Shown here: positions 1 to 36,558 of the stretch, in pieces
How positions within the stretch are numbered: the stretch's first letter is position 1
Layout: each line of letters opens with the position of its first letter
Assembly (NCBI GenBank): GCA_003158505.1
Contig: PMJK01000025.1
Coordinates: 4,595 to 41,152, forward strand
Direction of reading: 5' to 3'
From: Holophagaceae bacterium
GTDB taxonomy: Bacteria; Acidobacteriota; Holophagae; Holophagales; Holophagaceae
DNA: 36,558 nucleotides
Notes under the pieces: model-generated
Databases searched by the model: none
The model's input: the letters and a program-made list of their open reading frames with translations, nothing else
What the model was told of the DNA's origin: nothing
Translations under genes and position numbers: made by a program

Positions 1-239
1 ACCAGGAGGCGATAGTTGCTGGGCCGGTACAGTCCGGGAATCAGGCCGAAGGCCGCCAGGCTGACCAGGGCACCCACCACGAAGCGAAGCACCGCAAGAT
101 GTCCTGCCGTGAACCCCATGTCCGGCATCGTGAGCTTTCGCGCCAGGATGGCCATCAGGCCGAAGCAGAGCGCGGATCCCGCCAACTCCACGCGCGCCAC
201 CATGCGGCGGCGGGACTGGGCGGCAGTGTAGGCGGTCAT
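1..239 (-). CDS. DMT/EamA-family transporter, N-terminal fragment (runs off window start)
   Basis: Reverse-strand reading from ATG at 239 gives MTAYTAAQSRRRMVARVELAGSALCFGLMAILARKLTMPDMGFTAGHLAVLRFVVGALVSLAAFGLIPGLYRPSNYRLL..., with hydrophobic helices and an EamA-like start; open to the window edge. Confidence 0.65.
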   Translation of the reverse strand, partial: MTAYTAAQSRRRMVARVELAGSALCFGLMAILARKLTMPDMGFTAGHLAVLRFVVGALVSLAAFGLIPGLYRPSNYRLL

Positions 240-350
240 GCCCTCCATCCTGCCTGGAATGACCCTCTGGGGATCATGCGAAGAGCAGTCTGAGAACGTG
301 TTTTGGAATCCCGCGAGTCGCGACGGAGGCCAGTCGCTTTGAAAACAGAC

Positions 351-800
351 CTAGTCCGGCTCGGGGTCAAGAAGCCATGGAGACTTGCTGATGATCTGAT
401 CGGAAGTGAAGGTTGGGGCCACGTCTCCAAGCAGGAATCGACCACCAGGGCGCTGCCGGATCAGATTCAAATAGGGTCCAAGGGGTGAATCGATCGCCAT
501 TCCAGGGTGTGACGGCGCAGCCGTACGGGAGGTCGACAACTGCCGTTCCGCAGGCACAGCCTCTCCTGAATAGGGTTGCAACTTAAGGACCACCTTATGG
601 CTCTGGGAGGCCTTCGTCTCCCCGGACAGGTCGACGACGATGAACTTGCCTGCGCCCTTTCCAGAGACATCCAGAGAGAAGGCGACTTCCAGGGTCACCT
701 CCTGAAGTTCGAAGAAGGCATCGTTTTCCTCAGCCTTCGCCTGCTCCAGTTCTGCCCTCACTTCTTTGATGAAATCCCGAAGGCTAATACGCCCTTTCAT
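351..800 (-). CDS. Trypco2 (trypsin-co-occurring domain 2) family protein
   Basis: ISLRDFIKEVRAELEQAKAEENDAFFELQEVTLEVAFSLDVSGKGAGKFIVVDLSGETKASQSHKVVLKLQPY matches the remembered Trypco2 pattern. ATG at 800 preceded by AGGAGG; the longer ORF start at 833 is less likely. Confidence 0.75.
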   Translation of the reverse strand: MKGRISLRDFIKEVRAELEQAKAEENDAFFELQEVTLEVAFSLDVSGKGAGKFIVVDLSGETKASQSHKVVLKLQPYSGEAVPAERQLSTSRTAAPSHPGMAIDSPLGPYLNLIRQRPGGRFLLGDVAPTFTSDQIISKSPWLLDPEPD

Positions 801-915
801 GCATCCTCCTTGAGAAGTCAGATGGATGGTCAACCGATGGCCCGGATGTCTCGACGGAATTCAGGACTCATGCAGACTCATCGGGGCGGGGCCATTCCCA
901 AGACCGGGGAAGGCC

Positions 916-2070
916 TCAGGTCGACGCTGGACGGATCAACAATTGCGCGAGTTTTGCGCCGATCGGTGACCCGAGCCCGGTGCATGGATCGGGGCCTGTG
1001 CTGGCGCGGAAGGCACCGTTGTCCCCCGACGTAATATCGTTGAAGCAGACAGGGTTGAGCCACAACTTGGGAGTGAGAAAACCAAGTTTGGTTCCGAAGG
1101 CGGCAAACAGTCCTGCATAGAGCGGCGCGACGGCACTGGTCCCACCGATGGGTACCTGGGCGCCATGCAGAATGATCATGTAGCCAGTATTCGGGTCGGC
1201 GTTGGCGGCCACGTCGGGCACCATCCGCCCCGGTCCATGCGGTGCCCCCGCCTGCCAGGGGGGCATCGGCGTGAACAGGGTCGAGAACCCGCCGCCAGTT
1301 CCCTCACCACTCGTATGGCCGGGATTGTTGTTCCATACCGTCTCCGCGGTGGACGTCTTTCGGGTCCCACCGCAGCCGATCACATGCGGAGCAGAGGCCG
1401 GGAGGTCCACATTGGCTGGATTTGGCCCGCCATCGCTCGAATCATTATCGCCGGAGGCCGCGAATACGATCATGCCGGCCGCGGTGGCATCCGTTGCCGC
1501 CTGCTCCATGTCATGAGCGGCCTGCGCCCCCCAGTTGGCCTCATCGGCTCCCCAAGAGATCGAGCAGACATCGCAGCCATCGGCCATTGCTGCCCGGACC
1601 GCGGCCGCGATGTCCTGGGCCCAGTAGACCCGGATCGTGGCGGCCTTGCCGGTGGCCACAAAATAGGCGGCGCCGGCGACTTCGATGTCGAGGGCTACCT
1701 CGCCATCGGCACTATTCGGCCCGGGGTTAGGAGTGTTCTTGGTTCCGTCGACCGAAACGTCCGCGATCTTCGGCTGCGGTTGGCCGAGGCCGCGGAAGAA
1801 CTGGTCCATGTCGGACTGGACCCAACCTCCACCGAGTTCGACGATGGCGATCACACCGCCGCCAGTGAGGTTCGTGGGCCAGCTGTAGGCGGCGCAGAGA
1901 TCGGGGACGCTCCATGGGCCTCCGTCTATTGACCTCCCCGTGGCGGATCCGGTCCGGCCCATATGGAAATAGGGGTGGACCTTCGGGCGCAGCACGCCAT
2001 GGAGGTAGGAGTGAAGGGCGGCGCGAAGAGCGCCTCCCTCCGCGGATGGTTTATCTTTAGGTTGATCCAT
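916..2070 (-). CDS. S53 family (sedolisin/kumamolisin-like) serine-carboxyl peptidase without an obvious prodomain
   Basis: E-x3-D motif in DGEVALDIEVAG, SGDNDSS (oxyanion Asp region), GGTSAVAPLYAGLFA (nucleophile Ser), and C-terminal NDITSGDNGAFRASTGPDPCTGLGSPIG (Ca site). ATG at 2070 with GGGAGG upstream. Confidence 0.88.
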   Translation of the reverse strand: MDQPKDKPSAEGGALRAALHSYLHGVLRPKVHPYFHMGRTGSATGRSIDGGPWSVPDLCAAYSWPTNLTGGGVIAIVELGGGWVQSDMDQFFRGLGQPQPKIADVSVDGTKNTPNPGPNSADGEVALDIEVAGAAYFVATGKAATIRVYWAQDIAAAVRAAMADGCDVCSISWGADEANWGAQAAHDMEQAATDATAAGMIVFAASGDNDSSDGGPNPANVDLPASAPHVIGCGGTRKTSTAETVWNNNPGHTSGEGTGGGFSTLFTPMPPWQAGAPHGPGRMVPDVAANADPNTGYMIILHGAQVPIGGTSAVAPLYAGLFAAFGTKLGFLTPKLWLNPVCFNDITSGDNGAFRASTGPDPCTGLGSPIGAKLAQLLIRPAST

Positions 2071-2423
2071 CAAGTCCTCCCGATGAGAGCGGTGGCCTTA
2101 TGGGCGGTGGGATGAATAGATCTAGGGCTGACAGGGTATGTCCGCCGCACGCTCCCTGCAAGGTTGTCTAGGCATTCTATGGATTTCATCTGTAATGCAG
2201 GGTCGCAGCAGGGGGCTAGACTCCAGGCCCTTGACAAGGCCGGATGGCCCTCTAGGCTGTCCCTGCAGAACCAACCGATTGGGCTCAGAATCGACAGATG
2301 ATCTCTGGGTCGAGGGGAAATCCCGCTGAACCCACAAGGTGATATCCCCCAAAAAGACAATGCCTTCTTGCACCATCAATCGCAATGACGCCGACTGCAA
2401 TGATCGCCCTCTGCGAGGACCCC

Positions 2424-3353
2424 ATGAAACCCATTAATTGCCTGGTGCTGCCGTTGGCGCTTCTATGGGTGGGCTGCGGTCCCATATTGACGAAACCCCA
2501 GGTGACTGCAGTTTCAGATTTCGAAACGGCCACAAAGAAGTATTCGGCGCTCCCCGGTTCCGTACTCCGGGCTTATGAGGAAGTCCACTCGGCGGACACG
2601 CTGTTCACGGCTTCGTCTGCCGAGACGAAGGACGCAAAGATGAGCCTTGCTGTGGTGAAAAGGAGCCTCCTAACCAGCGATGAACTGCGCAAGAAAGCCA
2701 CGCAGCTGGATAAGGCAGTGGGCGTCCTCACGACCTATTCCGAGGCCCTTACCCAGTTGGTGTCCGACGATCAACTGAAGGCCCTGGACTCCGATGCCGA
2801 GGACCTGGGGAAGGCCCTGGATGGAAGCATCGCCGAATACAACAATCTGACCCACAGCACCGAGAACATTCATTCTTTCGGGACCGCTGCAGCCGCAGCG
2901 GTGAGGGGTATTAGCGGGATTTGGGTCCGGGAGAAGCAGGCCAAATACCTGCAGCGATTCGTCGAGGATGCGGACCCCATGGTCCAACAGCTGGCGAAGG
3001 ACCTGGCCGAGCTGATGCAGGAGCTTGGAAGCGAAGGGCCAGACTGTGTATGTTTCTCAGCGGAGAAATTGAAACTCGAAGCCAATTTCATTTCATATTT
3101 CTCCTTCCGGCCAGGATTCATGAACCACGGTGATGTGGAGGCATTCGCGACCTGGATGGCCAAGGCCAATGCTGGAAGGGAGCTGGCGGTGGCGGTGGAC
3201 GCTTCAACCACCAAATTAGGGAAGGCCCACACGGCCTTGGTCGCGGCCGTTAAGCCCGATGGCTCACTAAAGGGGCACCTGGAAGAACTGCGCAGTCTGT
3301 CCGAGCAAATCAAGGCGGCGCAGTCCCTTCAGAAAAAGGTGGGATCCGATTAG
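2424..3353 (+). CDS. Putative helical lipoprotein of unknown function
   Basis: MKPINCLVLPLALLWVGCGPIL: short signal sequence with possible lipobox Cys (the W at -3 is atypical); rest mostly predicted helical. ORF track starts at 2385; the in-frame ATG at 2424 fits the signal peptide better. Confidence 0.65.
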   Translation: MKPINCLVLPLALLWVGCGPILTKPQVTAVSDFETATKKYSALPGSVLRAYEEVHSADTLFTASSAETKDAKMSLAVVKRSLLTSDELRKKATQLDKAVGVLTTYSEALTQLVSDDQLKALDSDAEDLGKALDGSIAEYNNLTHSTENIHSFGTAAAAAVRGISGIWVREKQAKYLQRFVEDADPMVQQLAKDLAELMQELGSEGPDCVCFSAEKLKLEANFISYFSFRPGFMNHGDVEAFATWMAKANAGRELAVAVDASTTKLGKAHTALVAAVKPDGSLKGHLEELRSLSEQIKAAQSLQKKVGSD

Positions 3354-3399
3354 GCGGATCCTCGAATCATGATCCACAGGCCAAAGGGAGACTCACACC

Positions 3400-3744
3400 A
3401 TGGCAAACACGGAACGCCTTGCAGCCCTCCAGAAGGTAAGGGTCGCCCGGAATGCCGTACAGGCAGCCCGCACCAAGGCCGGCCTTACTCCCGAGGATCA
3501 GACTGCCCTCACCAAGCTCTTCTTCGACCTCGATGATCTTGAGGATTCGTTGATTCTCGAGGAAATCCGCGACAAGGTCGACTCGATGAGGATCGACGCC
3601 AAGGATCTGGCCGATGTCGCAGGTCAAGTGAAGAATGCCCATGCGGCCTTGACCAAGGAAGCCGCACTCGTGGAGGACGCAGCCAAAGCCGTTAATGGAC
3701 TCGTGCAGGTGGTGACCGCTGCGGCCTCTGCGGGGCTTCTCTAG
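3400..3744 (+). CDS. Small helical protein of unknown function
   Basis: MANTERLAALQKVRVARNAVQAARTKAGL...; 114 aa, Ala-rich amphipathic helices; 46 bp after the lipoprotein gene; AGGGAG upstream of ATG. Confidence 0.65.
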   Translation: MANTERLAALQKVRVARNAVQAARTKAGLTPEDQTALTKLFFDLDDLEDSLILEEIRDKVDSMRIDAKDLADVAGQVKNAHAALTKEAALVEDAAKAVNGLVQVVTAAASAGLL

Positions 3745-3769
3745 CGCATTCTCGGCGACACCTGAACCA

Positions 3770-5248
3770 TCATGGGTTGTAAGCCCCCTGGGGCAGGTTC
3801 AGTCCCGCGGTGTGGAAGGCGGACTGCAAGGCCCCACCCCGGAAGGCGTCCCGGTCCGCGGCTTCCAGGTGGTCCAGCAGGTGGGACAGGTTGGCGCCGC
3901 TGGGCACGGTGGGCACGCCGAGGTCCGCCGCCAACTGGGGCAAGGTGAGATCATCGAGAAAGGTGCCCTCCTCGCGGACCACGAACCCCCGCAGCGTGTA
4001 CTGGTCCGTCGGCCCCGTATGAGTGCGGAGGCTGGACGATGGCACCACCACCGCGTCCACCCAGTCGGGCCGGCCACCCTTGGCGTCCCGGTCCGCGTGG
4101 GCCGCGTACTTCAGATCCTCGCCACAGAGCAGACCCGCCACAGTGACGGTCTCCCCGAAGCTGAAGTTCGCCGCGGCAATCACTCTCAGGTGACTGCCCA
4201 CGGCGCGGTTCAGCTCAGCGACCACGCGGCTCAGCGTCGGCGCAAAACTGGCACCCGTGAGCAGCAGCACCCGGCGGCCCGCGAAGCCCCTCGCCCGGGG
4301 GCTCCTGATGAAGCGGCGGCTGTGCTCCAGGAACCGCCGCACCAGGCCTACGCCGTTCTCCAGCTGGGCCCAGGAGCGCGAGTAGAAGCTGCGGCCCGGC
4401 ACCTCGATCCCAGCCCGGGTGAACCACTCGTCCGCCAGCAGCAGCCAGGGTTCGCCATTGTTGGCCTTGGCGTAGCGCCGCACCTCCGGCGCCCAGCGGG
4501 CCACCCAGGCCCGGGCGAAGGCCGGATCCACGTCCTGCACGTCGGGGAGGTTCTCCCGGTGGGCGGTGAGACCCACGGGCACGCAGGAGAGGCTCAGGAC
4601 GCTGCCTCGCCCTTCCCGGCGGCGGGCCCAAAGATCCTCGAGAGTGCGCTGCCAGATGGCGCCATCGTTGAGGCCCGGGGCCACCACCGCCTGGGTGTGG
4701 ACATCGATGCCGCCCGCCAGCAGGTGGTCGAGCTTGCGAAGGATGTCGCCTTCGCGGGGATTGCCCACCACCCGGATGCGGGCCTCGGGCTCCGTGGCGT
4801 GGACCGACACGTGGATGGGGCTCAAGCGCTCGCGCACGATGCGGTCCAGCTCCGCATCGTCGCTGCTGGAAAGGGTCGTGAAGTGGCCGTAGAGGAAGGA
4901 CAGGCGGATGTCTTCATCCTTCAGGTAGAGCGATTTCCGGAAGCCCTTGGGCATCTGGTGCACGAAGCAGAACACGCAGTTCTGCTTGCAGACTTTCACC
5001 TCGTCCTGGGCCAGGTCCACCCCGATGCCCTCGCCGCCGTTCTCCACGAAGGTCTCGAAGGTGCTGCCATCCGGCCGCTGCAGGGCGAGTTCAGCCTGGT
5101 CCTCCCGGGTGATGAGGAACTGGTAGTTCAGCTGGTCCAGCACCGCCTCGCCGTGGATCTCCAGCAGCGTGTCGCCCGGCCGGATCCCAGCCTCCTCGGC
5201 CAGGCTACCGGGTTCCACCGTGATGATCTGTACGCCCTTCTGTGCCAA
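3770..5248 (-). CDS. DUF512 family protein with N-terminal PDZ-like domain and radical-SAM-like Cys cluster
   Basis: PDZ-like VEPGSLAEEAGIRPGDTLLEIHG; CKQNCVFCF (CX3CX2C) HQMPKGFRKSLYLKDEDIRLSFLYGHFTTLSS, typical of DUF512 proteins. Confidence 0.9.
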   Translation of the reverse strand: MAQKGVQIITVEPGSLAEEAGIRPGDTLLEIHGEAVLDQLNYQFLITREDQAELALQRPDGSTFETFVENGGEGIGVDLAQDEVKVCKQNCVFCFVHQMPKGFRKSLYLKDEDIRLSFLYGHFTTLSSSDDAELDRIVRERLSPIHVSVHATEPEARIRVVGNPREGDILRKLDHLLAGGIDVHTQAVVAPGLNDGAIWQRTLEDLWARRREGRGSVLSLSCVPVGLTAHRENLPDVQDVDPAFARAWVARWAPEVRRYAKANNGEPWLLLADEWFTRAGIEVPGRSFYSRSWAQLENGVGLVRRFLEHSRRFIRSPRARGFAGRRVLLLTGASFAPTLSRVVAELNRAVGSHLRVIAAANFSFGETVTVAGLLCGEDLKYAAHADRDAKGGRPDWVDAVVVPSSSLRTHTGPTDQYTLRGFVVREEGTFLDDLTLPQLAADLGVPTVPSGANLSHLLDHLEAADRDAFRGGALQSAFHTAGLNLPQGAYNP

Positions 5249-5262
5249 TGAGCCGCTCCATG

Positions 5263-5290
5263 CTCGGAATCCTCTGGCGAGGATCCCGAG
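5263..5290. other. Intergenic hairpin (12-bp arms, one mismatch, TGGC loop)
   Basis: CTCGGAATCCTC-TGGC-GAGGATCCCGAG between the DUF512 gene and the DUF3857 gene; no poly-U tract on the minus strand, so not a canonical terminator. Confidence 0.45.
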
Positions 5291-5326
5291 TTCTATTCTG
5301 ACAGGCAGAAGCGTGGGGGCCTCGGG

Positions 5327-7324
5327 CTAGGGCAGCACCTTGAAGGCCAGGGCATCGGCCAGCAGGTTCTTGGTTTCGGACCGGTCCTTTTTTGCGGCCG
5401 CGACTCCCTCCTCCCGCTGGCTGAAATCATAGAAGGCCCTTTTCGGAGCAACCCGGAGGCGCAGCGACAATTTCGTTCCGGCCCCCTCGGAAGCGGCGGT
5501 GGCGGCCCAGTCATAGGCACGGAACGGCGAGTCGCCCGCTTTGGTCGGCAATACGGGAAGGCAGTGGAAGGGCACCAGGACTTCTCCGGTGTAAACAAGC
5601 TCAGGTCCTGCACCCTGGAAGACGGGATACCGCCTGGGCACCCCCGGCTTCTGGACTGGGCTAGGAAGGATCCGCCAGCCCAGCGGGGCGAGGGTGACTT
5701 CGCTCCCGGAGCGCCTGAAACCTTCGGGATGTTTCACATTGATTTCGATTGAAAAGGGCGTCTCCAGGTCCAGGGGATCACCTGTCTTCGTAATTTCAAG
5801 GGTGGCAGTTGGTGGCAGGTCCAGGAGCTTGGCCAGGATGTAGGTTCGGAGGGGTTGGATACCTTGAGCTTGGGCGACCTCACGCATCCCCCAGGCGTCC
5901 CCGGATTCCAACAGCTTCAGGGAAGCCTTCAGGGCACCCTGGGCATCAGCCTCGCCCCGGAGGGAGACCTCGACCTTGCCGGGGCTGATGGCCGAGGCGG
6001 GAATCTCGGCCCAGACCCCGCCATCCGGCGTGCAGATCAGGACCCTCCCCTCCCGATGGGACTCGCCGAGGAAGCCAAAGGGAGTGAAGCGATCAGTAGG
6101 ATCGACCAGCAGGAATCTCCCTTTGGGGGTATTCACTTCGGCGGGAAGGCCGAGGCTCCGGTCCAGCCGGATCGCCGCGATGGCGTGATTGAATAAAGGG
6201 AGGGAAGGGGGTTCGTCGACTTCAACCCTACCCTCCATGATCCGTGCAAGGACAGGATGCACGGCAACCCCGAGCTGCCGGGCATGGGCCATCAGGAAGC
6301 AGGTGAGATCCTTGCAGTCCCCGTATTTCCTGCGCCCGACCTCATCCGCCGCAAGCGGGATCCAACCCCGTTCTGGTGTCAGATAGACCTGCCGATAGTG
6401 CAGTTCCTTCGCCATCCATCGAGTCAGAAAATTGAGGCCAGACTTCAGGTCCTTCCCTTTCATCCCTTCAAGGAGAGGCAATTGCAGTTTGTCGGCGTAC
6501 TGCGACTGCATCCATACGGCGAACACATCCCAGTTGTTCCAGGGAGGCCCCTCCTTCAAGTCAGGATCAAGGAAACGAACATACACGTTTGGAAGCACAT
6601 TATGGGGGGCCGGGTGATAGGCCTCGTCCTTCGGAAGAGCTGGAACCTGGTCCACGGCGATGCCTCGGTCACCCAAGGGGAAGACTTTCGGCAACCAAGG
6701 GTCGAAATGACGGCAGTCCACCACGACCTCGACATGCTTCAGATTGGTAAACCAGCCCTCCTTCTTGGCGGGTTCGAGTTCCCATCTGCGGACGGGATAG
6801 GACCGGAGGATGCGGGCAGAGTCGGTGGGGCCCATTGGATGATGGATGACCTCCAGGGACTCGAATGCGACCAGACTGCCTTTGGCCACTCTCGGAAGCG
6901 TGGCTCCGGTGAGGGTTTCCATGGATATTTCGGCATCGCTGGCGTTGTCCATGGTGACGACCCGATCTTGATCCAGCTTGGTCACCTCACCATCGGGCCT
7001 GAGGTTCCATCCCTTGAGCTTTTTCACCTCGGAGGCCTTCCCGCCCAGGCCAAAAATGACAAATGTACCTTGGTCCAGGGCCCGCTCACTGAGGACCTTG
7101 ACGAGGCTCAGGCGCCGGGCCCGGATCTCGCCCTCGCCGGAATAGGCCACCTCAGTCCGCTCGAAGAGACCCCAGGCATCTAAGTCGGTCGGAACCGTTT
7201 CCCTGACGGCCGCCTCAGCGTGGGGCCGCGCCCAGTCGGGCAGCTTGGAAAAGTCCTGGGAGAGCAGGGGTGCCAGGCAGACCAGAGGGGGGACCAGCCA
7301 GCGGATCGACAGCATGCGGCTCAT
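5327..7324 (-). CDS. DUF3857 / transglutaminase-like domain protein, secreted
   Basis: Signal sequence MSRMLSIRWLVPPLVCLAPLLSQ; GDCKDLTCFLMAHARQLG (Cys), LFNHAIAAIRL (His), LLVDPTDRFTPFG (Asp). ATG at 7324 overlaps the upstream stop (ATGA). Confidence 0.85.
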   Translation of the reverse strand: MSRMLSIRWLVPPLVCLAPLLSQDFSKLPDWARPHAEAAVRETVPTDLDAWGLFERTEVAYSGEGEIRARRLSLVKVLSERALDQGTFVIFGLGGKASEVKKLKGWNLRPDGEVTKLDQDRVVTMDNASDAEISMETLTGATLPRVAKGSLVAFESLEVIHHPMGPTDSARILRSYPVRRWELEPAKKEGWFTNLKHVEVVVDCRHFDPWLPKVFPLGDRGIAVDQVPALPKDEAYHPAPHNVLPNVYVRFLDPDLKEGPPWNNWDVFAVWMQSQYADKLQLPLLEGMKGKDLKSGLNFLTRWMAKELHYRQVYLTPERGWIPLAADEVGRRKYGDCKDLTCFLMAHARQLGVAVHPVLARIMEGRVEVDEPPSLPLFNHAIAAIRLDRSLGLPAEVNTPKGRFLLVDPTDRFTPFGFLGESHREGRVLICTPDGGVWAEIPASAISPGKVEVSLRGEADAQGALKASLKLLESGDAWGMREVAQAQGIQPLRTYILAKLLDLPPTATLEITKTGDPLDLETPFSIEINVKHPEGFRRSGSEVTLAPLGWRILPSPVQKPGVPRRYPVFQGAGPELVYTGEVLVPFHCLPVLPTKAGDSPFRAYDWAATAASEGAGTKLSLRLRVAPKRAFYDFSQREEGVAAAKKDRSETKNLLADALAFKVLP

Positions 7325-9258
7325 GACTGCCGCTCGAGAGTGAGCGTGCGGCGAGCTGCGCTTTCGATCCACTCCATGAATGACCTGAAGGAGGCATAGG
7401 TCGAGGGGTTCGAGATGACCTGTTTCACTTCCACTGTGAAGGACACGACGGTCTGTTCCTCCTCCCCGGTTCCAGTGGTCTTCACTTTCCAGCTGACAGT
7501 CCCGAATTCGTTGCTCTGGACGAAGTCCAGGTCCTTTCCGAGGACCCATCCTTTCGGGACCTTGAACTTGGAGACGGCACCGAATACGCGGCAGAAGGGG
7601 AGGACGATCGGACTCTTCCTGGTCTCAGGCCAGGCATCGGGCATGCTCAGTGGATAGGGGAGCCCAGGGAAGGGGGAGAACTGCCTGCGCCTCCCCTCCT
7701 CAGCTTCCTTCGTGGCCTCGAGCGTCCAGCTCACGTTCATCCGGTTGTCAGTGGCATGCTCGACCATGACCTTGGTGATCGTGTAGGCCTTCAGATTTGG
7801 CTCCATGTCCTCCTTCAGCTTCCGGTCCTGTTCCTTGGCCTCGAGGGAGAAGAACTTGTTCCGCTCGGTGAATTCCGGGAAGCCGGAAAACCGCGCCTTC
7901 ATGGAGAAGCGCTCTTCATCGGCCAGCGTGATTTCGTACTCATACAAGGAGCCGTTGGCCCTGGAAGTCTGGATACCGACCGCATAGGGCTGGGTGGTCC
8001 AGTTCTTGGGATTCAAGAGCAGGCCCTGGGTTCCCTGAAAATCAGGATTCATGATTCCGGCCGGGAAATACCGTGCTGATGGGTTAAACCAGACGAATCC
8101 TCCAGATTTTGTGGCGACGCCAATGAGCAGATCAGTGAACTGGTATACATTCGGCAGGTCGAACTGGAAGACCCGCAGATTCCGATCGGCCACCAGCAGC
8201 AGCTTCGGGTCCAACCCTTCATCAACGAGCAGCTGGAAGAAGATGTAATGCATCCCACTGGCGGAGGTGCGCCTTCGTTTGACGGTGGCATCCAAATCCT
8301 GGGCCTCCATCTTCTCTTCGGCAGCCTTCTTGGAAAGGGCGGCGAATTCCGCGAAGGTGAGTTGGCTTCCGTTCTGGATCTGCTCCCCCAGCCGCATGAG
8401 GATGGCACTCGCTTTGGAAGCTGGATCCCCATCCAGGCCCGCCCTCAGGGCCCTGGACCACTCCCGGTAGGTGCTTCCGGTTTTCAGGATGTCCACGTGG
8501 GAATATTTATAATACTTGTTCGCGACCACTTCCCAGTAGACCTTGGGACCATTCCTCGCCGCATCTGAAAGAAGCATGGAAGGCTGATGGAAGAAGATGA
8601 GCATGGGCCGTTCACTCGCCGTCGGCAAGGAATAGGGCTCGGGTTCATAGGCCGGCAGGTTCCTGAAGGTGAACACGTTGTAGCCCCCCTTCGCTGATTG
8701 CTCCGGGCGGAGTGCCCCCAGGCCGAACAGGCCCGACCCCATATAGGATTTAGACCACACTTCCAGAACCTTCTGGCGGATAGGATAGGTGTCAAGGATT
8801 GGGAGCTCGACCCAGTTTCCATGGATGTAGGACCCGACCCGGTAGTAGATGTCCACCACGCAATCCGATGTCAGCCCCGGGGGAATGAGGGACTGCCGCT
8901 TCGATGCCCACCTGCCCACTTTGAGGGAGGCGGAGACCAGGTCCTTGGCGCTGTTGAAGGAGGTCACCTGCCCATCTGGCTGCACGGTGCGGCCATCCAG
9001 CTCGTAGATCCTGTTGAAGGCAGGCAGGGTCGCCGCCCCTTTCCCCGCTTCACCGAAAATCCGGATGCGTTGGCGTACCTCGGTTTCCCCATTGTTGTAA
9101 CGAACCCAGTGGTCGAGGATTACGGCGCCGTGGGCACCCGGCCCGTCGTCCTGCTTAATGGCCCAGACCTCGGGCGCGATGGCAGGCCAATCCTTAGCCA
9201 GCCCAGGAGCGCAGAAGAGCAGCAGTCCAAGAAAGGTTCTGAGGATTGCAACACGCAT
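7321..9258 (-). CDS. DUF3857 domain protein, paralogue with degenerate transglutaminase-like region
   Basis: Signal sequence MRVAILRTFLGLLLFCAPGLA; DUF3857-like DHWVRYNNGETEVRQRIRIFGEAGKGAATLPAFNRIYELDGRTVQPDGQV. Confidence 0.8.
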   Translation of the reverse strand: MRVAILRTFLGLLLFCAPGLAKDWPAIAPEVWAIKQDDGPGAHGAVILDHWVRYNNGETEVRQRIRIFGEAGKGAATLPAFNRIYELDGRTVQPDGQVTSFNSAKDLVSASLKVGRWASKRQSLIPPGLTSDCVVDIYYRVGSYIHGNWVELPILDTYPIRQKVLEVWSKSYMGSGLFGLGALRPEQSAKGGYNVFTFRNLPAYEPEPYSLPTASERPMLIFFHQPSMLLSDAARNGPKVYWEVVANKYYKYSHVDILKTGSTYREWSRALRAGLDGDPASKASAILMRLGEQIQNGSQLTFAEFAALSKKAAEEKMEAQDLDATVKRRRTSASGMHYIFFQLLVDEGLDPKLLLVADRNLRVFQFDLPNVYQFTDLLIGVATKSGGFVWFNPSARYFPAGIMNPDFQGTQGLLLNPKNWTTQPYAVGIQTSRANGSLYEYEITLADEERFSMKARFSGFPEFTERNKFFSLEAKEQDRKLKEDMEPNLKAYTITKVMVEHATDNRMNVSWTLEATKEAEEGRRRQFSPFPGLPYPLSMPDAWPETRKSPIVLPFCRVFGAVSKFKVPKGWVLGKDLDFVQSNEFGTVSWKVKTTGTGEEEQTVVSFTVEVKQVISNPSTYASFRSFMEWIESAARRTLTLERQS

Positions 9259-9397
9259 GTCAGTCTCACTGGATGCAATCTGGAATCAATTCGGGTGAAC
9301 AGGACCGGAACCGGGCACGGACCCCGGCTCTGCTGGCGTTTCCCTCTGGCCTGCAGAAGTGGGGATAAGGATGAGGCGGAACTGAATAAGCTCCACC

Positions 9398-11437
9398 TCA
9401 GGCCGGTGCCTTGGTCTGTTTGCGCGCCTCGACCACCTTGTCGGCGTCGCGGCCGATGAGCTCCTGCAGATGGTGGAAGGCCCAGGTGAAGGAGCCGACA
9501 CCCATGGTGAGGCTGCGGAGCTCCACCACCACGTCGCCCATCTCGGCCTGGGGGATGTAGGCCGACACGATATCCCAGCCGGTCCAGCCGGGCCGGGCGT
9601 CGAAGCCCAGCACCTGGCCGCCCCGGCGGCCGGTGACGAGGCGCTGGGCCTTGGGGGTGAACTCGCTGGGCACGGCGATGTGCACCTCGCAGATGGGCTC
9701 CAGCAGCACCGGATGGCAGACGGCCCCGGCCTCAGTCATGCCGATGCGGGCGGCGGTCTTGAAGGCCATGTCGGAGCTGTCCACCGTGTGGTAGCTGCCA
9801 TCCACCAGGGCCACGTAGATGTCCACCACGGGGAACCCCAGGGGGCCGCGCTTCATCCAGTCCACGATGCCGTGCTCCACGGCACCGAAGAAGTTCTTGG
9901 GCACCACGCCACCCACGATCTTCTCTTCGAATTCGAAACCTTCGCCCCGCTGCCTCGGCTTGACCTCCAGCCACACATCGCCGAACTGGCCATGGCCGCC
10001 GGTCTGGTGCTTGTGGCGCCCATGGACCTTGGCGGCCTTCGTGAAGGTCTCCCGGTAGGGGACCATGGGCGGGTGCTGCAGGACGTCCAGGCCGAAGCGG
10101 CTCTTGAGGCGGTCCAGGGCGCACTTGAGGTGCACCTCGCCCTGGCCCCAGAGGATGCGCTCCTGGGTCTCGGCGTTCTGTTCCACCTTCAGGGAGGCGT
10201 CCTCCTCACACAGCCTCTGCAGCGCGAGGGACAGCTTCACGTCGTCGCCGCTCTTGGTGGTGTGCAAGCTGAGGGCCAGCATGGGCTGGAGGGGCTCGGG
10301 CCAGGCCAGTTCCAGCCTGGCGGTGGGCGTCAGGCCCTCGCTGGTGCGTACCTCGTCCATGCGGCCCAGGGCCACAACCTCGCCGGCCGTGGCCTTCTGC
10401 TGCTTGATCTGCTGGGCGCCGAACAGCTTGTTGATGCCGCTGACGCGGTTGCCTGCCAGGGAAGTGCCGTCCACTACCTCGCCGCGCCACACGCGGGAGA
10501 TGCTCAGTTTGCCCACGTGCTGGGCGTGGACGGTCTTGAACACCTGGACCAGGGTGTCCTTGCCCGCGGGAATGCCCAGGCGAGCAGCGGTAGCGTCCAC
10601 GCGGGGCGCCTCGTCGCAGAGGGCCTGGAAGAGGCGGCGCACGCCGGAGTCCTTGTCGGCGGAACCGAAGAAGACCGGCACCAGCAGGTCATCGCGCACG
10701 TCCTTGGCCAGGTCCTCGGAGACCTCCTCCAAGGGGGGGACCATGTCACTGAGCAGCTCTTCCATGAGGTGGTCATCGAAGTCCGCGAGCTTCTCCAATA
10801 GCTGTTGGCGGGCCTCCCGCTCTTCGGGCACCACCGATTCCGGCAGCTGCACCAGGTCCGCATCCTTGTCGGCCTCATATTTGTAGGCGTGCTCGCTGAT
10901 GAGGTCCACGTAGCCCGTGGTCTGGTCGCCTTCGCGGATGGGGATCTCCACGAGTACCAGGGGCCGTTCGGAGATCACCTGAAGGGCATTGAGCACATCC
11001 TTGAGCTTCCCGGCGCTGCCGGGAGCTTCCATCTTGTTGATGAACAGGACATGGGGAATCTTGTGGTCGTCGAGAAACTTGAGGGCGGGTGCAGCCATCA
11101 GGACGCGGGCCGGATCGGGGTCGCATACCACCACGGCGATGTCGGCGGCCATGACCGCGTGGACGGTCTCCTGACGGAACTCCACGGAACCCGGGCAGTC
11201 GATGAGGGTCCAGGCCTCGCCCTGGTAGGTGCAGGCCGCGAGGCTGGCCTCCACACTCATCTGGCGGGCCTTGGCCTCCATGGACGCGTCGCCGACGGTG
11301 TTCCCCTCCTTGACGGAGCCCTTGCGCGGCAGGGCGCCTGCCACGAAGAGAAGGCTCTCCATCAAGGAGGTCTTTCCGGAGAGGTAGGGACCGACGATGG
11401 CCGCTACGCGTGGAGTTGACTGGGAATTCCCGCTCAC
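9398..11437 (-). CDS. Elongation factor G-like translational GTPase (EF-G paralogue)
   Basis: G1 GPYLSGKTSL, G3 DCPGSVEF, G4 NKME, followed by EF-G domains II-V. GTG at 11437 preceded by AGGAGG. Confidence 0.88.
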   Translation of the reverse strand: MSGNSQSTPRVAAIVGPYLSGKTSLMESLLFVAGALPRKGSVKEGNTVGDASMEAKARQMSVEASLAACTYQGEAWTLIDCPGSVEFRQETVHAVMAADIAVVVCDPDPARVLMAAPALKFLDDHKIPHVLFINKMEAPGSAGKLKDVLNALQVISERPLVLVEIPIREGDQTTGYVDLISEHAYKYEADKDADLVQLPESVVPEEREARQQLLEKLADFDDHLMEELLSDMVPPLEEVSEDLAKDVRDDLLVPVFFGSADKDSGVRRLFQALCDEAPRVDATAARLGIPAGKDTLVQVFKTVHAQHVGKLSISRVWRGEVVDGTSLAGNRVSGINKLFGAQQIKQQKATAGEVVALGRMDEVRTSEGLTPTARLELAWPEPLQPMLALSLHTTKSGDDVKLSLALQRLCEEDASLKVEQNAETQERILWGQGEVHLKCALDRLKSRFGLDVLQHPPMVPYRETFTKAAKVHGRHKHQTGGHGQFGDVWLEVKPRQRGEGFEFEEKIVGGVVPKNFFGAVEHGIVDWMKRGPLGFPVVDIYVALVDGSYHTVDSSDMAFKTAARIGMTEAGAVCHPVLLEPICEVHIAVPSEFTPKAQRLVTGRRGGQVLGFDARPGWTGWDIVSAYIPQAEMGDVVVELRSLTMGVGSFTWAFHHLQELIGRDADKVVEARKQTKAPA

Positions 11438-11510
11438 AGTGCCTCCTGATTGTTTGGTTCGGATGTCGACCGTCCCAAGTGTTCCGAGCTTGTTACACCC
11501 TGGCAACACC

Positions 11511-11540
11511 GAAAAAAAGCCGCCCGGCAAAAGGCGGCTT
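11511..11540 (-). terminator. Rho-independent terminator downstream of the fadN-like gene
   Basis: On the minus strand AAGCCGCC-TTTTGCCG-GGCGGCTT followed by a T run; 23 bp after the fadN-like stop at 11563. Confidence 0.85.
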
Positions 11541-11562
11541 AAGTCACAAAATGGCGGGAGTT

Positions 11563-13926
11563 CTAGTTTCGCAAAGGCTTGCCGGATTTAAGGATCGACT
11601 CCATGCGGGCCTGGGTCTTTTCGAAGCTGCACAGGCGGGCGAAGGCCTGGCGCTCCAGTTCGAGGATCCGCTCCTCGCTCACCTCCTGCACGAGGCTCAC
11701 GTCCCCGCCGCAGAGGATGTTGGCGAGTTCGCCCATGATGATCGCGTCGTGCTCGCTGGCCAGCCCCTGGAGCTGGTAGTCGCGAACGGCCATCTTGAGG
11801 GCCTCGCTGCCGCCCCGGCCCGGCAGGCGCAGGGTGCGCTCCTTCACGGGCTGGAAGTCCGCGGCCATCTTCAGGACCTCCTGCTTGGCTTCATGCAGCA
11901 GGAAGGCCTTGTTCATGACCCGGCGGTCCGTGCGGCGCAGGTAGCCGTTCTGCTGGGCCTCGTCGAAGCTCGTGTGGACCGTGGCCGTGCCGATGCCCTG
12001 GAAGGCGGCCTTCACCTTGGGCATTGGCCCCAGCTGGCCCTGGGCGGCCATGGCGTCCTCCATGCGGAGCAGCATCTGCAGGCAGCCACCACCGGCCGGG
12101 ATGACACCCACGCCCACTTCCACCAGGCCGATGTAGAGCTCGGCGTGGCCCACGACCCGCTGACAGGCCATCGACATTTCGCAGCCGCCGCCCAGGGCCA
12201 GGTTGAAGGGCGCCGCCACTGTGGGGAACGGCGCATAGGTGAGCATACGGCCCGCATATTGCAGCCGCCGGGCCACTTCTTCGATCAGGTCGAACTGTTT
12301 GTCCTTGGCGGCGTTCAACACCATCACCAGGTTCGCCCCGGCACTGAAATGCTGGCCCTGGTTACCCAGCACCAGGCCCTTGAAACGGCCGGGAATGTGC
12401 TTCTGGACGGTGTCTTCCATCAATCCGATGATGCTGTCGTCGAGGGCATTCATCTTGCTGCGGAAGGCGAGGCAGGCTACGTCGTCGCCCAGGTCGATGA
12501 GCTGGCAGCTGCCGTTCTCGGCGACCACCTTGCCCCGGCCCTCCTCGCGCTTGAGGATGATCACCCGCTTGTCTTCGAGGATCGGATCAAAGGCCAGCGT
12601 CTTGGGATTCAGCTGGGCTACCGGAACGCCATGTTCCCAGCGGTAGAAGTGGGTGATGCCCTTGGCAAGCATCTGCTCGACGAGGGGCGCGATGGGCAGC
12701 TCCTCGAAACGCATGCGGGCCACGACCCGCTCGACGCCCAGGGTGTCCCAGAGCTCGAAGGGCCCCAGCTCGAAGGCAAAGCCGTTCCGGATGGCGCGAT
12801 CCACGTTCAGCGGACCATCTGTCACCTCGCCCAGGCGATTCACGGCGTAGGTGAGGTTGGGCGCGATGCAGCGCCAGGCCAAGCGGCCGGCCTCTGTATC
12901 GCTGGTGAGCAGGGTCCTCACCTTTTCCGCAGGATCGTCGATGCCCTTCAGCTCCTTCAGGATGGGCCAGTCCTTCTTCACCTGCGGGACGTACTCGCGG
13001 GTGGCCGGGTCGATGGCCAGGAAGGTCTTCCTGCCCTTCTCGTCCTTGGGGCCCTTCTTGAAGAAGCCCTGCTTCACCTTGTTGCCAAACAGCTTGTTAT
13101 CCAGCATCCACTGGAGGAACTCCGGGAACTTGAAGACGTCCCGCACCTCATCGTTCGGACACAGGTCGTAGACGTTCTTGGCGGTAGCCGCGAGGATGTC
13201 CACGCCCGCCAGATCTGCGGTCCGGAAGGCCGCGCTCTTGGCGCGAGCGGCCGCATCCCCCAGCACCAGGTCCAGCACCTCGAAGGGGATGTGTTCGGCC
13301 AGGGCCAAGTGCAGGGTGGCCATGATGCCGTGGATGCCGATGCGGTTGCCGATGAAGGTGGGCGAATCAAAAGCGGGCACCACTTCCTTGCCGAGACTCT
13401 CCTCCAGCCAGGTGCGGAAGACGTGGGCTTCCGCCTCGTCCACCTCGGGGCCCTTCACGAACTCCAGCAGCCGCAGGTAGCGCACGGGATTGAAGAAGTG
13501 GGTGATGACGAAGTGCTTCCGGAAGGCGTCCGTGCGGCCCTCCACCAGGAGCTTCAGGGGGATGCCCGATGTGTTCGAGCTGATCCAGGCGCCGGCCTTG
13601 AGATGAGACTCGAGCCGCCCGTACAGGTCGCGCTTGATGGCCAGGTCCTCCTTCACCACCTCCACGACCCAGTCGCAGTCCGATAGGCGGTCCAGGTGGT
13701 CCCGCAAGTTGCCGGGCCGGATTTTCTTCAGGAACGACGGGTGCATGGCCAGGGCGGGCTTGGATTTCGCGAGGGCCGCCAGGGCGCCCTCCGCCAGCTT
13801 GTCCGGCGCCGCCTCGTCGATGACGATGTCCAGCAGTTCCACCTGGCAGCCTGCGGAAGCCACATGGGCCGCGATGCCCGAGCCCATCACACCCGATCCC
13901 AGTATGCCGATCTTCTTGATGTTCAT
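11563..13926 (-). CDS. fadN: 3-hydroxyacyl-CoA dehydrogenase / enoyl-CoA hydratase fusion (FadN-like)
   Basis: IKKIGILGSGVMGSGIAAHVASAGCQVELLDI (Rossmann fold), HFFNPVRYLRLLEFV, C-terminal crotonase-like LALGGGCEMSMAC; adjacent to thiolase. Confidence 0.88.
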   Translation of the reverse strand: MNIKKIGILGSGVMGSGIAAHVASAGCQVELLDIVIDEAAPDKLAEGALAALAKSKPALAMHPSFLKKIRPGNLRDHLDRLSDCDWVVEVVKEDLAIKRDLYGRLESHLKAGAWISSNTSGIPLKLLVEGRTDAFRKHFVITHFFNPVRYLRLLEFVKGPEVDEAEAHVFRTWLEESLGKEVVPAFDSPTFIGNRIGIHGIMATLHLALAEHIPFEVLDLVLGDAAARAKSAAFRTADLAGVDILAATAKNVYDLCPNDEVRDVFKFPEFLQWMLDNKLFGNKVKQGFFKKGPKDEKGRKTFLAIDPATREYVPQVKKDWPILKELKGIDDPAEKVRTLLTSDTEAGRLAWRCIAPNLTYAVNRLGEVTDGPLNVDRAIRNGFAFELGPFELWDTLGVERVVARMRFEELPIAPLVEQMLAKGITHFYRWEHGVPVAQLNPKTLAFDPILEDKRVIILKREEGRGKVVAENGSCQLIDLGDDVACLAFRSKMNALDDSIIGLMEDTVQKHIPGRFKGLVLGNQGQHFSAGANLVMVLNAAKDKQFDLIEEVARRLQYAGRMLTYAPFPTVAAPFNLALGGGCEMSMACQRVVGHAELYIGLVEVGVGVIPAGGGCLQMLLRMEDAMAAQGQLGPMPKVKAAFQGIGTATVHTSFDEAQQNGYLRRTDRRVMNKAFLLHEAKQEVLKMAADFQPVKERTLRLPGRGGSEALKMAVRDYQLQGLASEHDAIIMGELANILCGGDVSLVQEVSEERILELERQAFARLCSFEKTQARMESILKSGKPLRN

Positions 13927-13959
13927 CTCCAACCTCCAAGTCGATGTCGTGTGGTTGGA

Positions 13960-15108
13960 TCAGAGTTTCTCGATGATGGACGCGATGCCCTGGCCGCCGC
14001 CGATGCACATGGTGGCGATGCCGTACTTGCCGCCATCGGTCTCAAGGCGGTTCAACAGGGTCGTGAGAATGCGGGCGCCACTGGCGCCGAGGGGATGGCC
14101 GATGGCGATGGCTCCGCCCCAGGCGTTCACCTTGGCGGGGTCATAGCCGCCTTCGCGGATCACGGCCAGGCTCTGGGCGGCGAAAGCTTCATTCAGTTCC
14201 ATGGCGTCGATCTGGTCGAGCTTGAGGCCGAAGCGGTCCAGCACCTTCTTCACCGCAGGCACGGGGCCGATGCCCATGCGCTCCGGCTCCACACCGGCCA
14301 CGGCGCCGCCGATGATGCGGGCCCGGGTCTTCAGGCCCAGGGACTTCGCCAGTCCCTCTTCCATCACCAGCATGAAAGCGGCGCCATCCGTGATGGGGGA
14401 ACTGTTGCCGGCGGTGACGGTGCCGTCCGCCAGGAAGGCGGGCTTCAACTCGCTCAGTTTCTCGAGGGTGGTATCGGCGCGGACGCACTCGTCCTGCTGC
14501 AGGGTGACGGGCTTGCCATCGAGGCCCCTGGTCTCGAAGCGCACGATCTCCTTTTCGAACTTTCCGGCCTTCCAGGCAGCCGCAGCTTTCTGGTGGCTTC
14601 CGAAGGCGAACTCGTCCTGCTCTCGGCGGGTGATCTTATATTCCTTGGCCAGGTTCTCGGCGGTGATGCCCATGGAGCAGTAAGCATTCGGGAAGTTCTG
14701 GCTGATGTAGGGATCCACGCTGGGGTTGAAGCCCATCATGGGCACCTTGGACATACTCTCCACGCCGCCCGCGAGGAAGAGGTCGCCCTGGTTCGTCATG
14801 ATGGCCCGGGCGGCCATGAGCATGGCCTCCTGGCTGCTGCCGCAGAAGCGATTGATGGTGGCGGCGCCGGCGGTGAGGGGCAGCCCCGCCCGGATGCTGA
14901 TGAGGCGGGCCATGTTCATGCCCTGTTCGCCTTCGGGCATGGCGCAGCCCACCAGCACATCCTCCAGGCCCGACCAGTCCTTCAGCAGGGGCTTGAGGGC
15001 CTCGATCACCACCGAGCCCAGTTGCTCGGGGCGGGTGGCGGCATAGCTGCCCTTGACGCCCCGGCCGACGGGGGTGCGTTTGGCTTCGACGATCACTGCG
15101 GTTCGCAT
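13960..15108 (-). CDS. fadA: Acetyl-CoA C-acyltransferase (thiolase)
   Basis: MRTAVIVEAKRTPVGRGVKGSY; RFCGSSQEAMLMA (Cys), GGAIAIGHPLGASGAR, CIGGGQG. ATG at 15108 preceded by GGAGG. Confidence 0.92.
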   Translation of the reverse strand: MRTAVIVEAKRTPVGRGVKGSYAATRPEQLGSVVIEALKPLLKDWSGLEDVLVGCAMPEGEQGMNMARLISIRAGLPLTAGAATINRFCGSSQEAMLMAARAIMTNQGDLFLAGGVESMSKVPMMGFNPSVDPYISQNFPNAYCSMGITAENLAKEYKITRREQDEFAFGSHQKAAAAWKAGKFEKEIVRFETRGLDGKPVTLQQDECVRADTTLEKLSELKPAFLADGTVTAGNSSPITDGAAFMLVMEEGLAKSLGLKTRARIIGGAVAGVEPERMGIGPVPAVKKVLDRFGLKLDQIDAMELNEAFAAQSLAVIREGGYDPAKVNAWGGAIAIGHPLGASGARILTTLLNRLETDGGKYGIATMCIGGGQGIASIIEKL

Positions 15109-15196
15109 GGGGCCTCCAATGGGATGCAACTTTGGCTCTAGGATTCCACGGAGCCTAGCACCCGCGGCCATGCGCGTGAGCACTTACCCTAGGTCA

Positions 15197-16210
15197 ATGG
15201 ATTCGCCCCAACCGGACCTGTCTTCAGTCAAGATGGAAGCACTCCCCGGACCCGCCATGGCCTCCACTTCCGCCCACTCCCTGGAACCGCTGCTCGCCGA
15301 ATGCCGGAAGGTGATCGTGGGCCAGACCCTGTTGCTGAACCGCCTGCTGGTGGCCCTCCTATGTCGCGGCCACGTCCTGCTGGAAGGCCTCCCGGGCCTG
15401 GCGAAGACGCGCACCATCAAGACGCTGGCAGCAGCCAGCCACACCAGTTTCCGCCGCATCCAGTTCACGCCGGATCTGCTTCCCAGCGACGTGGTGGGCA
15501 CGCTCATCTTCGATCCCAAGCAGCTCACCTTCACGCCCAAGCGCGGACCCATCTTCGCGAACCTGCTGCTGGCCGACGAGATCAACCGTGCACCCTCCAA
15601 GGTCCAGGCCGCCCTGTTGGAGGCCATGGAGGAACGCCAGGTCACCCTGGGCGAGGACAGCTTCCCCCTGCCCGATCCATTCCTCGTGCTGGCCACCCAG
15701 AACCCCCTGGAACAGGAGGGTACCTTCCCCCTGCCCGAGGCGCAGATGGACCGGTTCCTCTTCAAACTCCGCGTGGACTACCCCAAGCAGGAGGAAGAGG
15801 TTGAAGTGCTGCGCCGTGCCCACCTGAATGGCGATCAGGTGCACCCGGTCGTGGACGGTCCCAGCCTGCTGGCGGCGGGCCGGGAGGCCGCAGCGGTACG
15901 CCTGGATGACGCCATCCGGACCTACATCGTGCAGCTCGTGCAGGCCACCCGGCCCGGTCATGGCCGGTCCTGGAAGGGCAAGGAACTGCTCCGCTGCGGC
16001 GCCAGCCCCCGGGCTTCCCTGGCGCTCCAGTCCTCATCGCGCGCCCTGGCCTACCTCCAGGGTCGCGACCATGTGCTGCCCCAGGATGTGGTGGACCTGG
16101 CGCCGGACGTGCTGCGCCACCGCCTGCTGCTCACCTTCGAAAGCGAGGCCGACGGCGCCACCACGGACCAGGCCATCACTCAGCTGCTCCAGGCCATGCC
16201 CCGGCCTTGA
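15197..16210 (+). CDS. MoxR-family AAA+ ATPase
   Basis: CRKVIVGQTLLLNRLLVALLCRGHVLLEGLPGLAKTRTIKTLA, ADEINRAPSKVQAALLEAMEERQVT, ATQNPLEQEGTFPLPEAQMDRF. Confidence 0.92.
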   Translation: MDSPQPDLSSVKMEALPGPAMASTSAHSLEPLLAECRKVIVGQTLLLNRLLVALLCRGHVLLEGLPGLAKTRTIKTLAAASHTSFRRIQFTPDLLPSDVVGTLIFDPKQLTFTPKRGPIFANLLLADEINRAPSKVQAALLEAMEERQVTLGEDSFPLPDPFLVLATQNPLEQEGTFPLPEAQMDRFLFKLRVDYPKQEEEVEVLRRAHLNGDQVHPVVDGPSLLAAGREAAAVRLDDAIRTYIVQLVQATRPGHGRSWKGKELLRCGASPRASLALQSSSRALAYLQGRDHVLPQDVVDLAPDVLRHRLLLTFESEADGATTDQAITQLLQAMPRP

Positions 16211-16269
16211 CTTCAGGCGGATGACTCTCCAACCTGTTCGCAAGATTGCCGAATTCCCGGAGGTACTCT

Positions 16270-16665
16270 GTGCCGCGACCTAAGCTGCTTAAGATCCGCC
16301 TTATCTACAGCGTGGAGGGAAGCCAGGTCCCCCTGGAACTGGACATCGAACCCGCCAAGGTCACCTCCCTCTTCTTCAACGAACATGCCGCCGTGGAGAT
16401 CCTCGGGGGCTTCTACGAGGGTGCCGCCCGCACCATCACCCGGGATCAAGCCATCGCCCGATTCGGCGCCCGTGCGGAGGCATGGTTTCCCGAAGGCAAG
16501 GATTCCCTTCCCCTCGACAAGGCCTTTTTGAAGTTGGCCTGGGGTGCCGACACCAGGAAGTCCACCAGTGATACCGCCGGCCAGGTGTACCCCCGGGCCA
16601 ATGTGCATGCCCTGCCCGTCGTGCTCATGAAGGATCCTGAGTGCATGCCGAGTGGCGGGCCATGA
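16270..16665 (+). CDS. Hypothetical protein
   Basis: GTG at 16270 preceded by GGAGG; VPRPKLLKIRLIYSVEGSQVPLELDIEPAKVTSLFFNEHAAVEILGGFYEGAAR...; no family recognised. Confidence 0.55.
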   Translation: MPRPKLLKIRLIYSVEGSQVPLELDIEPAKVTSLFFNEHAAVEILGGFYEGAARTITRDQAIARFGARAEAWFPEGKDSLPLDKAFLKLAWGADTRKSTSDTAGQVYPRANVHALPVVLMKDPECMPSGGP

Positions 16666-16668
16666 AAG

Positions 16669-19600
16669 TCATCCCCCCGGTCCCACCGTCTTGAACATGC
16701 GGCGGATCTCAGGGTTATGTGGATCCAGCGCAAAGGCCCGCCGGATGCGGGCCTTTGCATCCCTGTTCTCGCCCCGCGCTTCCGCGAGCTGCGCTCCCCT
16801 CAGCCACAGGGTGGCGACCTGGGGGAAGCGCTTCACGCCAACCTGGAACTGGATTTCGCCCTCTTCCAGGGCCCGAGCCCCCCGGACCGTTCCAAACCCT
16901 GTGGCCCTTCCCTTCCAAAGGGCGACTTCCACCAGGTTGGAAGCCAGAATCGAATGGAAGGGCGCCAGTAGCCTGGCCTGACGATAAGACTGGTCAGCCT
17001 GTTCCAGATCGGCCTGAGCGCCCGCCTCGTGATGGACCGTCTCCCACTGCCCACGCATCAGCGCGGCGTTGGCGATGCCGTACTGGGAGCGGAAGCTCGG
17101 CCTCTGCATGAGCGCCATTTTGAAACTCTGCATGGATTGTTCGAGGGAGGGCCGCGGATCCAACCCATGCGTGCGCTCGTACTCCGCCCGCTCCCCCCAG
17201 AGGTAACCCAAAAATTCCCGCAGGGACTTGGCCTCAGGTTCGCGGTCCAGCCCCCGAAGGATCACTTGGAGGGCGGATTCAAAGACGTCCCAGGGGGGTT
17301 GCCCCCGCAGGGCGCCTTCCGACATGCGCCATATCGACACCCCTGCCAATTCCTGCGCCAGACCCAAGTGGCCCGGCTGCAATTCGAGGGCCTGTCGGCC
17401 ATGGGCCAAGGCCTGATCCAGCCATGGAATGGGATCCCCCAGCTCCGGAGATTTGGCCGCGAAACTCTCCGCCTGCATCGCGCCTTCGAGCGCTTCAAAC
17501 GGTGGATGGGCTGACCCCACCAAGGGGGCCAAAAGCGCCAGGGCCTGCCGCAAGGCGTCCGCTCCCGAGCGGCCAGCCACATGCTCATTGATGGCTTTGG
17601 CCGTGAGCAGGGAGGCCTCCAGCACCGGCGCTTGCCGACCATCGGGTTCGAGGGTCCGGAGTTTTGACACGACGTCTTCTACCGAGGCGCGCAAGATCTT
17701 GCCCTGAGTCGGACCTGTTTCGAACGAGCCATAGAGCATCACCCCGATCCGGCCCGCCAGCTCCAGGGCCTGCACGTCGCACGGCGCGGCGTTCTGCGCG
17801 GAGCGGGCGCTCTGATGGGCCTTCGCCAGCATCGCGGCACGCTCCGGTCCGCTCTTCAGCATGCCCCAGGACATCAGCACCTGGGCCTCCAGCAGCTCAG
17901 CCTCATAGAACCAGGGCGCTTCGACCTGGGCCTCCTTCGCCCGGGCGATGGCCTCCTCCCAGCGCCCGGAGGCCCATGCCGCCTGCCCTTCCAGGTATGC
18001 GAGCGGGATCAGCGAGGCGGTGGCCCCGGATTTCAGCAACGGCTCGATGCGGGATGCGGCGCGCTCCTGGAGCCGGCTGACGGCCTCCTTCCGCGCGTCC
18101 TCTTGATCGATCCGCCAGGCCTCATCCATGGCGTGCTGATGGAGTTCCAGCATGGCCCGGCCCAGGGCGGACCGCAGTTCCGGCGTATCAAACCCCAGTG
18201 CCCTCGCCCGCTCCAGATGCGCCTGCGCCAGCTCCGGCTGGCCCAGGGCCAGCCTCGCGCGGCCGATCGCGTACTGCCCCGGTGCCTCCGCGATCGAGCT
18301 CTCGGCTTGCACTTCTTCCGCCAGGCGGGCCACCCGCCCCTCCAAGTCCCGGAGTTCCGGTCCCAGGTCGTGGGGCGGGGAAAGTTTGAGGTACCGGGCC
18401 AGGGCCTCGATCCGCTCGGCCGCCTGGGCGAAGCGCTGGGCATGGGCGGCCTGGGCCTGGGCCCGCAGCCTTTCCCTCACGGCCAAACCGCCGAAGAGGG
18501 CGATGGAGAGGAGCACCGCGGTCGAGGCTGCCACGAGGGCCTTCCGCCTACGGGCCCAGTGGAACAGACGCTCCGTGGCTGTGGCCGGGCGGGCCTGGAT
18601 GGGCTCGCCATCGAGAATGCGCTGGAGGTCCTCTCCCAGGGCCCGGGCAGTCTCGTAGCGGCGCCGCGGGTCCTTCTGGAGGCAGGTGAGCACGACCGTT
18701 TCGAGATCCACCGGGATGGTGGGCACAAGGCGGCGCAGCGGGACCGGATCGTCCTTCACGATGCGCGACATGCACTCCAGGCCCTCGCCGGCGAAGGGAG
18801 GATCCCCTGTCAGAAGCGTGTGAAGCGTGGCTCCCAGCGAGTAGACATCTGAGCGCCGGTCCAGCAGGGCCGCGTTCCCGCGGACCTGCTCCGGAGACAT
18901 GTAGCTCACCGTCCCCATCACGCGACCCGTCTCGGTGAGCCCTCGGCCCTCGCCACCGCGGGCCAGCCCGAAATCGAGCACACAGGCGCGGGTGGACCCG
19001 TCCTCGGAGCGGTCGATCATCAGATTGGCCGGCTTCAGGTCCCGGTGGACCAGGCCCACCCGGTGGGCTGCGTGGACGCCTTCACAGACCTCGGCCATGC
19101 GACGGAGCAGGGCCTCCAGTGGCAGGTCCGGCGCAGCCTCCTGCAGGGTCTCCCCGCGGAGGAACTGCATGGCGATGTAGGGCTGGCCGCGCCACTCGCC
19201 GACCTCGTAGACCCGGCACACATTCGGGTGGTCCACCCGGGCCTGGAGCTGCGCCTCCTGGATGAACCGCTGGAGGAGGTCGGGGTGGTCGCGCCGGAGG
19301 AGCTTCAGGGCCACCACCCGGTGGAGGCGCGGATCCATGGCCTTGAAAATGCGCCCCATGCCCCCTTCGCCAAGCAGTTCGAGGGCTTCAAAACGGCCCC
19401 ACTGGTCAAGCGTCTGGGCCTGGAAGACACTCCCCTGCCGGAGCCCCTTCGCGGGGGAGGCACTGCCAGGGGAGGAATCCAGCCCGGCATCTGTCGGCGT
19501 TTCGGCACCCCCGGCAGGCAGGTCCGCCGTGATCTCCATGGACCAGTGGTTCGCCTCATCGGCCTCCATCTCGGCCAGGTCCAGGACCAGCCTCCGAAGG

Positions 19601-19722
19601 ACGGCTTCAGACATCTGCCCGGAGGCCACCAGGTCCCCAAGATCCGCATTGCGGGCGATTCCGGGTTCGAGCAGCCCCCGGGCCACAGCCAAGGCCAGCA
19701 CCCGCTCGTCAGCAGTCGCCAT
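16669..19722 (-). CDS. Serine/threonine protein kinase with transmembrane helix and TPR-like C-terminal region
   Basis: LLGEGGMGRIFKAMDPRLHRVVALKLL, GLVHRDLKPANLMID, DFGLARGG, YMSPEQVRG; TM segment ALVAASTAVLLSIALFGGLAV; helical repeats. The 1699-aa ORF start at 21768 is antisense to the permease; ATG at 19722 (MATADERVLALAVARG) fits. Confidence 0.88.
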   Translation of the reverse strand: MATADERVLALAVARGLLEPGIARNADLGDLVASGQMSEAVLRRLVLDLAEMEADEANHWSMEITADLPAGGAETPTDAGLDSSPGSASPAKGLRQGSVFQAQTLDQWGRFEALELLGEGGMGRIFKAMDPRLHRVVALKLLRRDHPDLLQRFIQEAQLQARVDHPNVCRVYEVGEWRGQPYIAMQFLRGETLQEAAPDLPLEALLRRMAEVCEGVHAAHRVGLVHRDLKPANLMIDRSEDGSTRACVLDFGLARGGEGRGLTETGRVMGTVSYMSPEQVRGNAALLDRRSDVYSLGATLHTLLTGDPPFAGEGLECMSRIVKDDPVPLRRLVPTIPVDLETVVLTCLQKDPRRRYETARALGEDLQRILDGEPIQARPATATERLFHWARRRKALVAASTAVLLSIALFGGLAVRERLRAQAQAAHAQRFAQAAERIEALARYLKLSPPHDLGPELRDLEGRVARLAEEVQAESSIAEAPGQYAIGRARLALGQPELAQAHLERARALGFDTPELRSALGRAMLELHQHAMDEAWRIDQEDARKEAVSRLQERAASRIEPLLKSGATASLIPLAYLEGQAAWASGRWEEAIARAKEAQVEAPWFYEAELLEAQVLMSWGMLKSGPERAAMLAKAHQSARSAQNAAPCDVQALELAGRIGVMLYGSFETGPTQGKILRASVEDVVSKLRTLEPDGRQAPVLEASLLTAKAINEHVAGRSGADALRQALALLAPLVGSAHPPFEALEGAMQAESFAAKSPELGDPIPWLDQALAHGRQALELQPGHLGLAQELAGVSIWRMSEGALRGQPPWDVFESALQVILRGLDREPEAKSLREFLGYLWGERAEYERTHGLDPRPSLEQSMQSFKMALMQRPSFRSQYGIANAALMRGQWETVHHEAGAQADLEQADQSYRQARLLAPFHSILASNLVEVALWKGRATGFGTVRGARALEEGEIQFQVGVKRFPQVATLWLRGAQLAEARGENRDAKARIRRAFALDPHNPEIRRMFKTVGPGG

Positions 19723-19851
19723 GCCAGCCCATCTCCACGGAGGTGACTCCTGTGTGAATTCACCATGGTGACGCCATCGGACCCTCCGGTGAAGGTAACC
19801 TTGGTTGACCGGGGCCAGACCGTCGATCAGACTGATCTTGGCCCTGGCGCT

Positions 19852-19919
19852 GGAAAGGAGGTTCGATGAGACGACAAGCTGACCTCTCCGAACCTCCGTC
19901 GAGTCGCGCCGCCCGCTGA
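19852..19919 (+). promoter_or_regulatory. Putative leader element with short ORF (MRRQADLSEPPSSRAAR, ATG 19866, stop 19917-19919) and SD-sequestering hairpin
   Basis: GGAAAGGAGG before ATG; GGAGGTTCG (19857-19865) is perfectly complementary to CGAACCTCC (19889-19897). Shares GGAAAGGAGG and GAACCTCCGTCGAG with the element at 24550-24621. Confidence 0.55.
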
Positions 19920-20007
19920 GGCGGCACGTCCCCGCTCCCCCGAATCCGCACCTTGAACAGGATGTAGGCCCGCTCCCGCGAGCCGCCTCCGCTCCTCCGG
20001 GCCGGCC

Positions 20008-21759
20008 ATGATGAACCGATTTCTCGACACCATGTGGGGGCAGGCCAACGCCCTGTTCTCGCCCCTCCGGCGGCGGCGTTGGGTGGACCTCCTGCTCGTC
20101 GCCGCGGCCTTCGGCATGCTCTACGGCCTGATCCTTCTGGGCCACCAGTGGACGGACATCCAGCGGCCCGTGCTGGAGATCGACCTGTCTCCCTGGGCCC
20201 TGCCCAAGTACACCTTTTTCTCCATGATGCGGGGCCTGGCGGCCTACCTGATCTCCTTCGTCTTCACCCTTGTCTACGCCTACTGGGCCGCCAAGGACGC
20301 CCGCTCGGAGCGGCTGCTCGTGCCGCTGCTGGACATCCTCCAGAGCATCCCGGTGATGACCTTCATCGTGCCGCTGATGCTCGCGCTGGTGGCGACCTTC
20401 CCCCATAGCAATGTGGGCATCGAACTGACGGCCATCATCGCCATCTTCACGGGCCAGGCCTGGAACATGACCTTCAGCCTCTACCACTCCCTGAAGAGCG
20501 TACCCGCCGAGTTGCAGGAGGCTGGCACGGTGTACCGGTTCAACTGGTGGCAGCGCTTCAAGTGGGTCGAACTCCCCTTCGCCACCACGGGCCTGGCCTG
20601 GAACAGCATGATGAGCATGGCCGGAGGCTGGTTCTTCCTCATGCTGGTGGAGGCCTTCAAGCTGGGTGACAAGGACTTCCGGGTGCCCGGCCTGGGCTCG
20701 TACATGAGCATGGCCGTAGAGCATGGCGATGTGCGCGCCCAGCTCTGGGCCGTGGCGGCGATGATCCTGATGATCGTACTGCTCGACCAGGTGCTGTGGC
20801 GGCCCATCGTGGTGTGGGCCCAGCGCTTTCGCATCGAGGACACGGTCCAGGTGGCTGATTCCCAGAGCTGGTTCCTGAACCTCATCCGCGGCTCCCGGCT
20901 CATCCGTAGGTGGGACCGCTGGCGGGTCAAGCGACGGCGGAACCGGCAGCATCGCCATCCGGTCCGAAAGCGGGTCCAGGCGGACGCCAGCATCGATCGG
21001 GCGGCCCATGCCGCACCCTGGCTGGCCATGGGGGCCCTCATCGTCCTGTCGGGGTTCCTCGTCTTGGGCGGCTTTGGTATCTTCCATCTGCTCCATCAGC
21101 TCCCGTCCGGCGCCTGGTGGACCCTCCTCAAGGCCGACGGGCTCACCCTCTCGCGGGTGATGGCATCCGTCCTCATCGGACTCTGCTGGACCCTGCCCGC
21201 AGGCCTCGCCATCGGCCTCTCTCAGCGGCTGTCCCGCATCTTCCAGCCCATTGTCCAGGTGGCGGCCTCCTTCCCCGCGCCCATGCTCTTCCCGGTGGTC
21301 GTGGCCATCCTGGCTTCCCTCAGGATCGGCCTGGGCTGGGGCAGTATCGCCCTCATGCTGCTGGGCACCCAGTGGTACATCCTCTTCAACGTGATCGCCG
21401 GGGCCAGCGCCATCCCCAGCGACCTGCGGGAAGTGGGAACCGCCTTCGGCTTCAGCCGCTGGCAACGCTTCCGCAATCTCTATCTGCCCGCCATCTTCCC
21501 CTACCTGGTGACCGGTTGCCTGACGGCCGCGGGGGGCGCCTGGAACGCCAGCATCGTGTCCGAGTACTACAACATCAGCGGACCCACGCTGCAGACTTTT
21601 GGCCTCGGGGCCATCGTTAGCCAGGCCGGCGAACAGCGGGATTTCCCCCTCCTGGCCGCCTCCACCCTGGTCCTGGCCGCGACGGTGGTGCTGTTCAACC
21701 GCCTGATCTGGAAGCCGCTCTACAAGATCGCCGAAACCAACTATTCCCTGTCGAAGTGA
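20008..21759 (+). CDS. ABC transporter permease, NitT/TauT type, two permease domains in one polypeptide
   Basis: Two binding-protein-dependent permease loops: SLKSVPAELQEAGTVYRFNWWQRFKWVELP and GASAIPSDLREVGTAFGFSRWQRFRNLYLPAIFP. Confidence 0.9.
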   Translation: MMNRFLDTMWGQANALFSPLRRRRWVDLLLVAAAFGMLYGLILLGHQWTDIQRPVLEIDLSPWALPKYTFFSMMRGLAAYLISFVFTLVYAYWAAKDARSERLLVPLLDILQSIPVMTFIVPLMLALVATFPHSNVGIELTAIIAIFTGQAWNMTFSLYHSLKSVPAELQEAGTVYRFNWWQRFKWVELPFATTGLAWNSMMSMAGGWFFLMLVEAFKLGDKDFRVPGLGSYMSMAVEHGDVRAQLWAVAAMILMIVLLDQVLWRPIVVWAQRFRIEDTVQVADSQSWFLNLIRGSRLIRRWDRWRVKRRRNRQHRHPVRKRVQADASIDRAAHAAPWLAMGALIVLSGFLVLGGFGIFHLLHQLPSGAWWTLLKADGLTLSRVMASVLIGLCWTLPAGLAIGLSQRLSRIFQPIVQVAASFPAPMLFPVVVAILASLRIGLGWGSIALMLLGTQWYILFNVIAGASAIPSDLREVGTAFGFSRWQRFRNLYLPAIFPYLVTGCLTAAGGAWNASIVSEYYNISGPTLQTFGLGAIVSQAGEQRDFPLLAASTLVLAATVVLFNRLIWKPLYKIAETNYSLSK

Positions 21760-21766
21760 GGGACCC

Positions 21767-23068
21767 ATGATTCACGCCATCAACGCCAATCACGAAGTCA
21801 TCTGCGAACTGAAGGGCATCCAGAAATCCTTCGACCGGGAGACTGGCCACCCCCTGCGGGTGCTGGAGGACATCAATCTGGATGTCCGCGCCAATGAGGT
21901 GGTCTGCCTCATCGGGCCGTCCGGTTGCGGGAAGTCCACCATCCTGCGCATCTTCGCCGGCCTGATCCAGCCCACGAAGGGCCGGACCTTCTACCACGGC
22001 GAGGAGATGGAGGGACTCAATCCGGGCGTGGCCATCGTCTTCCAGAACTTCGCCCTCTACCCGTGGATGACGGTGGAGGCCAACGTGAAGACCGTGCTCC
22101 AGGCCCAGGGCCTGGACGACGAGACCATCAAGGCCAAGGCCCATCGGGCCATCAGCCTGGTGGGCCTGGAGGGCTTCGAAGAGGCCTATCCCCGGGAGCT
22201 CTCCGGCGGCATGAAGCAGCGCGTGGGCATGGCTCGCGCCCTCAGTGTCGATCCAGAGATCCTGTTCATGGACGAGCCCTTCAGTCACGTGGACGCCCTC
22301 ACGGCAGAGGGCCTCCGGGCTGAGATCCTGGACATCTGGGATGATGCCGAGCGCAACCCGTCCTCCATCCTTATGGTGAGCCACGACATCAAGGAAGTGG
22401 CCTACATGGCCGACCGCATCGTGGTGCTGTCGGCCAACCCCGGCCGCCTGCGCACCATCGTGGAAAACCCCCTACCCCGGCCCCGGGACATGCGCAGCCC
22501 CGAGTTCCTCCGCCTGGTGGACCAGCTCCACGACATCATCACCAGCACGGAACTCCCGGACGTGGAAATCACCGCCCCAACACCCAGCTTGCAGCCCGAC
22601 ATCGTGGAACCGCTTCCTCCAGCTCCCTCCTCGGACATCCTCGGCCTGCTGGAGTACCTGGAGACCCAAGGCGGCGCGGGGGACCTCTTCCAGGTGGCCG
22701 CCGCCACCCACGTGACATTCGAGAAGATTCTCGCCTCCGTGAAGGGCGCGGAGATGCTCGACTTCGTGGATACCCCCAAGCGCCAGGTCGTCCTCACGCC
22801 CCTGGGCCAGCGCTTCGTGCGGGCCAACATGGATGACCGCAAGGACATCTGGAAGGCCCAGCTCCTGGAGCTGCGCCTGTTCCGCCTGGTCCAGGAACTC
22901 ATCGACCTGCACGAGGGCGAGCTGAAAGCAGACGAGTTGCTCGCCGAGCTGCAGCAGCGCCTGCCCATGGAGAACTCCGAGCAGACCTTCGACACCCTGG
23001 TCACGTGGGGCCGCTTCGGTGAACTCTTCGCTTACCGCGAAGAGCGCGGCGTTCTCACGCCGGAGTAG
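21767..23068 (+). CDS. ABC transporter ATP-binding protein (nitrate/sulfonate type) with C-terminal AAA-associated domain
   Basis: Walker A GPSGCGKST, signature LSGGMKQRVGMARAL, Walker B ILFMDEPFSHVD; ~180-aa C-terminal extension. Confidence 0.92.
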   Translation: MIHAINANHEVICELKGIQKSFDRETGHPLRVLEDINLDVRANEVVCLIGPSGCGKSTILRIFAGLIQPTKGRTFYHGEEMEGLNPGVAIVFQNFALYPWMTVEANVKTVLQAQGLDDETIKAKAHRAISLVGLEGFEEAYPRELSGGMKQRVGMARALSVDPEILFMDEPFSHVDALTAEGLRAEILDIWDDAERNPSSILMVSHDIKEVAYMADRIVVLSANPGRLRTIVENPLPRPRDMRSPEFLRLVDQLHDIITSTELPDVEITAPTPSLQPDIVEPLPPAPSSDILGLLEYLETQGGAGDLFQVAAATHVTFEKILASVKGAEMLDFVDTPKRQVVLTPLGQRFVRANMDDRKDIWKAQLLELRLFRLVQELIDLHEGELKADELLAELQQRLPMENSEQTFDTLVTWGRFGELFAYREERGVLTPE

Positions 23069-23081
23069 CTCTCTGCGTGTA

Positions 23082-24410
23082 TCAGAACTGGGCGTGGAGC
23101 CTCAGGGCAAAGATGTCCACGGGCCCGCGGTCGCGGTTGTAGCCGGGATTCCAGATCCGCTGGGCATCCAGGGTGGCGGTGAAGAAGCGCCCCAGCGACA
23201 CGGCGTAGTAGGTCTCGATGAGCCGTTCCTGGTCATAGTTCAGGCGTCCGTCCCCGAGCATGAAGCCCAGCCCGCCCGCGGCCAGGTAGGCCCGGTGATC
23301 CGGGGATAGGCCATTCGCAACGAGAGCAACCCCGAGGCGATCCTGGCCCCGGTTCCATCCGGCTCCTGCCAGGGAAAGACCGAAGGCCAGGGAGCGATCC
23401 ACTTCTGTGAAGACCCAGGTCTCCGTGCGGCCGTCATTCCAACCCGCCCTGAGGAAGCCTCCCAGGTCCCCGGTCAGGGCCTGGTCGGCACTGAGGCCCC
23501 AGCCGTACTTGATGCGGCCCGGCTGGCGGGTGACGATCACATCCGGCGCGAGGGGCGACAGCTGGAGGCTCTCCTGGTAGCTGCCCATGTCGGCATGGTT
23601 GGCGTAGCCGAGGATCCGGACATGGCCCGCCTGGCCGCCAATCTCGTGATCATGTTCCACCTCGATCACATCCCCGTGGGCGCGATCCACCTGGTGATCG
23701 AAGGACAGGCCATTCGCCTGGGTGGGCACCATGAAACTGCCTGCGCGAAGGGCCCAGGCATCCCAGTACAGCTCGAAGGCCACGCCCCAGCTGTAGCCCC
23801 GGGTGTCCGCCGGGTAGTCCCAGGCCGCGGTGTCCATGAGGGTCCAGTTCAGGAACTGGGTACGGGGGTCGTGGGCGTAGGCGTTGGCATCGAAGATGTC
23901 GCCCAGGGCAATCCTTCCCACGGTCATCACGACCCGGTGGCGGTCACGGGATCCGGACAACTGGTTCTGGTCCGGGGCAACGGGCTCACTACCGCCACCG
24001 AAATCCCAGGTCTGCCGCAGGAATAGGCGGGCGAGCGAGACCTTCAGCTCGGGGCTGGCCACCCGGTAGATCTCGCCGTTCGGCGCAGCGGCGAGACCCA
24101 GGACATGGCTGACGCCCTGCCCTCCGGCGAGCTCCGGATTCACGTAGAACTCGGCGCCCTCCCAGAGGCGGCACCCGAGGAACAGGGTGGAGGTGAGGGA
24201 ATTTCGGATCTCCTTGCGGGATTCGAAACTGTTCACCCCTTCGTAAGGGGAGGTGAATGCCCCATGGCCCTGGGTGACTGTGGTCGCCTGACCGTGCAAG
24301 CTCCAGGTCTCGGGAGCAGGATCGCTGACCTGACCTCGGAGCAAACTGGAGATGGCCAGGGTGGCAACGGAGGCCATCAAATTACGGAACAGGGTCCGAT
24401 GGGTGCGCAT
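23082..24410 (-). CDS. Carbohydrate-selective porin, OprB-like
   Basis: Signal sequence MRTHRTLFRNLMASVATLAISSLLRGQ; GQATTVTQGHGAFTSPYEGVNSF; VGRIALGDIFDANAYAHDPRTQFLNWTLMDTAAWDYPADTRGYSWG. Confidence 0.82.
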   Translation of the reverse strand: MRTHRTLFRNLMASVATLAISSLLRGQVSDPAPETWSLHGQATTVTQGHGAFTSPYEGVNSFESRKEIRNSLTSTLFLGCRLWEGAEFYVNPELAGGQGVSHVLGLAAAPNGEIYRVASPELKVSLARLFLRQTWDFGGGSEPVAPDQNQLSGSRDRHRVVMTVGRIALGDIFDANAYAHDPRTQFLNWTLMDTAAWDYPADTRGYSWGVAFELYWDAWALRAGSFMVPTQANGLSFDHQVDRAHGDVIEVEHDHEIGGQAGHVRILGYANHADMGSYQESLQLSPLAPDVIVTRQPGRIKYGWGLSADQALTGDLGGFLRAGWNDGRTETWVFTEVDRSLAFGLSLAGAGWNRGQDRLGVALVANGLSPDHRAYLAAGGLGFMLGDGRLNYDQERLIETYYAVSLGRFFTATLDAQRIWNPGYNRDRGPVDIFALRLHAQF

Positions 24411-24549
24411 GGGAATACCGTGACAGGAGGAAGGGGCCAGAAGGTGACGGGGCTGTAACTGCCCCAGGGCTGCAAGCGCGGGATGACGGACCTCGCCCAC
24501 TCGGACCCTGCTCTTCACCAGTCAAACCCTCAGGATCAGCCGGGAAGCC

Positions 24550-24621
24550 CTAGTCCAGGTGGACGCAGCTCGACGGAGGTTCAGCGATCATGGACATCAT
24601 CTTCATCGCAGCCTCCTTTCC
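24550..24621 (-). promoter_or_regulatory. Putative leader element with short ORF (MKMMSMIAEPPSSCVHLD, ATG 24606, stop 24552-24550)
   Basis: Minus strand GGAAAGGAGG (24621-24612), ATG, then GAACCTCCGTCGAG (24582-24569) in frame as E-P-P-S-S at residues 9-13; TAG stop; 140 nt upstream of the porin start. Confidence 0.55.
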
Positions 24622-24713
24622 GGCAATCCAGTGATCCTACCGATGGCGGCCAAGGCTGTCCAGGCTGAATGACGGAGCAGAGGACCTGGCTCAGGGATTC
24701 TCCAGGGACGATT

Positions 24714-25085
24714 TCACCCTGCAAGGGCCTCGGCCACCTTGGCCACCAGGGTCGAGGCATCCACGGGCTTCATCAGAAATCCAGAAATTCCCATCTGCTG
24801 TATACGCTGCATGCTGAGGTCGTCGCGATGGGCCGAAATAACCAGGATGGGCAGATCCCGCAGGGCGGCATCCTCCCGGCAGGCCCGAACCAGGCTCTCT
24901 CCGGGACATTCCGGCATGAGGAAGTCGGCTAAGAGCAGGTCCACGGGAGTCCCCCGGAGCACTTTCAGCACCTCGAACAGCGACGTCGGCTCGATCTCCA
25001 CCGTTTCGTGGCCCTGAGCACGGAGAGCCCCGGCGGCAAATGCCCGGACCAGACGGCTGTCATCCACGATGGCGATGCGGGGCAT
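24714..25085 (-). CDS. Response regulator (CheY-like receiver domain)
   Basis: MPRIAIVDDSRLVRAFAAGALRAQGHE, VDLLLADFLMPECPG, ILVISAHRD, GFLMKPVDASTL. Confidence 0.9.
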   Translation of the reverse strand: MPRIAIVDDSRLVRAFAAGALRAQGHETVEIEPTSLFEVLKVLRGTPVDLLLADFLMPECPGESLVRACREDAALRDLPILVISAHRDDLSMQRIQQMGISGFLMKPVDASTLVAKVAEALAG

Positions 25086-25163
25086 GTCATCTCCTCGGCT
25101 CCCATGGTCCATCAGAACCCAGGGATCAACAATGGGTCCTAGGGTCCGTTTTCAGGACAGGAC

Positions 25164-26306
25164 CTAGTTCGCCCAGCGGGAGACCTGTTCCCACACGTCA
25201 TCATCATTGGCAGGACCGTTGAGCAGGATGGCGAAGACGCGCACTTGCCCGTCCAGGGCTTGCAGGTAGCCGCAGAGACTGGTGACGCCATCCAGATGGC
25301 CCGTCTTCACCCGCACCCGGCGGGTGAGGTTGGCATCCTTCACCTTCAGCTTCCAGGGCTCGCCTCCGATGATCTTCAGGGAAGACACGTACTCCGGCCC
25401 CACCTCGAAGTCGTGGTAGGCGCCCCGCAGGATGATGGCCAGGGTGCGGGCGGAAAGGCGGTTGTCCTTGCTGAGCCCTGAACCATCCGTGATGCGCACA
25501 GCCTCCGGTCCGAGGTCGAAGGCCGTGCGGTAGAACTCCTGGATCCTCTTGACGCCCTGGGGCCAAGATCCCGCACCATAATTACGCACCAGCATCTCGA
25601 TCATGAAGTTGTTCGACCACTTGTTGATGTCCACGATCAAGGAACGCAGGGGGGGCGAGGACCAGACCAGGAGGCTGCGGGGAGTCCCCGAGCCCCCGGG
25701 TCTCCCTTCGAAGGCAATACCGGCTTCCGTAAGGATCCGGCGGATGATCTCCCGCGACTGGCGCTCCGGATCCGCTACCAGATGGCCATCCTCGTCACGG
25801 TTGAAGTTCACGGAAAGCGGCAGCACGGGGGGCAGTGTGTTCAGTGAGGTGTTCTCCCAGCCCTGGGGTTCCCGCTGGTCATCGAAGGCGCTCTGATCCA
25901 GACGGATGGAACCGGTGACCCGTTGCACACCCTGCTTTTTGAGGGCCTGGGCCAGCATCCAGATGCGCTCGCTGGTGAGCAGCGGATCCCCGCCGCCCTT
26001 GAAGACGAGATCACCCCATACCACACCGTCCTTCAGATCACCCCAGACTTCGGTCTCGAGGGTGAAGTCGGGTTTCAGCGTCTTGAGCAGGGCATAGGTT
26101 GTGACGGCCTTGGTGGTGCTGGCGGGCACCAGCGCCAAGTCCTCGTGGTGACGTTCAAGGACCTTCCCGGTGGCGGCATCCCATAGCCCTGCAGAAACCG
26201 TGATGCCCCTCCCCTCCAGCCGCCTCGCCCAACCCTGGACACCCTGGGCGGACAGGGCCATGGCCGAAAGGATGAGAGAGGTCAGGACTTTCCAAGGCAC
26301 ATTCAC
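25164..26306 (-). CDS. dacB: D-alanyl-D-alanine carboxypeptidase, PBP4/S13 family
   Basis: PASTTK (SxxK), SNNFM (SxN), KTG motif in VKTGHLDGVTSLCGYL; signal sequence. Confidence 0.9.
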   Translation of the reverse strand: MNVPWKVLTSLILSAMALSAQGVQGWARRLEGRGITVSAGLWDAATGKVLERHHEDLALVPASTTKAVTTYALLKTLKPDFTLETEVWGDLKDGVVWGDLVFKGGGDPLLTSERIWMLAQALKKQGVQRVTGSIRLDQSAFDDQREPQGWENTSLNTLPPVLPLSVNFNRDEDGHLVADPERQSREIIRRILTEAGIAFEGRPGGSGTPRSLLVWSSPPLRSLIVDINKWSNNFMIEMLVRNYGAGSWPQGVKRIQEFYRTAFDLGPEAVRITDGSGLSKDNRLSARTLAIILRGAYHDFEVGPEYVSSLKIIGGEPWKLKVKDANLTRRVRVKTGHLDGVTSLCGYLQALDGQVRVFAILLNGPANDDDVWEQVSRWAN

Positions 26307-26851
26307 TGCTTCGGCACTGTGGGCGTGACCGCCGTACCACCTGCCTGGGATAGGCCAGGGACGTTGCCGGGAACATTACCGAGGGCATTGCCGACGGCAT
26401 CCGGGACGCCCAGCAGGTTCTGAGCCGCACTGAATTGCCAGTCCCGCACCAGTTCCTTGCCCTGATAGATGTGGATGCCATTCAGGAGGCTTTTGCTGCG
26501 CACGCCGACGATGGGGAGCCCTTCCTTGTTTCCGGAGGCCCCCGGCTGGACCTGGGTGATGTAATCCCACTCGCCATCCGGGGTCATCGGATCCTTGTAC
26601 TTCTGGCGGAGGATGCGGGGGCGGACCTTCATCACCTCCTCGAGGTCGGTGGGGTACCGCTTGGTCTTGGCCGAGTAGGTCATGAGGGCCGCAGCGATCG
26701 CTTCTCCCCGGAAGATCAGCTCGGATTCATTCTCACGCTGCACCTCGGCGGTCACGGCCGGGGCCGTCTTCATGAGCATCAGCCCCATCACCACGACCAT
26801 GGCCAGGGCCAGGGCCATGGTGAATCCACGCTGGGATCGGGTGAACGACAT
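26303..26851 (-). CDS. Prepilin-like / type II secretion pseudopilin-like protein
   Basis: RSQRGFTMALALAMVVVMGLMLMKTAPAVTAEVQRENESELIFRGEAIAAALMTYSAKTKRYPTDLEEV; overlaps the dacB start by 4 nt. Confidence 0.65.
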   Translation of the reverse strand: MSFTRSQRGFTMALALAMVVVMGLMLMKTAPAVTAEVQRENESELIFRGEAIAAALMTYSAKTKRYPTDLEEVMKVRPRILRQKYKDPMTPDGEWDYITQVQPGASGNKEGLPIVGVRSKSLLNGIHIYQGKELVRDWQFSAAQNLLGVPDAVGNALGNVPGNVPGLSQAGGTAVTPTVPKQ

Positions 26852-26874
26852 GAAGACTCCTGGGCTGCAGGGTA

Positions 26875-28743
26875 CTACCCTCGCTCACCCTTTCGTGTCA
26901 TGAGCTTGGAAAAGGCTTCCACGATCTTGGGATCGAACTGGGCCCCGGATTCGTTCTGAAGCTCCTCCTGCACCTGCCGATCGTCCATGGGCGGCCGGTA
27001 CCCATTGCCGCTGGTCATCACTTCGTAGGCCTCGATCAGGCCGATGATGCGACTCCCGTTGGGAATGGCCGTTCCCTTCAGGCCCTCCGGGTAGCCCCGT
27101 CCGTCCCAGCGTTCGTGGTGATGCCGGATCATCTTCACCACCTCGAATGGGAAGCGCAGATCCTTCAGGAACACCGCCGCCAGCTCAGGATGATTGCGGA
27201 TCTTTCTCCGTTCCTCGCCGTTCAGGTCCGGCTTGCTCAGCATGGCCGGGTCCAGCATCAGCAGACCCACGTCGTGCAGGACGGCTGCGATGCTGACCGC
27301 CTCGACCTCCTCGGTGGGAAGTTCGAGCATCAGCGCCAGGTCCCGCGCCAGCCGGGCCGTGGCGAGGCTGTGGGACCGGAGGCTAGGCAACCGGGTCTCG
27401 CTCGACTGGAGGATCCGGTGGCTGACGGACAGGAAGGCGCGATGGTAGCGCTCATGAAGGCGGGCCTCCTGCATGTGAAGGCCCAGGATGCGACCCAACT
27501 GCTGGATGGCCTGGGTCTCTGAACTCGAGAAGGGCTGGTCCTCCTGGCGGAACACCAGCATCAGGTCGTGACCCAGTGGTGCCTCATTGATCAGGAGCGG
27601 CATGTAAGTCGCGAAGGCGCCTTTGATCTCGGGCGCTTCCGTCATGCCGGCGCGGGTGATGAGCTGGAGGCCCTGCTCCTGGACAGCCGGCAGCTGGAAC
27701 GTGGCATGGGCGAGGATCTGCTGCTGAAGACCCGCAGACAGGGGAAGCGTGCTGTAGGCGAGGATCGGACGGATCTCCTCGGGATTCTCAATCCAGAGCG
27801 CCACTGCGGAGACGGTAAGGATCTCGCTCAGCAGGCCGGCGATCTCCCAGAAGAAGGCCCTCTGCTCTGGAGGCACCATCCCGCGCTTCCGCTCCATTCT
27901 CGGGGTTTGGGGCGCCACCCAGCTGCTGAGGGAGTGGTCCGCCTCCCAGGGAAGCGCCACGTAGCCATCCTGACCCCCTGAAAAGCCGTACATCCGCTCC
28001 TGATCTGAGGGGCCGGTCGAGAGGATGTGGAATTCCGGCGTCCCCATGGGTGGCGTCGTTACGGGGCCCGACGGCAGCAGGTGCTCGGCCATGGGAGCCA
28101 CTTCGTCGATGACCTTGGAGGCCGTAGGCAGGCCCTCCGGCACGATTCCCGGGAGTATGAACGTTCCAGGAGGGGGAGTGGCCAGAAAATCCGGTCTCGG
28201 GGGCACCGGGTCGGGTCGGGAATTCGCGCCATAAAGCCTGAATTCGCGGAGGGCCTGAATGAGATCCTCGCAAATGGCCAGGGTGGGTGGTCCATCCCGT
28301 TCCACCTCGAAGGTGCCACCCTTGATGCGGTCACGCTGGATCAGCAGTCCCACCCAGTCGCCCGCCAGGTATACGGGCGTTATGAGATACCGCGGCCATT
28401 CGCCGCCTTGGCCGAAGGCCGCCAATTCTGGCAGTTCGGAGGCATCATTCACCACGAAGGAACGCCGGATTCGCTGCACCTGTACCAGCAGAGGGTGGCT
28501 TGCGGGGATGGCCACGGGCGGCCGCGTTCCGCGGGGCCACCCGTAGAAACTCACCACCTCGAAGCCTCCCAGTTCCGGTGCCCGCAGGTAGAGCGCACCC
28601 TTGGTGCTACCCACTTCCTCGAGACAGCGGTAGAGCACCTGGGAGCACCGATTGGCGAGTGCCTCGCCAAGGATCAGGCTGGACGCGAACATGGGCGTGA
28701 GGTTCCTGGTTTGAGATGGGGGAAACCCCATCAGCAGGGCCAT
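26875..28743 (-). CDS. GAF-like plus HD-GYP domain phosphohydrolase
   Basis: VLHDVGLLMLDPAML, RNHPELAAVFLKDLRFPFEVVKMIRHHHERWDGRGYPEGLKGTAIPNGSRIIGLIEAYEVMTS. Confidence 0.88.
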   Translation of the reverse strand: MALLMGFPPSQTRNLTPMFASSLILGEALANRCSQVLYRCLEEVGSTKGALYLRAPELGGFEVVSFYGWPRGTRPPVAIPASHPLLVQVQRIRRSFVVNDASELPELAAFGQGGEWPRYLITPVYLAGDWVGLLIQRDRIKGGTFEVERDGPPTLAICEDLIQALREFRLYGANSRPDPVPPRPDFLATPPPGTFILPGIVPEGLPTASKVIDEVAPMAEHLLPSGPVTTPPMGTPEFHILSTGPSDQERMYGFSGGQDGYVALPWEADHSLSSWVAPQTPRMERKRGMVPPEQRAFFWEIAGLLSEILTVSAVALWIENPEEIRPILAYSTLPLSAGLQQQILAHATFQLPAVQEQGLQLITRAGMTEAPEIKGAFATYMPLLINEAPLGHDLMLVFRQEDQPFSSSETQAIQQLGRILGLHMQEARLHERYHRAFLSVSHRILQSSETRLPSLRSHSLATARLARDLALMLELPTEEVEAVSIAAVLHDVGLLMLDPAMLSKPDLNGEERRKIRNHPELAAVFLKDLRFPFEVVKMIRHHHERWDGRGYPEGLKGTAIPNGSRIIGLIEAYEVMTSGNGYRPPMDDRQVQEELQNESGAQFDPKIVEAFSKLMTRKGERG

Positions 28744-28806
28744 TGAGACCCGAGTACCGAATCGGCCAATGGATAGGGTGTCCTTAGATATGAATCTCCA
28801 CTGCCG

Positions 28807-29727
28807 TCAGGCCTGCTCAGGCTGAGACTGGAGGCTGGCCACCTGGAAGCTCCGTTCGGCCCAGCGGGTCAATCCGGCAAGCTGGGTGCCGTGGCCGCAT
28901 TCAGCCAGGGGCGAACCCAGCACCCGCAGCCGCGCCACCACCGCCAGCCAGTCCACAGGCAGGGCCACCGAGGCCAGGCCCTCGTCCCAGGCTTCAGGAC
29001 CGGTCGAGAGCATCCGGCCGTCGAAGTGGGAGATCAAAGGGAAGGCCGGCGCGGCCGGTCTCGCCGTCGCCATCCGTCGTGAGATGGCTGGAAGCAGGGC
29101 CACCATGTGAGGACCGTGCAGCGGGTGCCTGACTGGCAGCAGCCCCGCCTTGAGCGCCAGCGGTTGAAGGGCGGCCACCAGGGGCTCCAACTCGTCCACG
29201 GGTCCCGAGACCGTGAACTGCGCCTGGCCATTGCGGTTGGACAGCGCCAGGGTTGGATGGACCAGCAGGGCCTTCCGAACTTCCAACTCAGGCACACCGA
29301 TGACGAAGGCCATGCCCATGGGCCGACCTGCAAAGGCAGCCTCGCTCGCGTCCTCCACGGCGGACAGCAGGTCCAGCGCGGTTTCGATGGGAACCACGCC
29401 TGCCGCCACCAGGGCCGAATAGAAGCCCATGCTGTGACCGGCCGCCGCCACCGGAAGGGACAGCCCCGCCTCGCGCCAGACGTGGAATACGCCCACGGAG
29501 TGGGCCAGCACCGCACAGGGGGCATGGCGCTGGAACCGGAGATCCTCCAGGGGACCCTCCGCCATGAGGCGCCGCAGGGGATAGCCCGTGTGGACCTCGG
29601 CCGCGCGAACGGTGGTCGCCCAGGCCTCCCGTGCCTCCCAGCCGGCGGACATGCTGACGGCCTCAGTGCCCTGGCCAGGGAAGAGGAGGACGGGTGCGGA
29701 ACCGGGCATGAACCTGGAGGCTTTCAT
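28807..29727 (-). CDS. FabD-like acyltransferase (ACP S-malonyltransferase family)
   Basis: VLLFPGQGTEAVSM, AAGHSMGFYSALVAAG (GHSxG), LPVRHPLHGPHM (His). Confidence 0.82.
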   Translation of the reverse strand: MKASRFMPGSAPVLLFPGQGTEAVSMSAGWEAREAWATTVRAAEVHTGYPLRRLMAEGPLEDLRFQRHAPCAVLAHSVGVFHVWREAGLSLPVAAAGHSMGFYSALVAAGVVPIETALDLLSAVEDASEAAFAGRPMGMAFVIGVPELEVRKALLVHPTLALSNRNGQAQFTVSGPVDELEPLVAALQPLALKAGLLPVRHPLHGPHMVALLPAISRRMATARPAAPAFPLISHFDGRMLSTGPEAWDEGLASVALPVDWLAVVARLRVLGSPLAECGHGTQLAGLTRWAERSFQVASLQSQPEQA

Positions 29728-32018
29728 GGGGGATCCGCGGTCCCCTCGCCAGGCGCGAGGACTTGGCTGATCTTCTCGGCCAGCTTGGCCACGTTGAAGG
29801 GCTTCTGGATGAATCCGTTGCAGCCCTCGGCCAGGAGTGCGTCGACGTCACCTCCCAGGCTGTAGCCGCTCGCCAGGATGATGGGAATGTGCGGATCCAT
29901 AGCCCGGAGACGGTGGAAGGTCTCCTTTCCGTTCATGCCGGGCATGATCATGTCCAACAGCACCAGTTTAATCTTTCCCCGGTTTTCCTGGAAGATCGCC
30001 AAGGCCTCCTCCCCGCTCTCAGCCTTGAGGACCCCGTAGCCAATCATCTCCAGCATGGCCTTGCTCACGGTCCGGATGATCTCCTGATCATCCACCACCA
30101 GCACCGTACCTTCCCCCTGATGGGTGCCCTTCAGGCGGCGTTTCTCCCGGGCGACCACCGAGGCTTTGGATCGAGGGAGGGCGCAGATAAAGGTGGAGCC
30201 CTGCCCCAACTGACTCTGGACCCGGATCAGCCCTCGATGGTTCTTCAGGATGCCGTAGACCGAGGCCAGCCCAAGGCCCGAACCTCCGCCCAGGTCCTTG
30301 GTCGTGAAGAAGGGATCAAAGATGCGGGCTTGGGTGGCTTCATCCATGCCAATGCCAGTGTCCCGGACTTCCACTTCCACATACCACCCTGCGGGCAGCT
30401 CGAAGGGCTTGGTCAGGTCCTCCGGGTAGGCCTTCTGCCCGGTTCTCACAGTGAGGGTCCCTCCCTCAGGCATGGCCTGGGTCGCGTTGACGAAGAGGTT
30501 GATGAGCACCTGCTCGATCTGCCCCCGGTCGCAGTCCGCGACGCATTCCCCGTCCTGTAGGTCCAGCACCACCTCGATCTCCCGCTTCGTCCGACCGAAG
30601 AGGTCCACGGCGCTCTGGACAATCTGATTGAGATCCCATGGCTTCGTCTCGTAGGTGCCGCCGCGGGCGAAACCCAGGAGCTGGCGGGTGAGTCCCCGGG
30701 CGCTATCGATCTGCTGCTCGATGGTCTGGAGCTGCTCGTACTCCAGGGTTCCCGGGTCTTTGCCCGCCTGGAGTATGGAGACATAGCCCAGGATGCCCGC
30801 CAGCAGGTTATTGAAATCGTGGGCGATCCCCCCGGCCAGGGTTCCGATGGCCTCCATCTTCTGGGAGCGGAAGAGCTGCCCCTGGAGGCTGCGGCGTTCC
30901 GAGATGTCCTGGACGAAGCACAGGAGGGCCGGATCCTGATCCCAGCGGATGGCCACACAGGTCACATCCACCCAGAGGGGTTCCTTGGCATGGCGCTCCA
31001 TCCGCAAACCTTCCCGGATCACCGGCATATTGGAGGCCTCTGCCCGGGCCAAGAGATCCAGGAAGGCCATGCGGTCATCCTCGGCCACCAGATCCGCGAA
31101 CACGGCGTCCTTGAGCTCAACCCTCTCGTAGCCCGTCAACTGCTGAAGCACGGGGTTCCAGAAGCGGATCCGGCCGTCCCTGAGCACGAAGATGGCCTCC
31201 GTGGCGTTATCTAGGACCAGGCGGTACCGTTCTTCCGAGCGCTGCAACTCCTGGGTCCGCTCCTCAACCCGGGCTTCCAGTTTCTCGTTCAGGCGCTTCA
31301 GGGACTCGGCCGTGGCGTTGAAGGAATCCGCCAGCTGCTCCACTTCATCTCCAGTGTGGACCGAGGCCCGGGCCTCCCACTCGCCCCTTCGGATCCGTTC
31401 TGCCGCATCCTTTAGGTTCAGCAAGGGATCCGTGAGCCGCCGGGTGAAGAACCCGGCCAGGAGGACAGAAAGGGCCATGCACGCGGCCCCGATGGCCAGG
31501 GTGCCGAGGTACATGCTTCGGATCTGGGCATCCACGGCCTTCATGGAGATGCCGACCTGGATCCACCCCCATTCCAGGTCGAAAAAACGGACCGGGAAGG
31601 CATGGTGGAAGACCCGCTCTCCAGTCAGGGGATTCCTGTCGATCATGCGGTTGGTATGGTCCTCCAGCCACTGGTTGGCCGGCAGGGAGAGATCGATCTC
31701 CTCCCATTTATCCTTCAGGTTCAAGGTGCTCGTGCCTCCCCGCCGCGAGGTCACCAGGTACTGGATCCCCGGGTTCTCCCTGAGGACCAGGGCATTGGTA
31801 TCCACGATGCTCGCAAAGTCCTCCTGGATGTAGGTGGACTGGTTGATCCCCACGATGGAGGCGAGGGTACCGTGGATCTCGGTCTCCATGGATCTCAGCA
31901 GGGTGGCCCGCTGCCGGGGGATCACGAACAAGGTGAACAGCCCCACGGTGACCACGGGCACCAGCAGGAACATGCTGAAGGTCCTGGCGAACAGGCCTGT
32001 CTTCCGGGCCGCAGTCAC
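29724..32018 (-). CDS. Hybrid sensor histidine kinase (HAMP, PAS, HisKA/HATPase, C-terminal receiver)
   Basis: HAMP-like region, PAS EERYRLVLDNATEAIFVLRDGRI, GGIAHDFNNLLAGILGYVSIL (H box), DTGIGMD, GSGLGLASVYGILKNHRG, receiver VLVVDDQEIIR...VLLDMIMPGMNG...QKPF. Confidence 0.92.
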   Translation of the reverse strand: MTAARKTGLFARTFSMFLLVPVVTVGLFTLFVIPRQRATLLRSMETEIHGTLASIVGINQSTYIQEDFASIVDTNALVLRENPGIQYLVTSRRGGTSTLNLKDKWEEIDLSLPANQWLEDHTNRMIDRNPLTGERVFHHAFPVRFFDLEWGWIQVGISMKAVDAQIRSMYLGTLAIGAACMALSVLLAGFFTRRLTDPLLNLKDAAERIRRGEWEARASVHTGDEVEQLADSFNATAESLKRLNEKLEARVEERTQELQRSEERYRLVLDNATEAIFVLRDGRIRFWNPVLQQLTGYERVELKDAVFADLVAEDDRMAFLDLLARAEASNMPVIREGLRMERHAKEPLWVDVTCVAIRWDQDPALLCFVQDISERRSLQGQLFRSQKMEAIGTLAGGIAHDFNNLLAGILGYVSILQAGKDPGTLEYEQLQTIEQQIDSARGLTRQLLGFARGGTYETKPWDLNQIVQSAVDLFGRTKREIEVVLDLQDGECVADCDRGQIEQVLINLFVNATQAMPEGGTLTVRTGQKAYPEDLTKPFELPAGWYVEVEVRDTGIGMDEATQARIFDPFFTTKDLGGGSGLGLASVYGILKNHRGLIRVQSQLGQGSTFICALPRSKASVVAREKRRLKGTHQGEGTVLVVDDQEIIRTVSKAMLEMIGYGVLKAESGEEALAIFQENRGKIKLVLLDMIMPGMNGKETFHRLRAMDPHIPIILASGYSLGGDVDALLAEGCNGFIQKPFNVAKLAEKISQVLAPGEGTADPP

Positions 32019-32905
32019 AAGAGCCGCCCCTTCTTCTGGCGGTACTCCCGGTAGAGCCGGCGAGTGTCCGCCAGGTCCGCCTCCGTGGCCTTACGCAACT
32101 CCGACGCTTGGAACATGTTCAGGAACTGCGCGCCCCGGGGATAGTTCTTCAGCTCGTTGACGGCATCCAGGATGCGCTGCCTCATGTAGTCTGGATAGTC
32201 CTTGCGATAGACCGCCACAGTCCCCTGCAGCAGGGGAGAAGTAGCCAGGATTCGCACCTTGCGGCCGATCTGGGGGTTCATGGCGATCGTGGTCCGGTAT
32301 GCCTCTTCCGTCACTACACAGGCCTCGGCACTGCCGAAAAAGACGGCGCTGAGGGCCTGGGAGCCCTTGGACCTGGCCTCCGTCGAGACAAAGAACCGAT
32401 CCATCTCTGGCAGCCCCTGCTGGAGCAGGGCGTGGTTCAGGAAGAGCAGTCCCACGGAATCGTTCTTCACATGGCTTAAGCGGAGGTTCTTCAGCGATCG
32501 GAGCTGGTGGGCCGGCAGGCCCGCCTGGATCACTAGAAGGTAATGCTGGGCCCCCCCCGTCCCTGATGTTGAGACCAGCGCCAGGTCTGCATTCAGGAGT
32601 GCTTCCACCTTGAAGTAATCCACGGTGGGAAGGACCGCGAGATCCACACTGCCAGACCGCATGGCCTCGATCAGCGCCTCCGGCGTGGCGTAAATGTCCG
32701 TGGCAATGCTGTCGATGCCCTTGATGTTGCGCTTAATCTCCTCGCCCCAGATGGCCAGGGCCGCTCTGGCATCCTGCATGGCCACGTCGGGAAAGGTGGC
32801 CTGGGAGAAGGCCACGTTCACGCGGTTGGGCCCGGCCCCGGAGAGGGGGCCCATCAGACCCGCCACCAGGCAATAGCAGATGGGAAAGAATCTAGTGCGT
32901 CTCAC
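32015..32905 (-). CDS. PhnD-like (phosphate/phosphite/phosphonate) substrate-binding protein
   Basis: Signal sequence; NVAFSQATFPDVAMQDARAALAIWGEEI, LIEAMRSGSVDLAVLPTVDYF, KNLRLSHVKNDSVGLLFLNHALL; overlaps the kinase start by 4 nt. Confidence 0.78.
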   Translation of the reverse strand: MRRTRFFPICYCLVAGLMGPLSGAGPNRVNVAFSQATFPDVAMQDARAALAIWGEEIKRNIKGIDSIATDIYATPEALIEAMRSGSVDLAVLPTVDYFKVEALLNADLALVSTSGTGGAQHYLLVIQAGLPAHQLRSLKNLRLSHVKNDSVGLLFLNHALLQQGLPEMDRFFVSTEARSKGSQALSAVFFGSAEACVVTEEAYRTTIAMNPQIGRKVRILATSPLLQGTVAVYRKDYPDYMRQRILDAVNELKNYPRGAQFLNMFQASELRKATEADLADTRRLYREYRQKKGRLL

Positions 32906-34454
32906 TGAGGGTCTGCCCGATCAAGTTGTCCAGTTGGCTTTGGTAGATCTGGGCGTCGTAGCGCGCTTTCTGGTGCTGGCTGCGAATGAATAGTTCCGTG
33001 AGCTGGGCCTCGATGACGTCCTTGGTCTCAACCAGCTCTTCCTGGAAGGCCCGCTCGTGGAGTTCCCGGTTCTCCCGGGCCACGGCCAGGGACTCGCTCG
33101 TGGCCTTGGTCTGCTGGATCGCCCGGGCGATCTCGAGGAAGGCGTTCTTCACCTGCAACCCCAGCCCCTCCAGCAGGATCTGCCGCTCTAGCCCCAGTTT
33201 CTCCTTGCGGGCCTGGGCCTCGCGGATCTCATTCTGGACTCTGAAGCCATTGAAGATGGGCACCTGGACCCGCAGGCCCAGGGTCCAGGAGTTGCGGTTC
33301 TGGTCGGTGATCAGCCCTTGGTGGTAGGAATTGTCCAGCCGGTCCACGCTTCCGAATAGCACCACCACCGGCAGGTGTCCGGCCTTCGCCTTGTCCACCC
33401 CCGCCTCTGCCGCGGACAGGCCATAGCCCACCTGGAGTGCCTGAGGGTTGAGGGATTGGGCCTTCGCCACCCAATCCTCCAGGGCCCCGCCATAGTCCAG
33501 GGTCGGAATTTCCAGGTCCGCAGGCGTCACCGAGGTCCGCCATGGGAGCCCCATGGTGTTGGCCAGGGCGGCCCGGGCCAGTTCTTCATTGGAGCGCAGG
33601 AGCGCCACCAGGGATTTCAGGCTGGCCACCACCACCTGGGAGCGTAGGTAGTCGGTCTTCTTCACCTTGCCCGAGCCGTTCTGATAGAGGCGTGCGGTGA
33701 GGTCCAGCATCAACTGGAGGCGCTCCAGGCTTTCCTCTCCCAGGGTCCGGAGTTGGCCGGCCAGCACCGCGCCGAAGTAATAGTTGCGGGTCTCCTGGAT
33801 GATCTGCAGGTCCGTGCGGTGGACCTCCTCCCGGGCGGCGTCCACGCCGGCCTTTCCCTGCTGGATGAGCGCGCTGATCTTGCCACCGGTATAGAGGGGG
33901 ATATGAACGTTGAACGAGGAGGTCAAGGTGTCCCGGTCGAAGAGTTTCACGTCCTGGGAGGGCGTCGTGATGCCCGGGAACTGGGACAGGGTCGATTGGG
34001 TGGCGGCAGCCAGTTGCGCGTTGTAGGTGGCCAGTCCCACGGAACCGGGCGTGACGCCGGCCTTGGCCAGCTGGGTGGCCGCCACCGCCTCGGCGATGGG
34101 GGCGGCCATGGTCCCCAGGCTGAAGCTATTACTGGGGAAGATGAAATTGGGATCCTGGTCCCGCCGCATCCCGGTCAGGTCCAGGGAGGCCTCCGGCCAG
34201 CGGGCCGAAAGGGCCTGTTGGTACTGGGCTTCAGCCACCTTCTGGGAAGCCCGGGAAACGGCCTGGGTGCGATTGGCCTTCAAGGCCTGATCGATGCACT
34301 CCGCCAGCGTAAAGGAGGTGGAGGGTAACTCGGCCGCCCCCACCCCGATGCAGATGAGCAGCCCGGCTGCCGACCAACCCTTCACCACAGAACGCCCCCA
34401 GCTCCAGAAAAGGGTTAATCGAACAACTGCAGACTTATGTACGCCTGATGGCAT
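32892..34454 (-). CDS. TolC-family outer membrane protein
   Basis: TLAECIDQALKANRTQAVSRASQKVAEAQYQQALSARWPEASLDL; VQVPIFNGFRVQNEIREAQARKEKLGLER; C-terminal repeat of the fold. ATG at 34454 preferred over the TTG at 34481. Confidence 0.85.
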   Translation of the reverse strand: MPSGVHKSAVVRLTLFWSWGRSVVKGWSAAGLLICIGVGAAELPSTSFTLAECIDQALKANRTQAVSRASQKVAEAQYQQALSARWPEASLDLTGMRRDQDPNFIFPSNSFSLGTMAAPIAEAVAATQLAKAGVTPGSVGLATYNAQLAAATQSTLSQFPGITTPSQDVKLFDRDTLTSSFNVHIPLYTGGKISALIQQGKAGVDAAREEVHRTDLQIIQETRNYYFGAVLAGQLRTLGEESLERLQLMLDLTARLYQNGSGKVKKTDYLRSQVVVASLKSLVALLRSNEELARAALANTMGLPWRTSVTPADLEIPTLDYGGALEDWVAKAQSLNPQALQVGYGLSAAEAGVDKAKAGHLPVVVLFGSVDRLDNSYHQGLITDQNRNSWTLGLRVQVPIFNGFRVQNEIREAQARKEKLGLERQILLEGLGLQVKNAFLEIARAIQQTKATSESLAVARENRELHERAFQEELVETKDVIEAQLTELFIRSQHQKARYDAQIYQSQLDNLIGQTLSETH

Positions 34455-34654
34455 GGCCTTAAAAATCGACAGAAAAATCAAATGAGTTTAATTTTAACAG
34501 TTTGCGATTAGTCCAAAAGCAGCCGTTATTGCCCAGCCACCGCCTCTGCGGGTTCGCAGTGGCCCCTGTCCAGCGTAGGGGAATCCAGTAGGCTGGGGCC
34601 ATGAGCATGAAGCAGGAGCAGAGGCTCCATCTCTGCGAGCCCCTGCGAGCAGGA

Positions 34655-34822
34655 GGGCGCACTGCGCCCGATAGATGGAGTGCCACTTTGGCGAAGCCGA
34701 CCATGCCGCCGAAGCGAAGCGCAGGCGGGATAGGGCCGAATCGGCGAAGCCGATTGCGAGGCCGAAGGCCCGAGGGCAAAGCCCGAGCCAAGCCCGGAGG
34801 GCGCGGCACAGGAGGTGCCGCG
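34655..34822 (+). repeat. Cluster of short perfect hairpins upstream of the P-loop gene
   Basis: GGGCGCA-C-TGCGCCC (34655-34669), CCGCC...GGCGG (34706-34728), AATCGGC-GAA-GCCGATT (34739-34755), GGCC-GAA-GGCC (34760-34770), GGGC-AAA-GCCC (34774-34784), GCCC-GGA-GGGC (34792-34802), CGCGGCAC-AGGAG-GTGCCGCG (34802-34822). Confidence 0.75.
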
Positions 34823-35859
34823 TGACCCCCAGCCCCTTCCCTAGGCCATTCCCCTGGCAGCAGGTGGCCTGGCATGAGCGCCGCTCCTACTGGGAGCTGG
34901 CCGAGGAGGACCGCCGTGATCTGAGGGAGTCCCTCGAACTGGAAGCCGCCAGCCTCGCGCGGCACACGGACCGATCCCTGGAGGATTATGCCAATTCCCC
35001 CGGCACCCTGGATGGCCAGCTCGTCAACGGGGACGTGCTGGCCATCCTGCTTCCCAGCCTGCGGCGCAACCCCACCCAAGGCTACGAGGCCCTGGAAGAC
35101 CCGGCGGGCCGGGCTGCGGTGCACCTGAATTTCCTGGGCAAGCATCTGCGTGATCGGGCCCTGGCCCACGCCAGGGGGGAGCCCGCGATGATCTTCATGG
35201 GTGGCCAGGCGACGGGCAAGACCACAGGTGCCCTGGCCCTGGGGCCCGCCTTCGGCGCGGTGTTCGACGCGCCCCATACCGATCCCGAGGGCGTCGCCTT
35301 CCTCCTGGGCCGCATTCGCCGGGCCGGCTGCGGCGAAATCCACCTGGCCTACACCGACCGCGATCCCGAAGGGTCCCTGAAGGCCATGCTTGCCCGCTCC
35401 GAACGCGAGGGCCGCTATGTGCCCCTGGACCGCATGGCCCGGGCCCATGCCTGGGCGCCTTTCACCTTCCTGGGGCTCGCCCAGCGAGTGGGCCGCAGCC
35501 TGCAGCTCTACCATGTGCAGGTGGACGAGGAGGGACCGAGCCGCATGACTGAGGGCCAGGATGCCCTGGCCAGCGTACGCGCAAGACCAAAATCCCACGA
35601 ATCTGTGGTTGCCTACCAGCTCCAGACCGCTTACCTTTCTGTCCTAAGGAATCCCGCCCATGACCCCCAAGCCTGGTACCCGCGAGATGTGCTCGCAGGA
35701 CTCAACCGATCACTCGATCCCTGGCGCCGCAGCGAAGCCGACCATCTCCTTCGCCGATTTTTCGAAGCTGTGGCGGAACGAAGTGCCGAAGGTGATCCAG
35801 GCCCACGAGGACCATCGGATGGAAGTGAGGCGGAATCTGGGCCTCGAGTAGACGGCTAG
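34822..35859 (+). CDS. P-loop NTPase / zeta-toxin-like putative kinase
   Basis: AMIFMGGQATGKTTGALALG (Walker A), GTG start with AGGAGG upstream. C-terminal ~90 codons have atypical composition and overlap another ORF, so the 3' boundary is uncertain. Confidence 0.6.
   Translation: MTPSPFPRPFPWQQVAWHERRSYWELAEEDRRDLRESLELEAASLARHTDRSLEDYANSPGTLDGQLVNGDVLAILLPSLRRNPTQGYEALEDPAGRAAVHLNFLGKHLRDRALAHARGEPAMIFMGGQATGKTTGALALGPAFGAVFDAPHTDPEGVAFLLGRIRRAGCGEIHLAYTDRDPEGSLKAMLARSEREGRYVPLDRMARAHAWAPFTFLGLAQRVGRSLQLYHVQVDEEGPSRMTEGQDALASVRARPKSHESVVAYQLQTAYLSVLRNPAHDPQAWYPRDVLAGLNRSLDPWRRSEADHLLRRFFEAVAERSAEGDPGPRGPSDGSEAESGPRVDG
35660..35851 (+). CDS. Small ORF overlapping the 3' end of the P-loop ORF in another frame
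   Basis: MTPKPGTREMCSQDSTDHSIPGAAAKPTISFADFSKLWRNEVPKVIQAHEDHRMEVRRNLGLE; AAGGA upstream of ATG; the second half looks more protein-like than the overlapping frame. Confidence 0.4.
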   Translation: MTPKPGTREMCSQDSTDHSIPGAAAKPTISFADFSKLWRNEVPKVIQAHEDHRMEVRRNLGLE

Positions 35860-35874
35860 ATTCGCGCAGCGAAT

Positions 35875-36282
35875 TCAGTCGCGATAGCCCAGCACCACAA
35901 GCAGGCACGGCCCCCCCGCGATGACGGACATCCCTAAGGATTCCGCCGTATGGATGGCTGCCTCACTCTCAGCGCCAGGCTGCATCCAGAGGTGCGTCAC
36001 ACCCGCCGCCGCTGCCTCGCGCACCACCCGCTCCGTGATGGCTGGCGGGGTGATCACCGAAATGGCCTTCGCCTTCACCGGCAGCAATCCCAGCGAAGGG
36101 TAGGCCCTGAGCCCCTCCACCTCAGTCGCCCTCGGGTTGATCGGATAGACCTCCTTCGCGTGCTGCTGGTAGCAGCGCAGCACCTTGTTGCCGTATTTCG
36201 AACGGTCCACGCTGGCGCCCACCACGGCGAAAGGGCCCGAATGCAGGAAGGCATCGATCTTCTCCTCAACGACGCTGGCCAT
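35875..36282 (-). CDS. CoA-binding protein (YccU-like Rossmann fold)
   Basis: FAVVGASVDRSKYGNKVLRCYQQHAKEVYPINPRATEVEGLRAYPSL, VREAAAAGVTHLWMQPGAES. Confidence 0.9.
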   Translation of the reverse strand: MASVVEEKIDAFLHSGPFAVVGASVDRSKYGNKVLRCYQQHAKEVYPINPRATEVEGLRAYPSLGLLPVKAKAISVITPPAITERVVREAAAAGVTHLWMQPGAESEAAIHTAESLGMSVIAGGPCLLVVLGYRD

Positions 36283-36373
36283 GCATCCTCCCGATGCTTC
36301 CGATGCCAGGCATTGCAGCTCCGTGACGCACTGATCAGACCTTAGAGCTCATATCAAAACCCGACGAGGCCGC

Positions 36374-36473
36374 GATGAAGCCAGCCGGGATGCACCGCAA
36401 GGAAGGGTCCGCAGGGCAACGTGGTTCGTTGTTCAAGGGTCCTGACGCCGCGGGGCGCCCGGCTGGCTTCATC
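36374..36473. repeat. 16-bp perfect inverted repeat with inner hairpin
   Basis: GATGAAGCCAGCCGGG (36374-36389) and CCCGGCTGGCTTCATC (36458-36473); inner GGGCAACG-TGGTT-CGTTGTTC (36414-36434). Confidence 0.8.
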
Positions 36474-36510
36474 CCTCCGGGCGGGGGGTGGCGGGCGTCG
36501 CCATGCTTAG

Positions 36511-36558
36511 TCAGGCTCGTTTAGCGTAGTACATGCTACGCAGCCACTCGCCTTCCTC
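36511..36558 (-). CDS. Possible C-terminal end of a gene entering from the right edge
   Basis: Minus strand open from the edge: EEGEWLRSMYYAKRA*; only 15 codons, so weak. Confidence 0.25.
   Translation of the reverse strand, partial: EEGEWLRSMYYAKRA

Follow-up and report, generated by a model that had tools for sequence, protein, structure and literature searches.

A candidate family of short leader genes upstream of probable magnesium or manganese uptake genes in Geothrix and related soil bacteria

What are two similar short open reading frames (ORFs) doing upstream of an ABC permease gene and an OprB-family porin gene in the same stretch of a Holophagaceae genome? The window, that is, the whole stretch of 36,558 nt analysed here, contains one such leader on each strand (Table 1). 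Reading both strands places the two leaders, their Shine-Dalgarno (SD) blocks, the 24-nt distance from ATG to GAA and the common 14-nt block where the preliminary description had put them. In the porin leader, the spacer CTGCG separates the SD from the ATG (24606-24604, minus strand), and the porin ATG at 24410 lies 139 nt past the leader stop. GAACCTCCGTCGAG is common to both leaders, and the shared 14-mer occurs exactly twice in the window; the pattern of SD plus 14-mer has exactly two matches in the whole assembly, which is about 87% complete, so that a further copy could be missing. The covariance model, which was built from 32 leaders, also finds only two copies in this genome, with E-values (per genome) of 1.2e-14 for the permease leader and 1.1e-13 for the porin leader, both flattered since the two leaders are among those 32. 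Judged by these E-values and by recurrence of the leader before the corresponding genes of relatives with a permease down to about 52% amino acid identity, the pair can be regarded as well beyond chance. The earlier view that the two are not a recent duplication is supported. On the minus strand, the listed ORF of 1699 aa (16669-21768) encodes a protein kinase, its frame running on without a stop opposite the permease; translation of the kinase probably begins near 19700, so that kinase and permease would diverge around the leader.

Table 1. Coordinates of the leaders and neighbouring genes in the window.
Feature	Position	Strand	Basis
Probable promoter of permease leader, TTGACC-17 nt-CAGACT	19805..19833	plus	genus-wide alignment (predicted)
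Permease leader, SD block	19852..19861	plus	window reading
Permease leader ORF, MRRQADLSEPPSSRAAR then stop	19866..19919	plus	window reading; covariance model, E = 1.2e-14 (flattered, see text)
Permease leader, hairpin 3' arm (TCTCCGAACCTCCGTCG region)	19886..19901	plus	fold, -20.0 kcal/mol
ABC permease of two fused domains (both BPD_transp_1); start lacks an SD	20008..21759	plus	domain search
ABC ATPase with AAA_assoc_C domain	21767..23068	plus	domain search
OprB-family porin (PF04966)	23082..24410	minus	domain search; start read from sequence
Porin leader ORF, MKMMSMIAEPPSSCVHLD then stop	24550..24606	minus	window reading and family alignment
Porin leader, hairpin 3' arm ATCGCTGAACCTCCGTCG, codons 7-12 (I-A-E-P-P-S)	24571..24588	minus	fold, pair counts
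Porin leader, SD block GGAAAGGAGG, with the AUG region the hairpin 5' arm	24612..24621	minus	family alignment

Then, how far does the leader extend beyond this genome? With the covariance model, it was identified in 65 of the 78 Holophagaceae genomes, at one to three copies each, and nothing was found outside Holophagaceae among 396 Acidobacteriota genomes. When 85,462 species, with one genome per species, were scanned by pattern, the scan gave 52 records, the true ones being from Holophagaceae, including Geothrix fermentans, G. rubra, G. limicola, G. paludis and G. campi; the non-Holophagaceae records inspected were rejected as fortuitous, since they lay within long ORFs or ran into a stop early. 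Of the 47 genomes of the genus, 46 have a relative of the permease (in some only a weak match to a paralogue), as do most of the family's other genera, and leaders precede the permease in Geothrix and in genera g16 and g18-g24, despite permease identities down to 49-56%. The permease leader is absent or degenerate in four Geothrix relatives (L035, L036, L037 and L044), in genus g17 and in L069, L075 and L082. For example, L036 has lost the SD, and its anti-SD has decayed too, with the TTGACC-type promoter kept; in L044 the leader is deleted and the TTGACC-type motif remains. The genomes of L044 and L036 (G036 and G034) still hold the porin copy of the leader. Upstream of five plasmid relatives of the permease, no similar leader was found.

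No gathering-level Rfam match was obtained in the window or at 11 further loci, and sensitive Rfam scans of both leaders returned only a below-threshold match to WT1-AS on the other strand. There was no M-box covariance-model match at these leaders, an NCBIfam search with two leader constructs of 21-22 residues gave no match, and a literature search for Geothrix and leader peptides yielded nothing relevant. The preliminary description had proposed an undescribed cis-regulatory leader family common to a transporter and its porin, to be checked against the genome, its relatives and Rfam. This proposal is supported: the motif recurs in relatives upstream of transport genes, with only two copies in its own genome, and matches no Rfam family. 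On sequence grounds, we regard the leader as an undescribed family of tiny genes before uptake genes in Geothrix and related soil bacteria.

The core of the leader is predicted to be a hairpin. The leader ORF has its SD and AUG paired with its own codons 7-12, which contain an anti-SD mimic, AACCUCC. The arms are AAGGAGGUU followed by GCGAUG or UCGAUG on one side, and AUCGC-UG-AACCUCC or AUCGA-UG-AACCUCC on the other, forming a helix of 12 pairs with an asymmetric two-base bulge and G-U pairs. Its covariation score is 0.094 versus 0.064 for shuffled alignments, and neither any of 500 shuffles nor any slid version of the helix reaches it; pair 17-55, for example, is G-C in 12 sequences and U-A in 9. 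In genera g23 and g24 the anti-SD is longer (CCUCCUUU opposite AAAGGAGG), and EPPS becomes EPPL. Against shuffled sequence, the mean z of the hairpin is -2.2 to -2.7 per target class. In the window, the porin leader pairs CCTCC with GGAGG and ATCGC with GCGAT (-15.5 kcal/mol), and the predicted fold of the permease leader pairs GGAGGTTCG with CGAACCTCC. The GGAGG/CCTCC pairing, earlier noted as possible, is real, and in most relatives it is longer than had been seen.

A small hairpin, GCCGCC-CGCUGA-GGCGGC, also lies over the stop codon of the permease leader (19909-19926) and is conserved in Geothrix permease leaders only; it was rejected as a core part, since it was not seen in the other-genus or porin copies read. 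No downstream attenuator or terminator was found in the genus, folds near the permease start having z of about 0, no better than shuffled sequence, and the Rho-type C-rich, G-poor stretches sought were not above shuffled sequence.

Could the dyad act as DNA? The inverted repeat adjoins the conserved -35 and -10 elements, and GGAGGTT..GCGAT / ATCGC..AACCTCC might be a repressor site just downstream of the promoter. However, the asymmetric bulge and the G-U pairs argue against an operator, which would moreover need none of the conserved SD, ATG, frame and stop, and we consider it very improbable. A stability hairpin of the ompA type at the mRNA 5' end, without sensing, would fit the position of the structure near the 5' end that the promoter predicts, but would leave the anti-SD identity, the conserved ORF and the restriction to one to three ion-uptake loci per genome unexplained; this is improbable as well.

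The main rival on mechanism is control by RNA only, where the hairpin itself would be the switch, either because its hold on the SD responds to ions or temperature or because a protein binds it, and the peptide would be incidental. Besides the strong covarying hairpin, the hypervariable residues 2-7 of the peptide and the frozen third base of Pro10 speak for it. In the 74 unique leaders, which came from a search seeded on the motif and include those of NRMT targets, only [E/D]-P-P is constant (74/74); residue 12 is S or L, and residue 13 is free (S, R, C, W, P and others). The codon of Pro10 is CCT, which pairs with the SD, in 73 of the 74 leaders; Pro11 occurs as CCG, CCT, CCC and CCA. Pairing in the RNA is enough to account for the conservation of AACCUCC.

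On the other hand, the distance from ATG to the acidic codon is 21, 24 or 36 nt in all 74 leaders, always in frame, although this result is partly conditioned on an extraction that sought in-frame GA[N]-CC[N]-CC[N] and involves few independent indels. The distance from SD to the acidic codon takes values of 0, 1 and 2 modulo 3, and the copies in L066, L152 and L155, which came from the frame-free covariance-model search, are all in frame too. The first two bases of the acidic codon, GA, are invariant though one of them is bulged, and the third base is A, G or C, giving E or D; the acid is kept through an E-to-D change in the NRMT copies. The stops are also kept, including through a TGA-to-TAA change in L042 and L057. 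Furthermore, the sequestered SD belongs to the short ORF and not to the transporter gene. A recognisable SD precedes none of 47 unique permease starts (including that at 20008), though the leader ORF has a near-perfect one. The retention of frame, acid and stop supports, without proving, selection on the leader ORF, which is 13-23 codons long and mostly 60-170 nt from its target gene, and RNA-only control seems to us rather unlikely. As for the conserved EPPSS peptide of the preliminary description, much of it is the anti-SD read as protein; residues 12 and 13 vary, and what the peptide conserves is [E/D]-P-P.

Which genes, then, lie under the leader? A regulon of transporter and porin, as first proposed, holds for both targets but is too narrow, since NRMT-type transporters related to NRAMP are included, which were first met as weak covariance-model matches. 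In the target test, which searched for the transporter itself rather than for the leader, 12 NRMT-type genes had sufficient sequence upstream to be counted; 10 of these have the leader, and one of the remaining two, L164, follows a porin with a leader. A further NRMT-like gene with a leader is present in L147, and the leader is also located between a porin and an NRMT-type transporter in L157, L159, L161 and L090. For other NRAMP-family genes the count is 0 of 15, including 0 of 6 of the DPGN/MPH MntH type. The best solved relative of an NRMT target is 7qia (EleNRMT; 203 bits, E = 5.8e-59), with 66 bits for MntH, and these targets carry NDAGG and TTIA/TTIT motifs, that is, the DxxG (helix 1) and TxxA/T (helix 6) signature of NRMTs (PMC8806188). 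The leader-bearing NRAMP-related targets thus appear, by sequence, to be NRMT-like. Among porins, the six that come immediately after the ATPase and in its orientation, as part of the ABC operon, all lack the leader, whereas about 15 of 17 porins elsewhere have it (Fisher p = 3e-4, a statistic that ignores kinship, some of these porins having been found through their leader).

The NRMT gene is followed by a partner gene with PRC, MgtE_N and CBS domains, an arrangement that points to uptake of a divalent cation (Mg2+ or Mn2+) and not to sulfur; an MgtE searched for in the genome of the window was not found. The preliminary description had offered sulfur sensing as one idea, in view of the Cys in the porin copy. 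A cysteine or sulfur attenuator would suit the nitrate/sulfonate-like ABC family and the Cys of some copies, but only 28 of the 74 leaders contain Cys, and the common targets are NRMT transporters and porins; the idea is not supported, and we give such an attenuator hardly any credence. The ABC pair, which has no substrate-binding protein (SBP) and is annotated as a nitrate/sulfonate/bicarbonate transporter, recurs on plasmids (L234, L235, L237 and L238), several times in the vicinity of genes related to metals (VIT, CDF, MgtC, FetAB). The plasmid homologues adjoin a VIT protein, a CDF plus MgtC pair, or a carbohydrate porin; such neighbours suggest cations, and the annotation may be wrong. 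Taken from their sequences, the uptake genes under the leader are most probably for magnesium or manganese.

Which of the two ions would be the signal? A Mn2+ uptake regulon, with a sensor acting on the leader, overlaps with the explanation that we prefer. In its favour, NrmT of Acidobacterium capsulatum, a species of this phylum in which an MgtE fragment likewise adjoins the transporter, acted as a manganese and not a magnesium transporter (PMC4072509). The VIT and CDF neighbours of the ABC pair point the same way. However, the canonical MntH-type NRAMP genes of these genomes lack the leader, as counted above, and we know of no leader peptide that senses manganese; manganese as the signal is possible, if somewhat doubtful.

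For comparison, mgtL of mgtA in Salmonella and E. coli, and likewise corL of corA, are short ORFs 5' of Mg2+ transporter genes in structured leaders, mgtL having acidic and proline codons early in its peptide (PMC11552253), and mgtQ of Salmonella mgtB is a very short acidic ORF that overlaps a stem-loop and controls a Mg2+ transporter (PMC8092293). Acidic/proline leaders of this type reduce the efficiency with which they themselves are elongated, and in this way transporter expression goes up, the mgtL effect being set by Mg2+ (PMC11552253; PMC8092293). There are also differences. No sequence relation to mgtL was seen, the phylum is different, the targets here are NRMT, ABC and porin genes, the single [E/D]PP is milder than the alternating acidic/proline stretch of mgtL, and the SD and AUG are hidden by codons of the leader's own ORF. 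In contrast to mgtQ, which lies between two genes and releases the mgtB ribosome-binding site, the hidden SD is that of the leader ORF, and the permease has none. RNA control of NRAMP-related transporter genes is known from the M-box before NrmT genes (PMC4072509), and a small upstream ORF controlled through a translational platform from the M-box of M. tuberculosis pe20 (PMC12810186), but the Holophagaceae leaders have no M-box or other Rfam match. What appears to be new is an Rfam-unmatched family, of a known kind, namely a translated leader controlling cation uptake. Its closest mechanism would be that of mgtL and mgtQ, although we do not file it as a member of mgtL.

The sequences themselves show a covarying hairpin, an ORF that has been kept together with its [E/D]-P-P, and the target genes; starting from these, we infer the signal, its direction and the ligand as follows. 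A sigma70-like promoter would be followed by the hairpin-hidden SD and start of the short ORF, the spacer and the target gene. With sufficient cation, the ribosome would pass the acidic-Pro-Pro stretch and finish, and the downstream message would be switched off. When Mg2+ is low, it would stall at [E/D]PP or leave the message there, in the way reported for mgtL and mgtQ; ribosome occupancy would then change, as would the folding of the SD/anti-SD hairpin, so that the downstream gene is expressed. The output may be Rho termination, translation or mRNA stability. We prefer such an mgtL/mgtQ-like mechanism, with some reserve, for the like motif, the like targets and the structured start region. 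That the leader acts in cis, with translation as the sensor of a shortage of divalent cation (Mg2+ or Mn2+) that switches the uptake genes on, has in our estimate not quite an even chance. A bolder and distinctly less likely version is a self-closing leader ORF, family-wide, that would contain the 16S anti-SD sequence among its codons and with it shut its SD and start codon. Intracellular Mg2+ would be gauged jointly by the availability of 30S subunits and by how stable the nascent chain is at [E/D]PP, and uptake of divalent cations across the inner and outer membranes would be set accordingly.

If true, Mg2+ sensing by the ribosome through an acidic/proline leader peptide would occur outside enterobacteria, with a self-sequestering SD, and uptake across the outer and the inner membrane would be controlled together. 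It would also provide a regulon clue for the widespread, uncharacterised SBP-less ABC transporter (permease and AAA_assoc_C ATPase) and its OprB partners, which may then be divalent-cation systems.
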